NCBI GenBank assembly: GCA_017453065.1
Contig: JAFTKW010000005.1
Location: forward strand, 35,304 to 99,303
Length of the DNA stretch: 64,000 nt
Direction of reading: 5' to 3'
From: Lachnospiraceae bacterium
Lineage (GTDB): Bacteria; Bacillota; Clostridia; Lachnospirales; Lachnospiraceae
This document shows, in pieces, positions 1-64,000 of the stretch; within the stretch, counting starts at the first letter, position 1; the number at the start of each line of letters is the position of its first letter. The notes under the pieces are model-generated. The model saw nothing but the letters and a program-made list of their open reading frames with translations. It was not told the DNA's origin and ran no database searches. Position numbers and translations under genes: made by a program.

Positions 1-1
1 G

Positions 2-424
2 AGTCTTATCAACTTACGTTTCGACTACGAGATTTATCTGTCAGAGAATCTGACAGAAGACATCAAGGCTTTGGAGATTCCAAAGATGACTCTGCAGCCA
101 ATTGTGGAAAATGCCATTTATCACGGAATTGAGCAGCTAGCAGAGGATACCAGTATCTATATCAAAGGCGTCATGGACGGAAATGACTGTATCATCGAAA
201 TCACTGACTCTGGACGAGGCATGAGTGAGAAGGAAGTTGCAAATCTGTACAAAAAGATTGCCGGTGAAATTGAAGCCTCTGGCGGCTCGGGCAATAGCAT
301 CGGTCTTAAGAATGTACAGGATAGAATCAAGATGAGTTTTGGAGAAAACTATGGAATCAGTATCAATTCCAAACTGGGATGTTATACCAAGATTGGCGTT
401 CGTATTCCATACAAACAGGACTGA
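2..424 (+). CDS. Sensor histidine kinase, YesM/LytS-like, C-terminal part (5' end outside window)
   Basis: Only the C-terminal 140 residues are visible; the reading frame is open from the first base, so the gene begins upstream. The product is the ATP-binding half of a membrane sensor kinase that phosphorylates the response regulator encoded just downstream. Visible motifs are the N box (LQPIVENAIYHGI), the G1 box (ITDSGRGM) and the G2 region (IGLKNVQDRI), the arrangement of the HATPase_c domain in the YesM (HPK7-type) family, which follows a His_kinase domain missing here. The stop lies 42 bases before the response-regulator start, so the two are co-transcribed. YesM/YesN pairs usually control nearby carbohydrate genes; that this pair senses a sugar or glycan is inference. 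Confidence 0.9.
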   Translation, partial: SLINLRFDYEIYLSENLTEDIKALEIPKMTLQPIVENAIYHGIEQLAEDTSIYIKGVMDGNDCIIEITDSGRGMSEKEVANLYKKIAGEIEASGGSGNSIGLKNVQDRIKMSFGENYGISINSKLGCYTKIGVRIPYKQD

Positions 425-466
425 TGACAAATGTGATGTTTGCATCCCAAAGATAGGGGGATTAGT

Positions 467-1921
467 ATGCATACTTTATTGATAGTAGAAGATGAAAAGT
501 TAATCAGACAGGGAATCAAAACCATGATTCAGCGAAGTGGCGTTCCGGTGGAGCATATACTGGAATGCAACAATGGTTTGGATGCCATGGAGGTATTGAA
601 GGCAAATCATGTGGATGTTATGTTCACAGATATTCGTATGCCCAAAATGGACGGGATTGAACTGGTCAATGCCATCCAGCAGCTCCCTGAGCCTCCACTT
701 ACCGTGGCAGTCAGCGGATATGATGATTTTTCCTATGCCGTGGAGATGCTTCGCAAGGGCGTAAGAGAGTATATTCTTAAACCGGTGGACAGAGACCAGA
801 TTAAGAGCATCTTGGAAAAATTAAATGCTGAGCTGGAAGAAAAACAGGCTAGCAATGACAAGAATAAGACGATCTTTTTGCAACAACTAAAGTACTATAT
901 GACACAGCCTGAAATGGAAAGCGGGGAAGCTATGGCCATAGAGGCAACTCTGGCAGAGCAGTTTCCTTTTGAAATGTATCATGTGTGCGTACTCAGTGCT
1001 ACAGGTGCACAGACCCGAGCAGAAAAGGAATACATTTTTTTGGGAGAAGACCGCAAACAGGAAATCTACGTGGTAAGTCAGGATTATTTGGAAACCCTGT
1101 TAAAAGAGGAACTGATGGATCGTTTCGTGGGCGTCAGTGAAGCCTTTCGTTCTGTCAATCAGCTTCGCAATGCGTTTAAACAGGCTTGGCATAGCAGAAA
1201 AGAGGCTTTTTGGACCTGTAGGTCGGCTGTTTACTATAGTCAAAAGAAAGAGACAGGGTCTGGTTTGGAACTTACCACCAATATGCTTGAGCAGATTGCG
1301 CAACAGCTTGGAACAGAGAAATATGCAGATGGCCTGAAGGCGCTGCAGCGCATTTTCCAAAATGCCAGATTGGGAAGCTATGGAAAGACGGTCTTAGAAA
1401 ACGGTATGGAGTATCTGCTTGAAGAAATCTTAAGGACCTATCGCAAGGTGATTCCAGCAGAGAAAAGCGATATGAAGACTTTCTTTGAGATTTATGGCTT
1501 TGACAGTCTCAATGATATGGAAGATGAACTGATGGGATGGCTGGAACAGGTGTGTGATACCATCAATAGCCATTTTGATGACCACAAGAATGAGCAAAAA
1601 ATCAAACAGGCGATTGCATATATTCAAAAGAACTATCATACAGATTTAAATATGGCGGTGGTTTCCAATGAAATCTCCATGAACTACTCTTTGTTTTCTT
1701 TTATGTTTAAGCAGTATACAGGAAGCAATTTTGTCAATTACCTAAAGGAGATTCGTATAGGTGAAGCGAAGAAACTTTTGGGCGATACCGACATGAAGAT
1801 CGTAGAAATCAGCCAGGCGGTTGGCTATGAAAATGAAAAACATTTCATGAAGACCTTTAAATCTATGTGCGGAGTCTCTGCCACAGAGTACCGCAGAAAT
1901 GTGCAGCAGGGAAGCAAGTAA
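467..1921 (+). CDS. Response regulator, YesN-like (REC + AraC-type HTH)
   Basis: A 484-residue DNA-binding response regulator. The N-terminal receiver domain begins HTLLIVEDEK, with the phosphoacceptor Asp in MFTDIRMPKMDG and the conserved Lys in YILKPVD. A poorly conserved middle section leads to a C-terminal AraC-type double helix-turn-helix (about the last 100 residues, with ISMNYSLFSFMFKQYTG and VEISQAVGYENEKHFMKTFK). I chose ATG 467 because a GGGGG-containing ribosome site ends six bases upstream; a TTG nine codons earlier has no such site. It follows the kinase gene closely and should be its partner. Targets cannot be read from the sequence; the sugar-uptake operon starting near 4300 is a reasonable guess. 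Confidence 0.92.
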   Translation: MHTLLIVEDEKLIRQGIKTMIQRSGVPVEHILECNNGLDAMEVLKANHVDVMFTDIRMPKMDGIELVNAIQQLPEPPLTVAVSGYDDFSYAVEMLRKGVREYILKPVDRDQIKSILEKLNAELEEKQASNDKNKTIFLQQLKYYMTQPEMESGEAMAIEATLAEQFPFEMYHVCVLSATGAQTRAEKEYIFLGEDRKQEIYVVSQDYLETLLKEELMDRFVGVSEAFRSVNQLRNAFKQAWHSRKEAFWTCRSAVYYSQKKETGSGLELTTNMLEQIAQQLGTEKYADGLKALQRIFQNARLGSYGKTVLENGMEYLLEEILRTYRKVIPAEKSDMKTFFEIYGFDSLNDMEDELMGWLEQVCDTINSHFDDHKNEQKIKQAIAYIQKNYHTDLNMAVVSNEISMNYSLFSFMFKQYTGSNFVNYLKEIRIGEAKKLLGDTDMKIVEISQAVGYENEKHFMKTFKSMCGVSATEYRRNVQQGSK

Positions 1922-2036
1922 GGTTGCAGAGCGGCATAAAAGTATCCAGCAAGGATGCATACATGTGGAAATATCAGCGTAAATTAGGGTGGAAAGATAT
2001 TTGCGTAAATTGAGTGGAAAATAGTGAAAAAAGTAC

Positions 2037-2066
2037 TTGCCATAAGGTAAGGGGCTATGCTATAAT
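2037..2066 (+). promoter_or_regulatory. Sigma-A type promoter of tRNA-Trp
   Basis: TTGCCA (2037-2042) and a perfect TATAAT (2061-2066) are separated by 18 bases. The expected transcript would start about 25 bases before the mature tRNA. Confidence 0.7.
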
Positions 2067-2098
2067 GATGTTCGTTGGTTGAGAGACCAACAACATAT

Positions 2099-2169
2099 AG
2101 GGGAATAGTACAGCGGTAGTGCGGCGGTCTCCAAAACCGTTAACGGGGGTTCGATCCCCTCTTCCCCTG
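2099..2169 (+). tRNA. tRNA-Trp (anticodon CCA)
   Basis: The sequence folds into a full cloverleaf: acceptor stem AGGGGAA/TTCCCCT (7 bp), D stem GTAC/GTGC, anticodon stem GCGGT/ACCGT with loop CTCCAAA (anticodon CCA at 2131-2133), T stem GGGGG/CCCTC with loop TTCGATC. The discriminator base is G, as expected for tRNA-Trp. The 3' CCA is not encoded, so it must be added by nucleotidyltransferase. A promoter lies upstream and a terminator directly downstream, making this a single-gene transcript. Confidence 0.96.
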
Positions 2170-2177
2170 CTCGAAGG

Positions 2178-2211
2178 GCTAGGAACTGAGATTCGGTTTC
2201 TGGCTTTTTTT
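2178..2211 (+). terminator. Rho-independent terminator of tRNA-Trp
   Basis: An 11-bp stem (2178-2188 with 2194-2204, including G-U pairs) closes a 5-base loop and is followed by seven T. Confidence 0.85.
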
Positions 2212-2415
2212 GTTGCCATGAAAGTAAATGTAATATATATTTTGCACAACACACGAATGCCGCTACATAGTACACTTTTCACAAAAATTTTATGTTAACC
2301 CAACAAACGCTGACGAAAACCTCGAAAAAGTGGTAATATTACTATATAAAGGGAACAAATCGCCATTAAGTGGAAAAAGACTTAAGGCAACGTTTTGTAG
2401 TAAAGTGAGGTATGC

Positions 2416-2913
2416 ATGTTTGAAGTAGGCGAATATATCGTATATGGAACCAAAGGAGTCTGTCAGGTAGAGGACATCACTACCATGCAGATGGGAGATA
2501 TGCCAAAGAGTCAGTACTATGTACTTCAACCTGTGGGACAGAAGGGAAGTAAGATTTATGTAGCTACTGGCAATCAAAAGACCATCATGCGAAAAATACT
2601 TACCGCCAGTGAGGCGAAAGAACTGGTGCAAGAGATTCCACAGATTGAAGAATTGTGGCTGGACAATGAAAAGGTGCGCGAGGAGAAATACAAAGAATGT
2701 ATCCGTACCTGTGAGTGCAGAGATTTGGTTAAGATCATTAAGACTCTTTATTTGCGCAAAGAAAAGCGCATCAGAGAGGGTAAGAAGATTACTGCTACAG
2801 ATGAGAGATATCTAAAGATAGCAGAAGACAACCTTTATTCAGAACTTTCGATTCCTCTTGGAGTAGCAAAGGCAGATATGCCAGCGTATATTACTGCACA
2901 TATTGAGGATTAA
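2416..2913 (+). CDS. CarD/CdnL-family RNA polymerase-binding regulator
   Basis: A 165-residue protein of the CarD/CdnL family, which binds the RNA polymerase beta subunit and stabilises open promoter complexes. The N-terminal 60 residues (MFEVGEYIVYGTKGVCQVEDI, then YYVLQP and KIYVATGN) form the RNAP-interaction Tudor-like fold shared with the transcription-repair coupling factor. The basic, helical C-terminal half (KIIKTLYLRKEKR, TATDERYLKIAEDNLYSEL) corresponds to the helical DNA-contacting domain. Length is typical. A GTGAGG ribosome site precedes ATG 2416. It is monocistronic, with tRNA-Trp upstream and a terminator after the stop. Global or stress regulation is known for the family; its specific role here is unknown. 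Confidence 0.93.
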   Translation: MFEVGEYIVYGTKGVCQVEDITTMQMGDMPKSQYYVLQPVGQKGSKIYVATGNQKTIMRKILTASEAKELVQEIPQIEELWLDNEKVREEKYKECIRTCECRDLVKIIKTLYLRKEKRIREGKKITATDERYLKIAEDNLYSELSIPLGVAKADMPAYITAHIED

Positions 2914-2957
2914 CGTAGAACGCTAGCAAAGTGGGAAATGGACTATGGAGATTTCAG

Positions 2958-2977
2958 TTGCGCAATTAGTTGTGCAA
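2958..2977. promoter_or_regulatory. Candidate LacI-type operator pair (TTGCGCAA / TTGTGCAA)
   Basis: Two adjacent octamer palindromes, TTGCGCAA (2958-2965) and TTGTGCAA (2970-2977), lie in the gap before the LacI-family gene. The same octamer recurs at 4220, 4352 and 12700. Binding by the adjacent LacI protein, possibly with DNA looping to the downstream sites, is inference. Confidence 0.5.
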
Positions 2978-3031
2978 TAAAAGAGTCACTTATCTTGTGA
3001 CATTTCCCCAAAAAAGAAAGAATTAAATTAG

Positions 3032-3064
3032 TAACTCGTACCATTGCGTGCGAGTTATTTTTTT
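3032..3064 (+). terminator. Rho-independent terminator after the CarD-like gene
   Basis: Stem TAACTCGTAC (3032-3041) pairs with GTGCGAGTTA (3048-3057) around a 6-base loop and runs straight into a T tract. Confidence 0.85.
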
Positions 3065-3089
3065 GTTAACCTTTAATTAGGACAACCGA

Positions 3090-3110
3090 TTGCGCAGATT
3101 GCGTGTGCAA
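3090..3110. promoter_or_regulatory. Candidate operator upstream of the first LacI gene
   Basis: TTGCGCA followed by TTGCGTGTGCAA forms partly palindromic repeats related to the TTGCGCAA sites around this operon, 24 bases before the LacI-family start. The position suggests autoregulation. The preceding ACAACCGA also matches the GCAACCGA before the site at 4352, so a longer conserved box is likely. Confidence 0.45.
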
Positions 3111-3133
3111 TTGGGAGAATTTTGGGGGACGAA

Positions 3134-4141
3134 ATGGAAAACAAAAAAGTCACTATTGATGACATTGCAAGAGAACTGAATGTGTCCAAGACTACTGTAT
3201 CCAGAGCCATATCTGGCAAAGGAAGAATTAGTACAGCCACCAGAGAGCGAGTGATGGAATATATCCAGGCAGCCAATTACAAGCCAAATGTAATTGCCAA
3301 AGGCTTGGCGAAATCCAAAACCTACAATATCGGTTTTGTGATGCCAGGGGATTACAGCTTGGTGGATTTGCCTTTTTTCCAGGAGTGCATGCTGGGTGTA
3401 AGTGAGATTGCTTCCAGTTATGACTATGATGTACTTATTTCTATGGTCACTGAAAATGATATGGGGCAGCTCAAACGCCTTGTGGAGAATCACAAGGTAG
3501 ATGGTGTAATTCTTACTAGAACTTTGGTAAAGGATGGCCCTGCTGAATATCTGGAAGCCAATCAAGTTCCATTTGTTACAATTGGTACTTCTTTAAATAA
3601 AGAGATTGTTCAGATTGACAACGATCACCGCAGTGCTTGTAGAGAGTTGACTAGTATCCTGCTGATGCGCGGTATCCGCAAGTTGGCTTTGATTGGCGGA
3701 AACAAAACACATGTGGTTACGCAGAAGAGATTGCAAGGTTTTCAGGATGCTTTCTTAGAGCAGGGACTTAGTCCAGACAACAGCCTAATCTACATGGACG
3801 TAGAGCACAATGTCATGATTGAAAAGGTAGTAGAAGAGATGGTGGAACGCCAAGTGGAATGTGTCATCTGTATGGATGATTCTATTTGTACTCACGTACT
3901 CAATAAGTTGCGCAAAGAAAAAATCCGAGTTCCAGGGGATATCAAGGTTGCTTCTTTCTACAACAGTAGCTTGCTGGAAAGCAACATTCCTTCTATTACA
4001 TCTTTGAACTTCGATGTAAAAGAACTTGGAATGATCACCTGCAGAACTTTGTTGGATCGCATGGAAGGCAAAACGGTTCAGCGCCGTACACTGCTAGGAT
4101 ATGAAGTTTCCATGAAAGAATCCACACAGAATGTACTATAG
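3134..4141 (+). CDS. LacI-family transcriptional regulator of the galactan-type operon
   Basis: A 335-residue LacI/GalR regulator. The N-terminal helix-turn-helix and hinge helix are clear (VTIDDIARELNVSKTTVSRA, then YKPN at about residue 55). The rest is a periplasmic-binding-protein-like effector domain starting at YNIGFVMPG. ATG 3134 follows a GGGGGA ribosome site at 3124-3129; the TTG at 3122 overlaps that site and is unlikely to be the start. The gene lies just upstream of, and in the same direction as, a sugar-uptake operon, with TTGCGCAA repeats before and after it, so it is probably the local, autoregulated repressor, comparable in position to GanR of Bacillus. The effector sugar is not readable from the sequence. 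Confidence 0.93.
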   Translation: MENKKVTIDDIARELNVSKTTVSRAISGKGRISTATRERVMEYIQAANYKPNVIAKGLAKSKTYNIGFVMPGDYSLVDLPFFQECMLGVSEIASSYDYDVLISMVTENDMGQLKRLVENHKVDGVILTRTLVKDGPAEYLEANQVPFVTIGTSLNKEIVQIDNDHRSACRELTSILLMRGIRKLALIGGNKTHVVTQKRLQGFQDAFLEQGLSPDNSLIYMDVEHNVMIEKVVEEMVERQVECVICMDDSICTHVLNKLRKEKIRVPGDIKVASFYNSSLLESNIPSITSLNFDVKELGMITCRTLLDRMEGKTVQRRTLLGYEVSMKESTQNVL

Positions 4142-4219
4142 AGCGTGAAAACGCAAGACACAGTATAGGTACTTAGCCAAGGTTAAATTTAGTATAGGAA
4201 AAAGGTACTATTTTAAGAC

Positions 4220-4236
4220 TTGCGCAACTAGCGCAA
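4220..4236. promoter_or_regulatory. Candidate LacI operator
   Basis: TTGCGCAA (4220-4227), then CTA and GCGCAA (4231-4236). It lies about 80 bases upstream of the promoter of the binding-protein gene, in the spacer behind the LacI gene. Confidence 0.5.
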
Positions 4237-4302
4237 CTTAAACGTAATAGCAATTGGCAAAATGTAACATATTTTACAGAAATTTTTAGTTTAGTACCTA
4301 CA

Positions 4303-4332
4303 TTGACAACAAACTGACTGTAATGTTATCCT
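4303..4332 (+). promoter_or_regulatory. Promoter of the galactan-type ABC operon
   Basis: A perfect TTGACA (4303-4308) is followed after 18 bases by TATCCT (4327-4332). The predicted transcription start near 4340 lies just before the operator at 4352, so bound repressor would block initiation. Confidence 0.65.
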
Positions 4333-4351
4333 TAACATACAGAGCAACCGA

Positions 4352-4366
4352 TTGCGCAAGAGCGCA
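4352..4366. promoter_or_regulatory. Candidate LacI operator at the transcription start
   Basis: TTGCGCAA (4352-4359), then GA and GCGCAA (4361-4366), the same two-part layout as at 4220. It sits about +12 to +27 relative to the promoter at 4303-4332, a typical repression position. Confidence 0.55.
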
Positions 4367-4410
4367 ACGGAGCTTAGCAAAAAATGCAAACATAATGGGA
4401 GGAAAAGTTA

Positions 4411-5742
4411 ATGAAGAAAAAATTGTTAGCATTACTTATGGCGACAGCAATGGTATTCAGTTTCGCAGCTTGTGGCGGAAATGATACTCCAGCTGGAAAC
4501 GACACACCTGCATCCAACGATGGTGGACAGGTAAGCGAAGGCGGCGACGCTACAACAGATCCTGTACAGGCTTTGATCGCAGCTACAGAAGGACCAGTTA
4601 ATTTGGTTGTTTGGGCAGCTGAAGAAGATCAGGACATGGTTAAAGGATGGTGCGAAGATTTCGCAGCTCAGTATCCAGATGTAACATTCACATTTGAAGT
4701 TGGTGTTCAGTCTGAATCTACAGCAAAAGATACAGTACTTACAGACCCAGAAGCAGCAGCTGACGTTTACTCTTTCGCAGGTGACCAGCTCTCCGCTCTT
4801 GTAGCAGCAAATGCACTTCAGCCAGTATCTATTCACAAAGATGAAGTTGTAGCAGCTATGGGTGGTGAAAACTCTGGTGCTATCTTGGCAGCAACAATGG
4901 ACGGAACATTGTACGCTTACCCTGCAACAGCAGACAACGGCTACTTCATGTTCTACAACAAAGAGTACTTCTCTGAAGAAGATGTTAAGAGCCTTGACAA
5001 GATGATGGAAGTTGCAGCAGCAGCTGGCAAGAAGATCACATTGGAATACACATCTGGTTGGTATACATTGTCCTTCTTCGTAGGCGCTGGATTTGAACTT
5101 TCCAGAAACGCTGATGGTTCTACAACAATGAACTGGAACGCAACATCTGCTGATGGTATCGCAGGTGTAGACGTAGCTCAGGCTATGCTTGATATCGCTA
5201 AGAATCCTGGTTTCGTATCCCTTAAGGATGCTGAATTCGTAACAGGTGTTCAGGATGGTTCTATCATCGCTGGTGTAAACGGTACATGGAACGCAGCAGT
5301 TGCTGAAGGCGCTTGGGGCGAAAACTATGCAGCTACATGCCTTCCTACATACACAGTTGCTGGCAAACAGGTTCAGATGGCTTCCGTTGCTGGTTACAAG
5401 ATGTTCGGTGTAAACGCTTATTCTGAGAACGCTGGATGGGCTATGCTTCTTGCAGAGTACTTCACAGCTGAAGATCAGCAGATTGAAAGATTCGCTCTTC
5501 GTCAGGCTGGCCCTGCAAACGTAAAAGCTCAGGCTTCCGACGCTGTTAAAGCTAACCCAGCTATCGCAGCTTTGGCTATGCAGTCTCAGTACGCTATCCT
5601 TGATGGATGTGAAGGTGACAACTACTGGTCTACAGCAGAAACATTTGGTACAATCCTCGCAGCAGGTAACCCAGATGGTATCGCTCTCCAGGAACTCCTT
5701 GACAACTTTGTAGCAGGTGCTTCTCAGCCTACAGTACAGTAA
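4411..5742 (+). CDS. Sugar ABC transporter substrate-binding lipoprotein, MalE/GanS-like
   Basis: A 443-residue extracellular solute-binding protein of the MalE family (family 1). The first 21 residues are a lipoprotein signal peptide ending SFAAC, so Cys21 would carry the lipid anchor. A low-complexity Asn/Asp/Gly/Ser/Thr linker follows, and the ligand-binding domain starts near VNLVVWAAEEDQ. Sections such as DVYSFAGDQLSAL and FMFYNKEYFSEEDVKSL are typical of maltose- and galactan-type binding proteins. It is the first gene of an operon with two permeases and a GH53 galactanase, which points to beta-1,4-galacto-oligosaccharides as ligand (inference). Codon use is strongly biased (GCA, GCT, ACA, GGT), as expected for a very highly expressed gene. 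A hairpin follows the stop. Confidence 0.92.
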   Translation: MKKKLLALLMATAMVFSFAACGGNDTPAGNDTPASNDGGQVSEGGDATTDPVQALIAATEGPVNLVVWAAEEDQDMVKGWCEDFAAQYPDVTFTFEVGVQSESTAKDTVLTDPEAAADVYSFAGDQLSALVAANALQPVSIHKDEVVAAMGGENSGAILAATMDGTLYAYPATADNGYFMFYNKEYFSEEDVKSLDKMMEVAAAAGKKITLEYTSGWYTLSFFVGAGFELSRNADGSTTMNWNATSADGIAGVDVAQAMLDIAKNPGFVSLKDAEFVTGVQDGSIIAGVNGTWNAAVAEGAWGENYAATCLPTYTVAGKQVQMASVAGYKMFGVNAYSENAGWAMLLAEYFTAEDQQIERFALRQAGPANVKAQASDAVKANPAIAALAMQSQYAILDGCEGDNYWSTAETFGTILAAGNPDGIALQELLDNFVAGASQPTVQ

Positions 5743-5792
5743 TTAAATACTTGATTTGTCAAGAAGACTACGAAACAACGTAGAATTATCAA

Positions 5793-5819
5793 GGCCCACA
5801 TTCGTAGTGGATGTGGGCC
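5793..5819 (+). terminator. Hairpin (attenuator) between binding-protein and permease genes
   Basis: Perfect 9-bp stem GGCCCACAT (5793-5801) / ATGTGGGCC (5811-5819) with a 9-base loop, followed by CTCTTTA rather than a pure T tract. Its place suggests partial termination or 3'-end protection, giving more binding protein than permease. Confidence 0.6.
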
Positions 5820-5869
5820 CTCTTTATAGGTAAATGTCAACATTTTTTGGATTTGAAAGGGCGTGCCCA

Positions 5870-7297
5870 ATGAAAAAATTATTACAAACTATAGGAAGTT
5901 TCTTTGCGTCCTTTGGCACAGCTTTCGTAAAAGGCGATCTTTGGGTAAAAGGATCCTGCGTAATTATGGGCTTGGGCTATGCAGCAAGAGGACAGTTCGT
6001 TAAAGGCTTTCTGATGACTGCATTGGAAGCAGTATTTGCACTGTATATGGTACTTGTTGGGGTTCCATATCTGAGTAAGTTTGGTACACTTGGTACCGTT
6101 CAGTTAGAGAGAATATTCAACGTAGTTACTATGAAAAATGAAACCAATGACTACGACAACTCATTCTTGATTTTGCTCTTCGGAGTTATTTCTATTGTTA
6201 TTATCTTTGCCTTTGTAGCAATCTACATGGCAAATATCAAATCTGTATATGAATTACAGTTGCTCAAAGAAGCTGGCAAAAAGATCAACACCTTTAAAGA
6301 AGATTTGAAGATGTTGCTCAATGAAAAGTTCCACATTACTTTGCTTTTCTTGCCAGTGGGAGGAATTTTGCTATTCACCATTATTCCTCTGATTATTATG
6401 ATTGCGGTAGCATTTACCAACTACGATCAGTTGCACATGCCACCTGCAGCATTGTTTACATGGGTTGGATTGAAGAACTTTGTAAATCTGTTTACAACCA
6501 GTACCACAATCACCTTCGGTTATTCCTTTGGTAAGGTACTTACATGGACACTCATTTGGGCTTTCTTTGCAACCTTTACTACATATTTTGGAGGAATCCT
6601 TCTTGCGAAATTCCTCAACAACCCAAAGACAAAGTGGCCAAAGTTCTGGAGAACTCTTTTTGTAATCACAATCGCAGTTCCTCAGTTCGTATCCCTGCTT
6701 TTGGTAAGAAACTTCTTCTCTGATCAGGGTATCGTAAACAGTATTTGTAGCAGTATCGGTCTTACAGATCTGCTCACACAGCTAGGTCTCGTGAGAGAAG
6801 GTCTTGGATATATTCCATTCCTGACATCTCCAGGCTGGGCGAAATTTATGATTATTGTAATCAATATCTGGGTAGGTGTTCCTTATCAGATGCTGATTGC
6901 AACAGGCGTACTTATGAATATTCCTTCCGATTTGATGGAAAGTGCTCGTATCGATGGAGCAAACTCTTTCCAGATTTTCGTGAAGATTACAATGCCATAT
7001 ATGTTGTTCGTAACTGGACCAAGTTTGATTACCGGTTTCATCAACAACATCAACAACTTCAACGTAATATATCTGCTGACGCAGGATGTATTCACGACCA
7101 TGGATCAAAAACTGGCAAGCTCCAACGCCAAGGAAATCGACCTTTTGGTAACTTGGCTGTTTAGATTGACCAGTGAATATTACAACTACAAGATGGCTTC
7201 TGTAGTAGGCTGCGTTGTATTTGTAATCTGTTCCGTATTTACTCTGATTATGTTTAACCGCATGATTAAGGGAGATAAGGAGGAAAGTTTCCAATGA
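5870..7297 (+). CDS. Sugar ABC transporter permease, MalF/GanP-like
   Basis: A 475-residue integral membrane subunit of a carbohydrate importer. An N-terminal extension with two hydrophobic helices (about residues 28-75 and 105-140) precedes the core of six helices, as in MalF and GanP. The ATPase-docking EAA loop reads ESARIDGANSFQIFVKITMP. I prefer ATG 5870, which has GAAAGGG at 5855-5861 with suitable spacing; an in-frame ATG at 5834 has only a poor site. The stop overlaps the next permease start. No ATPase gene is present in this operon, so the nucleotide-binding subunit must be supplied from elsewhere. Confidence 0.92.
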   Translation: MKKLLQTIGSFFASFGTAFVKGDLWVKGSCVIMGLGYAARGQFVKGFLMTALEAVFALYMVLVGVPYLSKFGTLGTVQLERIFNVVTMKNETNDYDNSFLILLFGVISIVIIFAFVAIYMANIKSVYELQLLKEAGKKINTFKEDLKMLLNEKFHITLLFLPVGGILLFTIIPLIIMIAVAFTNYDQLHMPPAALFTWVGLKNFVNLFTTSTTITFGYSFGKVLTWTLIWAFFATFTTYFGGILLAKFLNNPKTKWPKFWRTLFVITIAVPQFVSLLLVRNFFSDQGIVNSICSSIGLTDLLTQLGLVREGLGYIPFLTSPGWAKFMIIVINIWVGVPYQMLIATGVLMNIPSDLMESARIDGANSFQIFVKITMPYMLFVTGPSLITGFINNINNFNVIYLLTQDVFTTMDQKLASSNAKEIDLLVTWLFRLTSEYYNYKMASVVGCVVFVICSVFTLIMFNRMIKGDKEESFQ

Positions 7298-8139
7298 TGA
7301 AGAGAGTCGTAAAACCTATTATTCGTCACGTGTTTATTGCCTTTATGGCAATTGTATGGTTGATTCCTATCGTTTGGCTTGTATGTACCTCCTTTAGTGC
7401 AAACCCAGGTATCAACATCAGCCATTTCTTCCCTGAGGAGTGGAGCTTGAACAACTACAAACTTTTGTTGTTCAGCGCAGATACTGTTGCGCAGTTCCCT
7501 AACTGGTTCAAAAACACATTTGTAATTGCTATCTTTACATGTATTATTTCTACATGTTTTACCCTGATGGTAGCGTATGCAACCAGCTGTATGAGATTTA
7601 AATCCAGAAAGTTCCTTATGAACGTAGGTATTATCCTTGGCATGTTCCCAGGTGTACTTGCTATGATTGCAGTGTACTTTGTACTTAAGACATTGGAACT
7701 TACCAATTCTCATATCGGTCTTATCATTGTTTATTCTGCAAGTTCAGGTTTGGGCTATTTAATTGCGAAGGGCTTCTTCGATACCATCTCTGTTTCTCTC
7801 AGAGAGGCAGCAAAGATTGAGGGTGCCAATGAATTTACCATCTTTACCAAGATTGTAGTGCCTTTGTCCAGACCAATCATCGTTTATACCGTTATCAACT
7901 CCTTCCTGGCTCCATGGATGGACTTCGTATATGCGAAACTTATTTTGAACTCTGGAATATCCAAAGACTGGACAGTTGCAATCGGTCTTTACAATATGCT
8001 TGAGAAAACTCTGATTAATACCTACTTTGCTAGATTCTGTGCAGGCGGTGTGATTGTAAGTATTCCAATCTCTATCCTGTTTATCATTATGCAGAAGTTC
8101 TATGTAGAAGGTATTACCGGTGGTGCAGTTAAGGGCTAA
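7294..8139 (+). CDS. Sugar ABC transporter permease, MalG/GanQ-like
   Basis: A 281-residue permease with about six membrane helices and the EAA loop EAAKIEGANEFTIFTKIVVP. It overlaps the MalF-like gene by four bases (ATGA), which indicates translational coupling; AAGGAGG at 7278-7284 is the ribosome site. Together with the preceding permease it forms the membrane channel for the lipoprotein receptor encoded at 4411. Length and topology are normal for MalG-type (CUT1) subunits. Confidence 0.93.
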   Translation: MMKRVVKPIIRHVFIAFMAIVWLIPIVWLVCTSFSANPGINISHFFPEEWSLNNYKLLLFSADTVAQFPNWFKNTFVIAIFTCIISTCFTLMVAYATSCMRFKSRKFLMNVGIILGMFPGVLAMIAVYFVLKTLELTNSHIGLIIVYSASSGLGYLIAKGFFDTISVSLREAAKIEGANEFTIFTKIVVPLSRPIIVYTVINSFLAPWMDFVYAKLILNSGISKDWTVAIGLYNMLEKTLINTYFARFCAGGVIVSIPISILFIIMQKFYVEGITGGAVKG

Positions 8140-8161
8140 ATTAGATTCATATAGGTTAGAA

Positions 8162-8223
8162 ACCGCAGGCTGGTAAATAACCCAGCCGGGCGGTCTAATA
8201 TAGAGGCTTAGCCGCATAGCGGC
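8162..8223 (+). other. Two hairpins in the 99-base gap after the permease genes
   Basis: The first is ACCGC-GGCTGG (8162-8173) pairing with CCAGCC-GCGGT (8182-8194), with small bulges. The second is GCCGC (8211-8215) with GCGGC (8219-8223). Neither has a T tract, so they look like mRNA processing or stability elements rather than terminators. The second ends just before the ribosome site of the next gene. Confidence 0.5.
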
Positions 8224-8238
8224 AGAATGTGAGGAAAA

Positions 8239-10092
8239 ATGGAAAAGTTTGTTGTTAATATTATCCATCGTCCAGAGATGGTACCAGAATATGCTGAAAA
8301 AGTAACCGGACATGGAAAAGAAGAAAATATCGGAAGAAAAGCACTTCTTACAGAGTCTTTAGACATTTTTAAATTCCAGCAGGAAACTGCTCACAAAAAT
8401 GGTCTCAAGACTACCATTCAGATGACTTATGCAAGTTTGTTCAACGATGAAGCAGTAGCACTTGCAAAAGAGCATCATGAAAAATATGGCGATGAAATTG
8501 CACTTTCTCTGTTGGGACTTCCTTGTACAGAGTTCCGTGAGAAATACAAAACCAAAGATTTCTGTATCTGGATGTTCTCCATGGAGGACAAGAAATCTAT
8601 CGTGGATGACGTATTTGGTAAATTCCATGACATCTTTGGATTCTATCCAGAATCCACTGGTTCCTACTATATGGATGCAGAATTGATCAACTACATCAAA
8701 GAGACCTATCCAAGCGTGAAATGTGCAGTTGCTACTTGCTGGGAGGAAGGCCCTAAGGCTTACCACACCTGTAACAACTCTTGGTACACCTTTATGGATG
8801 GTGGCCCATGGAACCCATGGATTCCATCCAAAGCTAACGTACATGCACCAGCTGCAAACGAGGCAGAAGATAGTGGTATCGTAGCAATCCCACACCTTTC
8901 CAGAGACTTGCTTGCATGCTACGACGGAAATGGTTCCAACTTTGGTACCCATCCACAGAACGTACTCCGCGGTATGATTTATGATACCAGCACATGGGAG
9001 TACCCATATTTGTACAACCTCATTGACCAGTATCGTCATTTGGAAAAATATAACAATGGTTATGCTTACAACATGATGTTTGTAGGACCAGGCTGGCTGA
9101 ATAAGATGGGACGTTGGGAGGCTCCATACGAACTTCTCAAGAAGTCTTATGAAGATGGCATGGCTTACTATGGACAGCTCAAGAAGGACGGCCAGTTAGA
9201 TGATATGACTATGGCTGAGTTTGCAGACTACTATCGTCAGAAAAAGACCTACACAGAGCCAGAGTGTGCTCTTTGGAGAGATATTCTTTACGGCTCTGAC
9301 AAGCAGCTTTTCTGGTACTGTGATCCTTACATGAGAGCATGTGTAAACATGGATCAGGGTGGTGCTATTGTTGACCTTCGTCCTTATGCTGCAAAGCTTG
9401 AGTGGCCAGTAGGTATCGGCACCCCACACGTAACAGATGCATCTTACCCATTCCTGATTCAGGAAAAATATCGTGCAGGTTACTTCACACACTATGCTGG
9501 TGAAGGTACTGTTCGCAGTGCAAAACTGACTTACAATGGTGAAGAAGTAGATCTTTGCCTGTGTAGAACTAGCGCCGCATTCTCTGAAGAAGTGATGGAA
9601 GAGGGCAAAAAGAAACGTATTCTGACACTGAAACCAGTAGATATCGAATTCGCTGACTTGACAGTGAAACTTCAGACTAGAGTAATCTTTGCAGAAGGCA
9701 GCTCTGATATCCAGATTGAAAGAACAATCCTTGAGATGAGCGATCCAAATGCAAAAGTAGAAATTAACGAGTACATTGTAGCATGCTATGGTACTACCGA
9801 ATACTCTGAGGATATGACTTCTCTTACACTTGGATGTGTGAAGGGTCAGGAGCAGGAGACTATTAGCTATGAATATAAATGTAGAGATGCTCAGATTGCT
9901 GGTGCAGACAGCGTATATGCTATTGTACCACCAATCAAGACCAGAGTAACCATGACAGCTAGCAGCCAGGAGGCCACAGGTTATGTCAAAGAGGGATATG
10001 CATTCTCCCCAATGTTTACATTAGGTTACACCAAGTCTCTATCTGATAAGGAGGTATTTTCAACATGGCTCAAGCTACAAAGGGAAAATTAA
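8239..10092 (+). CDS. Unrecognised 617-residue cytoplasmic protein in the galactan-type operon (possible glycan-active enzyme)
   Basis: No signal peptide or membrane segment is visible, so it should be cytoplasmic. The N-terminal 300 or so residues alternate strand- and helix-like stretches reminiscent of polysaccharide-deacetylase or GH57/GH38-type barrels: TTIQMTYASLFND, then YGDEIALSLLG, FYPESTGSYYMDAELINYI, GPWNPWIPSK, IPHLSRDLLACYDG. The C-terminal part (from about residue 430) is strand-rich, like an accessory beta-sandwich. From memory it resembles Bacteroidetes proteins catalogued as DUF3863/DUF3864; I cannot verify this. It lies between the permeases and a GH53 galactanase, where Bacillus gan operons encode the GH42 beta-galactosidase. 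A role in splitting imported galacto-oligosaccharides is inference. GAGGAAAA precedes ATG 8239. Confidence 0.75.
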   Translation: MEKFVVNIIHRPEMVPEYAEKVTGHGKEENIGRKALLTESLDIFKFQQETAHKNGLKTTIQMTYASLFNDEAVALAKEHHEKYGDEIALSLLGLPCTEFREKYKTKDFCIWMFSMEDKKSIVDDVFGKFHDIFGFYPESTGSYYMDAELINYIKETYPSVKCAVATCWEEGPKAYHTCNNSWYTFMDGGPWNPWIPSKANVHAPAANEAEDSGIVAIPHLSRDLLACYDGNGSNFGTHPQNVLRGMIYDTSTWEYPYLYNLIDQYRHLEKYNNGYAYNMMFVGPGWLNKMGRWEAPYELLKKSYEDGMAYYGQLKKDGQLDDMTMAEFADYYRQKKTYTEPECALWRDILYGSDKQLFWYCDPYMRACVNMDQGGAIVDLRPYAAKLEWPVGIGTPHVTDASYPFLIQEKYRAGYFTHYAGEGTVRSAKLTYNGEEVDLCLCRTSAAFSEEVMEEGKKKRILTLKPVDIEFADLTVKLQTRVIFAEGSSDIQIERTILEMSDPNAKVEINEYIVACYGTTEYSEDMTSLTLGCVKGQEQETISYEYKCRDAQIAGADSVYAIVPPIKTRVTMTASSQEATGYVKEGYAFSPMFTLGYTKSLSDKEVFSTWLKLQREN

Positions 10093-10280
10093 ATTTTAGA
10101 TGTCCTTCCTGCTTTATGAGAGATTTGGACATTGATATGTTTTTTGACAAAGAAAAGGGCGAATATTACTGCCTTCGTTGCCAGTATACAGGCACAGAAA
10201 AAGATGTACTTGAAAAGAACGAAATGGCTCGTTTCCGTTATCGTGCTATGAGTAAAAGATTTGAAAGCTTTGACCTCTAA
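10065..10280 (+). CDS. Small zinc-ribbon protein (71 aa), translationally coupled
   Basis: A 71-residue protein with two CxxC knuckles (FRCPSCFM near residue 11 and YYCLRCQYTG near residue 34), so it probably binds one zinc ion. It overlaps the end of the 617-residue gene by 28 bases in another frame. A strong AAGGAGG around 10048-10054 lies inside that gene, 10-12 bases before ATG 10065, so this is a real gene and is coupled to it. The rest is charged and helical (KDVLEKNEMARFRYRAMSKR). Function is unknown; similar small ribbon proteins are common in Lachnospiraceae. Confidence 0.8.
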   Translation: MAQATKGKLNFRCPSCFMRDLDIDMFFDKEKGEYYCLRCQYTGTEKDVLEKNEMARFRYRAMSKRFESFDL

Positions 10281-10307
10281 GGTCAATAAGCCCTAGGACG
10301 GAGTAAT

Positions 10308-11414
10308 ATGAAAGATTTTATTAAAGGTATGGATATTTCTACCTTGCTTGAGGTAGAAAAGTGCGGCGGCAAATTTTTTGACCACGGCAAGGAGGGGGAT
10401 GTCCTTGACATCCTTAAGTCCTACGGCGTCAATGCGGTGCGTTTGCGTCTTTGGAATGATCCTTATACAGCAGATGGAAGGCCTTATGGGGCAGGAACCA
10501 ACGACCTGCCAACCACTATTGCACTGGCAAAGAGAGCTTTGGACAAGGGTATGGACTTTTTGCTGGATTTCCACTACAGCGACTTCTGGACAGACCCAGG
10601 AAAGCAGTTTATTCCAAAAGCGTGGAAAGGCTATAGCGTAGAACAGCTGGAACAGGCAATGTATGATTTTACCAAGATTGTACTGGAAAAGCTTAGGAGC
10701 GAGGGAGTATTCCCAACCATGGTACAGGTAGGAAACGAACTCTCCAATGGTATGCTTTGGCCTTACGGTCAAGTGCCAGAGTACGACAATCTTGCAAAGT
10801 TTGTCAGTGCTGGTATTAGGGGCGTGCGCAGCGTAGACAAAGAGATTCCTATCATGATTCATTTGGACAACGGTGGAAACAATGAACTTTATCGCAGATG
10901 GTTCGATGAATACATAAAGAGAGGAGAGGACTTCCAAGTGATTGGTCTGTCTTACTATCCTTTCTGGCATGGAAGCCTTAAGAGTCTTCAGGACAATATG
11001 CATGACATTGCTCTTCGATATGGAAAAGAGTTGATTGTAGCAGAGGTTTCTATGGGATATACCATGGAAGATTATGCAGAATATGAGAAACTATCTCCAT
11101 CCGAGCGTAAAGGATATGCAACCAGACAGGCTCTTATCGAAAAGATTGAATATCCTATGACCAAGCAGGGACAGTGCGATTTCATGGAAGATTTCCTGAA
11201 TCGAGTAAAGAGTGTTCCAAATGGGCTTGGCAAAGGATTCTATTATTGGGAGCCAGCATGGATTCCTGTACCAGGAAGCGGCTGGGCGACTCCTGAATCA
11301 CTTGAGTATATACAGGACAAAGGCCCTTGTGGAAATGAATGGGCCAATCAGGCATTGTTTGACTATGACGGTCATGCGTTGCCAGCCTTAGAAGTGATTC
11401 GCGATTTTAAATAA
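10308..11414 (+). CDS. ganB: GH53 arabinogalactan endo-beta-1,4-galactanase (intracellular form)
   Basis: A 368-residue glycoside hydrolase family 53 enzyme, which cleaves beta-1,4-galactan backbones such as pectic type I arabinogalactan side chains. Family hallmarks are FIKGMDISTLLEVE at the N terminus, VNAVRLRLWNDPY, DFHYSDFWTDPGKQ, the acid/base Glu144 in VQVGNELSNGMLWP and the nucleophile Glu246 in LIVAEVSMGYT. The C-terminal part contains GFYYWEPAWIPV. There is no signal peptide: the catalytic domain starts at residue 5 and the start has a ribosome site (GGACGGAG). The enzyme should therefore act on oligosaccharides brought in by the ABC transporter of the same operon, unlike secreted Bacillus GanB. 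Confidence 0.93.
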   Translation: MKDFIKGMDISTLLEVEKCGGKFFDHGKEGDVLDILKSYGVNAVRLRLWNDPYTADGRPYGAGTNDLPTTIALAKRALDKGMDFLLDFHYSDFWTDPGKQFIPKAWKGYSVEQLEQAMYDFTKIVLEKLRSEGVFPTMVQVGNELSNGMLWPYGQVPEYDNLAKFVSAGIRGVRSVDKEIPIMIHLDNGGNNELYRRWFDEYIKRGEDFQVIGLSYYPFWHGSLKSLQDNMHDIALRYGKELIVAEVSMGYTMEDYAEYEKLSPSERKGYATRQALIEKIEYPMTKQGQCDFMEDFLNRVKSVPNGLGKGFYYWEPAWIPVPGSGWATPESLEYIQDKGPCGNEWANQALFDYDGHALPALEVIRDFK

Positions 11415-11494
11415 GTTTTGAATGGGATTGCACTTAGAGAATCCAAAAGGAAACAGAAGTAATTGACATTACTTATAAAGAGAGGTACTAAGCG

Positions 11495-11529
11495 AAAGAA
11501 CGTAGACTCTATGAGAGACTACGTTCTTT
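11495..11529. terminator. Terminator between convergent GH53 and LacI genes
   Basis: A perfect 11-bp stem AAAGAACGTAG (11495-11505) / CTACGTTCTTT (11519-11529), followed by a T-rich run on the + strand. The right arm and loop encode the last codons and stop of the LacI gene on the minus strand, so the element is shared. Confidence 0.8.
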
Positions 11530-12516
11530 TGCTTTTGCTGTAGATTTGCGATTAATAAATTGAGCTCTAAGTGTAGTGCGGCTGATAGATACTTTGTTGA
11601 GCAAGGAATTCAAAGTATAGTAGCCACTTTTGCCAAGTTCAGTTCTATCCTGTCTGACCGTTGTCAGAGGAGGAGTGAGATGGGAAGAAATTGGCAGATC
11701 ATCGAATCCGATGACACTGATATCTTCTGGTACCTTGAAACCGCGGTTCTGACATTCAGCGATAACACCCATGGCAATCAAGTCGTTACCGCACATGATG
11801 GCGGTAGCACCTTCGGACAAAAATCCTGGCACATGGTATTTGGCACTGTCTGCCACATAGAAACCATAGGCAAGCAGGGAGTCTGGAGTTTCCAAACCAT
11901 GCTCATGCATACAGTTTACAAAGGCTTCCTGTCTTTGGTCAGACACCAAGGAGTTTAAGGAACCATTCAAGAAGGCAATCTTTTTGTGGCCAAGTGCAAC
12001 CAAGTGCTCTACACCATATTCGATGCCCTCGAAGTTGTCTGTGCCTACGGCACCTACAAGTGGATTGTGTTTAATATAGTTGTCAAAAAGTACGGTAGGG
12101 ATCTTGGTTGTGCTAAGCTGAGAGAGCCAGTCGTCATGTAGGGCAAAGCCTACCAGAAAGGCACCAGAGTAGCCATTTTTTAACATATATGTATCGTATT
12201 TCTCATTTGCCTGAAAGGCTGGAGTGACTGGTTGAATTACAACCTCCCAATTGTCCCTAAATGCAGCCTGTTTGAATCCAAGGATAATTTCGTAACCAAA
12301 CTGGTTGGCGGTTTCGTAATCCATGTTTTCTATAAAAAGAACCAATTTCTTGTGTTCCTGCTTTTGCATCTTCTTGGTTTTGTAACCCATTTCTACGGCA
12401 GTATCTAAAACTACCTGTCTGAGTTCTTCACTGATGTCGGGTGCTCCGTTGAGTCCTTTGGATACGGTACTCACAGATATTCCCAATTTGTTTGCAATGT
12501 CTTTGATGGTTGCCAT
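11509..12516 (-). CDS. LacI-family transcriptional regulator of the maltodextrin operon
   Basis: A 335-residue LacI/GalR regulator. The DNA-binding head is MATIKDIANKLGISVSTVSK followed by GLNGAPDISEELRQVVLDTAVEMGYK, and the effector domain starts near KLVLFIENMD, with GYDD-like VIGFDDLPISS near the C terminus. The ribosome site GAGGAAGAC stands directly before the start. It is divergent from malQ and the maltose-type operon, so it most likely controls that operon, as MalR does in other Firmicutes. Its own promoter (minus strand, 12598-12626) has a half-site related to the palindrome at 12817 close by, which suggests autoregulation. Effector unknown; maltose or maltodextrins are expected. Confidence 0.93.
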   Translation of the reverse strand: MATIKDIANKLGISVSTVSKGLNGAPDISEELRQVVLDTAVEMGYKTKKMQKQEHKKLVLFIENMDYETANQFGYEIILGFKQAAFRDNWEVVIQPVTPAFQANEKYDTYMLKNGYSGAFLVGFALHDDWLSQLSTTKIPTVLFDNYIKHNPLVGAVGTDNFEGIEYGVEHLVALGHKKIAFLNGSLNSLVSDQRQEAFVNCMHEHGLETPDSLLAYGFYVADSAKYHVPGFLSEGATAIMCGNDLIAMGVIAECQNRGFKVPEDISVIGFDDLPISSHLTPPLTTVRQDRTELGKSGYYTLNSLLNKVSISRTTLRAQFINRKSTAKAKERSLS

Positions 12517-12597
12517 GTCTTCCTCTTTTCCCTCAAAATAAGCGTATCCAGACGATTGTCAAAAGATACGCTAATCCCTCGAAAATTCACTAAAAAT

Positions 12598-12626
12598 AGT
12601 ATAAAATGAATTCCCGAATGATGCAA
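12598..12626 (-). promoter_or_regulatory. Promoter of the second LacI gene (minus strand)
   Basis: On the minus strand, TTGCAT (complement of 12621-12626) and TATACT (complement of 12598-12603) are spaced by exactly 17 bases. A TCGAAAATTCA element near 12577 lies at the expected start region. Confidence 0.65.
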
Positions 12627-12699
12627 GAACATATTGAAAAAGTGCTGAAATACTAAAAAAGAACGAAAACATATGGTTTGGTGAAAGTGTACAAAAAAG

Positions 12700-12707
12700 T
12701 TGCGCAA
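12700..12707. promoter_or_regulatory. TTGCGCAA octamer in the malQ/LacI divergent region
   Basis: The same perfect octamer found at the galactan-type operon (2958, 4220, 4352). Its presence here suggests that the first LacI protein may also bind in front of the maltodextrin operon. Confidence 0.4.
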
Positions 12708-12752
12708 AAAATATTAAAAACGTTGAAAGTGAAGATAAAACAGTGCAAATGG

Positions 12753-12781
12753 TTGACAAAGTGCGCATAAAAATGTTAAAA
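12753..12781 (+). promoter_or_regulatory. Candidate promoter of malQ operon
   Basis: A perfect TTGACA at 12753-12758; the best -10 at 17-base spacing is a poor TTAAAA (12776-12781). It could need an activator or have a different -10. Confidence 0.4.
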
Positions 12782-12816
12782 CATAAGCAGATACGAAAGT
12801 TTACGAAAATTTTGTA

Positions 12817-12829
12817 TCGAAAGTTTCGA
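12817..12829. promoter_or_regulatory. Candidate MalR-type operator, perfect palindrome
   Basis: TCGAAA-G-TTTCGA is a perfect 13-base inverted repeat; a degenerate relative, ACGAAAGTTTACGA, lies at 12793-12806. The layout resembles LacI-family operators and it lies between the candidate promoter and malQ. The divergently encoded LacI protein is the likely ligand. Confidence 0.55.
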
Positions 12830-12924
12830 AGCAAAATAAGCAGCGAACATTGAAGAAACAAAGCATCCAAGCGTTTTAAATGCGAAGGAACAGTTTTTCG
12901 AGATGTTTAGAAAGGACGGACAAA

Positions 12925-14415
12925 GTGTCTGAGAAGAGCTTCATGAGAGGTGCTGGAATATTACTTTCAGTAACCAGTTTACCATCTGAATACGGAATTG
13001 GAACATTGGGCGATGAAGCATACAACTTTGTAGACCTACTGGTAGACCTCAGACAGAGATATTGGCAGGTGCTTCCACTTGGACCTACAAGTTTTGGCGA
13101 TAGCCCATACCAATCTTTTTCCGCATTCGCTGGCAACCCTTATCTCATTGATTTGAACGATTTGATTCGTGACCAGTTGTTGACTAAAGCAGAGGTTCGA
13201 GAGTTCAACTGGGGAAGTGATGACCAGGATATAGATTACGCAGTGATTTTTGAAAACCGTTTCCGCGTACTGCAGCAGGCATTTGAAAGATTTGATGTAA
13301 AAGCCACACAGTTTGAAGCCTTCTGTCAGGAACAGAAAGAATGGTTAGATGATTATTCTTTTTTCATGGCGTTGAAAACGTTTTCTGACAACAAGGAATG
13401 GCTCCTCTGGGAACCAGGCCTTAGAGATAGAGAGCCAAAGACCATGGACGAGTATCGTCAGAAACTTTCCAAAGAGATTTCTTTCTGGAAGTTCTGTCAA
13501 TATAAATTCTTCGAACAGTGGAATAGATTACACAGATATGCCAACAGCAGAGGCATTCAAATCATTGGAGATATTCCTTTGTACTTGGCGCTGGATAGTG
13601 CAGATGTTTGGGCCAACAGAGAAGACTTCTTGTTAGGAGCTGACGGAAGACCAAATGTTGTTGCAGGATGTCCACCAGATGCTTTTTCCGATTTGGGACA
13701 GAAATGGGGCAACCCAATTTACAACTGGGCCAAGATGGAAAAAGAAGATTTCCCTTGGTGGCGCAAGCGCATGATTGCCAATGCAAAATTGTACGATGTT
13801 ATTCGTATAGACCACTTTATCGGCGTAGTGAAATACTATAGCATCCCAGCTGGTGATGAAGATGCCAGAGGTGGTAAATGGAACAAGGGACCAGGCAAGA
13901 AACTGACAGATGCCATTGAGGCGTCTGTAGGAAGCAGCAAGGTGATTGCTGAAGACTTGGGTGTTTCCGTTCCGGGTGTAAAGAAACTCATGCAAAAAAC
14001 AGGCTGGCCTGGCATGAAGATTTTACTTTTTGCATTTGATGGCAATACTGCCCATGAGTACTTACCTCACAACTATACAGATACTAACATTGCTGTATAC
14101 GCTGGAACTCATGACAATGATACTATTGTAGGTTACTTCAGAGATCGCACAGAATATGAATTGGCATTTTTGTACGAATATCTGGATATCAATAGTAAGG
14201 ACGAAATCCCTGATGCCATCATCAGGCTGGCTTACTCCTCCATTGCAGATATCGTAATTATGCAGATGCAGGATATTTTGCACTTGGGCAATGAAGCCCG
14301 CATGAACCTTCCATCCACCATTGGAACCAACTGGAGATGGAGATACACCAAAGACGGTTTGTCCGAGGAGCGCAGAACTTGGCTTAGAACCATGGCGACT
14401 ATCTATCGCAGATAG
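12925..14415 (+). CDS. malQ: 4-alpha-glucanotransferase (amylomaltase), GH77
   Basis: A protein of about 496 residues that transfers alpha-1,4-glucan segments between maltodextrins in the cytoplasm. It shows GAGILLSVTSLPSEYGIGTLG near the start and the family sections RYWQVLPLGPTSFGDSPYQS, IIGDIPLYLALDSADVW (nucleophile region further on in VIRIDHFIG), KVIAEDLGV with the catalytic Glu, and TGWPGMKIL and YAGTHDNDT. The compact, about 500-residue bacterial/plastid form fits. I placed the start at GTG 12925, which has AAGGACGGA 4-5 bases upstream; ATG 12880 lacks a site, and ATG 12943 is also possible. It heads an operon with a maltose-type importer and an alpha-amylase. Confidence 0.93.
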   Translation: MSEKSFMRGAGILLSVTSLPSEYGIGTLGDEAYNFVDLLVDLRQRYWQVLPLGPTSFGDSPYQSFSAFAGNPYLIDLNDLIRDQLLTKAEVREFNWGSDDQDIDYAVIFENRFRVLQQAFERFDVKATQFEAFCQEQKEWLDDYSFFMALKTFSDNKEWLLWEPGLRDREPKTMDEYRQKLSKEISFWKFCQYKFFEQWNRLHRYANSRGIQIIGDIPLYLALDSADVWANREDFLLGADGRPNVVAGCPPDAFSDLGQKWGNPIYNWAKMEKEDFPWWRKRMIANAKLYDVIRIDHFIGVVKYYSIPAGDEDARGGKWNKGPGKKLTDAIEASVGSSKVIAEDLGVSVPGVKKLMQKTGWPGMKILLFAFDGNTAHEYLPHNYTDTNIAVYAGTHDNDTIVGYFRDRTEYELAFLYEYLDINSKDEIPDAIIRLAYSSIADIVIMQMQDILHLGNEARMNLPSTIGTNWRWRYTKDGLSEERRTWLRTMATIYRR

Positions 14416-14535
14416 AAGGCTGACCGAAAAAACTGGGGCTAGGACCTAAAACAATTAACGGTATGAAGTCCGAAAGGATTTTATATAAAAGAACCTATAA
14501 TGAAAAAGGGTAAAACAAAAAAAGGAGAATTAGTT

Positions 14536-15840
14536 ATGAAAAAGAAACTCGTAGCATTACTTATGGCAGTTGCCATGGTAGCAACAGTTGTTGGTTGCGG
14601 AAGCACACCAACAGACACACCTTCTACAGGCGAAAGCAAAGTAGAAGACAGCAAAGTTGAAGAAAACAAAGAAGACGGCAAAGAAGAAGTTGAAGTAAGA
14701 ACAGTAGACCTTCTTGTTTGGTCTCCATCTGAAGACCAGGCTGATGACAAGGGTAACTGGTTGCAGACAATGTGTGAGCAGTTCGACGAAGCTCATCCAG
14801 AATGGGAAATCAACTTCACATACGGCGTATGTGCAGAAGGCGATGCTAAGTCCACAGTAACTCAGGATATCGAAGCAGCAGCTGACGTTTACATGTTCGC
14901 TAACGACAACGTAAATGATCTTCTTGCAGCTGGCGCAATCGCTAGACTTGGTGGTTCTACACTTGACTATGTAAACGAAAACATTCCTGCATCTTTGGTT
15001 AACTCTGTAACTGTTAACGATGCTGTATATGGAATTCCTTTCACATCTAACACATGGTTCATGTACTACAACAAGAGCATCTTCACAGAAGAAGACGTTA
15101 AGAACCTTGAAACAATGCTTGCAAAAGGCAAAGTTGCATTCCCTCTTAACAACTCTTGGTATTTCGCTTCCTTCTATGCAGGAAACGGATGTACATTGTT
15201 TGGTAACGGTACAGATGAAGCAGCTGGCATCCAGTTCGGCGGCGAAAATGCTGTAGAAGTTACAAACTACCTTATCGACCTTGTTAAGAATCCTAACTTC
15301 GTTCACGATGTAAACGGTGCAGGTATGGCTGGTCTTAAAGACGGTTCTATCGGTGCTATCTTCTCCGGTAACTGGGATTATCAGAACGTAGTAGACGCTA
15401 TCGGTGCTGAAAACGTAGGCGCTTGCCAGCTTCCTACTTACACACTTAACGGTGTTGAGAAACAGCTTAAAGCATTCGCTGGTTCTAAAGCAATCGGTGT
15501 TAACCCTAACTGCCCAGATCAGGATGTAGCTATCGCTCTTGCAGCATGGCTTGGTGGACAGGAAGGTCAGCAGCTTCACTTTGAACTTCGTGGAACAATT
15601 CCAGCAAACACAACAGTTGCAGCTTCTGATGCGGTTAAGAACAACGTTGTAGCTACAGCAGAATCTTCTACAATCGCTAACACATCTATCATGCAGCCAA
15701 TCGTTGGTGCTATGGGTAACTACTGGTCCCCAGCTACAAGCATGGCTGACGCTATCTTCTCTGGCGAAGTTACACATGACAACGCAGCTGAAAAGACAGC
15801 AGCTATGAACGATGCTATGAACGGCAGCGTAGTTGAATAA
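14536..15840 (+). CDS. Maltodextrin ABC transporter substrate-binding lipoprotein, MalE-like
   Basis: A 434-residue family-1 solute-binding protein. The signal peptide ends ATVVGC, with Cys21 as lipidation site, followed by an acidic Ser/Glu/Lys-rich linker. The binding domain begins RTVDLLVWSPSEDQ and contains DVYMFANDNVNDL, FMYYNKSIFTEEDVKNL and GAIFSGNWDYQNVVDAIG. It is clearly a paralogue of the protein encoded at 4411. ATG 14536 has AAAGGAGAA at good spacing; an ATG 12 codons earlier does not. Its place between malQ and an alpha-amylase indicates maltose or maltodextrin binding. Codon use suggests very high expression, and a strong hairpin follows. Confidence 0.92.
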   Translation: MKKKLVALLMAVAMVATVVGCGSTPTDTPSTGESKVEDSKVEENKEDGKEEVEVRTVDLLVWSPSEDQADDKGNWLQTMCEQFDEAHPEWEINFTYGVCAEGDAKSTVTQDIEAAADVYMFANDNVNDLLAAGAIARLGGSTLDYVNENIPASLVNSVTVNDAVYGIPFTSNTWFMYYNKSIFTEEDVKNLETMLAKGKVAFPLNNSWYFASFYAGNGCTLFGNGTDEAAGIQFGGENAVEVTNYLIDLVKNPNFVHDVNGAGMAGLKDGSIGAIFSGNWDYQNVVDAIGAENVGACQLPTYTLNGVEKQLKAFAGSKAIGVNPNCPDQDVAIALAAWLGGQEGQQLHFELRGTIPANTTVAASDAVKNNVVATAESSTIANTSIMQPIVGAMGNYWSPATSMADAIFSGEVTHDNAAEKTAAMNDAMNGSVVE

Positions 15841-15875
15841 TCTAGACTTTTTTAGTAAAGAATAATACAATGAAA

Positions 15876-15911
15876 GTATGTTCCGGTGGCTTTAGGGCCA
15901 CTGGAGCATAC
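15876..15911 (+). terminator. Strong hairpin (attenuator) after the malE-like gene
   Basis: A fully paired 15-bp stem (15876-15890 with 15897-15911, two G-U pairs) and 6-base loop, followed by ATTTTATG. It has the same position as the hairpin at 5793, between binding-protein and permease genes. Confidence 0.7.
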
Positions 15912-15970
15912 ATTTTATGTAGGGAATTAACATAACCCTAGTAAGCCTTTGGTAAAGGAGGATATCGCAA

Positions 15971-17359
15971 ATGAGCGAGACAGGAAGCGATAAGAAAGTT
16001 AAGAAATTGAAGAGAGTCAGTGCTGAGTTTTCACTCATCAAAGCATTGGTAAAAGGTGACTTTGCCACAAGACTTACCTTTTTAATCTGCGGGTTTGGAA
16101 ATATTTTTCACAAACAGATCACAAAGGGTATCCTGTTCTTGTTGGTAGAAATAGGATACATCTATTATATGATTAAATCTGGTGTGGAAAGCATTAAGAT
16201 GCTACCATCTCTCGGATGGCTCAAGCAGGAAGAGGTGTGGAATGATGCAAAGGGTGTCTATGAGTATACTGCAGGACATCAGTCCATCCAGATTTTGCTT
16301 TACGGTGTTATTGCTATAGCACTTACTATTTTGTTCGTTATTTACTGGAGAGCTTGTATCAAGAGTGCTTACAAGGCTCAGTGTTTACATAAAGAAGGTA
16401 AACATGTAAATACATTTGTTGACGATTTAAAAGCTTTAAGACATGAGAATTTGCACAAAACCCTGATGACGATTCCACTTACAGGTATTTTTGCATTTAC
16501 AGTGCTTCCACTGATTTTCATGATTTGTATGGCCTTCACAAACTACAGTAAGGTAGATGATCATCTTGTGTTGTTTGATTGGGTAGGTCTTGAGAACTTT
16601 GCAAAGGTTCTCAGTTTTTCTGATAAAATTGGACAGACTTTCTGGGGCGTACTTGGCTGGACTTTGGTTTGGGCAGTATTTGCTACCGGACTTAACTATA
16701 TACTTGGTATGATTCTGGCTATCGTTATCAATAGAAGGGGAACAAAATTCAAAGCCTTCTGGCGTTGTTGTTTCATGGTTTCTATTGCGATTCCACAGTT
16801 CGTATCCTTACTTATTGTTCGTTCCATGTTCAGTGCAGATGGAACAATCAATATGATGCTTAAGGAGTGGGGCTGGATTGAACAGTCCTTGCCATTCTTT
16901 ACAAACGAAACATGGTCTCGTGTAATGGTAATCATTATCAACCTTTGGGTTGGTATTCCATATACCATGATTCAGGCGACAGGTATCTTGCAGAATATCC
17001 CAGCAGAACTTTATGAATCTGCAAGGGTAGACGGTGCGAATGCATTTGTAACTTTCTTCAAGATTACACTTCCTTACATGATGTTCGTAATGACACCATA
17101 CCTGATTACACAGTTTACTGGTAACGTAAATAACTTCAACGTTATCTACCTTCTGTCAGGTGGTAACCCGACTCCGGTTGGTTCTACCGCAGGTAAGACG
17201 GACCTTTTGGTTACATGGCTCTACAAACTAACCGTTGACCAGCAGTACTACAACTTAGGTGCGGTTATTGGTATCTTGACATTCATCGTGCTTGCTGTTG
17301 TAGCACTTGTGACTTACAGAAATACAAATTCTTACAAAGATGAGGAGGGATTCCAATAA
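15971..17359 (+). CDS. Maltodextrin ABC transporter permease, MalF-like
   Basis: A 462-residue permease. A cytoplasmic start is followed by extra N-terminal helices and then the six-helix core, as in MalF; the EAA loop is ESARVDGANAFVTFFKITLP. AAAGGAGG stands at 15954-15961, nine bases before ATG 15971. Its stop shares one base with the start of the next permease. It is the sequence and positional counterpart of the permease at 5870, so the two operons probably arose by duplication. Confidence 0.93.
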   Translation: MSETGSDKKVKKLKRVSAEFSLIKALVKGDFATRLTFLICGFGNIFHKQITKGILFLLVEIGYIYYMIKSGVESIKMLPSLGWLKQEEVWNDAKGVYEYTAGHQSIQILLYGVIAIALTILFVIYWRACIKSAYKAQCLHKEGKHVNTFVDDLKALRHENLHKTLMTIPLTGIFAFTVLPLIFMICMAFTNYSKVDDHLVLFDWVGLENFAKVLSFSDKIGQTFWGVLGWTLVWAVFATGLNYILGMILAIVINRRGTKFKAFWRCCFMVSIAIPQFVSLLIVRSMFSADGTINMMLKEWGWIEQSLPFFTNETWSRVMVIIINLWVGIPYTMIQATGILQNIPAELYESARVDGANAFVTFFKITLPYMMFVMTPYLITQFTGNVNNFNVIYLLSGGNPTPVGSTAGKTDLLVTWLYKLTVDQQYYNLGAVIGILTFIVLAVVALVTYRNTNSYKDEEGFQ

Positions 17360-18228
17360 TGAAGAATATATCATCATCTGCAAAAGTGAGACGCTTTTTG
17401 GGTAACAGCATTGTGCACATTTTGTTGGCAGCCCTTGCTATTGTTTGGCTATTTCCTGTATTTTGGGTAGTGATGAAGAGTTTTTCTACCGATATTGGTA
17501 TTTATTCCAAGTCATTCTTCCCAGAAGAATTTACTTTGGCTAACTACATGAGATTGTTTACTGATACAACAGTACTTAACTTCCCACAGATGTTTAAGAA
17601 CACATTTATCGTAGCGATTTTTAGTTGCTTGGTTTCTACCTTCATGGTACTTGCAGTATCCTTCTGTATGTCCAGACTGCGTTTTAAGATGCGTAAGAAC
17701 TATATGAACATGGCTATGATTCTTACCCTGTTCCCTGGATTTATGTCCATGGTAGCTGTTTACTACATCTTGAAGTCTCTTGGACTTTCCGAAGGTTCAA
17801 TGATTCGTGTAGCACTTGTTATGGTTTATTCCGGTGGTGCGGGTATTGGCTTCTATGTTGCCAAAGGCTTCTTTGATACGATTCCTAAGGCACTTGACGA
17901 GGCTGCACTTATTGATGGTGCAACTAGATGGCAGATTTTTACCAAGATTACTATGCCACTCAGTAAGCCAATCATCGTTTATACTGTTCTTACTTCCTTT
18001 ATGGGACCATGGACAGACTTTATCTTTGCGAAGGTTATTTGCAGAGCAAATGCAGATTACTTTACAGTTTCAGTTGGATTGTGGAGAATGCTTGAAAAAG
18101 AGTATATCGCGAAGTGGTTTACTTCTTTTGCGGCAGGAGCGGTTCTTATTTCCATTCCTATTTCCATCTTGTTCATTGTGACTCAGAAGTTCTACGCAGA
18201 TGGAATGAGCGGAGCTGTAAAGGGCTAA
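17359..18228 (+). CDS. Maltodextrin ABC transporter permease, MalG-like
   Basis: A 289-residue permease with about six membrane helices and the EAA loop EAALIDGATRWQIFTKITMP. It overlaps the MalF-like gene by one base (TAATG). It is paralogous to the protein at 7294. The alpha-amylase gene follows after 13 bases. No ATPase gene is in the operon. Confidence 0.93.
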   Translation: MKNISSSAKVRRFLGNSIVHILLAALAIVWLFPVFWVVMKSFSTDIGIYSKSFFPEEFTLANYMRLFTDTTVLNFPQMFKNTFIVAIFSCLVSTFMVLAVSFCMSRLRFKMRKNYMNMAMILTLFPGFMSMVAVYYILKSLGLSEGSMIRVALVMVYSGGAGIGFYVAKGFFDTIPKALDEAALIDGATRWQIFTKITMPLSKPIIVYTVLTSFMGPWTDFIFAKVICRANADYFTVSVGLWRMLEKEYIAKWFTSFAAGAVLISIPISILFIVTQKFYADGMSGAVKG

Positions 18229-18241
18229 AGGAGATATTTAT

Positions 18242-19891
18242 ATGAAAAAGAGACTGTTAGCAGTCCTTTGTATTCTAGCCATGGTTTTTACAACCATGGC
18301 TGGTTGTACATCAAAGGATAAGGCTTTAACCGAGAACATTATTGATGACAATTACCGTACTTTTTACGAGGTGTTTGTCTATTCCTTTTTCGATAGCAAT
18401 GGAGATGGAATCGGCGATCTTCAGGGTTTGACCCAAAAACTAGATTACATATATGACAATGATCCTTCTACATCTACAGACTTAGGATGTAACGGTATCT
18501 GGCTGATGCCAATTATGCCATCTACTACCTATCACAAGTATGATGTAATTGATTACATGGATATTGATACTCAGTATGGCTCTATGGCTGACTTTGATGC
18601 TTTTATGGCAGAGTGTCAGGCAAGAGATATTCATGTACTTATCGATTTGGTTATCAACCATACTTCCACAGAGCATGAGTGGTTTCAACAGGCTTGCGAT
18701 TATTTAAGAACCATAGGCAATGCGGCTCCAGATGAGGCAGATTGCAAATATTTTGGCTATTACAATTTCTCTACTACCAAGGCCAGTGGAGTTTGGTATC
18801 AGGTGCCAGGTACAGATTGGTACTATGAAGCTCCTTTTTGGAGTGGTATGCCAGACCTTAATTTGTACAATGAAAATGTAAGAGCAGAGATTGAAGCGAT
18901 CACTCAGTTTTGGTTTGACAAAGGCGTGGCAGGTTTCAGATTGGATGCTGCCAAGGAATATCAATCTGGCGCAAATCAGGCCAACGTGGAGATTCTGACT
19001 TGGTTTAACGACATGGTAAAGGCGCAGAAGGAAGATGCGTACATTGTAGCAGAAGTATGGTTTAATGACGGCAGCTATGATGAGTATTATGCAAGCGGAA
19101 TTGACAGCTGCTTTGATTTCCAGTTCGCAAGTCAGGACGGTGTCATCGCGCAGGTGTTAAATGGCAAAGCAGATACAGGTGCCGTTGGATATGCCAAGAA
19201 ATGTGAAAAAATTCAGGAGCAGTTTGGCCAGTACAATCCAAACTATATCAATGCTCCGTTCTATGCAAACCATGATATGGGTAGAAGTGCTGGATATTAT
19301 GCGGGAGAGAATAGTATTGCAAAGACCAAGATGGGGCATGCAATGAATCTTTTGATGAGTGGTAGTGCTTTCCTTTATTACGGCGAAGAACTTGGTATGA
19401 AGGGCGCAGGCAAGGACGAAAACAAACGTCTTGGTATGATGTGGTACGAGGACACAAATGCAGAAGGCATGTGTGATGGACCAAAGGATGCAGATTCTGT
19501 AAAACAGAAATTTGACAGTCTGGAACTTCAGGTGCAGGATGAGACTTCTGTTTACAATTTTGTAAAACAGGTGCTTACAGTAAGAAATGCCTTCCCAGCT
19601 ATTGCAAGAGGCCAAGTGGAGTATATCGAAGAGGCTTCCAATGTACAGCTTGGCGTGATGCGTAAGACCTATGAAAAGGAAGAAGTGATTCTTGTTTTCA
19701 ACCTCTCAGCAGAAGATAGCGTGTTAGACTGCGCGGCATTGGCTGACACATTGACTATCGGAGGTAAATCCCTAAGCAAGGTAGACCCAAAAGCGACTCT
19801 TTACACAGGAGAGACCTTGATGAGTGTTGAAGGTGATAACATCACTGTTCCAGCGTACTCAGTACTTGTGTATGAGATTACAAATAAATAA
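18242..19891 (+). CDS. GH13 alpha-amylase-type lipoprotein
   Basis: A 549-residue extracellular glycoside hydrolase of family 13. The signal peptide ends TTMAGC (lipidated Cys22). The barrel starts FYEVFVYSFFDSNGDGIGDL, with a calcium-site-like Asp/Asn loop. Conserved regions are DLVINHTS (135-142), GFRLDAAKEY with nucleophile Asp235, VAEVW with acid/base Glu271 and NHD with Asp345. A short C-terminal beta domain follows. The missing large accessory modules suggest action on maltodextrins or soluble starch at the cell surface. As last gene of the malQ-malEFG operon it would produce oligosaccharides for the importer. Exact specificity (alpha-amylase, neopullulanase or glucosidase) cannot be fixed. 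Confidence 0.9.
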   Translation: MKKRLLAVLCILAMVFTTMAGCTSKDKALTENIIDDNYRTFYEVFVYSFFDSNGDGIGDLQGLTQKLDYIYDNDPSTSTDLGCNGIWLMPIMPSTTYHKYDVIDYMDIDTQYGSMADFDAFMAECQARDIHVLIDLVINHTSTEHEWFQQACDYLRTIGNAAPDEADCKYFGYYNFSTTKASGVWYQVPGTDWYYEAPFWSGMPDLNLYNENVRAEIEAITQFWFDKGVAGFRLDAAKEYQSGANQANVEILTWFNDMVKAQKEDAYIVAEVWFNDGSYDEYYASGIDSCFDFQFASQDGVIAQVLNGKADTGAVGYAKKCEKIQEQFGQYNPNYINAPFYANHDMGRSAGYYAGENSIAKTKMGHAMNLLMSGSAFLYYGEELGMKGAGKDENKRLGMMWYEDTNAEGMCDGPKDADSVKQKFDSLELQVQDETSVYNFVKQVLTVRNAFPAIARGQVEYIEEASNVQLGVMRKTYEKEEVILVFNLSAEDSVLDCAALADTLTIGGKSLSKVDPKATLYTGETLMSVEGDNITVPAYSVLVYEITNK

Positions 19892-19905
19892 AATGCAAAA
19901 AACCA

Positions 19906-19933
19906 AAGGCCCTGCAGTTACCTGCAGGGCCTT
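19906..19933. terminator. Hairpin after the amylase gene
   Basis: Perfect 12-bp stem AAGGCCCTGCAG (19906-19917) / CTGCAGGGCCTT (19922-19933), loop TTAC. On the + strand no T tract follows, whereas on the minus strand a T6 run does, so it may end transcription from both sides. Confidence 0.7.
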
Positions 19934-20080
19934 CGATTGTGTAAAAGGGGAATTCTTCCGGAATTCTTGCTATATAGCTCTCCAACTCTCGTTGGAACAA
20001 TTTTAGTATATACCATGGTAGGGAGTTTGTCCACCAAAATATTCTTAAAAGAACCAGTAAATAATGGGAGAATAGGGGTG

Positions 20081-20110
20081 CTTTTGTCCATATTTGTCCA
20101 CTTTTGTCGA
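20081..20110. repeat. Three tandem decamers, TTTGTCCA-type
   Basis: CTTTTGTCCA, TATTTGTCCA and CTTTTGTCGA follow each other without a gap, one DNA helix turn apart. They lie in the 300-base gap between two convergent genes. Otherwise this gap holds only the hairpins at 19906 and 20131 and a repeated GGAATTC near 19949-19966. Confidence 0.6.
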
Positions 20111-20130
20111 TGTATGCGAGGAAAATATAA

Positions 20131-20159
20131 CACCGCACTTGGATGGGCCGAGTGCGGTG
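20131..20159 (-). terminator. Terminator of the cNMP-domain gene (minus strand)
   Basis: Perfect 9-bp stem CACCGCACT (20131-20139) / AGTGCGGTG (20151-20159). On the minus strand a TTATATTTTC run follows, 33 bases beyond the stop of the 761-residue gene. Confidence 0.75.
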
Positions 20160-20191
20160 TGAAATACATTTTATGCCATGAGCAATTTGCT

Positions 20192-22477
20192 TTAGCGCTG
20201 TGCGAATGCTTGCTCGTCCAAGATTTCCTGAGGAACAGGGAGCCCTGCATTGGTGATCTTGGTGGAAAGTACATCCAAATGGTGTAAACGTTTCTTGTTC
20301 TGGAACATATAACGCTCTGTCATTTCCTTGTAGAGTGGGTTGGCCATAAGTGTGTTTCTCACTTGTGCGCTGAATGGACAGTGAGCAAAGAGAATGGTTC
20401 TGGCAACCTTGTTCATTCGAGGGGAACCAGCTCCTTCATACATAATCCAGAGAAGATAGTCAAGAATGAACATTTCTTTGAAATTGTTCTTGGCTTTGAG
20501 CAAGGTAGTTTTAATCTTTTCCTTGGCCTCTGGAGACAATTCATTGTTGCGTTTGTAGAACTGTATGTAATCAAAATATTCGCTGGTAAGAGAACGTTCT
20601 GAAAGATCGTTCCATCTCGCACCTTGGATACGTTTGCACATTTCCCAACGATAGTCGCCTGTCATACGAATGATGGCTACCTGCAAATCTTCTAAGAAGA
20701 AGATAGGGAGCATCATGCGGGCGTGAGTAGTGCGTTTGCGTCCTTCGATTTCCTGCCACATTACACCACGGGTACCTACGTTTGGCATCAAGATAAATTC
20801 AGGCAAATATTCAACGTGAATCATGTCGCGCAGATTGGTAAGCTTGTCGTGGGTGTAAAGCGTTTCTCTATAGTAGGCACCAAAGTCGATGGAGCGAACA
20901 AAGTCTAAGTTTTGCTCAAGTAACTGTGCTGTTACCAGGCATTTATCCAAAGGCTTGATAAAGTGATCGCGATGGAGGATAGGGCAGTAGGTAGAAATAC
21001 GACCAAAGGTAATCTTGTTTACCGTTGGGAACATGTTCTTTAATTCATACTGCACACGCTGAATGGAGTCGTCCATCAGTTTGCGTTCCTGCGCTTCCGT
21101 AATCTTTTTGGTGACTTTGAGATTGTGAACGTAATCCACATAGTCTTCTTCGTATTGGTTACGGCTTGGCAACTTCTTGCCGGTATATATAGCGCGTAGC
21201 CAATCGTAGAGTGTATACACGCGTGGCGCTTTGTTGGCATCCAGTGTGTCTGCTAACTTGCAAAGATATTCTAGGTTTTCCTTGCCTACCAGTTCCTCAT
21301 CGGCATAGCCAAAATAGAGGAATAGTTTGACTGGAAGAGGAAGGCTTGCTACAGTGACACTCTTTAAGAAGGTGGCCTGATAGAAAGCGACGAAGGCATC
21401 TGCAGAACGCTTTCTCAAATGGCTTACAGAATCGTCGCTGGAAGCAAGGTCTGTTACTTTGCGAAGGCTCATAACCACATTGCTGAAGTTGTTGGCGATT
21501 TCTTCTTCTGCCTCTGTGAATTTAAGCAATGTACCTAAAGAGTTTTTGAGGATTTCCTCGTATAGATTGATTTCTGCTACGTCTGGTACTGCAGTAGGAT
21601 CAACCAATTCATCTAAATCTACACTTGCAATAGGCTTTTGGAAGATAGCAATACGTTGTTCTACTACATTGGCATCCAAATAAGGACAGTTTCGTACCTC
21701 TAGGCTCATCTGATTTACTTGAGTCATGATGGTATCACGCTCTGGATGACCAGAAGGAGTCTGGACAAAAAGATTCTGGTATAGTCCGAACAAATCTGTA
21801 CCGCCATCTTGTATAAACAATTTGTAATAACTGGTTCGATAATCATAAATATAGCGGTAAGCACTTAAAAACCAATGGGAATCTAAGGAGGCCTTGTAAA
21901 GGAAACCGATAGAAACTCCTGGTTGGGAGGATAGAACAGCCCCGCCAACGCCAGCATACATGGATTCTAAGCCACCATAATAACCGGCTACCCAGGCATC
22001 CAAGGCAACCGTAGGATCAAAGTCTGAGAATTCTTCCAATTCTAAAAAATCATGAACGGTGACACCCAGTACCTGACAGGACTTGACGTATTGATCATAG
22101 TAGGAGGAAACATTGTTTGAAAGCATACTACTTTCAAAACAAATAGTGCTGTAACCGTTTAATAAATAATTGATTTGTCTAAAGGATGACTGACAAAACA
22201 AAGTAGCAAGCTGAGGAAGCGCGCCAAACATAGCGTGGAAAGACTGAATACCTTCCACATCGTAGGTTTCAAATGTTATATCTTCCAAAGCAGTATAGGT
22301 AAACTGATAGGTTTCCGAAGAGATGTCGCAAATACCGACAACGTCGCCTTTGCCTATGATAAAACTGCCGCCAGGAAAAGTTACACTGACTGAGCCGCTG
22401 GTAAGTAGATAAAGATTAGTGGTTGGCTGGCCAATTTCACACAGGATTTGACCTTTTGCTAACTGTTTCGCCTTCAT
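20192..22477 (-). CDS. Cyclic-nucleotide-binding-fold protein with large uncharacterised C-terminal region (761 aa)
   Basis: A 761-residue cytoplasmic protein. Residues 1-110 have the beta-roll pattern of Crp/Fnr effector domains (LAKGQILCEIGQPTTNLYLL, TSGSVSVTFPGGSFIIGKGD), but no DNA-binding helix-turn-helix follows. The remaining 650 residues are mostly helical, with no membrane segment and no catalytic motif I recognise. Notable stretches are YYGGLESMYAGVGGAVL, SDDSVSHLRKRSADAFVAFY and MMLPIFFLEDLQVAIIRMTGDYRWEMCKRIQG. Similar large proteins occur in Lachnospiraceae from memory, without a known role. The gene stands alone, flanked by terminators. Classic cAMP-contact residues are not evident, so ligand binding is uncertain. 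Confidence 0.8.
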   Translation of the reverse strand: MKAKQLAKGQILCEIGQPTTNLYLLTSGSVSVTFPGGSFIIGKGDVVGICDISSETYQFTYTALEDITFETYDVEGIQSFHAMFGALPQLATLFCQSSFRQINYLLNGYSTICFESSMLSNNVSSYYDQYVKSCQVLGVTVHDFLELEEFSDFDPTVALDAWVAGYYGGLESMYAGVGGAVLSSQPGVSIGFLYKASLDSHWFLSAYRYIYDYRTSYYKLFIQDGGTDLFGLYQNLFVQTPSGHPERDTIMTQVNQMSLEVRNCPYLDANVVEQRIAIFQKPIASVDLDELVDPTAVPDVAEINLYEEILKNSLGTLLKFTEAEEEIANNFSNVVMSLRKVTDLASSDDSVSHLRKRSADAFVAFYQATFLKSVTVASLPLPVKLFLYFGYADEELVGKENLEYLCKLADTLDANKAPRVYTLYDWLRAIYTGKKLPSRNQYEEDYVDYVHNLKVTKKITEAQERKLMDDSIQRVQYELKNMFPTVNKITFGRISTYCPILHRDHFIKPLDKCLVTAQLLEQNLDFVRSIDFGAYYRETLYTHDKLTNLRDMIHVEYLPEFILMPNVGTRGVMWQEIEGRKRTTHARMMLPIFFLEDLQVAIIRMTGDYRWEMCKRIQGARWNDLSERSLTSEYFDYIQFYKRNNELSPEAKEKIKTTLLKAKNNFKEMFILDYLLWIMYEGAGSPRMNKVARTILFAHCPFSAQVRNTLMANPLYKEMTERYMFQNKKRLHHLDVLSTKITNAGLPVPQEILDEQAFAQR

Positions 22478-22644
22478 TTGTTGCCTCCTTTTAGACGTAC
22501 TAACTTTATTATACAGAGAGTTTTTGTTGAATACAACTAAAAAACATGGTATTTTGGCGAATATTTCGTAATTTTAACTGTACTTTTCAAAAAATTATGT
22601 TAAAATAAATAATACATGAGTGTCACTTTTGTGGAGGTAATGTT

Positions 22645-23106
22645 TTGAATACAGATATCGAATATAGACAGCGTGTCGTAAAAGAATATAGAGAACAGGT
22701 AGAGCCATTGCTTAAATATATTCCATGGCTTCAAAACAAACAGGGTGCGAAAGCGTCCAGTACCTATGCGGGAGATGGCTTAAGCGAGCATTCTGTGCCA
22801 GTTCCAGTGTACGATGGAACCTTGATGAATTTTATTAAGGATGTTCAGCGAACAAAGCTTTTGGATAGAAATTATGTGTATGTATATTCCAGACTCAAAA
22901 TTCGTTCTGTTCAAGACGAGCGTCGCGCGATTGCTAGCGCTACACTTCGCGAGATGGATGTTTTGACGGGGATTTTGGCAAAGTATGTCATGGGAGGCAT
23001 GACCAAGGCAGCGCTTTGGCCTGAAGCTGTGGAGAACGGCATTTTTTTACAGCTATTGCTGAAGATGAAAGAAATATTAGAATTTTGGGATCAACCATTG
23101 GCATAG
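22645..23106 (+). CDS. Conserved-looking hypothetical protein (153 aa)
   Basis: A 153-residue soluble, mostly helical protein that I do not recognise. It starts with TTG at 22645, supported by GGAGG at 22633-22637 with seven-base spacing; the nearby ATG at 22640 is in a frame that stops at once. Sections such as YVYVYSRLKIRSVQDERRAI and GILAKYVMGGMTKAALWPEA have no motif I know. The gene ends 14 bases before a TetR-family gene in the same direction, so both are probably co-transcribed and perhaps functionally linked. Confidence 0.75.
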   Translation: MNTDIEYRQRVVKEYREQVEPLLKYIPWLQNKQGAKASSTYAGDGLSEHSVPVPVYDGTLMNFIKDVQRTKLLDRNYVYVYSRLKIRSVQDERRAIASATLREMDVLTGILAKYVMGGMTKAALWPEAVENGIFLQLLLKMKEILEFWDQPLA

Positions 23107-23120
23107 GAGTATAAGGATTT

Positions 23121-23705
23121 ATGGGCGAAAAATCACTACAAAAGAAACAGTATATATTGGAGACTGCGCGTAAGGTTTTTATGGAGAAGGGCTTTAAAAA
23201 CGTTACTATGAAGGATATAGTAGAAGCCTGCGATATCAGTAGAGGTGGTCTCTATTTATATTTCGGGAGTACAGAAGAGATTTTTTTGGAAGTACTAAAG
23301 ATGGAAGCGGGAGAAGCAGACGATGTCTTCTCTGACAATATTACAGAGGATGCTACAGCGTCCGATATCTTGATGCTGTTCTTAAAGGAACAAAAAAGAG
23401 AACTCCTTCGCAAGAAAAACAATTTGACAGTTGCAACTTATGAATATTTCTTTTCTACAGATGTACCAAAGAAGGACAATATCTTGAAAAAGCAGTTTGA
23501 CTCTGCAGTGAAGATTATCGAGAAATTGATTGAAGCTGGCGTAGAAAACGGCGAATTTGAATGTGAAGACTGCCGCGTGACAGCTCGAAATATTATGTTT
23601 GTATTGGAAGGTCTAAAGATTACTGCTAGAACTATTGGTGTATCTTCTGATACAGTGGATGAGGAATTGATGTACATTCTTCAGGGTCTTGGAATTGACG
23701 ATTAA
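23121..23705 (+). CDS. TetR/AcrR-family transcriptional regulator
   Basis: A 194-residue TetR-type regulator. The N-terminal helix-turn-helix is typical (YILETARKVFMEKGFKNVTM, then IVEACDISRGGLYLYFGSTE). The helical C-terminal domain (about residues 65-194) would bind a ligand and dimerise. It is downstream of and probably co-transcribed with the 153-residue protein gene and closed by a strong terminator. The target is unknown; TetR proteins most often repress neighbouring or divergent genes. Confidence 0.93.
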   Translation: MGEKSLQKKQYILETARKVFMEKGFKNVTMKDIVEACDISRGGLYLYFGSTEEIFLEVLKMEAGEADDVFSDNITEDATASDILMLFLKEQKRELLRKKNNLTVATYEYFFSTDVPKKDNILKKQFDSAVKIIEKLIEAGVENGEFECEDCRVTARNIMFVLEGLKITARTIGVSSDTVDEELMYILQGLGIDD

Positions 23706-23722
23706 AAATACACAAAATTAAG

Positions 23723-23752
23723 TGCTTCCAGTTTAAACTGGAAGCATTTTTT
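23723..23752 (+). terminator. Rho-independent terminator after the TetR gene
   Basis: Stem TGCTTCCAG (23723-23731) / CTGGAAGCA (23738-23746), loop TTTAAA (self-complementary), followed by T6. Confidence 0.9.
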
Positions 23753-23797
23753 ATAGGAAATCGCTTTATTTTGCATAAATTTTATATGATTGTCACA

Positions 23798-23826
23798 TTG
23801 CAAGGCATGGGAAGGTTTGGTAAAAT
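23798..23826 (+). promoter_or_regulatory. Promoter of purL
   Basis: TTGCAA (23798-23803) and TAAAAT (23821-23826) at exactly 17-base spacing, about 50 bases before the purL start. No purine riboswitch is visible in the short leader. Confidence 0.6.
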
Positions 23827-23878
23827 GAGACATGTGTGGGCATATCTTGCCTAGAAGACCAGACAGTTGGAGGAAATC

Positions 23879-26800
23879 ATGGGAAACGTTAGACGTATCT
23901 ATGTAGAAAAGAAAGAAGCTTATGCTGTAAAAGCAAAGGAATTGCACGAGGAACTGAAGAACTATTTAGGTATTCAGGGAATCACCAAAGTAAGAGAGTT
24001 TATCCGTTATGATGTGGAAAATATCTCTGATGCAGTCTTTGAAAGAGCCTGCAAAACAGTTTTTTCTGAGCCACCAGTAGATGATTTGTATTTGGACAAC
24101 ATCGAGGTCGCAGCAGATGAGAAGGTATTTAGCGTTGAATTTTTGCCTGGACAGTTTGATCAGAGAGCAGACTCTGCAGTTCAGTGTGTTAAGTTCCTGA
24201 AAGAAGACGAAGAACCAATCATCAAGACTGCTGTTACTTATGTAATTGGTGGACAAGTTTCCGATGATGAATTTTTAAAGATAAAGGCATATTGTATCAA
24301 CCCAGTGGATTCCAGAGAGACAGAACAGGCGGTCCCTGAAACTTTGGTAACGAACTTTGAAGAGCCAGCAGACGTACTCGTTTTTGATGGTTTTAAGGAT
24401 ATGCCAGAAACAGAGCTTAAGGCACTTTACGATTCCTTGGGCCTGGCGATGACATTTAAAGACTTTTTACATATTCAGAATTACTTCAAGAAGGAAGAAG
24501 ACAGAGACCCATCCATGACCGAAATCAGAGTTTTGGATACTTACTGGTCTGACCACTGCCGTCATACTACATTCTCCACAGAACTGAAGGATGTAGAATT
24601 TGGCACAGGCTACTATGAAGCACCTCTGAAAAACACATACCAGAATTATTTGGATACCAGAGCGGAAATCTTTGCAGGCAGAAGCGACAAGTTCGTATGC
24701 CTCATGGATTTGGCGTTGATGGCTATGCGCAAACTGAAAAAAGATGGCAAGCTTAACGATATGGAAGAATCCGACGAAATCAATGCTTGTTCCGTTGTTG
24801 TTCCTGTAGAGATGGAATACGAAGGTGAAACAGTTACAGAAGAGTGGCTTGTATTCTTCAAGAATGAAACTCACAACCACCCAACTGAAATCGAGCCATT
24901 TGGTGGCGCAGCAACCTGTCTCGGTGGTGCAATCCGTGATCCACTTTCTGGTAGAGGATATGTATACCAGGCAATGCGTGTAACTGGTGCGGCTGACCCA
25001 ACGGTTCCTGTGGCTGATACTCTCAAGGGTAAATTGTCCCAGAAGAAACTGGTTCGTGGTGCTGCAAGCGGTTACTCATCCTATGGTAACCAGATCGGTT
25101 TGGCAACAGGCTTGGTAAAAGAAATTTACCATCCAAACTATGTAGCAAAACGTATGGAGATTGGTGCTGTTATGGGCGCTGCTCCTCGCAAAAATGTAAT
25201 TCGTGAAACTTCTGACCCAGGCGATATCATTATCCTGCTTGGTGGACGTACAGGTAGAGATGGCTGCGGTGGTGCTACTGGTTCATCCAAAGTACATACC
25301 GAAAGTTCTATCGAAACTTGCGGCGCAGAAGTTCAGAAGGGTAATGCACCTACAGAGAGAAAGATTCAGAGACTTTTTAGACGTCAGGAAGTAAGTTCTC
25401 TTATTAAGAAATGTAATGACTTTGGTGCCGGCGGTGTATCCGTTGCTATCGGTGAGTTGGCAGCAGGTCTTGTGGTAGATTTGGACAAGGTTCCAAAGAA
25501 ATATGCAGGTTTGGATGGAACTGAACTTGCAATCTCCGAGTCTCAGGAGCGTATGGCTGTTGTGGTAGACCCTAAGGATGTAGATGCATTCCTTGGCTAC
25601 GCGCAGGAAGAAAACCTGGAGGCAATTCCAGTTGCAACTGTTACAGAAGAGCCACGTTTGGTACTGAACTGGAGAGGCAAAGACATCGTTAATATTTCCA
25701 GAGCATTCCTGGATACCAACGGTGCGCATCAGGAGACTACTGTTAAGGTGGATATCCCAGATGTGGGAGACAATTATTTGCAGAAATATGCCGTAGAAAA
25801 GGTTGGCGAAGCTGCGAAGACTGGCGATGTGAAGAAGGCATGGCTGGCACTTATGGGAGACTTAAATGTATGTTCCCAGAAGGGTCTGGTTGAGATGTTC
25901 GACGCTTCCATCGGAGCAGGCAGTGTATTCATGCCTTACGGTGGTAAATATCAGCTTACTGAAACACAGACTATGGTTGCGAAATTGCCAGTACTTAAAG
26001 GCAAGACTGACACAGTAACCATGATGAGTTATGGCTTTGATCCGTACTTGTCCACTTGGAGCCCATACCACGGAGCTGTTTATGCAGTAACCGAATCTCT
26101 GGCTAAGATTGTTGCCAGTGGTGGGGACTTCAGTAAGGTTCGTTTCACATTCCAGGAGTACTTCAGACGTATGACAGCAGATCCAAGCCGTTGGAGTCAG
26201 CCATTTGCAGCACTTCTCGGTGCTTATGATGCACAGATGGGCTTTGGCCTTCCATCCATCGGTGGTAAGGATTCTATGTCTGGTACCTTCAATGATATTG
26301 ATGTACCACCAACTCTTGTTTCCTTTGCAGTAGATATTGCAAAGAGTGGCGAGATTGTGTCTCCAGAACTTAAGAAGGCAGGCAATATTATCGTTCGCTT
26401 CCAGATTGAAAAAGATGCTTACGATGTACCTGTATACGAAAAAGTTATGGAACTTTATAACAAGATTCATGAGCTTAATCTCAAGGGCGTAATTGCTTCT
26501 GCTTATGCACTTGATTCCAAGGGGGTAGTAGCAGCAATCTCCAAGATGGCATTCGGTAACAAGCTGGGTGTTGCGCTGAATGAAGACTTGAATATGGAAG
26601 AATTGTTCGGACAGGGGCTTGGCGATATCGTGGCTGAAATCAAAGATAGCCATGTGGCAGTGCTTGACCAGATGAACATTCCATTCCAGTTTGTTGGTAA
26701 AGTAACAGAAGAACCTGTATTTGTATATGGAACTACCAGAATTGGCGTGGAAGAGGCTCTGGATGCTTGGAAGAAGACACTTGAAAAAGTATTCCCAACC

Positions 26801-27679
26801 AAGGCTGTGAAGGATACTACTCCAGTAGATACAGGAATTTACAAAGCAGACAGCATTTATGTATGTAAGAATAAAGTAGCAAAACCTACCGTATTTATCC
26901 CTGTATTCCCAGGTACAAACTGTGAATACGATTCTACTAAGGCTTTCGAGCGTGCAGGAGCAAATGTGATTACTAAGGTATTCCGCAACATGACAGCACA
27001 GGATATTAGAGAGTCCGTAGAAGAGTTTGATAAGGCCATTGCGCAGGCTCAGATTATTATGTTCCCAGGCGGATTCTCCGCTGGTGACGAGCCAGATGGT
27101 AGTGCGAAGTTCTTTGCAACTGCATTCCAGAATGAAAAGATGAAGGAAGCAGTTATGAAACTTCTTCAGGAGAGAGATGGTTTGGCACTTGGTATCTGTA
27201 ATGGTTTCCAGGCGCTGATCAAACTTGGTTTGGTACCTTACGGTGAGATTACAGGCCAGAAGGCTGATTCACCTACACTTACCTTCAACACCATTAACCG
27301 TCACATCTCTAAGATGGTTTATACAAAGGTTGTTTCCAACAAGTCCCCATGGCTTCAGGGCGCGCAGCTTGGTGCGACTTACTGCAGCCCAGCTTCCCAT
27401 GGTGAAGGACGTTTCGTAGCACCTAAGGAGTGGATTGACCAGTTGTTTGCAAATGGTCAGGTTGCAACTCAGTACGCAGACCTAAATGGCAATATTTCTA
27501 TGGATGAAGAGTGGAACGTAAACGGTTCTTACGCATCTATCGAAGGTATCACATCTCCAGATGGAAGATGCTTCGGTAAGATGGCTCATGCAGAGAGAAG
27601 AGACGCTAGCGTGGCTATGAACATCTACGGAGAACAGGATTTGAGAATCTTTGAATCTGGTGTAGCTTACTTTAAATAA
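23879..27679 (+). CDS. purL: Phosphoribosylformylglycinamidine synthase, single-chain PurL
   Basis: A protein of about 1266 residues catalysing the fourth step of purine synthesis (FGAR + Gln + ATP to FGAM). It is the large, fused form: N-terminal PurS-like part, two PurM-type synthase halves (for example DTYWSDHCRHTTFSTEL, FKNETHNHPTEIEPFGGAAT, FGLPSIGGKDSMSG) and a C-terminal class I glutamine amidotransferase (FPGTNCEYD, the nucleophile Cys in LGICNGFQALIKLG, and HGEGRF). Large PurL is the usual form in many Clostridia, unlike the split PurLQS of Bacillus. ATG 23879 follows GGAGG; TTG 23867 overlaps the site. It stands alone between its own promoter and terminator. Confidence 0.97.
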   Translation: MGNVRRIYVEKKEAYAVKAKELHEELKNYLGIQGITKVREFIRYDVENISDAVFERACKTVFSEPPVDDLYLDNIEVAADEKVFSVEFLPGQFDQRADSAVQCVKFLKEDEEPIIKTAVTYVIGGQVSDDEFLKIKAYCINPVDSRETEQAVPETLVTNFEEPADVLVFDGFKDMPETELKALYDSLGLAMTFKDFLHIQNYFKKEEDRDPSMTEIRVLDTYWSDHCRHTTFSTELKDVEFGTGYYEAPLKNTYQNYLDTRAEIFAGRSDKFVCLMDLALMAMRKLKKDGKLNDMEESDEINACSVVVPVEMEYEGETVTEEWLVFFKNETHNHPTEIEPFGGAATCLGGAIRDPLSGRGYVYQAMRVTGAADPTVPVADTLKGKLSQKKLVRGAASGYSSYGNQIGLATGLVKEIYHPNYVAKRMEIGAVMGAAPRKNVIRETSDPGDIIILLGGRTGRDGCGGATGSSKVHTESSIETCGAEVQKGNAPTERKIQRLFRRQEVSSLIKKCNDFGAGGVSVAIGELAAGLVVDLDKVPKKYAGLDGTELAISESQERMAVVVDPKDVDAFLGYAQEENLEAIPVATVTEEPRLVLNWRGKDIVNISRAFLDTNGAHQETTVKVDIPDVGDNYLQKYAVEKVGEAAKTGDVKKAWLALMGDLNVCSQKGLVEMFDASIGAGSVFMPYGGKYQLTETQTMVAKLPVLKGKTDTVTMMSYGFDPYLSTWSPYHGAVYAVTESLAKIVASGGDFSKVRFTFQEYFRRMTADPSRWSQPFAALLGAYDAQMGFGLPSIGGKDSMSGTFNDIDVPPTLVSFAVDIAKSGEIVSPELKKAGNIIVRFQIEKDAYDVPVYEKVMELYNKIHELNLKGVIASAYALDSKGVVAAISKMAFGNKLGVALNEDLNMEELFGQGLGDIVAEIKDSHVAVLDQMNIPFQFVGKVTEEPVFVYGTTRIGVEEALDAWKKTLEKVFPTKAVKDTTPVDTGIYKADSIYVCKNKVAKPTVFIPVFPGTNCEYDSTKAFERAGANVITKVFRNMTAQDIRESVEEFDKAIAQAQIIMFPGGFSAGDEPDGSAKFFATAFQNEKMKEAVMKLLQERDGLALGICNGFQALIKLGLVPYGEITGQKADSPTLTFNTINRHISKMVYTKVVSNKSPWLQGAQLGATYCSPASHGEGRFVAPKEWIDQLFANGQVATQYADLNGNISMDEEWNVNGSYASIEGITSPDGRCFGKMAHAERRDASVAMNIYGEQDLRIFESGVAYFK

Positions 27680-27764
27680 GTTTTAATAGTAAATTTTTGT
27701 GTTAAAACTCAGAAAAATAGTGTATGATATGAATAAGGAAAAGTTTAACCAGTAAATTGTAGTT

Positions 27765-27817
27765 AAACGGCAGAATACGAGAACCTAAGAAGCTTTCGAT
27801 TCTGCCGTTTTCTTCTT
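27765..27817 (+). terminator. Terminator after purL
   Basis: Stem AAACGGCAGAAT (27765-27776) / ATTCTGCCGTTT (27799-27810) with a long, partly paired loop, followed by TCTTCTT. It lies about 70 bases before the next start, so it could also regulate the following gene. Confidence 0.75.
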
Positions 27818-27887
27818 ATAGGTGCTCTTTGTGAACGGAGTTGTCCGCAAAAGGAAGAGTGAAATTCTAGGTATCTTGGAGGGGCCA

Positions 27888-29177
27888 ATGGACAGAGTAA
27901 AGGAATGGTACAAGTTAGACCTGTCGGCTATCGTGTATCCTACATTACAAAGAAAAGATTTTTCTTCTGTATATAGACTTTCTGCCTTGATGAAAGAAGA
28001 GGTGCAGCCTGAGGTGTTACAGCAGGCTGTAGATTTAAGCTTGCCCAGATTTCCGACCTACAAGGCCGCTATTCGAAAGGGAGTGTTTTGGAGATATTTA
28101 GAACCAAACCACAGACCAGGTCCTTTTGTAAAGCCGGATATCAAAAATCCTTGTATGCCTATGCCTTTTAAGGCAAACAACCGCTACTTGATTCGAGTGT
28201 ACTACTATGGGAGAAGAATTTCGCTTGAAGCACATCACAGTTTGGGAGATGGAACAGGTGGAATGGCTGTTTTGCATACCATCATAGCGCAGTACCTGGG
28301 GCTTTTGGGGCACCCTATCAAACCAGATGGACTGGTAATGGATATCCATGAAAAGCCAGACCCGGAGGAACTGGAAGATGCATACATGCGCTATGCCAAT
28401 GCCAAGGTAAGACCTCCACGCCCACAGGAGCCGACCTACCGTGTTAGAGGCACCAAGGAGCCTTTTTATACCTTGAATATTGTGGATGGAATCATGTCCA
28501 GTAGTCAGGTGGCGCAGGTAGCGAAGTCCTACAAGGTAACCATTACGGAATATCTGAATGCGGTGCTGATTTATGCTCTTTTGCAAAAACAGCTTCAGGA
28601 GAATCCAATCCGCTTAAAGCCGGTAAAGATTGCTATGCCTGTAAATTTGCGCAGATTTTTTCCTTCCAAGACATTGCGCAACTTTATTACAATGATATAC
28701 CCTGGTGTGGACCCAAGACTTGGAGATTACACCTTTGAAGAAATAGTAGCCCATGTACATCGCTACATGCAGTACTACATCAATGACAAGTTTTTGAAAG
28801 GTGATATTACCACCAATGCGGCAACCCAGAGTCATCCTCTGATTCGAGTGGTTCCGTTGTTTTTGAAAGACATTGTGGTGCGCGCCTTTTACAGTAGAGT
28901 GCAGGACCAAAACTCCTCTGCAGGCTTAACAAACATGGGCGCACTGTATGTGCCGGAGGAGATGAGACCTTTTATCGAACGTTTTGACATTTGTATGGGT
29001 CAGCCTTTCTCCAACAGAACTAACTGTGCAATTATCAGTTTTGGTGATGTGATGACGATTAATTTTGCCAGCAGCATCGTGGAGGCAGATGTAGAAAGAA
29101 ACTTTTTCTGCAAGTTGGTACAGGACGGTATTCATGTAAAGATTGAGACGAACAGAGATATGGAGGGAGGAAACTAA
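27888..29177 (+). CDS. Condensation-fold / alcohol acetyltransferase-like protein
   Basis: A 429-residue soluble protein with the fold signature of CoA-dependent acyltransferases and NRPS condensation domains: HHSLGDG (the HHxxxDG catalytic motif) in RRISLEAHHSLGDGTGG, and the C-terminal FSNRTNCAIISFGDVMTINF, which corresponds to the second half of the fold. It resembles stand-alone proteins annotated as alcohol acetyltransferase-like. ATG 27888 has GGAGGGG at 27878-27884; a GTG 22 codons upstream is less likely. The stop overlaps the start of a zinc-ribbon membrane protein gene, a pairing that suggests joint action at the membrane, perhaps acylation of a lipid or envelope compound (inference). 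Confidence 0.8.
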   Translation: MDRVKEWYKLDLSAIVYPTLQRKDFSSVYRLSALMKEEVQPEVLQQAVDLSLPRFPTYKAAIRKGVFWRYLEPNHRPGPFVKPDIKNPCMPMPFKANNRYLIRVYYYGRRISLEAHHSLGDGTGGMAVLHTIIAQYLGLLGHPIKPDGLVMDIHEKPDPEELEDAYMRYANAKVRPPRPQEPTYRVRGTKEPFYTLNIVDGIMSSSQVAQVAKSYKVTITEYLNAVLIYALLQKQLQENPIRLKPVKIAMPVNLRRFFPSKTLRNFITMIYPGVDPRLGDYTFEEIVAHVHRYMQYYINDKFLKGDITTNAATQSHPLIRVVPLFLKDIVVRAFYSRVQDQNSSAGLTNMGALYVPEEMRPFIERFDICMGQPFSNRTNCAIISFGDVMTINFASSIVEADVERNFFCKLVQDGIHVKIETNRDMEGGN

Positions 29178-29878
29178 TGTCTTATTGCGTGAATTGTGGA
29201 GTAGAATTAGACAAAAATTTAAAGGCATGCCCTTTGTGCCAGACCAGAGTCGTTAATCCAAACGAGTTAATCATTCATGAAAACGAAGCCTTCCCCAAAA
29301 GTAAGGGCGAGGTGGAAAAAGTAAAAAGAAGAGATGTGGGAGTCGTAGTATCCATTTTTTTAATTGCTACGGCAGTAACTTGTGGATTCCTTAATCTGTT
29401 TGTTTTCGATGGTGTTGCATGGTCCTCTACGGTTATGGGAGTCTGTGGCTTTATTTGGGCTACCCTTTTTCCAATCATACTCTATGGCAAACTGCCAGTG
29501 TATTTGTATATCCTTTTTGATGGTTTCATGGCTGGCGTAAGTATATTGACGATTAATATTATGACTATCAATGATACTTGGGCCTGGGGCTTGGGCATTC
29601 CAATTGTGGCACTGATTACAGTGGTGGCGGAATTGCTTGCCTTTGCAATCAAGGTGCTTCCAAGAAGCTTTTTGACCATTACTTTATACATTTTTACGGC
29701 TATAGCAGTATTGTGTGTGGGACTGGAGTGGGAGATCGATTATTTCCTGACAAAGACTTTTAGACCAAGCTGGTCAGCGGTAGTGGCCACAGTGTTTATT
29801 ATCTTTGATGCGGTGATTATCACCCTGCTTAGCAGTAGAAGACTACTCGCGGAGGTGCGAAGAAGACTGCATTTTTAA
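29177..29878 (+). CDS. Zinc-ribbon membrane protein (DUF6320-like)
   Basis: A 233-residue protein with an N-terminal zinc ribbon (SYCVNCGVELDKNLKACPLCQT, two CxxC pairs) followed by a charged linker and about six membrane helices between residues 55 and 222. From memory it matches proteins catalogued as DUF6320; I could not check this. It overlaps the acyltransferase-like gene by one base (TAATG) and is therefore translationally coupled to it. The ribbon would lie in the cytoplasm. Function unknown. Confidence 0.8.
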   Translation: MSYCVNCGVELDKNLKACPLCQTRVVNPNELIIHENEAFPKSKGEVEKVKRRDVGVVVSIFLIATAVTCGFLNLFVFDGVAWSSTVMGVCGFIWATLFPIILYGKLPVYLYILFDGFMAGVSILTINIMTINDTWAWGLGIPIVALITVVAELLAFAIKVLPRSFLTITLYIFTAIAVLCVGLEWEIDYFLTKTFRPSWSAVVATVFIIFDAVIITLLSSRRLLAEVRRRLHF

Positions 29879-29896
29879 ATAAGTTCAATATAGGTG

Positions 29897-29928
29897 GGCA
29901 TGGGCGAGCAATCGCACCGTGCCTTTTT
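29897..29928 (+). terminator. Rho-independent terminator
   Basis: Stem GGCATGG-GCGA (29897-29907) pairs with TCGC-A-CCGTGCC (29912-29923, one bulged A), loop GCAA, followed by TTTTT. The remaining 190 bases to the next gene hold an extragenic repeat (29948) and no visible gene. Confidence 0.85.
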
Positions 29929-29947
29929 CTTGCGTTGCCGACCGCTC

Positions 29948-29967
29948 TGTGATGGCGATGAGTTGAG
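29948..29967. repeat. Extragenic repeat, copy 1
   Basis: TGTGATGGCGATGAGTTGAG; 17 of 20 bases match the sequence at 49677-49696. Both copies stand just downstream of a terminator. Confidence 0.45.
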
Positions 29968-30119
29968 TACGCATGATTGCGTTGGCTCAAACATCAAATT
30001 TTTAAAAAAAATCGAAAAATAAAAAAGGAAAAAACAATTGGACGTGGAATATTAAAATTAGAATGTTTTTTTGACGTATCCAAGGTGGGCGGAGCCAATA
30101 TCCGCAGAAAGGACCTACC

Positions 30120-31124
30120 GTGACGATCAGAGAAAATCTTGAGCAATGGGAAAAAGAGTATCTCAGCCCATATGCTGCACTCAGTATGAATTCAAAGGGA
30201 AGAACCAAGATGGAACCACAGTGTGATATCAGACCTGTGTTTCAGAGAGACAGAGACCGAATCATACATAGCAAATCCTTCCGTAGATTGAAGGACAAGA
30301 CGCAAGTTTTTTTGACCCCAGAGGGCGATCATTACAGGACTAGATTGACCCATACACTGGAGGTTTCCCAAAATGCCAGGACTATTGCCAAAGCGCTTAG
30401 ATTAAATGAGGATTTGGTGGAAGCTATTGCTCTGGGACATGATTTGGGCCACACCCCTTTTGGGCATGCAGGCGAGAGAGCACTGAATAGAGTGTGCCCT
30501 TATGGATTTGAGCACAACAAACAGAGTGTGCGAACGGTGGAATTTTTGGAGAAATCGGGACAGGGGCTGAATTTGACCTATGAAGTCAAGGATGGAATCT
30601 TAAACCACCAGACCAGCGGTAAGCCAGAGACTTTGGAGGGACAGATTGTCAGACTCTCTGACAAGATTGCATATATTCATCACGATATGGACGACGCCAT
30701 TAGGGGCGGAATCTTGACGGAGGCAGACGTGCCAAAGGAAATCGGGGATGTGATAGGATATACCACTGGCGAGAGATTGGACCACTTTATCCATGATATT
30801 GTGACCAACAGCCAGGGAAAGAACATGGTTTGTATGTCTGCAGAGGTGGACGCGGCCATGAAAAAGATGCGACAGTTTATGTTTGAAAGTGTATATCTGA
30901 ACCCAGAGGCAAAGGGGGAAGAGGGAAAGGCAGAGATGCTCATGGAAACTCTGTACGATTATTACCTTCACAACATAGATTTGTTGCCAGCAGAATTTAA
31001 AGCGATGATAGATTTGGGAGAGCACCGCGAGGTGGTAGTCTGTGACTATGTCGGTGCTATGACAGATAGATTTGCTATTGCCAAGTACGAGGAGATTTAT
31101 ATACCAAAGTGCTGGCATGGCTAA
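30120..31124 (+). CDS. dgt: dGTP triphosphohydrolase-like HD protein
   Basis: A 334-residue HD-superfamily enzyme, family deoxyguanosinetriphosphate triphosphohydrolase, which removes triphosphate from dGTP or other dNTPs. The metal-binding HD motifs are RTRLTHTLEVSQNARTIAKA and HDLGHTPFGHAGE, with FEHNKQSVRTVE and the later LSDKIAYIHHDMDDAI. Start is GTG 30120, with AAAGGA six bases upstream. It lies nine bases before dnaG and is in one operon with dnaG and rpoD, an arrangement often seen in Clostridia that ties dNTP control to replication. Confidence 0.93.
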   Translation: MTIRENLEQWEKEYLSPYAALSMNSKGRTKMEPQCDIRPVFQRDRDRIIHSKSFRRLKDKTQVFLTPEGDHYRTRLTHTLEVSQNARTIAKALRLNEDLVEAIALGHDLGHTPFGHAGERALNRVCPYGFEHNKQSVRTVEFLEKSGQGLNLTYEVKDGILNHQTSGKPETLEGQIVRLSDKIAYIHHDMDDAIRGGILTEADVPKEIGDVIGYTTGERLDHFIHDIVTNSQGKNMVCMSAEVDAAMKKMRQFMFESVYLNPEAKGEEGKAEMLMETLYDYYLHNIDLLPAEFKAMIDLGEHREVVVCDYVGAMTDRFAIAKYEEIYIPKCWHG

Positions 31125-31133
31125 GGAGGCAAC

Positions 31134-32906
31134 GTGAGATATCCAGAAGAAGTAATCGAAGAGATTCGATCAAAAAACGACATAGTGGATGTGATATCGG
31201 GGTACGTGCGACTTCAAAAGAAGGGTGCAAGCCATTTTGGATTGTGCCCATTTCATAATGAAAAATCTCCATCTTTTTCCGTATCAGGAAGCAAGCAGAT
31301 GTATTACTGCTTTGGTTGTGGAGCGGGTGGAAATGTATTCACTTTTGTGATGAATTATGAAAACTATACCTTTGGAGAAGCTGCCAAGATGTTGGCGGAC
31401 AGAGTGGGAGTGAATCTTCCAGAGATGGAGTACTCTGAGGAGATGAAGAAAAAGGAAAATTACAGAGCGCTTCTTTTGGAGATTAACAAGGAGGCTGCCA
31501 AGTATTTCTTCTATCAGCTTAGAGCCCCACAAGGTCAGGGCGGCATGAAGTACCTGAAAGATAGACAACTTTCTGATGAGACCATCGGTAAGTTTGGACT
31601 TGGTTTTTCCAACAAGACCAGTGATGACCTGGTGAAGTATCTGCAAAGCAAAGGCTACGAGGACAAAGCCATTCAGGATGCAGGACTGGCCAGTTTTGAC
31701 GAACGCTATGGAATGCACGACAAGTTTTGGAATAGAGTGATGTATCCAATACAGGATATCAATCACAGAGTCATAGGCTTTGGTGGACGTGTCATGGGAC
31801 AGGGTGAGCCGAAGTACTTAAACTCTCCAGAAACACAAATTTTTGATAAGAGTAGAAATTTATACGGGCTTAACTTTGCCCGTACAGCAAGAGCAGGAAA
31901 TATCATTCTGTGTGAGGGTTACATGGATGTAATATCCATGCATCAGGCGGGATTTACGCAGGCGGTGGCATCCCTGGGAACGGCCTTTACGGCTGGACAA
32001 GCCAACCTACTTCGCAGATATACGGAAAATGTACTGCTGGCCTACGATAGCGACGGCGCAGGAACGAAGGCGGCACTACGAGCTATTGGGATTCTTAAGG
32101 AAGTAGGACTGACTGGAAAGGTCATCAGTCTGCAGCCTTACAAGGACCCAGATGAATTTATCAAGAATCTTGGAAAAGAGGCTTTCCAGGAGCGCATTGA
32201 CCAGGCAGAAAACAGTTTCTTTTTCGAGATTCGAGTTTTAGAGCGGGAGTTCGATTTAAAGGACCCTGAGCAAAAGACCAAGTTTCACAAGGAAATTGCC
32301 AAGAAACTTTGTGGTTTTTCCGTAGAAGTAGAGAGGGAAAACTATTTGGAGGCCATTGCCGAGAAGTACCACATCGGTTTTGACAATCTGCGCAAACTGG
32401 TAAACACCTATGCTTTGCAGACGGGAGATGTAGGACCAGTGAGCAGACCAAAGTCTGGAGTTAGCAGCAAGGTATCCCCAGAGGAGAACGCCAAGAAGGT
32501 GCAGAGACTTCTACTTACCTGGATTACGGACGAGCCAGCGCTTTACACAAAGATTTCCAAATATGTTTCTTCGAAGGATTTTACAGAGGAACTATACAGG
32601 CAGGTTGCAGAGAGACTGTTTACCGGTATTGAGCAGGGCAATTACAACCCAGCAGCCATCATCAACATGTTTGAGGACGAACAGCAGCAGAGCGAGGTTG
32701 CGTCTTTGTTCAATGCCAAACTGGAGGCAATCAATACCAGCCAAGAAAAAGAAAAAGCTTTTCGCGATATTTTGCTTGCCGTGAAAAAGAATAGTATGGA
32801 ATTTTATTCCAAGAACCTAGGAGCAGATATCGAGGCCTTGACTTTGGTGGTCGAAGCCAAGAAAGCATTGCAAGAATTGGAAAAAACGCATATTTCCCTA
32901 GATTAG
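31134..32906 (+). CDS. dnaG: DNA primase DnaG
   Basis: A 590-residue primase that makes RNA primers at the replication fork. Domains in order: CHC2 zinc finger (FGLCPFHNEKSPSFSVSGSK, then YYCFGCGAGGNVFTF), the catalytic TOPRIM region (residues 255-340, with ILCEGYMDVISMHQAG and LAYDSDGAGTKAAL) and a C-terminal helicase-interaction domain. It starts with GTG 31134 after AAGGAGG. It lies between dgt and rpoD, the classic macromolecular-synthesis order without rpsU. Confidence 0.97.
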   Translation: MRYPEEVIEEIRSKNDIVDVISGYVRLQKKGASHFGLCPFHNEKSPSFSVSGSKQMYYCFGCGAGGNVFTFVMNYENYTFGEAAKMLADRVGVNLPEMEYSEEMKKKENYRALLLEINKEAAKYFFYQLRAPQGQGGMKYLKDRQLSDETIGKFGLGFSNKTSDDLVKYLQSKGYEDKAIQDAGLASFDERYGMHDKFWNRVMYPIQDINHRVIGFGGRVMGQGEPKYLNSPETQIFDKSRNLYGLNFARTARAGNIILCEGYMDVISMHQAGFTQAVASLGTAFTAGQANLLRRYTENVLLAYDSDGAGTKAALRAIGILKEVGLTGKVISLQPYKDPDEFIKNLGKEAFQERIDQAENSFFFEIRVLEREFDLKDPEQKTKFHKEIAKKLCGFSVEVERENYLEAIAEKYHIGFDNLRKLVNTYALQTGDVGPVSRPKSGVSSKVSPEENAKKVQRLLLTWITDEPALYTKISKYVSSKDFTEELYRQVAERLFTGIEQGNYNPAAIINMFEDEQQQSEVASLFNAKLEAINTSQEKEKAFRDILLAVKKNSMEFYSKNLGADIEALTLVVEAKKALQELEKTHISLD

Positions 32907-32946
32907 GGCCATAATGATACTACACTGAAAGGATGGAACCAAAGGT

Positions 32947-34059
32947 ATGGACGAAAACACACAAGTAAAATTTGAGGAGAAAATGAAAGAACTCCTTGCA
33001 ACAGCTAAAAAGAAAAAGAATGTATTAGAGTATCAGGAAATCGCAGATCATTTTTCCGATATTCCATTGGAAGAAGATCAGTTTGAAAAAATCCTGGAGA
33101 CTTTAGAGCAGAATAGCGTAGACGTGCTTCGCATTACAGAGGAAGATGACGTAGACGAAGAAGAGATGATTCTCATCGAAGAAGAGGATGTGGATGTTTC
33201 TAATATCGACTTGTCTGTTCCAGATGGTGTCAGCATCGAAGACCCAGTTCGAATGTATCTGAAGGAAATTGGTAAGGTGCCACTTCTTTCTGCAGAGGAA
33301 GAAATTGAGTTGGCCAAGAAGATGGAACTTGGAGACCAGGAAGCGAAAAAACGTCTTGCAGAAGCAAACCTTCGTCTGGTAGTAAGTATCGCGAAACGTT
33401 ATGTGGGCAGAGGTATGCTTTTTCTTGACTTGATTCAGGAGGGTAACCTGGGTCTTATTAAAGCTGTAGAAAAATTCGATTATCGTAAAGGATACAAATT
33501 CTCCACTTATGCTACATGGTGGATTCGTCAGGCAATCACCAGAGCTATTGCGGATCAGGCTCGTACCATTCGTATTCCAGTACACATGGTTGAAACCATC
33601 AATAAACTGATTCGTGTCAGCAGACAGCTTCTTCAGGAACTTGGAAGAGAGCCATCTCCAGAAGAAATCGCAGCTGAGATGAATATTCCAGTAGAGCGTG
33701 TAAGAGAAATTCTCAAGATTAGCCAGGAGCCAGTTTCTTTGGAAACTCCTATCGGTGAAGAAGAAGATAGCCATCTTGGCGACTTTATTCAGGACGACAA
33801 CGTACCTGTGCCAGCAGATGCAGCGGCGTTTACTTTGCTCAAGGAACAGTTGGTAGAAGTGCTTAGCACACTTACCGACAGAGAGCAGAAAGTACTTCGC
33901 CTTAGATTTGGTTTGGACGATGGAAGAGCGCGTACTTTGGAAGAGGTAGGTAAGGAATTCAACGTAACTCGTGAGCGTATCCGTCAGATTGAGGCAAAGG
34001 CACTCCGCAAATTGCGTCACCCAAGCCGTAGCCGCAAGTTGAAGGATTACTTGGATTAA
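32947..34059 (+). CDS. rpoD: Primary sigma factor RpoD (sigma-A)
   Basis: A 370-residue housekeeping sigma factor. A short, acidic region 1.1 ([20 protein letters not shown]) precedes region 1.2 ([20 protein letters not shown]), region 2 ([37 protein letters not shown]), region 3 and region 4 ([37 protein letters not shown]). Length is typical for Firmicutes. It follows dnaG after 40 bases and is followed by trmK after 22 bases. Confidence 0.98.
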
Positions 34060-34081
34060 ATTGTAGGATTGGATTAGAGAA

Positions 34082-34819
34082 ATGGTGCAACTGTCAAAGA
34101 GACTACAGGCACTGGCAGATATGGTTAGCTCAGGCCGAAGGGTGGCAGATGTGGGTTGTGACCATGGCTTTGTGTCCATATATTTAGTTCAAAAAGGGAT
34201 TTCTCCCAAGGTATATGCTATGGATGTGCGCAAAGGACCCTTAGATAGGGCTAAGGAGCATATCGCAGCGTATAGGTTAGAGGAGCAGATAGAGACTAGA
34301 TTGTCAGATGGATTGACTGCCATGCAGCCAGGCGAGGCGGATGCACTGGTCTGTGCAGGCATGGGAGGCCCACTGATGATCAAAATACTGACAGAAGGGG
34401 CTGAAGTGACCTCAAAGATGAAGGAACTCATTTTACAACCCCAGTCAGAAATAGAAGAATTTCGTAGATTCTTAAGAACTGCCCAGTGGTCTATCGTAGA
34501 AGAAAAGATGATACTGGAAGAGGGCAAGTTTTATCCGATGATGAAGGTGCATAAACTGAAGGAGGACGAGGCGGCGCAAAATCAAAGGCAACCATTGGAT
34601 GTGTCTTTGGAAGTGTGGCAGCGTCTGGAGAACAAATTTGGCCCACTTCTTTTGGAGGCCAAAGACGAAACTTTGAAGCAGTATTTGGAGTTTCAGTTAC
34701 ATATTTGTGTGGAAATCCTTGAGCACCTAAAAGAAGGAAGCAGTGACAAAATCGAAAGTAAAAGAGCAGAAGTTTTGGCTGAAATGGAAGACATTCGCTT
34801 GGCGATGAAGTATATGTAA
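34082..34819 (+). CDS. trmK: tRNA (adenine(22)-N1)-methyltransferase TrmK
   Basis: A 245-residue class I SAM-dependent methyltransferase of the TrmK (YqfN) family, which methylates A22 in the D arm of tRNAs. The SAM site is VADVGCDHGFVSIYLV; ALVCAGMGGPLMIKIL is the conserved NxGG-like region. The C-terminal 60 residues form the family's coiled-coil extension. It lies directly behind rpoD as in Bacillus and other Firmicutes, which supports the call. Confidence 0.93.
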   Translation: MVQLSKRLQALADMVSSGRRVADVGCDHGFVSIYLVQKGISPKVYAMDVRKGPLDRAKEHIAAYRLEEQIETRLSDGLTAMQPGEADALVCAGMGGPLMIKILTEGAEVTSKMKELILQPQSEIEEFRRFLRTAQWSIVEEKMILEEGKFYPMMKVHKLKEDEAAQNQRQPLDVSLEVWQRLENKFGPLLLEAKDETLKQYLEFQLHICVEILEHLKEGSSDKIESKRAEVLAEMEDIRLAMKYM

Positions 34820-34880
34820 AGTCATGCGTGCCTTGGCAGGAACTAGGTAGTAGTCCATTAATCGGCAGATTGGAGGAGCT

Positions 34881-36536
34881 ATGTATACATTGACAGTAGA
34901 AGGCACCAAAAGACAATATCCGGAAGGAACTACCTTTGAGGATGTTGCATCTGCTTACCAAGAAAAATATGAGAACCAAATTGCACTTTGCGCGGCAGAT
35001 GGTAAAATTCGTGAATTGTTTAAGCCTGTGGAGCAGGATTGTGAAGTAAAGTTTTTTACTCTGAAGGACGATGTGGGTCACAAGACTTACGTTCGCACCG
35101 CAACCATGATGCTCATTAAGGCCATGCAGGATGTGGCGGGAGTAGAGCTTGCAAGGACACTTCGAGTAGAGTTCGCGATTGGGCGCGGATACTATGTGCA
35201 CTCCACTGGAGCGCATCAAATCACCCCTCAGTTGGTGGAACAGGCAAAGGAAAGAATGTGCCAGATGGTTGCGGAGCAGATTCCTTTCAAAAAGAAAGCA
35301 TATCCGCTGGCCAAGGCTATGAAACTCTTTAAGGAACAGGGCATGACAGACAAAGAAAAGTTGTTCCGTTATCGTCGTAGTTCCTATGTAAATATCTATG
35401 AACTAGATGGATATTATGATTATTACTATGGATATATGTTGCCTCATACAGGCTACGTAAAATATTTTGATTTGATTCCTTATGATGAAGGAATGATGCT
35501 GGTACTGCCAAAGAAGGCAAATCCAACGCAGGTGGAAGTCTTTGCGGATAGGCCAATGCTTTACCAGACACTAAAGACTTCCCAAAAATGGTATGAGCAG
35601 ATTGGAATTGAAACCGTAGGAGATCTCAATGACCGCATCTGCCATGGCTCTTTGAGTGAACTGATTTTAGTGCAGGAAGCAGAGCAGGAGCGCAAGATTG
35701 GCGAGATTGCCAAGGATATCGTGAAGCGCGGTGGTGTAAAGTTTATTATGATTGCAGGCCCTTCCTCTTCTGGGAAGACCAGTTTTTCACACAGATTATC
35801 CATTCAGCTTCGCACCCTGGGATTGGTTCCACATCCTATCGCTTTGGATGATTACTTTGTCAATCGAGAATTTACTCCAAGGGATGAAAATGGGGATTAC
35901 AATTTTGAATGTCTTGAGGCGATTGATGTAGAGCAGTTCAACAAGGATATGACCGCTCTATTAAATGGAGAGACAGTAGAATTGCCATCCTTTAACTTTA
36001 AGACAGGACTTCGTGAATACAAAGGCAATGTCAAGAAACTGGGAGCAGAAGATGTGCTGGTTATTGAGGGAATTCATGGACTTAATGACAAGATGTCATA
36101 CTCTCTTCCTAGTGAATCTAAATACAAGATTTATATCAGTGCACTTACCAGCCTTAACATCGATGATCACAACCGTATTCCAACTACAGATGGAAGACTT
36201 TTAAGACGTATGGTTCGCGATGCGAGAACCAGAGGCGCAAGTGCAAAACGTACGATTGAGATGTGGCCATCTGTTCGCAGAGGCGAGGAAGAAAATATCT
36301 TCCCATTCCAGGAGAGTGCAGATGCAATGTTTAATTCAGTTCTGCTCTATGAGTTGGCAGTACTGAAGCAGTTTGCAGAACCATTGCTCTTTAGTATTCA
36401 GCCAGGAGAACCAGAGTATTATGAAGCAAAGAGATTGCTCAAGTTTTTGGATTACTTCCTTGGTGTGAGCAGCGAAAATCTGCCAAACAACTCTATCTGT
36501 AGAGAATTTGTAGGCGGAAGCTGTTTTAATGTGTAA
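34881..36536 (+). CDS. TGS-domain nucleoside (uridine) kinase-like protein
   Basis: A 551-residue protein with an N-terminal TGS/threonyl-tRNA-synthetase-like part (residues 1-60 and following, with FAIGRGYYVHSTGAHQITPQ) and a C-terminal uridine kinase/phosphoribulokinase domain from about residue 285, whose P-loop is GPSSSGKT (293-300). Later kinase sections are ALDDYFVNREFTPRDENGDY and VIEGIHGLNDKMSY. Such fusions are common in Clostridia and usually annotated as uridine kinase; the substrate has not been shown in this sequence and the purpose of the tRNA-synthetase-like part is unclear. ATG 34881 follows GGAGGAGC. Confidence 0.9.
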   Translation: MYTLTVEGTKRQYPEGTTFEDVASAYQEKYENQIALCAADGKIRELFKPVEQDCEVKFFTLKDDVGHKTYVRTATMMLIKAMQDVAGVELARTLRVEFAIGRGYYVHSTGAHQITPQLVEQAKERMCQMVAEQIPFKKKAYPLAKAMKLFKEQGMTDKEKLFRYRRSSYVNIYELDGYYDYYYGYMLPHTGYVKYFDLIPYDEGMMLVLPKKANPTQVEVFADRPMLYQTLKTSQKWYEQIGIETVGDLNDRICHGSLSELILVQEAEQERKIGEIAKDIVKRGGVKFIMIAGPSSSGKTSFSHRLSIQLRTLGLVPHPIALDDYFVNREFTPRDENGDYNFECLEAIDVEQFNKDMTALLNGETVELPSFNFKTGLREYKGNVKKLGAEDVLVIEGIHGLNDKMSYSLPSESKYKIYISALTSLNIDDHNRIPTTDGRLLRRMVRDARTRGASAKRTIEMWPSVRRGEEENIFPFQESADAMFNSVLLYELAVLKQFAEPLLFSIQPGEPEYYEAKRLLKFLDYFLGVSSENLPNNSICREFVGGSCFNV

Positions 36537-36550
36537 GGTGTTTGATACAG

Positions 36551-36579
36551 TTTACAAAAGATATTTCATGTGTTAAAAT
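36551..36579 (+). promoter_or_regulatory. Promoter of rnpB
   Basis: TTTACA (36551-36556) and TAAAAT (36574-36579) with 17-base spacing; the predicted start falls at the 5' end of the P1 helix. Confidence 0.7.
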
Positions 36580-36588
36580 ACACAGGTT

Positions 36589-36933
36589 CTATAAGTAGAA
36601 CAGGCGATCGCGGCCACTTTTTAGTGGGTGAGGAAAGTCCGGGCTTCGCAGGGCAGGATGCCGGATAACGTCCGGTGGAGGTGACTCCAAGGCCAGTGCA
36701 ACAGAAATATACCGCCAGACCTTGTGTCTGGTAAGGGTGGAAAGGCAGCTTAAGAGACTACCGTCCCATTGGTAACAATGGGAGCCATGTAAACCCCATC
36801 CGAAGCAAGACAAAAAGAAGACTATAGGTTTGCCCGACCTGTCTTCAGGTACGTCGCTCGACGCTATCGGTAACGATAGTGCTAGATAGATGATCGCTCA
36901 ACGACATAACCCGGCTTATCGTTCTGCTTATAG
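36589..36933 (+). ncRNA. rnpB: RNase P RNA (M1-like)
   Basis: The catalytic RNA of RNase P, which matures the 5' ends of tRNAs. The ends pair as helix P1 (CTATAAGTAGAAC at 36589-36601 with GTTCTGCTTATAG at 36921-36933). The conserved core is present: GAGGAAAGTCCGGGC near 36639, ACAGAAATATACCGCC near 36700, GGTAAGGGTGGAAAGGC near 36731, and ACATAACCCGGCTTA near 36904. Overall length of about 345 bases fits the bacterial class, probably type A. Ends are estimated from P1. Confidence 0.95.
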
Positions 36934-37008
36934 CTTAAGGAATCTAGACTCCGTAGACTGGTGTATACCGTTTGCGGAGTTGTTTCGTTTTATGGGAGAC
37001 ATGTCAGA

Positions 37009-38070
37009 ATGGGTGATGTAAGATTATTAAAACCTAGTGAAATAGGATTGACGAATGAAGTTCAAGTGTTTGAAGACGGTCTAAGAACTGAGGAAAAATC
37101 AGGTAGCTATGAATGGTGGTATTTTGATTCAAAATATGCGGATGGATCTAGCTTAGTAATTATTTTTTATACAAAACCGGTCACTTCATTTGGAAAAGGA
37201 TTTGAGCCTTTTGTATCATTAAATTATGTGAATCCAAACGGAAAAGAAATCCGTACAAAGGTGAAAAGCAAAGAGTATTCTTTTTCGAAAGATATTTGTG
37301 ATGTCAGAATTGGAGAATGCTATATTAAGGGAGACTTGAAGCACTATGAAATATATTTCAAAAACGAAGAAGCGGAATGTAAGCTTTCTTTAGATAGAAG
37401 TGTTCCTTCTTGGAGGCCAGAGTCTGGACACATTTATTTTGGTGAAAAGGATTACTTTGCGTGGCTTCCTTCTGTTCCTGAAGGTGTCGTAAATGGCTCG
37501 TTAGAGATAAAAGGTGAGATAATTGATTTATTGGGAACCGGTTATCATGACCATAATTGGGGCAATAAGTTAATGATTTTACTCATGAATGATTGGTATT
37601 GGGGAAGAGCGAAAATCGGAGAATATGTTGTAGTTTCCTCATACATCTATGCAAATAAGAAGGACGGATATAAAGCTACTCCAGTTTTTATGCTTGCTAA
37701 AAATGGAAAGATTTTGACAGACGAAGCAAGTAAATATTTGAAATATGAGGAAAAAGATTTTATCAAGGATTCTTATACAAAACGTCATGTTGCCAGAATA
37801 TTAGTGTATGATTACGAGGATAAAGAACATGATGTACACTATCGAATTAGTTATAAAAAGGGCGACGAAGATATTGAAAGACAAATCATGAAGGATATTG
37901 TAGGTAAACCTTTGGCAGTTATGTTTTACTTATTAGGATTTAGAGGTTCCTATCATCGCATGAGCGGCACAGTTGTATTGGAAAAATTTGAAAATGAGGA
38001 AATAGTAGAAAAAATAGAAGCACCTGCAATGTGGGAACAGATGTGTTTTAAGCCAGATAGAATAAAATAG
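37009..38070 (+). CDS. CrtC/AttH-like lipocalin-fold protein
   Basis: A 353-residue protein with the marks of the CrtC (hydroxyneurosporene synthase)/AttH family of double-lipocalin proteins: YEWWYFDSKYADGSSLVIIF near the start and the conserved GTGYHDHNWGN near residue 170, the region of the active site in CrtC-type hydratases. No signal peptide or carotenoid genes are nearby, so the substrate is unknown. I chose ATG 37009 (GGGAG ten bases upstream); an in-frame GTG at 36961 has no site. Codon use is more AT-rich than in the neighbours (many TTA, AAA, ATA), and the gene abuts rnpB, so acquisition by transfer is possible. Confidence 0.8.
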   Translation: MGDVRLLKPSEIGLTNEVQVFEDGLRTEEKSGSYEWWYFDSKYADGSSLVIIFYTKPVTSFGKGFEPFVSLNYVNPNGKEIRTKVKSKEYSFSKDICDVRIGECYIKGDLKHYEIYFKNEEAECKLSLDRSVPSWRPESGHIYFGEKDYFAWLPSVPEGVVNGSLEIKGEIIDLLGTGYHDHNWGNKLMILLMNDWYWGRAKIGEYVVVSSYIYANKKDGYKATPVFMLAKNGKILTDEASKYLKYEEKDFIKDSYTKRHVARILVYDYEDKEHDVHYRISYKKGDEDIERQIMKDIVGKPLAVMFYLLGFRGSYHRMSGTVVLEKFENEEIVEKIEAPAMWEQMCFKPDRIK

Positions 38071-38100
38071 CATATATGGTGATTTTACAGAGGAAGAAGC

Positions 38101-38832
38101 ATGAATAAAAAACTACGGTTAATTCTTTGCGTTCTATTCATTTTATTCATAGGAATTGTGACCGTTTGGCGTTCGCTGATCATAAGTAATGGAACTGAAC
38201 AACAGGGTGACAAAGAAATGGTTTTAGGCTGTCAAAATATGGTGATACCGATTTGCTGTGAAGGAAATGAAGGAAATGCGACCTTTTTGTGCGAAAAAGA
38301 GGATGGATATATTCTTTGTACAGCGGCGCATGTGGTTTCAAAACTACAAAGGGGAACAGAAAAGCAGCAACAAATTAAGATAGAAGATGAATTGGTCGAT
38401 GTAAGAAGTATTTGGATTAGTGAGACCTATGATGTGGCTTTTTTGGAAATTCCAAAGATTAAAGACTCTAATAACGATGCAAAGGAAGATCTTTGGGAAG
38501 GAAAGTTGACCACTGGACTTTCGCAAGATGGATATTTAAACTTAAAAGAGGGAGATATTCTTTGGGCGTGGAGTTATTTCGATGAAGAGGTTTTAAATTT
38601 AGAAATCCAGGTTAAAAGCCCTTGGATTTACATTGAAGACTTTGGTTATCATATGATATGGGGAACCGCAGAAGATTCCAAAGGCGGTATGTCCGGAAGT
38701 GGCGTGTTTGACCGAGAAGGTCGCTTGGCAGGAATCCTATGTGGCGGAAATGAGACAGAAGTAGTCGTGCTCCCTATGAATATCATTTTGGGAGAATTGA
38801 AAAACAGTAGTATTGACATCTTCTTCGAATAG
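38101..38832 (+). CDS. Membrane-tethered trypsin-like serine protease
   Basis: A 243-residue protein with one N-terminal membrane helix (residues 6-23) and an extracytoplasmic chymotrypsin-fold protease. The catalytic triad is visible: His77 in CTAAHVVS, Asp111 in YDVAFLEI and Ser198 in GMSGSGVFD. There is no PDZ domain, unlike HtrA. It begins 30 bases after the CrtC-like gene, shares its AT-rich codon use and is probably co-transcribed. Target unknown. Confidence 0.82.
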   Translation: MNKKLRLILCVLFILFIGIVTVWRSLIISNGTEQQGDKEMVLGCQNMVIPICCEGNEGNATFLCEKEDGYILCTAAHVVSKLQRGTEKQQQIKIEDELVDVRSIWISETYDVAFLEIPKIKDSNNDAKEDLWEGKLTTGLSQDGYLNLKEGDILWAWSYFDEEVLNLEIQVKSPWIYIEDFGYHMIWGTAEDSKGGMSGSGVFDREGRLAGILCGGNETEVVVLPMNIILGELKNSSIDIFFE

Positions 38833-38841
38833 GTGGAAAAT
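38813..38841 (+). promoter_or_regulatory. Candidate promoter of the metal-homeostasis operon
   Basis: A perfect TTGACA (38813-38818) and GAAAAT (38836-38841) spaced by 17 bases, at the end of the protease gene. No clear Zur or Fur box was recognised here. Confidence 0.5.
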
Positions 38842-38891
38842 AAGAAATGGTGGGTAAAAATGGAACAAGCCCACAGAAAAGAGGTATATAC

Positions 38892-40202
38892 ATGACAAAG
38901 ATTGATATCGTTTCTGGCTTTTTGGGAGCTGGAAAAACTACACTTATAAAGAAACTTTTAAAGGAAGGTTTGGCAGATACCAAGGTAGTGCTGATTGAAA
39001 ATGAATTCGGCGAAATTGGTATTGATGGCGGTTTCCTTAAGGACGCTGGAATTGAAATCAAAGAGATGAATTCAGGCTGTATCTGTTGCTCTTTGGTAGG
39101 TGATTTTGGTGCTTCTTTGAAGGAAGTATTGACTACCTATTCACCAGAAAGAGTTATCATTGAACCATCTGGCGTTGGCAAATTGTCTGATGTAGTCAAA
39201 GCAGTAGAAGGCGTAGCTAGCGAAGTGGAAGTGGAGATTAGTTCTGCAGTTGCAGTAGTAGATGGAACAAAGTGCAAGATGTACATCAAGAATTTTGGTG
39301 AATTCTTCTGCAATCAGATTGAGCATGCCGGAACAATCATTCTTAGCAGAACCGGTAAGATGACTCAGGAAAAATTAGAGACCGCAATTGCACTTATTCG
39401 CGAGCACAATGCAGAGGCTACCATTATCACAACTCCATGGGAGGACTTGGACGGCAAGGATATCCTTCAGACTATTGAAGGAGCAAATAAATTGGAAGAC
39501 ATGATGAAGGAAATGTTAGAGCATGCAGAGCATGAGCACCATCATCATGAGCATGGCGAGGATTGCACCTGTGGTTGCCATGACCATGACCATGAACATC
39601 ACCATCATCATGACCACGACCATGACCATGAGTGCTGCCATCACGACCATGGCCACGAGCATGAGCATGACCATCATGAGCACCACCATCATGAGCATGG
39701 CGAGGATTGCACCTGTGGTTGCCATGACCATGACCATGAGCACCACCATCATCATGACCACGACCATGACCACGACCATGACCATGAACATCACCATCAT
39801 CATGACCACGATCACGACCACGAGCATGAGCACCACCATCATGAGCATGGCGAGGACTGCACCTGTGGTTGCCATGACCACGATCATGAGCATCATCATG
39901 ACCATCACGGTCATCATCACCACCATGCAGATGAAATCTTCACAAGCTGGGGTAAGGAGACACCTGCAACCTACAGTAAGGAAGAGATTCAGGAGATTTT
40001 GGACAAGCTTGGAGCAGAAGAAGAGTATGGATTTGTACTTCGTGCCAAAGGTATGGTTCCTTCTGCAGATGGCACATGGGTATACTTTGACTATGTACCA
40101 GAAGAGTGCGATATCAGAAGCGGCAAACCAGAGGTTACTGGCAAAATCTGCGTAATTGGTTCTAAACTGAAAGAGGACAAGCTGGAGCAGTTGTTCAAGT
40201 AA
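38892..40202 (+). CDS. CobW/ZNG-type GTPase metallochaperone with long His/Cys repeat insert
   Basis: A 436-residue COG0523 protein. The N-terminal GTPase has the P-loop FLGAGKTT and the metal-binding CxCC motif in NSGCICCSLVGDF, with ENEFGEIGIDG and IEPSGVGKLSDV. Residues about 210-345 are an insert of almost only His, Asp, Glu, Gly and Cys, with three copies of EHGEDCTCGCHDHDHE. The CobW C-terminal domain follows. Such proteins deliver zinc or other metals to client enzymes; the insert would be a large metal buffer. ATG 38892 has AAAGAGG upstream. It heads an operon with a second P-loop protein and a ZIP transporter, so zinc is the likely metal. Confidence 0.92.
   Translation: MTKIDIVSGFLGAGKTTLIKKLLKEGLADTKVVLIENEFGEIGIDGGFLKDAGIEIKEMNSGCICCSLVGDFGASLKEVLTTYSPERVIIEPSGVGKLSDVVKAVEGVASEVEVEISSAVAVVDGTKCKMYIKNFGEFFCNQIEHAGTIILSRTGKMTQEKLETAIALIREHNAEATIITTPWEDLDGKDILQTIEGANKLEDMMKEMLEHAEHEHHHHEHGEDCTCGCHDHDHEHHHHHDHDHDHECCHHDHGHEHEHDHHEHHHHEHGEDCTCGCHDHDHEHHHHHDHDHDHDHDHEHHHHHDHDHDHEHEHHHHEHGEDCTCGCHDHDHEHHHDHHGHHHHHADEIFTSWGKETPATYSKEEIQEILDKLGAEEEYGFVLRAKGMVPSADGTWVYFDYVPEECDIRSGKPEVTGKICVIGSKLKEDKLEQLFK
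39520..39927 (+). repeat. His-rich coding tandem repeat within the CobW-like gene
   Basis: CAT/CAC/GAC/GAG-rich low-complexity DNA. A unit of about 45 bases starting CATGAGCATGGCGAGGA occurs at 39546, 39690 and 39840, 144 and 150 bases apart, always in frame. Near identity of the DNA copies suggests recent duplication. Confidence 0.9.
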
Positions 40203-40258
40203 ACGCTTGCACCTAATAGAGACAGCTTTAGATATGACAAAAGGAAGGAGCCTTATTT

Positions 40259-41188
40259 ATGAAGGGCGTATATATTATAAATGGCTTTTTGGAGAGTGGA
40301 AAAACTGAGTTTATCACTTACACTCTTAGTCAGCCATATTTTCAGATTAGAGGGAAGACTCTGATTGTGCTCTGCGAAGAGGGTGAAGTTGAGTATGATG
40401 CGACTTTGCTTAAAAAGAGCAATACAGTAGTGGAGCTGATTGAAGAGGAAGAAGAATTTACAGCATCCAAGCTGCTGGAACTGGAGAAGAAACACAAACC
40501 AGATCGAATTATCATAGAATATAATGGCATGTGGAATTTCAAAGACATGAAGTTGCCATGGCATTGGAAAATGGAGCAGCAGATTACAACTATCGATGGC
40601 TCTACATTCCCCATGTATTACAACAATATGAGATCTTTGCTGGCAGAGATGGTGCGCAAGTCTGAGATGATTATCTTTAATCGCTGTGACGGAATTGAAG
40701 ACTTGGCAACCTACAAGCGCAATATCAAGGCAGTTAACCCTCAGGCAGAAATTATTTTTGAGGGAAAAGATGGAGAAATCAACGAGATTTTTGAAGATGA
40801 TTTGCCTTATGATTTGAGCCAGGAGACCTTGGTGCTTGATAATTATGGCTATGGAATCTGGTACTTGGATTCTTTAGACCACTTGGAGAGATATGCAGGT
40901 AAAACTGTAGAATTTACGGCTATGGTGCTTCATCCTGAAAACTATCCTGACGGTTATTTTGTTCCAGGCCGCATGGCTATGACATGTTGTGCAGACGATA
41001 TGGCATTCCTTGGCTTCGTGTGTAAATATGATGGAGCGAAAAAGTTAGAACAGAAGGAATGGATCAAAGTCAAGGCTAAGGTTGAAGTAGAATATTGGGC
41101 AGACTACAAAGGTGAAGGCCCTGTTCTGCATGCGATTTCTGTTGAAAAAACAAAAGAACCAAAAGCCCCAGTTATTAATTTCGCATAG
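40259..41188 (+). CDS. P-loop (CobW-like) protein fused to a DUF1980/TIGR03943-like domain
   Basis: A 309-residue protein. The N-terminal half is a COG0523-like GTPase with P-loop NGFLESGKT and IIIEYNGMWN in place of the usual IEPSG; the CxCC motif of true metallochaperones is missing. The C-terminal part from about residue 195 (VEFTAMVLHPENYPDGYFVP, GRMAMTCCADDMAFLGFVC) resembles the DUF1980/TIGR03943 domain, usually a separate protein paired with a DUF318 permease (YcgR/YcgQ of Bacillus). The conserved Cys pair in MTCCADD could bind metal. It lies between the His-rich CobW protein and a ZIP transporter, so a part in zinc handling is likely. Confidence 0.82.
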   Translation: MKGVYIINGFLESGKTEFITYTLSQPYFQIRGKTLIVLCEEGEVEYDATLLKKSNTVVELIEEEEEFTASKLLELEKKHKPDRIIIEYNGMWNFKDMKLPWHWKMEQQITTIDGSTFPMYYNNMRSLLAEMVRKSEMIIFNRCDGIEDLATYKRNIKAVNPQAEIIFEGKDGEINEIFEDDLPYDLSQETLVLDNYGYGIWYLDSLDHLERYAGKTVEFTAMVLHPENYPDGYFVPGRMAMTCCADDMAFLGFVCKYDGAKKLEQKEWIKVKAKVEVEYWADYKGEGPVLHAISVEKTKEPKAPVINFA

Positions 41189-41199
41189 AGGAGAAGAAT

Positions 41200-41988
41200 A
41201 TGAATCCGAATGTGATCATTGGAATTTGTTTACCATTTATAGGCACTACCTTGGGTAGTGCCTGTGTATTTTTACTGAAAAAAGAAATGAATGCGAATCT
41301 GCAAAAAGCACTGCTTGGTTTTGCGTCAGGCGTTATGCTTGCAGCCTCTGTTTGGTCTTTGCTGATTCCTGCGATGAATATGTCGGCTCATTTAGACAAG
41401 ATGGCATTTATGCCAGCAGTAGTAGGTTTTTTGCTGGGAATAGCATTTCTGCTTTTGATTGACCGAATTGTACCTCATTTGCATTTGGACAATTCAGTGG
41501 AGGGACCTAAGAGTAGTCTGGGCAAATCTACCATGCTGATGTTGGCTGTTACCATCCACAATGTACCAGAAGGTGCTGCTGTAGGTATTGTAATGGCGGG
41601 AGCTATGGCGGCTGCACACGGTACAGGAAACTATGTGACTTTGGCAGGAGCACTTGCTTTGTCTATCGGTATTGCGATTCAGAATTTCCCAGAAGGAGCC
41701 ATTATTTCCATGCCACTTAAGGAAGAATTGGGCAAAGGCAAGGCCTTTGTTTATGGTATGCTTTCGGGTATTGTAGAGCCATTGGCGGCAATCATTACTA
41801 TTTTGTTGGCTACCTTTATTGAGCCTATTTTACCTTATATGCTGGCTTTTGCAGCTGGCGCTATGAACTATGTGGTAGTGGAAGAGTTGATTCCAGAGGC
41901 ATCGGAGGGCAAGCATAGTAACTTAGGAACTATCGGCTTTGCAATTGGATTTGTCATTATGATGGCGCTTGATGTGGCGCTAGGGTAA
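41200..41988 (+). CDS. ZIP-family metal transporter (ZupT-like)
   Basis: A 262-residue membrane protein with about eight helices. The ZIP metal-site motifs are in two consecutive helices: TIHNVPEGAAVGI and AIQNFPEGAIISMP, with EELIPEAS in a later helix. ZIP proteins bring zinc and related divalent metals into the cytoplasm. It starts 12 bases after the DUF1980-like fusion and is followed after 12 bases by an S4-domain protein gene, so it is part of the same operon. Confidence 0.92.
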   Translation: MNPNVIIGICLPFIGTTLGSACVFLLKKEMNANLQKALLGFASGVMLAASVWSLLIPAMNMSAHLDKMAFMPAVVGFLLGIAFLLLIDRIVPHLHLDNSVEGPKSSLGKSTMLMLAVTIHNVPEGAAVGIVMAGAMAAAHGTGNYVTLAGALALSIGIAIQNFPEGAIISMPLKEELGKGKAFVYGMLSGIVEPLAAIITILLATFIEPILPYMLAFAAGAMNYVVVEELIPEASEGKHSNLGTIGFAIGFVIMMALDVALG

Positions 41989-42000
41989 GGAGAGCCTTCT

Positions 42001-42765
42001 ATGGCTATAGATACAGAAAAAGATATAGGGCAGTTTAAAAACCGCCTAAGAGACTTGGCGGATAAATCCTACAAACAAAATATTTATACCTTTACGACTT
42101 TTCTTGGATTGCCTGAGCAGGATATTTTTTGGCAGATGGAGAGAGAACTGAAGCATGTGGGCTATGAACTATGTGATGATATGCGCGACCGCAAGGTGAT
42201 TCGCTTTGGAAACCCAGCAGAACTAGGATATGAAGAGGAATTCCCAATTGTGTGTATTCATATCACACCACTTTTGGCTAAGTTTGTTGATAGACTTTCT
42301 CATAGAGATTTCTTGGGCTCGCTGATGAATCTTGGAATTGATAGAAGTACTCTTGGCGATATCGTAGTAGGAGAAAAAGAAGGGTATCTGTATTGTTTAG
42401 ATAGTATCGCAGATTTTATCTGTGAGAATCTGACCAAGATTAAGCATACCAATGTGCGTTGTCAGGTAGTGGAAGATATGGCAGAAATTCCACAGGAAGA
42501 ACCGACAGAACAAAAGGTGCTGGTATCTTCTGAAAGATTGGATGGTGTCATAGCCAAGGTATATCAGATGTCCAGAGGAGACGCGCTAGAGCATTTTAGA
42601 GCCAAGAGAGTGTTCGTGGATGGAAGGCTTTGCGAGAACAATAGCAAAACACTAAAGCCAGGTGAAGTGGTCAATGTACGAGGCTATGGCAAATTTATCT
42701 ATGAAGGCGTAGCCTATGAGACCAAGAAGGGCAAACTGAATGTAACAGTGAAGGTGTTTGGATAA
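42001..42765 (+). CDS. S4-domain RNA-binding protein, YlmH/RqcP2-like
   Basis: A 254-residue protein of the YlmH family. The N-terminal two thirds carry the family domain (YTFTTFLGLPEQDIF, HRDFLGSLMNLGIDRSTLGD) and the C terminus an S4 domain (SSERLDGVIAKVYQMSRGDA, LKPGEVVNVRGYGKF). YlmH (RqcP2) acts at the ribosome in tRNA/nascent-chain quality control in Bacillus. It usually stands in the division cluster (ylm genes), so its place behind a zinc uptake operon is unusual. ATG 42001 begins 12 bases after the ZIP stop. Confidence 0.9.
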   Translation: MAIDTEKDIGQFKNRLRDLADKSYKQNIYTFTTFLGLPEQDIFWQMERELKHVGYELCDDMRDRKVIRFGNPAELGYEEEFPIVCIHITPLLAKFVDRLSHRDFLGSLMNLGIDRSTLGDIVVGEKEGYLYCLDSIADFICENLTKIKHTNVRCQVVEDMAEIPQEEPTEQKVLVSSERLDGVIAKVYQMSRGDALEHFRAKRVFVDGRLCENNSKTLKPGEVVNVRGYGKFIYEGVAYETKKGKLNVTVKVFG

Positions 42766-42780
42766 GAAATATTGAAGCAA

Positions 42781-42817
42781 AAAAGACGTGTGCCAGAGCG
42801 AATGGCACACGTCTTTT
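42781..42817. terminator. Bidirectional terminator between convergent genes
   Basis: Perfect 15-bp stem AAAAGACGTGTGCCA (42781-42795) / TGGCACACGTCTTTT (42803-42817). The A and T flanks give a T run on either strand. It closes the metal operon and probably also the xylanase transcript. Confidence 0.9.
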
Positions 42818-42999
42818 CTGCTTCCTTTCGGAAGCGGAGTTTTCGGGTAAAACTCCCGAGCTCGGGTAGCTCGTTTGAATCCATCAGAGCTTGGGGCATC
42901 TGAAAGATTCGTCCCTTACCTGCTTGTGGAAGGTAAGGAGTGGGAACCTGAAGGGAGGCTCCCATGCAATATATATTTTCAGAGGATGTGATAAGCTAA
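42818..42999. other. Structured gene-free region (possible small RNA or 3' UTR)
   Basis: No gene fits here, but at least five hairpins follow each other: CTTCC/GGAAG (about 42821-42834), GGAGTTTT/AAAACTCC (about 42836-42856), the palindrome CCCGAGCTCGGG (about 42855-42866), CCTTACC/GGTAAGG (about 42915-42940) and GGGA/TCCC (about 42953-42964). On the minus strand they lie between the xylanase stop and the terminator at 42781, so they would be its 3' UTR or a small RNA cut from it. I match it to no known RNA family. Confidence 0.5.
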
Positions 43000-45207
43000 T
43001 TAATTGTCACTTTTTGATTTGCGAGATCTGATAGCCAGAACTGCGCCGATTGCGATAGCAGCGACAACTACAACTGCGATTACGCCGATAATAATTCCCA
43101 AAGCGGGAGTGCCAGTAGCGGCATCGACACCAGTGTTAACTGCGACATCCGCATCGACTTTTACATCAGTATCCACTTTTACGTCTGCATCAACCTTTAC
43201 ATTGGTATCCGCGTTGGCATCGTCGTCTTTTGAAGTGTCTGTAGCAGTCTGGTCTTCCTTGGAAACATCGCTGTTTGTCTTGGAATCTGTAGTTGATTCT
43301 GTGTCTTTTGTCTCTTCTTTAGAAGTGTCAGGAGTTTCTGTGGAAACCTCTGTTAATTCCAAGTACTTATCTTTGTCAACGAAAGCCCAGAAGGAAGGCT
43401 TAACATTGTAATCATCATCAAAAAGAAGTGGGAACTGTCTGCCTTTGCCGTCAGAACCGCCACCTACATTGGAGGAGGACTGAAGCCAGGAACGACTATC
43501 GATGGTTCCCCAGAAAGTAAGACCATCTATAACAATTCCTTCACGTGCAAGTAACTGTATTTTGTTGTAGAAACGATAGTAGCGGTTTGCTACATCTCTT
43601 GTTACTTGTTCAAGAGATTCTTCTGTACCATCGTAGGAAGAACCAATGTTGATATCCCATTCGGTAATCTGTACTTTGCCAACTGCATTGGTGTACAGCC
43701 TTACGGAGTTTTCAAAGTCATTCATGGTAGGGGAAGCGATGCCGTAGTGGCCCTGCATGCCCATACCGTCGATACGTGTACCTTCTGCTTCCTTGACAGC
43801 GGTCAAAAGATTGAAGATACCGATTCGTTTGCCGCTAGAACATTCGTTGTAATCATTGTAGTAAAGCTCTACATTTGGATCTGCATATTTATTGGCATAG
43901 CGGAACGCATTGATAATGTATTCTTCACTTTGATATACGTGCCACCAACTGGAGTTGCTTCCGTGAGTGGACTGGCTCAAAGGCTCGTTTGAATTTTCTT
44001 TGTCGCTACGATAGGTGCAAGTGCCATCACTGACAGCCTCGTTTACAACATCCCAACCGTAGAACAAACCGTAGTATTTGCTATCAGGAGCAGTAAAGTG
44101 TTCTAAGACTGTTTTGATATACCACTCCAGACGTTTGTCCATTTCTTCTTTGCTAACATAATCTTTGTTTGGGTCATAGTCCTCGTGGAAGAACCATTCA
44201 GGAGTCTGTGAATGCCAAACAAGTACATGACCGCGAACTTTGATTGGATGTTCAGGGTCTTCTTCGTTCCATTTCAAAACCTGATTTAAAATCTTTTCGG
44301 CTCTAGAGTAGTCAATTACAGGAACTGTGATAGTTTCGCCATTTAACTCTGCTGTGGTGGTTCCGGGACAACGTCCATTACTGTAATTAAATAAAGCATC
44401 AGGCTTTAATTCGTTTCCAATGGTGATTGCATTGTGATGCTTGCGAACCAAAGCAATGATTTTTTTGTCGGAGATATCGTTGCCTGTGATAGCACAGCCC
44501 ACGATAGTGTCTTCGCCGAGAACAGATGTGATAGAATCACTTAAGCGTGGAACATCATCTTGGATTACTACAGGCTCTTCAGATTTTTCTCGCATAACCA
44601 TGCCTGTTACATAGTAATCACCGAGAGTGCACTCGCCTTGTCCATAATTGGTTCCCTGCTCCAAAAGTCGGATAACCACTTGCTCAATTGGTGCTGCAAA
44701 ATCTGGGCTAAAGGTTCCTTCGAATTTAGTCCACACGCCGGGCTCAAGTACCTGGGAAAGGTTTCCTTTCAATTCTGGTGAGTAGGAACCAAGATAACTG
44801 GTTGCTCCACCTACAGTTACATAAGGAGCAAAATCTACTGTGCGCTGATCGGCAGGAGCGCCTGCGTAATCAGAAGATAAACATACATAAAAGGAAAATT
44901 CGTACTCTTTACCGTTTTCGATGTAAGCAGTGATGTCCTGTGCAAAACACTCATAAGGTGATGTACGCCCAGAGATGATACCATAGCTGGACACGGTTCC
45001 ATAGATGGGTGTGTCGCTGGTTGCGACAGACAGCTTACTTGCATCTGTAGCAACTGCCCAACTGGACATATCAGAGGATGAAAAATCCCAGTTGTCAATA
45101 AAGTTTGGGTTGGCTGCATGTGCAGTCATAGACGCCTGTGGCAGTAGGGTAAGAGTCATTGCAAGTGTGACTGTACCCAGTACGAGTTTTTTGAAAAAAT
45201 TCTTCAT
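43000..45207 (-). CDS. Secreted, membrane-anchored GH10 endo-beta-1,4-xylanase
   Basis: A 735-residue enzyme that cuts xylan outside the cell. Order: signal peptide (1-31, ending TAHAA), an N-terminal CBM4/9/22-like beta-sandwich (about 35-205), the GH10 barrel (about 225-615), a Thr/Ser/Asp-rich linker with alternating VDADVKVDTDV repeats (620-698) and one membrane helix (703-726) followed by RSRKSK. Catalytic residues are the acid/base Glu390 in WDVVNEAVSD and the nucleophile Glu516 in VQITEWDINI; VRGHVLVWHSQTPEWFF is typical. The C-terminal anchor keeps it on the cell surface. GAGGAGG precedes the start. No other xylan genes are adjacent. Confidence 0.95.
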   Translation of the reverse strand: MKNFFKKLVLGTVTLAMTLTLLPQASMTAHAANPNFIDNWDFSSSDMSSWAVATDASKLSVATSDTPIYGTVSSYGIISGRTSPYECFAQDITAYIENGKEYEFSFYVCLSSDYAGAPADQRTVDFAPYVTVGGATSYLGSYSPELKGNLSQVLEPGVWTKFEGTFSPDFAAPIEQVVIRLLEQGTNYGQGECTLGDYYVTGMVMREKSEEPVVIQDDVPRLSDSITSVLGEDTIVGCAITGNDISDKKIIALVRKHHNAITIGNELKPDALFNYSNGRCPGTTTAELNGETITVPVIDYSRAEKILNQVLKWNEEDPEHPIKVRGHVLVWHSQTPEWFFHEDYDPNKDYVSKEEMDKRLEWYIKTVLEHFTAPDSKYYGLFYGWDVVNEAVSDGTCTYRSDKENSNEPLSQSTHGSNSSWWHVYQSEEYIINAFRYANKYADPNVELYYNDYNECSSGKRIGIFNLLTAVKEAEGTRIDGMGMQGHYGIASPTMNDFENSVRLYTNAVGKVQITEWDINIGSSYDGTEESLEQVTRDVANRYYRFYNKIQLLAREGIVIDGLTFWGTIDSRSWLQSSSNVGGGSDGKGRQFPLLFDDDYNVKPSFWAFVDKDKYLELTEVSTETPDTSKEETKDTESTTDSKTNSDVSKEDQTATDTSKDDDANADTNVKVDADVKVDTDVKVDADVAVNTGVDAATGTPALGIIIGVIAVVVVAAIAIGAVLAIRSRKSKSDN

Positions 45208-45414
45208 ATATACCTCCTCAAAGAAATAACGCCCCCACGTTTGTTTTCTTTTCGCTACATACAGAATATCATTTATTCAAAGTGGAATCTTCTAAAAAAA
45301 AGTCAACAATTGCTCAAATCTTGCTAAATATGAAGAGATAAAGTTTGCACCTTGAAAATATCGATTTTAAACCATATAATGAAAACATATGTGTACGAGA
45401 AAGGGGAAGAAGAG

Positions 45415-45831
45415 ATGAACTTAAGATTTAAATTGCTTAAGAGTACAAAGCTTGTGTGTCTGGTTTTGGCTGCAGTCATGCTTCTTTCTGGGGTGTGCTA
45501 TGAAAAAATCAAAGTACAGTCCTTCTTTGAGTACACTATTGGATTTCAAAAAGATGCCTTTGTTAAGGAATTGGAAGCTAAATTTGTAACAGATTGTAGT
45601 AATGAGACTCTAGGACTGAGAAACAGCAATTTGTTGGGACGAAATGTAGTGCGCATGCTTCCAGGAAGAAGGCAACTTCGTACCTTCGTTTTAGAAACTC
45701 CAATGGTGGAATTGCTTAGAGCATTTACCACCTTCTTTTCCACAGTCAATGTGGTGACTTTTGAGCAGAAGCACCCAGAGGCTGAGGTAGTCTATTTTAT
45801 CCAACGGGCGGACGGAAAGAAAAGAGCATAG
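45415..45831 (+). CDS. Small exported or membrane-anchored hypothetical protein (138 aa)
   Basis: A 138-residue protein that I do not recognise. Residues 10-30 (KLVCLVLAAVMLLSG) form a membrane anchor or signal peptide, followed by a soluble domain (FVKELEAKFVTDCSNETLGL, FVLETPMVELLRAFTTFFST). I chose ATG 45415 because the AAAGGGGAAGAAGAG stretch precedes it; in-frame starts at 45352 (TTG) and 45379 (ATG) are possible. A 47-residue membrane peptide gene follows in the same direction after 106 bases. Confidence 0.65.
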   Translation: MNLRFKLLKSTKLVCLVLAAVMLLSGVCYEKIKVQSFFEYTIGFQKDAFVKELEAKFVTDCSNETLGLRNSNLLGRNVVRMLPGRRQLRTFVLETPMVELLRAFTTFFSTVNVVTFEQKHPEAEVVYFIQRADGKKRA

Positions 45832-45937
45832 TTTTTCTTTGTTTGCGTTGCAGGAAAGCAGCGCTTATTAGTGTTGCCAAAAAGAGGCAAGAAGATAGGG
45901 CGCGCAGAGAGCGTGCCATATATAAAGGAGAAAAATT

Positions 45938-46081
45938 ATGGCTATTATACAGTGGATTATTATTATCGTGGGAGGAGCAATCGGAATTATTTCTACCATA
46001 GGTATTACATTTGGTATTTTTGCAACTATCATTTACAAGATATTCCGTAAGATTACTGTTGGCGGTTCCTTGTACGACTAA
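45938..46081 (+). CDS. 47-residue single-span membrane peptide
   Basis: A short gene: ATG 45938 follows a very good ribosome site (AAAGGAG at 45924-45930) and ends at TAA 46079-46081. The product starts MAIIQWIIIIVGGAIG, is hydrophobic for about 35 residues with a Gly/Ile-rich pattern, and ends with a basic stretch (YKIFRKI) and a polar tail. One or two membrane spans are possible. A terminator follows 80 bases later. Function unknown. Confidence 0.65.
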   Translation: MAIIQWIIIIVGGAIGIISTIGITFGIFATIIYKIFRKITVGGSLYD

Positions 46082-46160
46082 GGATAGGAATACTACATTA
46101 GAATTGAATTACCCAAATTGAGCGGGATGCTCGCAAAATTTCATAAAGAAGAAAAATTGA

Positions 46161-46186
46161 AAAAAGGGAGCTTAGGCTCCCTTTTT
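46161..46186 (+). terminator. Rho-independent terminator
   Basis: Stem AAAAAGGGAGC (46161-46171) / GCTCCCTTTTT (46176-46186), loop TTAG, ending in a T tract. The 230 bases up to the next gene otherwise hold only its promoter. Confidence 0.9.
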
Positions 46187-46324
46187 TGTGTAAAGATGTG
46201 TCTATAAGCGTGCAAATAACACTTAATTGTGCCAAAAGAGCAAACAAAACTTCAGTAAATTAAAGCGATAAAAGCCAAGAGGATAGAATAAATTCAAAAA
46301 AATCAGAAAATGAATGACATTTCC

Positions 46325-46353
46325 TTGCTTAAGATGACAAAATATTATACAAT
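46325..46353 (+). promoter_or_regulatory. Promoter of the phosphofructokinase gene
   Basis: TTGCTT (46325-46330) and TACAAT (46348-46353) with 17-base spacing; a leader of about 60 bases follows. Confidence 0.65.
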
Positions 46354-46419
46354 TAATGCATGACACTTTAAAGGGGTTTACAGTGTTCAGCGAAATTCAA
46401 AATTACGGAGGATATAGCA

Positions 46420-47652
46420 ATGAAAGGTAATGTAATCGTAGGCCAATCTGGTGGACCTACCGCAGCAATCAACTCAAGTTTGGCGGGCGTTTATCGTACA
46501 GCCAAAGACCGTGGTGCCAAGAAAGTATATGGTATGCTTCATGGTATTCAGGGCCTTTTGCAGGAACGCTACATTGATTTGTCTGAGCATATCAAGACAG
46601 ATTTGGATATCGAACTTTTGAAACGTACTCCAGCTGCATATTTGGGTTCTTGTCGTTACAAACTTCCAGAGATTCATCAAAATAAAGACGTCTATGAGAA
46701 GATTTTTGAAATCTTAGAGAAATTAGATATTGAAGCATTTATTTACATTGGTGGTAACGATTCCATGGATACTATCAAGAAATTGTCCGATTATGCCATC
46801 GTTACTGGAAAAAGAACCAAATTCGTAGGCTGCCCAAAGACAATTGATAACGACCTTGCGTTGACAGACCATACACCAGGTTATGGTAGTGCAGCAAAAT
46901 ACATTGGTACATCTGTAAAAGAAATCATCCGTGATGGATTCTGTTTGGAATATTCCAACGGCGTTGTTACTATTGTTGAGATTATGGGACGTAATGCTGG
47001 TTGGCTTACAGGTGCAGCTGCACTTGCGAAGGGCGAAGATTGTCCAGGACCAGACCTTATTTATCTGCCAGAAATCCCATTTGATTTGGATGACTTTAGC
47101 AAGCGAATCAAAGAACTCCTTAAGAAGAAAGGTTCTGTTGTAGTAGCAGTATCTGAAGGTATCAAATTAAAAGATGGAAGATATGTCTGCGAACTTGGCT
47201 CTAGCGTAGATTTTGTAGACGCATTTGGCCACAAACAGCTTTCTGGTACAGCAAGTTACTTGGCAAGCTTTGTTGCTGGCGAATGTGGATGTAAGACTAG
47301 ATCTATCGAACTTAGTACATTGCAGAGAGCAGCATCCCACTGCGCATCTCGTGTAGATATCTTGGAAGCTTTCCAGGTAGGTGGTGCAGCTGTTAAGGCA
47401 GCAGATGAAGGCGACTCCGGTATGATGGTTGTTATTGAGAGATTCTCTGATGATCCTTACCAGTCTGGTACAGCAGTTAAGGATGTACACAAGATTGCCA
47501 ACGATGAGCGTGTTGTTCCAAGAAGCTGGGTAAATAAAGAGGGAACATATGTAACAGATGACTTTATCACATATGTAAGACCACTTATCCAGGGCGATGT
47601 GGCTCCTATTATGGTAGATGGTATTCCAAGACATTTGTTTAGACCTTACTAA
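46420..47652 (+). CDS. pfp: 6-phosphofructokinase, PPi-dependent type
   Basis: A 410-residue phosphofructokinase. Features are VGQSGGPTAAINSSL, the donor-site motif YIGGNDSMD, CPKTIDNDLALTDHTPGYGSA and EIMGRNAGWLTGAAAL. ATP-dependent enzymes have GGDGS and PGTIDND; here an Asp replaces the second Gly (GGNDS) and Lys replaces Gly (PKTIDND), the substitutions known to favour pyrophosphate as phosphate donor. It would therefore catalyse reversible fructose-6-phosphate phosphorylation with PPi. A promoter and a terminator flank this single gene. Confidence 0.9.
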   Translation: MKGNVIVGQSGGPTAAINSSLAGVYRTAKDRGAKKVYGMLHGIQGLLQERYIDLSEHIKTDLDIELLKRTPAAYLGSCRYKLPEIHQNKDVYEKIFEILEKLDIEAFIYIGGNDSMDTIKKLSDYAIVTGKRTKFVGCPKTIDNDLALTDHTPGYGSAAKYIGTSVKEIIRDGFCLEYSNGVVTIVEIMGRNAGWLTGAAALAKGEDCPGPDLIYLPEIPFDLDDFSKRIKELLKKKGSVVVAVSEGIKLKDGRYVCELGSSVDFVDAFGHKQLSGTASYLASFVAGECGCKTRSIELSTLQRAASHCASRVDILEAFQVGGAAVKAADEGDSGMMVVIERFSDDPYQSGTAVKDVHKIANDERVVPRSWVNKEGTYVTDDFITYVRPLIQGDVAPIMVDGIPRHLFRPY

Positions 47653-47663
47653 TGCAAATAGAG

Positions 47664-47695
47664 AAAGCCTCCCGTGCAAACGGGAGGCTTTTTTT
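47664..47695. terminator. Terminator between convergent pfp and MATE genes
   Basis: Perfect 11-bp stem AAAGCCTCCCG (47664-47674) / CGGGAGGCTTT (47681-47691) followed by T's; a weaker T run on the minus strand suggests use by the MATE transcript too. Confidence 0.9.
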
Positions 47696-47712
47696 AATTA
47701 GTTGTAGATTAT

Positions 47713-49101
47713 TTATTGTTTTGTTACTTTTACAGGCCCACGCTCCAATATTTTAGGGAACATACAGAGGAATGTTCCAGTTGTGACTGCTGCAGCAATG
47801 ATATCGCTGATTGGTTCTGCCAAGAATACGGCAAATACCTTGTTGTCCATAAAGTTAGGCAGAAGGAATATCAGTGGTATCAGCAAAATAATCTTTCGAA
47901 GGCATGCCATGAATAGACTGACTTTGGCTTGTCCAAGTGCCATGAAACTTTGCTGACAACTAATCTGAAAACCGATTGAGAATATGCCGGCCATGTAGAT
48001 GCGAATCGTCCATGTGGCATAGTCTGCCAGCGCAGCATCATTGGTAAAAATGTTGGCGAAAATGGAAGGGAGTAGCATGATGAGAAGCCATGCTAAACCT
48101 GCAAATGTGATACATGCTTTGAAAACTGTAAAGAATGCCTTGCGCACACGTTCTTTGTTGCCAGCTCCGAAGTTGAAACTGACAATTGGCTGTCCACCTT
48201 GACAAATGCCCTGCAGGGGCATGGTGATGAGTTGACTGACACTAGTAATAATGGTCATAGCACCTACAGCCAAATCTCCGCCGTATTTTGATAGGGAAGA
48301 AGAAAAACTGATAGAAAGAATACTTTCGGTGGAAAGCATTACAAAGGTGGAAATACCAAGCGCTAGGCAGGGTAAAATGACAGAGGCCTTTAAGCGCATA
48401 TTTGGAATTCGTAAGCGAAGCACTGTTTTAGGGCCGGATAGGAATATCAAAACCCATATTGCTCCAACTGCTTGGCTGAATACTGTGGCAATAGCAGCAC
48501 CTTTAACACCCATATCAAATGTAAAGATAAAGATCGGGTCCAAGACAATATTAATAATTGCACCGATAATGGTGGTCATCATGCTAACTTTGGCAAAACC
48601 TTGAGCGGTGATGAAAGTGTTCATCCCCATTACTACTAAGACGAAAACGCTTCCTAATATATAGATTTGAGCATATTGGATGGCATAAGGGAGAGTATCA
48701 GGGCTGGCACCAAACCAAGAAAGAAGGGCGGGTGCGCTAAAGTAAAAGACTATGGTTAATACAACCGAAAAACATAGCAGTAAGGCAAAACAGTTGCCCA
48801 TAATTTGCTCCGCACCGTCTTTGTCTTTTTGCCCCAAGGCAATGGCCGCTCTTGGCGCGCCACCAGCACCACATAGCATGGCAAAGGCATTGATGAGCAT
48901 CAGAATTGGCATAAATAAGCCAACGCCCGTCAGTGCATCTGCGCCAATGTCTGGGATGTGACCGATGTAGATTCGATCTACAATATTGTAAAGAAGATTA
49001 ATAATCTGTGCCACTACGGCAGGAATGGCAAGCTTGGCTAAAAGCTTTGGTATATTGCCCGTTGCCATCATGTTTGCCTGAGCATTTTGATTTTTATCCA
49101 T
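47713..49101 (-). CDS. MATE-family efflux transporter
   Basis: A 462-residue membrane protein with twelve expected helices in two MatE halves. It begins MDKNQNAQANMMATGNIPKL, typical of the clostridial MATE group, with QIINLLYNIVDRIYIGHIPD in helix 1-2 and ITMPLQGICQGGQPIVSFNFGA... in the second half (LQGICQGGQPIVSFNFGAGN). Members export drugs or metabolites using sodium or protons. The ATG at 49099-49101 has AGGAG with eight-base spacing; a GTG three codons earlier overlaps that site. It is divergent from a zinc-ribbon gene. Substrate unknown. Confidence 0.92.
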   Translation of the reverse strand: MDKNQNAQANMMATGNIPKLLAKLAIPAVVAQIINLLYNIVDRIYIGHIPDIGADALTGVGLFMPILMLINAFAMLCGAGGAPRAAIALGQKDKDGAEQIMGNCFALLLCFSVVLTIVFYFSAPALLSWFGASPDTLPYAIQYAQIYILGSVFVLVVMGMNTFITAQGFAKVSMMTTIIGAIINIVLDPIFIFTFDMGVKGAAIATVFSQAVGAIWVLIFLSGPKTVLRLRIPNMRLKASVILPCLALGISTFVMLSTESILSISFSSSLSKYGGDLAVGAMTIITSVSQLITMPLQGICQGGQPIVSFNFGAGNKERVRKAFFTVFKACITFAGLAWLLIMLLPSIFANIFTNDAALADYATWTIRIYMAGIFSIGFQISCQQSFMALGQAKVSLFMACLRKIILLIPLIFLLPNFMDNKVFAVFLAEPISDIIAAAVTTGTFLCMFPKILERGPVKVTKQ

Positions 49102-49207
49102 AAAGAGCACTCCTATGTGGTTAAGAATTATGTTGATTAAAGATAATCTTATATTTATTATATATCTTGTGGCTCGACAAAAAAAGGAAAAAATCCTTTG
49201 TCAATTC

Positions 49208-49236
49208 TTGACGAGTTTTGAAAGAAGGACTAAGAT
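49208..49236 (+). promoter_or_regulatory. Promoter of the zinc-ribbon protein gene
   Basis: TTGACG (49208-49213) and TAAGAT (49231-49236) spaced by 17 bases, 39 bases before the start. Confidence 0.65.
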
Positions 49237-49274
49237 AATTTCGAGGGTTTGATATAACAAAGGAGGAAATGAAT

Positions 49275-49607
49275 ATGTTAATCATCTGGGGATCAAGAAG
49301 CATGGACAAAACACTTGGTGAGACACAGAGATCTTATCAGTGCCAACATTGCAACAATGTAAATCGTTATAGGGTTTTTAGAAGAAGAAACTGGTTTACT
49401 CTGTTTTGGATTCCAATTTTCCCATTTAGTAGCAAGTACTATATTACATGCCCTATCTGTAACTTTGGCAGCAAGCTAAAGAAACAGGATGCATTGGATC
49501 AGTTGCAGGTTGCAACAGAAATGCAGCAGCAGATTCAGACAGAGGCTGCAGAAGCACAGCAGGCTGCTACACCAGAAATTCAGCAGTCTGAAACAGATGC
49601 ACAGTAG
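49275..49607 (+). CDS. Zinc-ribbon protein with Gln/Ala-rich tail (110 aa)
   Basis: A 110-residue protein. CQHCNN and CPICNF form a zinc ribbon interrupted by a basic and then hydrophobic stretch (RRRNWFTLFWIPIFPFSSKY), which may be a membrane-contact or short hydrophobic segment. The tail from residue 75 is rich in Gln, Ala and Glu. From memory it is like the zinc_ribbon_15 group. ATG 49275 lies eight bases after AAAGGAGG; the ATG at 49269 is too near. Function unknown. Confidence 0.75.
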   Translation: MLIIWGSRSMDKTLGETQRSYQCQHCNNVNRYRVFRRRNWFTLFWIPIFPFSSKYYITCPICNFGSKLKKQDALDQLQVATEMQQQIQTEAAEAQQAATPEIQQSETDAQ

Positions 49608-49641
49608 CATATAGCAAGAATAACTGAATAGAAAAAAGAAA

Positions 49642-49675
49642 GGGAATAACCTCTAGGGAGGCTATTCCCTTTTTT
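49642..49675 (+). terminator. Rho-independent terminator
   Basis: GGGAATAACCTC (49642-49653) pairs with GAGGCTATTCCC (49658-49669), one A-C mismatch, loop TAGG, followed by T6. Confidence 0.88.
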
Positions 49676-49676
49676 G

Positions 49677-49696
49677 TGTGATAGCGACGAGATGAG
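49677..49696. repeat. Extragenic repeat, copy 2
   Basis: TGTGATAGCGACGAGATGAG, directly behind a terminator; it matches the copy at 29948 in 17 of 20 positions. The following CTCG and TGCGCTC can fold back on it. Confidence 0.45.
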
Positions 49697-49724
49697 CTCG
49701 TTGCGCTCTGCGGTGTTAGCGAAG

Positions 49725-50603
49725 TTAAATCGGTCTATGCCAGATTACACTAGGTTCCATATCGTCAAGACTGCGCATGCCAGTGCGTGCCATAGTAGAC
49801 TTCAGTTCACCGGTCAATTCCAGGATACGGTTGGTGACACCCGCTGCGCCACCTTCTAAAGGTCCCATCAAATCACGGCCTACACACACAGCTCTGGCAC
49901 CAAGAGCCATAGCCTTGAAGGCGTCTATTCCACTTTCAATACCACAGTCTACAAAGATCTCCATCTGATCACCCACAGCATCTACAATGTCAGGTAACAC
50001 CTGTAGTGGTGGTATGGAGTAAGGCATGATGCTATGGTGATGGGAGACGACGATTCCAGCCACTCCGATTTCGGCGCATTTCAGTGCATCAGAGACACTC
50101 AGCACGCCTTTTATGATAAAGGGAGCATCGGCGGCTTGTACAAAGCTGGCTAGCTCTGTCTGAGTTTTGGGGCGCATATGTAGCCCGTGGATGCAATCGT
50201 AACGGCCATTGCCAGTGAAAGCGTGATCGATATCCATACCCACAGCAAAGGCACCATGGTTGACCGCATGCTTGATGCGATAGAGGATTTCCTCGTTGTC
50301 TGCGTAGGGCTTGATGATTTTGATGGTCTGAGCACCAGTTGCCAAGATGGCTTCCAGTTCCTCTGGCTCGCCCATGCCAACCCAATGAACAGCACCGGCA
50401 TCTTTGGCACCCTTGGCAATTTCTACCATGGCATTGTCACAAATGTTGTGTAGATGGGAGAGCGCTGCGGTCATGATAGGGGTGGCAAAAGTTTCACCAA
50501 AAAGTTTGTATTCTGTATTTGGCAAAATAGCGTCAATGTAACGAGTTTCCAACAATAGAGAATCAAAGTAATCTCTGGTAATCTGGTTTGAATCGCCTCT
50601 CAT
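49725..50603 (-). CDS. FMN-dependent alpha-hydroxy-acid dehydrogenase family protein
   Basis: A 292-residue TIM-barrel flavoprotein of the lactate oxidase/glycolate oxidase superfamily. Typical stretches are ETFATPIMTAALSHLHN near the start, FIIKGVLSVSDALKCAEIG (substrate/FMN Lys), GIVVSHHHSIMPY (in place of the usual SNHGGRQ) and FVDCGIESGIDAFKAMALGA with CVGRDL for FMN phosphate. The family uses FMN to oxidise 2-hydroxy acids, but this short form (usual length 350-390) lacks part of the N terminus, and the catalytic His context is altered, so the substrate is open. The ATG with AGGAGGAATT upstream is the start; an in-frame start 15 codons earlier is less likely. Confidence 0.85.
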   Translation of the reverse strand: MRGDSNQITRDYFDSLLLETRYIDAILPNTEYKLFGETFATPIMTAALSHLHNICDNAMVEIAKGAKDAGAVHWVGMGEPEELEAILATGAQTIKIIKPYADNEEILYRIKHAVNHGAFAVGMDIDHAFTGNGRYDCIHGLHMRPKTQTELASFVQAADAPFIIKGVLSVSDALKCAEIGVAGIVVSHHHSIMPYSIPPLQVLPDIVDAVGDQMEIFVDCGIESGIDAFKAMALGARAVCVGRDLMGPLEGGAAGVTNRILELTGELKSTMARTGMRSLDDMEPSVIWHRPI

Positions 50604-50665
50604 AATTCCTCCTATGTATTCAAAAAAAACAATCTTTTTTTCTATCATACCATGTACCTTTTTCG

Positions 50666-50694
50666 TTGTAAATTTTTTCGTCTAGTAGTATACT
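50666..50694 (+). promoter_or_regulatory. Promoter of mgtE
   Basis: TTGTAA (50666-50671) and TATACT (50689-50694) with 17-base spacing. The leader carries a small hairpin TGCCC/GGGCA (50714-50729) but no M-box riboswitch. Confidence 0.65.
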
Positions 50695-50756
50695 AACTTA
50701 TGATGATTTATTATGCCCTTTTTTGGGCAAATATATGAAGAAAGGATGGTGTGAAT

Positions 50757-52151
50757 ATGGAAAAAATTGATGGAATGGAAATGACTTATGTACATGAGAT
50801 AGTGTGTTTGATACAAAGTCAAATGGATTCAACCAAGCTTTTACAGGAGTTGGAAGATTACCATGAAAATGACATAGCAGAAGCTTTGGAATACTTAACC
50901 GAGCATGAGCGTAAGAATTTGTATCAAATTTTAGGTGCAGAACGAACGTCTGAGATTTTTGCATTCTTAGATGATGCCAGTGTTTATCTGGAAGAGATGA
51001 AACTGGAAAATGCAGTCGATATTCTGGAATTCATGGATGCCGATGACGCAGTCGATGTACTGGAAACCATCGACGAAGAAATGGGTGAACTTTTAGTCAG
51101 TATGATGGACGAAGAAGTCAGTCAGGACATCAAACTGATTCAGTCTTATGAAGAAGATGAAATCGGTAGTATGATGACCACCAATTTTATCCAGATTAAG
51201 CAAGGCGCTACTGTCAGACAAGCCATGAAAGAGATGGTTGCTCAGGCAGAAGAAAACGACAACATTTACACCATCTATGTGTGTGATGACAATGGCGCTT
51301 TTTACGGCGCTATGGATTTGAAGGATTTGATTACTGCCAGAGACTATATGGATCTGGAGGAATTCATCAGTCAGGCGTACCCATTTGTCAGAGACCACGA
51401 AAAAGTATCTGATTGTCTGGAAAAGATCAGAGGATACGCAGAAGATTCCATTCCTGTTTTGGATGAAGAGGACAAGATATTGGGTGTTATCACATCTCAG
51501 GACATCATCGAAGCGGTGGAAGATGAGATGAACGATGACTACGCAAAATTGGCTGGTTTGACTTCTGAGGAAGATTTAAATGAAGGTCTTTTGCAAAGTA
51601 TGAAAAAACGTCTGCCATGGCTGGCTGTTCTGCTGTTTTTAGGCATGGGAGTTTCCACAGTGGTGGGCATGTTTGAACAGGTAGTAGACCAGATTGCAGT
51701 GATCGTCTGTTTCCAGTCCCTTATATTAGGTATGGCTGGTAATGCAGGTACACAGTCTTTGGCGATCACCATCAGAGTACTGATGGATGAGCAGGTGCGT
51801 GGAGCAGATAAGTTGCGACTGGTTTTTAAAGAAATCAAAGTAGGTTTGTGCAATGGTATATTGCTTGGCATTTTGTCCTTCCTTTTTATAGGAGGATATG
51901 TGTACCTGCTTAAGGAATATGATTTGTTCTTTTCTTTTGCAGTTTCAGGTTGTGTAGCCATAGCGTTAGTGGTTTCCATGCTGATTGCAAGCATGGTGGG
52001 AACCGTGGTGCCTTTGGTGTTGCACCGCATGAAAATAGACCCGGCAGTTGCTTCTGGACCATTGATTACGACCATCAATGACCTGGTAGCGGTAATTGCG
52101 TACTTTGGGCTGGCGTGGTTATTGTTGATACAGGTGATAGGACTTGCTTAA
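50757..52151 (+). CDS. mgtE: Magnesium transporter MgtE
   Basis: A 464-residue MgtE magnesium channel. Order: acidic helical N domain (about 1-130, LEYLTEHERKNLYQILGAER), two CBS domains (about 140-260) with EDEIGSMMTTNFIQIKQGAT and SIPVLDEEDKILGVITSQDI, the plug helix, and five membrane helices from about residue 285, with the conserved GMAGNAGTQSLAITIR and the pore-region DPAVASGPLITTINDL. The N and CBS domains sense cytoplasmic magnesium and close the channel. ATG 50757 or GTG 50751 could start; AAAGGATGG precedes both. Confidence 0.95.
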   Translation: MEKIDGMEMTYVHEIVCLIQSQMDSTKLLQELEDYHENDIAEALEYLTEHERKNLYQILGAERTSEIFAFLDDASVYLEEMKLENAVDILEFMDADDAVDVLETIDEEMGELLVSMMDEEVSQDIKLIQSYEEDEIGSMMTTNFIQIKQGATVRQAMKEMVAQAEENDNIYTIYVCDDNGAFYGAMDLKDLITARDYMDLEEFISQAYPFVRDHEKVSDCLEKIRGYAEDSIPVLDEEDKILGVITSQDIIEAVEDEMNDDYAKLAGLTSEEDLNEGLLQSMKKRLPWLAVLLFLGMGVSTVVGMFEQVVDQIAVIVCFQSLILGMAGNAGTQSLAITIRVLMDEQVRGADKLRLVFKEIKVGLCNGILLGILSFLFIGGYVYLLKEYDLFFSFAVSGCVAIALVVSMLIASMVGTVVPLVLHRMKIDPAVASGPLITTINDLVAVIAYFGLAWLLLIQVIGLA

Positions 52152-52248
52152 GAGGGGTTCACCTGATAAAATAAATTCTTTCCATAGTGGGGACATGGAG
52201 GGAAATTTGTGGGGATACAAATATTAGGATAAAAGAGGCTTTAGAAGT

Positions 52249-52812
52249 ATGAATATGAAGTATATACCGAACATTATTACAACTTTTCGAATTGCAGGAA
52301 CCATTGCACTGGTGTTTTGCGAGAACTATTCCGAGATGTTCTACATCGTCTTTACTCTTTGTGGTTTTAGTGATGTGGTGGATGGATGTATTGCTCGCAT
52401 GACACATACGGTCAGCAGCTTGGGCGCAAAACTGGATAGCATTGCAGATTTATTGTTTTATTCCGTGATGGGATTTAAACTGTTGCCAGATTTGATTCGC
52501 ATCTTACCTTTATCTATATGGTGCATGGTGACAGGAATTCTGATTGGAAGAGTGATTTGTTACGTGGTAACAGCCATTCGTTTCCGCTGCTTTGCATCCA
52601 TGCACACTTACATGAACAAACTGACAGGTTTTGCGGTGTTTACCATTCCATATACCATCATCACAGATTTGTTTGTACCACATAGCTTAGTTATTGGTGG
52701 AATTGCAATTCTTTCTACCTTGGAAGAACTTGTTATGACATTGATGATGAAGGATAAATATGAACCAAAGAAAACTATTTTTCAGATGAACCAAAAGAAA
52801 TTGGCGGCATAA
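52249..52812 (+). CDS. CDP-alcohol phosphatidyltransferase family protein
   Basis: A 187-residue membrane enzyme of about six helices. The CDP-alcohol signature is visible as DGCIARMTHTVSSLGAKLD followed by SIAD, i.e. DG(x2)AR(x8)G(x3)D(x3)D with all key residues. Relatives join CDP-diacylglycerol to an alcohol such as glycerol-3-phosphate, inositol or serine. It lies 13 bases before an ABC ATPase gene and heads an operon with an Ugp-like importer. This suggests that the imported compound is the alcohol acceptor or its precursor (inference). Confidence 0.87.
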   Translation: MNMKYIPNIITTFRIAGTIALVFCENYSEMFYIVFTLCGFSDVVDGCIARMTHTVSSLGAKLDSIADLLFYSVMGFKLLPDLIRILPLSIWCMVTGILIGRVICYVVTAIRFRCFASMHTYMNKLTGFAVFTIPYTIITDLFVPHSLVIGGIAILSTLEELVMTLMMKDKYEPKKTIFQMNQKKLAA

Positions 52813-52825
52813 AAGGGAGAAGACC

Positions 52826-53917
52826 ATGGAAGTTAGATTAGAGAATTTAACCAAGATTTTTCCAAACAGAGACAAGAAAAAGCCTGATGTGGTGGCAGTA
52901 AATGATTTTGACTTTACCATTCCAGACGGCAAACTCATCGGTTTGCTGGGACCATCTGGATGTGGAAAGAGTACCACACTGAATCTCATCAGTGGATTGC
53001 AGAAACCTACCGAAGGAAAGATTTTCTTTGGAGAGGACGATGTGACGCAGCTTCCACCAGAAAATAGAGGAATCGGTCTGGTATTCCAAAACTATGCCCT
53101 TTATCCACATTTGACTGTTAAAGAAAATATTCTTTTTCCTTTGCAGAACTTAAAAGGCAAGGACAAGCTTACCTTAAAAGAGATGGAAGAAAAAGTAATG
53201 ACAGTTGCGAAACTGGTTCAGATTGATGAACTTTTGGAGCGAAAGCCAGCGGAACTTTCCGGTGGCCAGCAGCAGCGTGTTGCCATTGCCAGAGCGCTTG
53301 TAAAGATGCCACGCGTACTTCTTTTAGATGAGCCATTGTCCAACTTGGATGCAAGACTTCGTCTGCAGACCAGAGATGAAATCAGACGTATTCAGAGAGA
53401 AACCAAGATTACCACAATCTTTGTAACTCACGATCAGGAAGAGGCCATGAGCATCTCCGATATGATTGTAGTGATGAAGGATGGTATTGTACAGCAGATT
53501 GGAAAGCCACAGGAGGTCTATGACAATCCAATCAATCTTTTTGTAGCAAAATTCCTTGGCACTCCACCGATCAACGTGTTTGAAGGAGAAGTGAGAGGCG
53601 AGCACTTATTCTTAGGCTACGACAATGTATTAGCAGTTCCTGGGGTGGCAGACCAGAAGGTATATGTGGGCATTCGCCCAGAGGGCTTTATTGTCAAAGA
53701 GGATGGACCACTTACCTGTGAATTGGTGGGTGTGGAAGTGATGGGTAGAGACATCAGTGTAATTTCTACACATGAATTGTCCTTAAATCCTACCGTGCGA
53801 ACAATCATCAGCACTGCCAACAAATTAGAGAAGTTTGAAAGACAGGTTCAGTTTGCTCTGGTACCTCATAAAGTAATGATTTTTAACAAAGAAACTGAAG
53901 AAAGAATCGACTTTTAA
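52826..53917 (+). CDS. ABC transporter ATP-binding protein, UgpC/MsmK/MalK-like
   Basis: A 363-residue ATPase of carbohydrate (CUT1) importers. Motifs: Walker [11 protein letters not shown] loop [10 protein letters not shown], signature [15 protein letters not shown], Walker [13 protein letters not shown] and the H loop [11 protein letters not shown]-terminal MalK-like regulatory OB domain (about 240-363) follows. It is followed by two permeases and a binding protein. As the only such ATPase in the window it may also energise the two ATPase-less sugar importers (4411-8139 and 14536-18228), as MsmK does in streptococci. Confidence 0.95.
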
Positions 53918-53936
53918 TCCAGAGGAGCTATAGACT

Positions 53937-54842
53937 ATGCTAAAAAAACTCATACACAACCAGAACCTAAAGGGTTGGCTGTATCTTTTGCCTGCGATTT
54001 TATTTTTGGGCGCTTTTATGGTCTATCCTTTGATCGACGTTTTTATCTACTCCTTTGAGGAGGGCTACAATTCCGCCTCTCAGACTTTCTTTGGAGTGGG
54101 AACATACAATTACTCATACGTTCTGCATGATCCATACTTTTTGCAGGCGGTGAAGAATACCTTTATTTTGGTAATTATTACAGTGCCTCTTTCTACGGGA
54201 ATTGCACTGTTGATTTCCTTGGGCTTAAGCTCTATCAAGGCACTACGCAATGCCTTCCAGACCATTTTCTTTTTGCCTTATGTAACCAATACTCTGGCAG
54301 TGGGGCTGGTATTTATGATTTTGTTTAAAAAGACACCATATTCCGATGGAATGATCAATCTGTTGCTTAACCTTTTTGGTGGCAGTAGCGTGGATTTCAT
54401 CGATGGACCGTACTGGGCCAAGATGCTGGTGCTCTGCATCTATACCATCTGGGTAGTAATGCCATTTAAGATTTTGATTTTGACCAGTGCGCTGGCTTCC
54501 GTAAATCCTATGTTCTACAATGCGGCCAGAGTAGATGGAACCAGCAAATTCAGAATTTTTAGACGCATTACATTGCCTATGATTTCTCCAATGATATTCT
54601 ATCTGGTAATCACAGGATTTATCGGTGCGTTCAAGGCCTACAGTGATGCAGTTGCCCTGTTTGGCACAGACCTGAATGCAGCAGAGATGAATACCATTGT
54701 GGGTTATATCTACGACATGCTTTACGGCAATAGCGGTGGTTATCCATCCTATGCGTCGGCAGCAGCAATTATTTTGTTCTTTATCGTGCTGACGATTACT
54801 GTGATTAACTTGCTGATTAGCAAGAAGAACGTTCATTATTAA
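53937..54842 (+). CDS. ABC transporter permease, UgpA-like
   Basis: A 301-residue permease with six membrane helices and the EAA loop NAARVDGTSKFRIFRRITLP. It resembles UgpA (glycerol-3-phosphate) more than MalF, as it lacks the N-terminal extra helices. Spacing to the neighbours is 19 and 11 bases, so it belongs to the operon of 52249-57348. Confidence 0.92.
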   Translation: MLKKLIHNQNLKGWLYLLPAILFLGAFMVYPLIDVFIYSFEEGYNSASQTFFGVGTYNYSYVLHDPYFLQAVKNTFILVIITVPLSTGIALLISLGLSSIKALRNAFQTIFFLPYVTNTLAVGLVFMILFKKTPYSDGMINLLLNLFGGSSVDFIDGPYWAKMLVLCIYTIWVVMPFKILILTSALASVNPMFYNAARVDGTSKFRIFRRITLPMISPMIFYLVITGFIGAFKAYSDAVALFGTDLNAAEMNTIVGYIYDMLYGNSGGYPSYASAAAIILFFIVLTITVINLLISKKNVHY

Positions 54843-54853
54843 GAGGCGATTTT

Positions 54854-55729
54854 ATGGAGCGAAAGATAGATTACAACTTAATTGAAAAAAGAGCGAAGGT
54901 GCGTAGCAAGATTGCCAGCGGTATCACCTATGGACTTTTGGGATTTTGGGCGTTGATTGTGCTATTTCCCTTTTATTGGATGGTACTGACCAGTGTGAAA
55001 AGTTACTCGGCTTACACCTCTGAGTATGTGCCTAAGTTCTTTACCTTGACTCCAACCTTCCAGAACTATGTGGATGCCTTTACAGAGGTTCAGTTGGGCA
55101 AATATTTCTTAAATACAGCTATTTTTACTTTGGCGACCACCGCCATCATGCTGGTGGTGATTGTTCTTGCGGCCTTTGCTTTTGCAAGACTAGATTTTAA
55201 GGGCAAAAATGCAGCTTTTGTGATATTCCTGTCCTTGATGATGATTCCAAATGAGCTGGTTATCATTACCAATTTTGTAACCATCACAAATATGGATTTG
55301 AGAAATACCTTCACGGGTCTTATTTTGCCATCCGTGACAAGTGTATTCTATATATATTTGCTGAAAGAAAACTTTGAGCAGATTCCAGACAATCTTTACT
55401 ATGCGGCGAAAGTGGACGGAACTTCAGATTTTAAGTATTTAAGAAGAGTGCTGATTCCAATTTCCAAGCCTACATTGGTGACCGTGACGATCCTCAAGGT
55501 TATCGAATGCTGGAATTCTTATGTATGGCCTAGACTGATTACAGACAATCCAGAGTATTATCTGGTTTCCAACGGAATTCAGGAGATTCGTGAAAACGGC
55601 TTTGGACGTGAAAATATCCCTGCCATGATGGCAGCGGTAGTGGTGATTTCTATTCCACTGATTGTGCTGTTTTTGGTGTTCCGCAACAAGATCATGGAGG
55701 GCGTGTCAAGAGGAGGTACCAAGGGATGA
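54854..55729 (+). CDS. ABC transporter permease, UgpE-like
   Basis: A 291-residue permease with six helices and the EAA loop YAAKVDGTSDFKYLRRVLIP. It pairs with the UgpA-like subunit and overlaps the next gene by four bases (ATGA), implying coupled translation of the binding protein. Confidence 0.92.
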   Translation: MERKIDYNLIEKRAKVRSKIASGITYGLLGFWALIVLFPFYWMVLTSVKSYSAYTSEYVPKFFTLTPTFQNYVDAFTEVQLGKYFLNTAIFTLATTAIMLVVIVLAAFAFARLDFKGKNAAFVIFLSLMMIPNELVIITNFVTITNMDLRNTFTGLILPSVTSVFYIYLLKENFEQIPDNLYYAAKVDGTSDFKYLRRVLIPISKPTLVTVTILKVIECWNSYVWPRLITDNPEYYLVSNGIQEIRENGFGRENIPAMMAAVVVISIPLIVLFLVFRNKIMEGVSRGGTKG

Positions 55730-57348
55730 TGAGATGGAAGAAACTGGTATCTACTTTGACTTTGGCAGTGCTACTTGTGGGCAGCTGCCTTGGACTTACA
55801 GGCTGTCACGGAACGAAGGGCCTCAGTGCTTTTGCGATCCCAGAGGAATTTGACACCAGCAAGGAATACGAGATTACTTTTTGGGCGAAGAACGATACCA
55901 ACAAGACGCAGACGGAGATTTATGAAAAGGCTATCGCAGATTTTCAGAAGCTTTATCCAAACATTAAGGTAAGTCTGCGCCTTTATACAGACTATGGCAG
56001 AATTTACAATGATGTCATTACCAATATTGCAACGAACACCACACCAAATGTGTGTATCACCTATCCAGACCATATCGCTACCTATTTGACAGGTGTCAAT
56101 CAAGTGGTGCCACTGGAGGAACTGTTTGCAGATGACAAGTATGGACTTGGGGGATCGGAGCTTAGATTTGACGGCCCTACTTATGAGGAGATGATTCCAA
56201 AGTTTTTGGAGGAGTGCTCCTTCAATGGACATTATTATGCAATCCCATATATGCGTTCTTCTGAAGTGTGCTATGTGAACAAGACTTATGTGGAAAGATT
56301 GGGCTATACCTTGCCTGAGAAATTGACTTGGGATTTTGTATGGCAGGTTTCTGAAGCCGCTATGGCTAAGGACGGCGAGGAGAACTTTTTGGTAAATGGT
56401 CAAAAGGTTATGATTCCATTTATCTACAAGTCTACCGACAACATGATGATTCAGATGCTGCGCCAGAAAGGTGCTGGCTATTCTACCAATGATGGTCAGA
56501 TTCAGCTCTTTAACGATACAACAAAGGAACTTTTGTATACGGTTGCTGAGCATGGCAGAACAGGGGCGTTTTCCACCTTTAAGATTTCCAGTTACCCAGC
56601 CAACTTTTTGAATGCGGGTCAGTGTATCTTTGCCATCGACTCTACTGCCGGCGCGACTTGGATGGGAAGTGATGCGCCGCTGTGCGATATCGCAGAGGAC
56701 AAACTTGTACAGTTTGAAACTGTAGTCATGGAGCTTCCTCAGTTTGATACCGAAAATCCACAGATGATTTCTCAGGGACCATCGGTATGTGTATTCAACA
56801 AAGAAGATTCAGGCGAAGTATTGGCATCCTGGCTGTTTGCACAGTATTTGCTTACCAACGACGTGCAGATTGCTTACGCACAGACAGAAGGATATGTGCC
56901 TGTCACCAGCAAGGCGAGAGAGAGTGCAGAGTATCAGGACTATCTGTCCAGAGCAGGTGAAGACAACAACAAATACTACGATGTCAAGATTCGTGCCACC
57001 CAGTTGCTACTAGAAAACGTAGACAATACCTTTGTAACTCCAGTATTTAATGGCTCCGCCTCCCTCAGGGATGCAGCAGGACAGTTGATCGAAAATACAG
57101 TAAAGGCTGTGCGCAGAAGCCAGACGGTGGACGAGGCTTTTGTGACCAAATTATATGCGGATGTGAATTCTTTGTATCGCTTAGACCAATTAAGTGTGCA
57201 GGCGGGTTCTGAGGTTAGTGGCAAAACACAGCTGGGTGAATTGCCTCAGACGGCAGTGCTTCTTTTGTCTGCGCTGATGCTTGCTTGGGTACTGATCGGC
57301 CTTTATGTGGGAAGAGAATTTGTCAAAAATAAGAAAAAGAAGAAATAA
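55726..57348 (+). CDS. UgpB-like substrate-binding protein with a C-terminal membrane anchor
   Basis: A 540-residue extracellular solute-binding protein. The N terminus is a lipoprotein signal (VGSCLGLTGC, lipidated Cys27). The binding domain begins KEYEITFWAKNDTNKTQTEI and contains YAIPYMRSSEVCYVNKTYVE. Unusually the C terminus has a hydrophobic helix (TAVLLLSALMLAWVLIGLYV, about 508-528) followed by KNKKKKK, so the protein would be held at both ends. It overlaps the UgpE-like gene by four bases. Length exceeds the usual 420-450 residues, with an extra C-terminal region. Ligand unknown; glycerol-phosphate compounds or sugars are likely. Confidence 0.88.
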   Translation: MMRWKKLVSTLTLAVLLVGSCLGLTGCHGTKGLSAFAIPEEFDTSKEYEITFWAKNDTNKTQTEIYEKAIADFQKLYPNIKVSLRLYTDYGRIYNDVITNIATNTTPNVCITYPDHIATYLTGVNQVVPLEELFADDKYGLGGSELRFDGPTYEEMIPKFLEECSFNGHYYAIPYMRSSEVCYVNKTYVERLGYTLPEKLTWDFVWQVSEAAMAKDGEENFLVNGQKVMIPFIYKSTDNMMIQMLRQKGAGYSTNDGQIQLFNDTTKELLYTVAEHGRTGAFSTFKISSYPANFLNAGQCIFAIDSTAGATWMGSDAPLCDIAEDKLVQFETVVMELPQFDTENPQMISQGPSVCVFNKEDSGEVLASWLFAQYLLTNDVQIAYAQTEGYVPVTSKARESAEYQDYLSRAGEDNNKYYDVKIRATQLLLENVDNTFVTPVFNGSASLRDAAGQLIENTVKAVRRSQTVDEAFVTKLYADVNSLYRLDQLSVQAGSEVSGKTQLGELPQTAVLLLSALMLAWVLIGLYVGREFVKNKKKKK

Positions 57349-57353
57349 CGGTA

Positions 57354-57381
57354 TTGATTTATCCCGTTTTTTCGGTATAAT
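57354..57381 (+). promoter_or_regulatory. Promoter of the lipoprotein gene
   Basis: TTGATT (57354-57359) and a perfect TATAAT (57376-57381) spaced by 16 bases. It is overlapped by a small AACGG/CCGTT hairpin (57347-57368) with a T run, which may weakly terminate the upstream operon. Confidence 0.6.
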
Positions 57382-57423
57382 TAACTTTGAAATTTTCAAA
57401 ACATTTTCGTGGAGGAGAAAACT

Positions 57424-58146
57424 ATGAAAAAACTTACAGCATTATTGCTTACACTCGTACTTGCATTTTCTGCAGTAGCTTGCGGATCTGGCAGCGATGC
57501 GGATGTTAAGTCTGAAGGTGTTATGACTCATGCAGAGTACATGGCAGCAGCTCTTGAAAGTGAAGTAGTGATTGAAGCCTACGTTCAGGCTAAGCAGTCC
57601 TGGTGGGACAACACAGCTACTGTTTACTTGCAGGACAAGGACGGCGCTTACTTCGTATACGGAATGGCTTGTAGCGAAGAAGACTACGCAAAGATTCCTA
57701 CAGGAACCAAGATCAAAGTTACTGGTTACAAGGCTGAGTGGTCTGGCGAAGTTGAAATCATCGATGCAACATTTGAAATTATGGAAGGTAACTATGTAGC
57801 AGAAGCAAAAGACGTTACTTCCCTTCTTGGAACAGAAGATCTTGCAAAGCATCAGAACGAGTTCGTTGCTTTCAAAGGTCTTACTGTAGAAGCAGCTAAC
57901 GACAATGGTGATGCATTTCTTTACAACTGGGATGGTTCTGGTCAGGACGGAAACGACCTTTACTTCAACGTTTCCTACAACGGACAGACATATTCTTTCA
58001 CAGTTGAGTCTTACTTGTGTGACAACACAACAGATGTTTATGCAGCAGTTAAGAACCTTAAGGTTGGCGATGTAATCGACTGCGAAGGTTTCCTTTACTG
58101 GTACGAAGGTGCAAACCCACACATCACAAACGTAGTTGTAAAATAA
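57424..58146 (+). CDS. Secreted lipoprotein with possible OB-fold modules (240 aa)
   Basis: A 240-residue lipoprotein: signal peptide ending FSAVAC with Cys20. Two similar halves may be present: one around VVIEAYVQAKQSWWDNTATV and GTKIKVTGYKAEWSGEVEI, the other around FVAFKGLTVEA and VGDVIDCEGFLYWYEGANPH. Both look like beta-strand-rich OB-fold units. No function is known. Codon use resembles that of the strongly expressed binding proteins. ATG 57424 follows GGAGGAG. It has its own promoter and terminator. Confidence 0.75.
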   Translation: MKKLTALLLTLVLAFSAVACGSGSDADVKSEGVMTHAEYMAAALESEVVIEAYVQAKQSWWDNTATVYLQDKDGAYFVYGMACSEEDYAKIPTGTKIKVTGYKAEWSGEVEIIDATFEIMEGNYVAEAKDVTSLLGTEDLAKHQNEFVAFKGLTVEAANDNGDAFLYNWDGSGQDGNDLYFNVSYNGQTYSFTVESYLCDNTTDVYAAVKNLKVGDVIDCEGFLYWYEGANPHITNVVVK

Positions 58147-58173
58147 GTCAATTACATAGAAATGTGCAAAATG

Positions 58174-58204
58174 AAAGCCTGCGATTTGATTCGCAGGCTT
58201 TTTT
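58174..58204. terminator. Terminator between convergent lipoprotein and DUF2971 genes
   Basis: Perfect 11-bp stem AAAGCCTGCGA (58174-58184) / TCGCAGGCTTT (58191-58201), loop TTTGAT, followed by T's that overlap the stop codon of the minus-strand gene. Confidence 0.9.
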
Positions 58205-59027
58205 ATGATGTTGGTTTGCGCAGTGGGCAGTCGGAAAGGGAAATGCGGTCCTTGAGCATATACAATCCACAGTCTGCCAAATAGTCTTCCAAGATAGGAA
58301 TAGATTGGGAAGAGGTAGGGCCGATAATGATTTCGCCAACTAGGTCAGACAGATGAATGCCTGCCTTGCCACACATCTTGTTTAAATCCAAAGGATAATA
58401 TTTCTTGATGCGATCCATAGCTACATGGTATTTAGGTTCTACTGCAAATTCATTGTTGATAATGAAGGGGGATACTACCAAGCGGAATTCCTTTTCGGAT
58501 GCAAAAGAAGGGTGCTTGAAGGCAGCGGACTGAAGCCATGCGCTGTTCATCAAATCCTGCATGGCAGGCAATGCCTCGGCAAAATCTTTGGCCTCGCTGA
58601 CAGTGTGATAGAAACTGTCTACCAGTGGATGCTCACGCATATCGGCCTGATAGAACACCTCCTGAAGGGAGATAGCACCACCAGTCATTTTCTCAACCAA
58701 GTCTTCGTGAAAGGCGATACAAACACCTTGTCCAAGATGACCATAGCGTTCCCACTGGGAAGCGTCGTCACGGTACTTGGAAAAGCAGGCTGCATAAGCA
58801 GAGTAGTGGAATTCTTCCTCTAATTGTTTTTTGAAAAAGGTATCTGCTAAGGCAGCATTTTCTTTGTTGCCGCTGGCTTTTAGTTTCTGTACCACTGCTT
58901 TGCAGATGCCATTCATAAACAGGCGCATCTCAGCAGCGTCATTCATATTTAGGATATTGTTCAATCTAAGCTCCGCATTGCGGATAATGCCATCAAAGGC
59001 TGTAAAGTCTGTGTAATGGTATAGCAT
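58203..59027 (-). CDS. DUF2971-family protein
   Basis: A 274-residue cytoplasmic protein matching the DUF2971 pattern: an N-terminal LYHYTDFTAFDGIIRNAELR followed by LNNILNMNDAAEMRLF, then YAACFSKYRDDASQWERYGH and GVCIAFHEDLVEKM. The order of the HYT, LN-MND, CFS-DD-W-YG and GVCIAF elements recalls ADP-ribosyltransferase-like folds, though this is not proven. DUF2971 proteins occur in many bacteria, sometimes in defence regions. Here it is last in a three-gene minus-strand operon, 12 bases behind a Nudix gene. GGAGGAATT precedes the start. Confidence 0.85.
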   Translation of the reverse strand: MLYHYTDFTAFDGIIRNAELRLNNILNMNDAAEMRLFMNGICKAVVQKLKASGNKENAALADTFFKKQLEEEFHYSAYAACFSKYRDDASQWERYGHLGQGVCIAFHEDLVEKMTGGAISLQEVFYQADMREHPLVDSFYHTVSEAKDFAEALPAMQDLMNSAWLQSAAFKHPSFASEKEFRLVVSPFIINNEFAVEPKYHVAMDRIKKYYPLDLNKMCGKAGIHLSDLVGEIIIGPTSSQSIPILEDYLADCGLYMLKDRISLSDCPLRKPTS

Positions 59028-59039
59028 ATATAATTCCTC

Positions 59040-59726
59040 CTATTGCCACATATCTGTCACAAAATACATCAGAGCCGCCCAGGTGTAGACAGAGTAAAAG
59101 CGTCCATCCGCATCACGACCATTTTTAAGAATATCCAAAGCCTGGGCTTTGGTCAAGAGGCAAAATCCATCAAAGCATTCACTGCCTACGGCACCTTCTT
59201 GTGTCAGGTCATCTAAGTTGTCCAAAGAAACTACGGCAAGGGCAAGACCATTGCTTTCATCAGTCATACCTGGAGTAGAAAAAAGAAGAGGATTGATAAC
59301 CTTTAGGGTATCAGATTCCTTGAGGGAAATGCCTGTTTCTTCTAATATCTCTCTGCGTGCAGCGGAGAGAAGTGGTTCGGCACATGAAAGGTCTTCTGCA
59401 TCCAAAAGTCCAGCAGGTGGGCTAAGTAGGAACTGTCCTGTGGGATAGCGATACTCCTTGGTAAGAAGAAGCAGGGGCTCAGCGCCATGGTCAGAGGTAG
59501 AGTTTGTGGAAGTTAAGTCGCTGACTTTGAGTACGACCACGCAGGTAACTGCATCTGGGGTGGCGTTTAAGAATTCTTCATCTGACTTAATCGCCGTGAG
59601 CTGCTCTAAGGGCTTTCTAGAAGCATCAAAATAATGCTTTCCCTCTTCGTATTGCAAGTCATATACATTTAAAAACCTTGTTTCCAGCAAAGGCTTTACA
59701 TTTTCTTTTTTGATGATTGGTCTCAT
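59040..59726 (-). CDS. Nudix hydrolase with an extended Nudix box
   Basis: A 228-residue Nudix protein, similar to ADP-sugar pyrophosphatases. The catalytic helix AARREILEETGI is complete, and LLTKEYRYPTGQFLLSPPAG precedes it as in ADP-ribose hydrolases. Between the starting Gly (AGLLDAE) and the catalytic helix the segment is four to five residues longer than in the usual GX5EX7REUXEEXGU box. Substrate not known; ADP-ribose or ADP-sugars are plausible. It is 21 bases from the membrane-protein gene upstream and 12 from the DUF2971 gene downstream, so the three are co-transcribed. Confidence 0.88.
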   Translation of the reverse strand: MRPIIKKENVKPLLETRFLNVYDLQYEEGKHYFDASRKPLEQLTAIKSDEEFLNATPDAVTCVVVLKVSDLTSTNSTSDHGAEPLLLLTKEYRYPTGQFLLSPPAGLLDAEDLSCAEPLLSAARREILEETGISLKESDTLKVINPLLFSTPGMTDESNGLALAVVSLDNLDDLTQEGAVGSECFDGFCLLTKAQALDILKNGRDADGRFYSVYTWAALMYFVTDMWQ

Positions 59727-59747
59727 ATTTTTCTTCTTTCTATGTTG

Positions 59748-60956
59748 TTACATCCAATAGGTGACGCCTTGACAGAGCTGTGTGAAGAAATACAGTCCGC
59801 AGTAGCACTGATAAAGGAAGATACAAGTAGCAAGTCCAAGGAAACTATAACGAAGGACTTTGTTTACAAAGATTCCTTTTGGCTCTTTATAGACTTGGAT
59901 GAGTTTGATGACACTGTAAACCATGATGAGGAAAATGCCAAAGGCATAGCCCCAGTTAAAGTTGGCATCGCGGGATCTTGCCCCGTCTTCAGCCAAGAAC
60001 ACATATTGGAACAGTCCCATACCCCAAACGATATAGACGAAACGATACCATTTGTCAGTCAAAAACTCTTTCCACAAAATTACCGCTACAAAGATAGGGA
60101 AAGCCACGGAAAGTAGCAAGGAAACCTTTGGGTGAGTGCCGTGTAGAGACATGGTGTGAGCATAGGCGAAGATGATGCCGTTGCCTGTATCCTCTCCAAA
60201 CAAAACTGCGTTTTGCCACAGAACCACCAATAGGGAAGGAATCACAGTTAGTCCAAAGATAAAAATCTTGCCAAACTTTACTTTTTGGAACAAATCTACC
60301 AGCAGATAAATAGCCATAGCTGGTGCAAATACCAAGATAAAACTTGGTTTCACGGCATTGACCAGGATAAAGAGAAGTGCCATCAAAAGCCAATCCTTGA
60401 TAGAAAGTCCATCTTTGTACTTTGGCTCCAATTTCAGATATACCAAAAAGACGATGGCACCTAGGAGTTTCATGCAGGTATAGGTGGAATTGTGCCAAGC
60501 ACTGGCAGATTGCCAGCCAATATACCAACGATAGTATGCCCATTCTAAATGGAATGGCATTACCACATTGGAAAGAAAGGCCGCTACAATCAGGAAGGCT
60601 TCATTTACTTTTGGAAGTCCGCATTTGCTACAAAGTTCCTGCATCAGCTTGTAGGTGACAAAGATGGTAGCAATCGTAACCATGCCCAGAAAAATGGCAG
60701 TTAGTGCATTCCCAAAAGGAGTGGAGAAGAACAGTCGATACAAGATGCCTGTCAAACTGTATGCCCAGCCATCTTCCACTGCCATGCTGATGTGGTAAGG
60801 CAGATCAGATTCGTATGGCATGCCATCCACATGGAAAGTTTGCTTGTAGTGCAAAAAGATACAAAAGCCACCATAGATTAGAATCAGGGCCCACAGGATA
60901 TATTTTAAAAGATGCTGTTTGTTTAACGAAGTTTTGCTCATAGTAGTCTCGGTCAT
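59748..60956 (-). CDS. Polytopic membrane protein, unknown function (402 aa)
   Basis: A 402-residue protein with about ten membrane helices. There is a first extracytoplasmic loop (FHVDGMPYESDLPYHISM) with acidic residues and a second with MPFHLEWAYYRWYIGWQSAS. The layout, with an acidic first loop, resembles GT-C type glycosyltransferases or polysaccharide polymerases, but no family motif is certain. It is the first gene of the minus-strand operon with Nudix and DUF2971. The ribosome site before the start is weak. Confidence 0.7.
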   Translation of the reverse strand: MTETTMSKTSLNKQHLLKYILWALILIYGGFCIFLHYKQTFHVDGMPYESDLPYHISMAVEDGWAYSLTGILYRLFFSTPFGNALTAIFLGMVTIATIFVTYKLMQELCSKCGLPKVNEAFLIVAAFLSNVVMPFHLEWAYYRWYIGWQSASAWHNSTYTCMKLLGAIVFLVYLKLEPKYKDGLSIKDWLLMALLFILVNAVKPSFILVFAPAMAIYLLVDLFQKVKFGKIFIFGLTVIPSLLVVLWQNAVLFGEDTGNGIIFAYAHTMSLHGTHPKVSLLLSVAFPIFVAVILWKEFLTDKWYRFVYIVWGMGLFQYVFLAEDGARSRDANFNWGYAFGIFLIMVYSVIKLIQVYKEPKGIFVNKVLRYSFLGLATCIFLYQCYCGLYFFTQLCQGVTYWM

Positions 60957-61107
60957 AGTTCAATTAGATTCCTTTACTTGGATTTAATTGTGCATGATTT
61001 TGTATGCAAATTGTTTCAAGGTCCTGCCTGGCAAAAAACAAATGCTTATCTATGAAATATAGTACCACGAAAACGTAGATTTAGACAAGGTTAGATGGCA
61101 ACAGTAA

Positions 61108-61136
61108 TTGAGGTAATTCTATGGGTATGGTACAAT
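61108..61136 (+). promoter_or_regulatory. Promoter of the msrC operon
   Basis: TTGAGG (61108-61113) and TACAAT (61131-61136) with exactly 17-base spacing, 52 bases before the start. The rest of the 230-base gap to the divergent gene shows nothing else. Confidence 0.65.
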
Positions 61137-61188
61137 AAATATAATTGTGAAATACAATGGATAAAATTAGCAAAACATGGAGGATATT

Positions 61189-61671
61189 ATGTCAGCAATC
61201 GAATATACCTATTCTAAAGATAAAGAAAAAATGTACAAAGAAGTAGCTACGCATTTGACTGGCTTGTTAGATGGGGTTCCTTATCTGATTGCCAATCTGG
61301 CCAATGCTTCAGCACTGCTAAATCAGGCGCTTAAGGAAATCAACTGGGTTGGTTTTTACTTGATGCAGGACGGACAGCTGGTATTAGGACCATTTCAGGG
61401 AAAGACAGCTTGTGTGGAAATCAAGGTTGGTAGAGGCGTTTGCGGCACAGCCGTTGCCAAGGATGAAGTGATGCTTGTGAAGGATGTACATGAGTTTCCA
61501 GGTCATATCGCATGCGACGCGGCATCTGCATCTGAAATCGTTCTTCCAATCCACAAGGATGGAGAGATTATAGGGGTGCTGGATATCGACAGTCCTGTGG
61601 TGGGACGATTCGATGAGATAGACAAAGCGGGACTTATGAAAGTAGTAGAAATCCTAGAGAAAGCACTTTAG
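61189..61671 (+). CDS. msrC: Free methionine-(R)-sulfoxide reductase (GAF-domain)
   Basis: A 160-residue single GAF-domain enzyme that reduces free methionine-R-sulfoxide in the cytoplasm. The three family cysteines are at 75 (GKTACVEI), 85 (GRGVCGTA) and 109 (HIACDA), spaced 10 and 24 residues apart exactly as in the E. coli and yeast enzymes. WVGFYLM and GVLDIDSP are also conserved. I chose ATG 61189 because GGAGGA precedes it; ATG 61177 overlaps that site. It heads an operon with a TIM-barrel isomerase-like gene. Confidence 0.93.
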   Translation: MSAIEYTYSKDKEKMYKEVATHLTGLLDGVPYLIANLANASALLNQALKEINWVGFYLMQDGQLVLGPFQGKTACVEIKVGRGVCGTAVAKDEVMLVKDVHEFPGHIACDAASASEIVLPIHKDGEIIGVLDIDSPVVGRFDEIDKAGLMKVVEILEKAL

Positions 61672-61689
61672 TGCCATAGGAGGTATGGG

Positions 61690-62556
61690 ATGAGATTAGG
61701 CGGTTATGTTTTTTACAATGGAACAGATCCAGAGCAGTATGCACTTGCCCATGTGGCAAAGGGCTTTGGGGCGGCAGTATGCCCGCACTGGGTATCGCTG
61801 GAAAAGCCAGCAGAGCTTAAGGCCTTTAAGGATGCCATGAAAAAGCATGATGTGACCATTGCAGAAGTGGGCGCATGGTGCAACCCGATGCACCCAGATA
61901 AGGTGGAGGCAGAGAGCAAGATTCAATATATGATTGAAAGACTGAAACTGGCAGAAGAACTGCAGGCCTGCACTTGTGTCAATATCCTGGGAAGTAAATC
62001 TAGAGAATATTGGGATGGCCCGTGTATGGAGGGCTATAGCCAAGCCTTTTTCGATGAGGCGGTTGAGATTAGCCAAAGAGTGGTAGACGCAGTAAAGCCA
62101 GAGCATACCAAACTTTCTTTTGAGATGATGCCTTTTTATTTCTTGGATGGTCCTGAAGCTTACCTTGAGTTCTTAAAGGCGGTTGATCGTAAGGCGACAG
62201 GCGTGCATTTGGATATTTGCAATACCATGAATCAGCCTGCCAGATTTTGTGACAACACAAGCTTTATCAGGCATACCTTTGACCTGTTAAGGGAACATAT
62301 CATTACGCTTCATCTAAAGGATATTAGGTTGATTCCAAATTGGGCCACCTGTGGGTTTGAAGAAGTGTTGGTGGGAACCGGTGGAATTGATTATGTGACT
62401 TTGATGGACGAGATAGCAAAGCTTCCTGAGGAAGTCCCAGCTATGCTGGAGCATTTGCAGACGGAGGCGGAGTATGACCAGGCCAGTGCGGCAACCATAG
62501 CTTTTGCCAAGCAGGCGGGCCTTAAGCAGGAAGGTATGAAGTGGGTGAGAAGATGA
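61690..62556 (+). CDS. Sugar phosphate isomerase/epimerase-like TIM-barrel protein
   Basis: A 288-residue member of the xylose isomerase-like/AP endonuclease 2 superfamily. Family sections include KHDVTIAEVGAWCNPMHPD, CTCVNILGSKSREYW, KLSFEMMPFYFLDGPEAYLE (metal Glu), GVHLDICNTMNQP (metal His/Asp) and ITLHLKDIRLIP (metal His). Such enzymes isomerise or epimerise sugars or inositol compounds with a divalent metal. The exact substrate is unknown. It begins 18 bases after msrC and overlaps the next small gene by four bases. Confidence 0.87.
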   Translation: MRLGGYVFYNGTDPEQYALAHVAKGFGAAVCPHWVSLEKPAELKAFKDAMKKHDVTIAEVGAWCNPMHPDKVEAESKIQYMIERLKLAEELQACTCVNILGSKSREYWDGPCMEGYSQAFFDEAVEISQRVVDAVKPEHTKLSFEMMPFYFLDGPEAYLEFLKAVDRKATGVHLDICNTMNQPARFCDNTSFIRHTFDLLREHIITLHLKDIRLIPNWATCGFEEVLVGTGGIDYVTLMDEIAKLPEEVPAMLEHLQTEAEYDQASAATIAFAKQAGLKQEGMKWVRR

Positions 62557-62846
62557 ATCTTGTAAATGTGGATATACCGACAAAGGAAGAGGACAAGCTG
62601 CTTGACATGGAAATGGACATGGCGGTATCACCGGTGTGTGTGAAAGATGGAAAACAGTATGCCTTTGTCACCTTTACCTCTGGTGAGAAGATGGCAGAGG
62701 GCAGGATTCCAGAGTGCGTGCTGGTGGCAAACAAGGGCTTTAGCGAAGAGGAAGCAGTGCTACTTGAAACCTATATGAAGAGGGAACTGACGAAACTGAA
62801 AAAGATGGCATCCAGCGTCAATGTGTTGGGGGCGTTTATGAAATAA
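62553..62846 (+). CDS. Small conserved-looking protein (97 aa)
   Basis: A 97-residue soluble protein that I do not recognise, starting at ATG 62553 inside the stop of the isomerase-like gene (ATGA), which implies coupling. The N-terminal part is acidic (PTKEEDKLLDMEMDMAVSP); a beta-like section (QYAFVTFTSGEKMAEGRIP) and a helix (EEEAVLLETYMKRELTKLKK) follow. Fits a small alpha/beta domain. Confidence 0.72.
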   Translation: MNLVNVDIPTKEEDKLLDMEMDMAVSPVCVKDGKQYAFVTFTSGEKMAEGRIPECVLVANKGFSEEEAVLLETYMKRELTKLKKMASSVNVLGAFMK

Positions 62847-62871
62847 GGCATGTAAGCGAGAGGAGAAGCGC

Positions 62872-63792
62872 ATGATAGAACCTTTAAAGGTAACCAGACA
62901 GAAGTTCCCAAAGAGTACAGTAACAGTACAGGGAATGAAGGTACTAAAGTTGAAGCCTGACAACTATGAACTTTATTATCACAGTGATGTGAAGTATGTA
63001 GAGAGGCCAGAGAGAGACCTTTATTTACAGATTATAGAGCCTATTGGCGGAGAAAGATTGCCAATGGTGGTGTTTGTGCCAGGTTCTGCTTTTTATAAGC
63101 AGGATGTAAAGGGAAGAGTGGCGCAGCTTTCTATGCTTGCCATGAGAGGCTATGTTGTAGCCCTTCTGGAGTACAGAGGCTCTGAGGATGCAGCGTTTCC
63201 AGGATTTGTGCTGGATGCCAAGGCGGGAGTCTTGTATATGAAAGAGCATGCAGAGAGGTATCACGGAGACCCTAATAAGATGTTTGTCATGGGAGATTCC
63301 TCGGGTGGATACACTGCGCTTATGACAGGACTTACCTTGGGAGTGGATAGTTTGGAAGATGAGATTAGCAGGGGCAAGGATTACTCTGTAAAGGGCGTTA
63401 TCGATTTTTATGGTCCTACAGACTTTACAACCATGAACGAGGAACCATCTATACAGGATCACCGTGTGCCAGAGTCACCAGAGGGATGCGCTATTGGCAA
63501 GAACCATGTGATAGAGCGAAGAGATTTGTCTGAGCCGACTATTATCAAGAACTATGTAGCGGATGGACGTAAGTTGCCACCAGTTATTATGTTTCATGGA
63601 AGCAACGATGAATTAGTGCCTTTCGGTCAAAGCTGTCAATTGTATGAGGCGCTCGTGGCAAATGGTCATGAGGCAAGCCTTTATCAGATGGAAGGGGCGC
63701 ATCACGGGGAAAGAGAGTTTTGGTCTTCGGCGATGCTGGATATGTTGGAAGAGTTTATGAAGCAAGCGATGAATAAAGCTAGCAATGATTGA
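62872..63792 (+). CDS. Alpha/beta-hydrolase (esterase, BD-FAE/acetyl-esterase-like)
   Basis: A 306-residue cytoplasmic alpha/beta-hydrolase. LPMVVFVPGSAFYKQDVKG is the oxyanion region, the nucleophile Ser is in FVMGDSSGGYTA (GDSSGG), the acid in FHGSNDELVPF and the catalytic His in MEGAHHG. The pattern is that of small-molecule or carbohydrate acetyl esterases. As the last gene of the operon with a sugar isomerase-like protein it may deacylate a sugar. AGAGGAGA precedes ATG 62872. Confidence 0.9.
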   Translation: MIEPLKVTRQKFPKSTVTVQGMKVLKLKPDNYELYYHSDVKYVERPERDLYLQIIEPIGGERLPMVVFVPGSAFYKQDVKGRVAQLSMLAMRGYVVALLEYRGSEDAAFPGFVLDAKAGVLYMKEHAERYHGDPNKMFVMGDSSGGYTALMTGLTLGVDSLEDEISRGKDYSVKGVIDFYGPTDFTTMNEEPSIQDHRVPESPEGCAIGKNHVIERRDLSEPTIIKNYVADGRKLPPVIMFHGSNDELVPFGQSCQLYEALVANGHEASLYQMEGAHHGEREFWSSAMLDMLEEFMKQAMNKASND

Positions 63793-63824
63793 TTAGTAAA
63801 AAGAAATAGATTTCAGTATGATAA

Positions 63825-63858
63825 AAAAGGCTAGATACCGTAGAGTATCTGGCCTTTT
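63825..63858 (+). terminator. Rho-independent terminator of the msrC operon
   Basis: Stem AAAAGGCTAGATAC (63825-63838) / GTATCTGGCCTTTT (63845-63858, G-U pair), loop CGTAGA. It is followed by two further small hairpins. Confidence 0.9.
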
Positions 63859-63898
63859 ATTGGTTTGAGAACCAATAAAACCACCTGCTATGCAGGTG
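63859..63898 (+). other. Two small hairpins behind the terminator
   Basis: ATTGGTT/AACCAAT (63859-63876, TGAG loop) and CACCTGC/GCAGGTG (63882-63898, loop TAT). No T tract follows; they lie upstream of the next promoter. Confidence 0.55.
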
Positions 63899-63917
63899 TG
63901 TTCCCAGATGGCTTTAG

Positions 63918-63946
63918 CTTCAAGAAAAAACCTCCTGTAGTATAAT
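63918..63946 (+). promoter_or_regulatory. Promoter of the gene at the window end
   Basis: A perfect TATAAT at 63941-63946. The -35 at 17-base spacing is weak (CTTCAA, 63918-63923). Confidence 0.5.
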
Positions 63947-63996
63947 GAGTGCAGGTTCGCCAACCGCACGAGATTATACAAAGGAGGTTATCCAAA

Positions 63997-64000
63997 ATGG
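63997..64000 (+). CDS. Start of a gene cut by the window edge
   Basis: ATG at 63997-63999 follows a strong AAAGGAGG (63980-63987) and a promoter with TATAAT. Only the start codon is visible, so the product cannot be named. Confidence 0.6.

Follow-up and report, generated by a model that had tools for sequence, protein, structure and literature searches.

The galactan operon of a Lachnospiraceae bacterium carries, between the genes of its ABC importer and the gene of its endo-galactanase, a protein of 617 amino acids (U617), and the question raised by this locus is what kind of protein U617 is and which step of galactan use it may perform. A sequence-only reading had proposed a little-described glycoside hydrolase or phosphorylase that stands in for a missing beta-galactosidase. 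The locus was followed up in the window, i.e. the whole stretch of 64,000 nucleotides that was analysed, and in related genomes. A constant pairing of U617 with the small zinc-ribbon protein encoded directly behind it (ZnR) is a stronger feature of the locus than the beta-galactosidase slot, and its most interesting one.

Organization of the galactan operon

All genes of the operon are located on the forward strand. A gene for a LacI-family regulator (LacI1, 3122..4141; PF00356/PF13377/PF00532) is followed by those for a sugar-binding lipoprotein of an ABC importer (4411..5742; PF13416), two ABC permeases (5834..7297 and 7294..8139; both PF00528), U617 (8239..10092, ATG start), ZnR with 71 amino acids (10065..10280) and a GH53 endo-beta-1,4-galactanase (10308..11414). 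Open reading frames and Pfam matches thus agree with the U617 frame and the gene order as first noted. The best NCBIfam match of the binding protein is GanS NF053763 (E 5.8e-18), with 64.8 bits far under the cut-off of 700 of that model. The GH53 domain (PF07745, E 8.9e-120) covers residues 5-363 of 368 and thus begins too close to the N-terminus for a signal peptide to precede it, and none was visible by eye; galactan is therefore probably trimmed inside the cell. At the N-terminus of U617 no signal peptide was visible by eye either.

Two possible LacI operators, TTGCGCAA-type sites at window positions 4220 and 4352, lie between the LacI and binding-protein genes. Behind LacI1 homologues ATTGCGCA is present in 14 of 44 regions, other 8-mers being equally frequent in these related sequences. 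The galactan operon is adjoined by a maltodextrin-like cluster (window 11509-19891) with a divergent LacI gene, GH77, a binding protein, two permeases and GH13, of which LacI, GH77 and GH13 were assigned by Pfam and the transporter genes by eye.

Occurrence of U617

Relatives of U617 were found in at least 577 stretches of species-representative genomes. The best 80 of these, hereafter the related loci and hence biased to close relatives, share 81-88% identity over nearly the full length, and on this basis U617 is a real gene. The labels of these 80 loci are mostly Lachnospiraceae or its genera, and some are broader or different (e.g. Clostridiales, Muribaculaceae, Alistipes); impurity of metagenome bins is a possibility here. 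Among 397 sampled genomes of the family, 56 gave a match, comprising 53 with U617 proper, one with a 39% homologue (G427) and two with only distant barrels of about 28-30% identity (G400 and G448). In some of the 53 genomes U617 is in pieces (G426, G758, G601, G740). The own genome of the window was the sole match in a phylum-wide sample of 398 genomes, and no plasmid or viral contig was matched.

A 37-39% homologue of U617 (L111:6952-8667, minus strand) lies together with a 35% homologue of ZnR (L111:6755-6979, minus strand). Its neighbours are a GH29-type gene (PF01120) and genes that are oxidoreductase-like by eye, and the pair therefore also occurs outside galactan loci. Distant barrels of the same superfamily, which make up another uncharacterised family, were observed in four loci (L112, L113, L114, L115); one adjoins a GH127 gene (L115) and another is near genes resembling rhamnose metabolism by eye (L112).

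Family assignment and predicted fold of U617

U617 matched no Pfam family and no NCBIfam model at E up to 1. The Pfam families without a match include GH42, GH2 and GH35 (PF02449, PF02836/PF02837 and PF01301), GH57 (PF03065) and DUF3863 (PF12979), and the Pfam search gave no characterised family with another substrate. An assignment to a named glycoside hydrolase family was rejected on these grounds, and as judged from sequence U617 is a widespread orphan outside the described Pfam and NCBIfam families. The earlier pointer to DUF3863 was right in the sense of a distant relationship, as profile and fold identify a homologous barrel that places U617 in the wider DUF3863 superfamily; the Pfam model itself was matched by one of 17 aligned sequences, a distant barrel, at E 0.039 and 13.2 bits against a gathering cut-off of 27.

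The predicted model (mean pLDDT 70.8) has a (beta/alpha)7 barrel (residues 1-338) and a galactose-mutarotase-like sandwich (residues 340-617), as anticipated from the barrel-like N-terminal and strand-rich C-terminal parts. In the fold search 1K1X spanned both domains, and the barrel also matched 9JLU and 3N8T, while its best matches were the polysaccharide-deacetylase-family proteins 3QBU, 1Z7A, 3RXZ and 3S6O. At the level of the model, U617 appears to have the GH57-type architecture of a (beta/alpha)7 barrel with a C-terminal sandwich; a profile comparison with the GH57 alignment, for which only the distant barrels served as query, gave no match. A galactose mutarotase was rejected because the whole barrel is extra and the GalM signature segments were not seen by eye in the C-terminal domain.

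Candidate active site

When the 39% homologue is compared with 12 U617 sequences, 82 polar residues prove invariant, including H10, D146, C167, E169, E170, H176, H219, R222, D223 and H238. N7, T59, E86, D146, C167, D223 and D348 are invariant in all 17 sequences, distant barrels included. Asp146, located where barrel strand 4 is expected to end, would be the best candidate for a catalytic residue, and Asp223, His219, His176, Glu169/Glu170 and His10 are likely to accompany it. These assignments are tentative, as the loops concerned are modelled with low confidence: the weakest parts of the model (pLDDT under 50; residues 164-192, 219-251 and 270-284) are the conserved segments expected at the active site, and the strand before D146 is modelled only as a bridge at residue 139 (mean pLDDT of the block 141-150, 67). 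In GH57 enzymes the nucleophile is a Glu on strand 4 and the acid/base an Asp on strand 7. An invariant acid is not evident in the U617 segment FVGPGWLN (model strand 278-282), where the strand-7 acid would be expected. NodB-type polysaccharide deacetylases use an Asp-His-His metal triad with two histidines in a strand-3 motif; these histidines are absent by eye from the U617 strand-3 segment EIALSLLG, and U617 was rejected as a NodB deacetylase.

The ZnR gene and its association with U617

The ZnR gene starts 28 nt inside the end of the U617 gene, and this overlap is exact in 116 of the 118 loci that have both genes, a set that includes the window and is not made up of independent genomes throughout (the genomes behind L082-L122 may share species with the 80 related loci). 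The two exceptions are the locus of the 39% homologue (L111, overlap 31 nt) and a locus with a split U617 (L122, +148 nt). Beyond the overlap, codon positions 1, 2 and 3 of ZnR vary at 0.20, 0.12 and 0.51 per site in 117 sequences, and the excess at the third position indicates that ZnR is translated. When ZnR was searched alone (E up to 0.001), it was found in 54 of the 397 family genomes, namely the 53 with U617 and the one with the 39% homologue, and in none of the other 343. A chance open reading frame was rejected in view of the fixed overlap, the co-occurrence and the codon-position variation. The constant overlap and the occurrence of either both genes or none point to a complex or to a strict functional dependence of the two proteins, and from the sequences we infer that they form a complex. 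The sequence-only reading had listed the zinc ribbon in the gene order and had not noticed its constant partnership with U617.

The four cysteines of ZnR are invariant and form the two CxxC knuckles of a zinc ribbon (CxxC-x19-CxxC). It belongs to no Pfam family, and its structural matches are weak only, several of them being zinc ribbons. The DNA surrounding the four distant barrels, of which one lies on a short contig, gave no ZnR. One decayed locus (L149:7425-9512) retains a C-terminal fragment of U617 and LacI in pieces, with an intact open frame for ZnR.

Association with GH53, GH42 and GH2 genes

A GH53 gene was present in 45 of the 53 U617 genomes and in 48 of the 344 others (Fisher odds ratio 34.7, p 4e-25, the latter being no strict probability since the genomes are related). 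Here the genomes with the 39% homologue or only distant barrels were counted among the others, and GH53 was scored at E 0.001 (93 genomes, of which 89 pass the cut-off). GH53 occurs in 73 of the 80 related loci, where it immediately follows ZnR in 50 cases and immediately precedes U617 in 18, and was absent from the fetched DNA of the remaining seven; at four loci (L012, L014, L030, L057) it had been overlooked by ORF clustering and was found by tblastn.

The neighbouring ORF clusters of the 80 loci comprise two of GH42 (19 and 11 loci), LacZ-type GH2 (14 loci), galactokinase (4) and GalT (4). GH42 or GH2 was found in 40 loci, always within 6 kb of U617 and in 23 within 1.5 kb. In 33 loci the ORF clusters of the fetched DNA comprise GH53 without GH42 or GH2. 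The GH42 and GH2 counts are derived from ORF clusters, three representatives having been tested with Pfam, and the flanks are full in 52 and short in 28 of the 80 loci. The remark that no GH42, GH2 or GH35 gene is present here holds for the contig of the window, on which a profile search of the own assembly (84.7% complete, 5.06% contamination) gave none. On other contigs, the assembly has one GH42 (396 bits), which is also its sole hit with the GH35 model, and five GH2-family hits, one at 358 bits.

Eight of the U617 genomes gave no GH53 match, and these are diverse in the DNA near U617, with GH42 and GH2 (G454), a GH42 homologue (G760), GH2 (G767), GH2 near a decayed U617 (G740), a melibiase-like glycoside hydrolase (G545), GH20 (G655) or a large protein with FIVAR, Big_2 and F5/8 domains (G412); nothing was identified in the DNA around U617 of the eighth (G733). 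In one related locus (L059:7941-10015) the U617-ZnR pair lies between unrelated genes, the sole recognised sugar gene nearby being a GH77 homologue about 3 kb off on the other strand. Given these genomes and this setting, substrates other than galactan may also be used.

Proposed role and alternative explanations

According to the model proposed here, the ABC importer would take up galactan or galacto-oligosaccharides, and GH53 would trim the imported substrate inside the cell. U617 would contribute a (beta/alpha)7 barrel and, at its C-terminus, a super-sandwich, as in GH57 4-alpha-glucanotransferase, and ZnR would be a small structural or regulatory subunit from the overlapping gene. The pair would most likely be a hydrolase or phosphorylase that cleaves a galactose-containing linkage or end not handled by GH53 or by the GH42/GH2 beta-galactosidases. 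That U617-ZnR is such a cytoplasmic two-component enzyme, not redundant with GH53, GH42 or GH2, appears to us an even chance. Of the original proposal, the enzyme-like two-domain protein without a Pfam or NCBIfam family stands, and its glycosidase or phosphorylase activity stays putative.

The presence of GH42 and GH2 in the own assembly and in 40 of the 80 loci argues for such a complementary step and against a stand-in beta-galactosidase, so this part of the sequence-only reading was not borne out. An exo-beta-galactosidase replacing GH42 or GH2 would fit the position of U617 between importer and GH53, the contig free of such genes and the 33 loci with GH53 only; we regard it as unlikely, since GH42 and GH2 proteins are encoded elsewhere in the assembly (not every GH2 protein being a beta-galactosidase) or close to U617, and U617 matches no galactosidase family by sequence. 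As U617 co-occurs both with GH53 and with true beta-galactosidases, a debranching step would also have its place, and as the top fold matches of the barrel are proteins of the polysaccharide-deacetylase family, U617-ZnR might instead be a deacetylase- or esterase-like member of the same superfamily that strips imported galacto-oligosaccharides of a decoration, e.g. an O-acetyl group or a different substituent. This is rather improbable considering the missing NodB histidines and the mutarotase-like C-terminal domain, which is typical of glycosidases and not of deacetylases. A sugar-binding or regulatory protein without enzymatic activity, with ZnR as its effector, is very unlikely in the light of the 82 invariant polar residues, the enzyme-like two-domain architecture and the LacI regulator already present in 53 of the 80 loci.

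Returning to the two-component enzyme, we consider it possible, at slightly less than even chances, that U617-ZnR founds a new family of carbohydrate-active enzymes. Such a glycosidase or phosphorylase, acting on galactose-containing oligosaccharides, would of necessity consist of two proteins: its GH57-like barrel would work only together with its own 71-amino-acid zinc-ribbon subunit, and the 28-nt overlap would set the stoichiometry. To our knowledge, it would be unusual for a glycoside-active barrel to have a subunit of the zinc-ribbon type. The pair is present in 54 of the 397 sampled family genomes (39% homologue included), shows very strong conservation and is linked to genes for dietary galactan. 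Should it prove to be a two-component enzyme, Pfam and NCBIfam lack a step of pectin side-chain breakdown; the new family, if real, would represent a so far unrecognised step in the use of pectic galactan by gut Lachnospiraceae.

Comparison with known systems

In the open-access PMC literature, as distinct from subscription papers and CAZy, no publication describing U617, ZnR or DUF3863 was recognised. In Roseburia hominis and R. faecis an arabinogalactan locus with three GH53 genes, two of them with signal peptides, has been described, and the passages considered here make no mention of a U617- or ZnR-type protein (PMC5320581).

No relative of U617 with a known activity was found. The distant relative 3LM3 (BDI_3119 of Parabacteroides distasonis, DUF3863), titled 'putative glycoside hydrolase/deacetylase', is itself uncharacterised; in contrast to it, U617 falls under the threshold of the DUF3863 model, has Asp146 where 3LM3 has a Ser, and is accompanied by ZnR, which was not found in the DNA around the four distant barrels.

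With the GH57 4-alpha-glucanotransferase (1K1X) and GH57 amylopullulanases U617 shares the (beta/alpha)7 barrel followed by a super-sandwich domain. However, the domain arrangement of the model differs from that of 1K1X (rmsd 17.5 over 435), neither a profile link (distant barrels as query) nor the acid/base Asp is evident, and the GH57 substrate is alpha-glucan and not galactan. We know of no GH57 enzyme with a zinc-ribbon partner.

The galactan operon ganSPQAB of Bacillus, in which GanA is the GH42 enzyme, resembles the operon described here in its LacI control, the GanS-like binding protein, the two permeases and GH53. In contrast to Bacillus, the operon of the window has a GH53 without signal peptide, and the U617-ZnR pair lies at the position of GanA.
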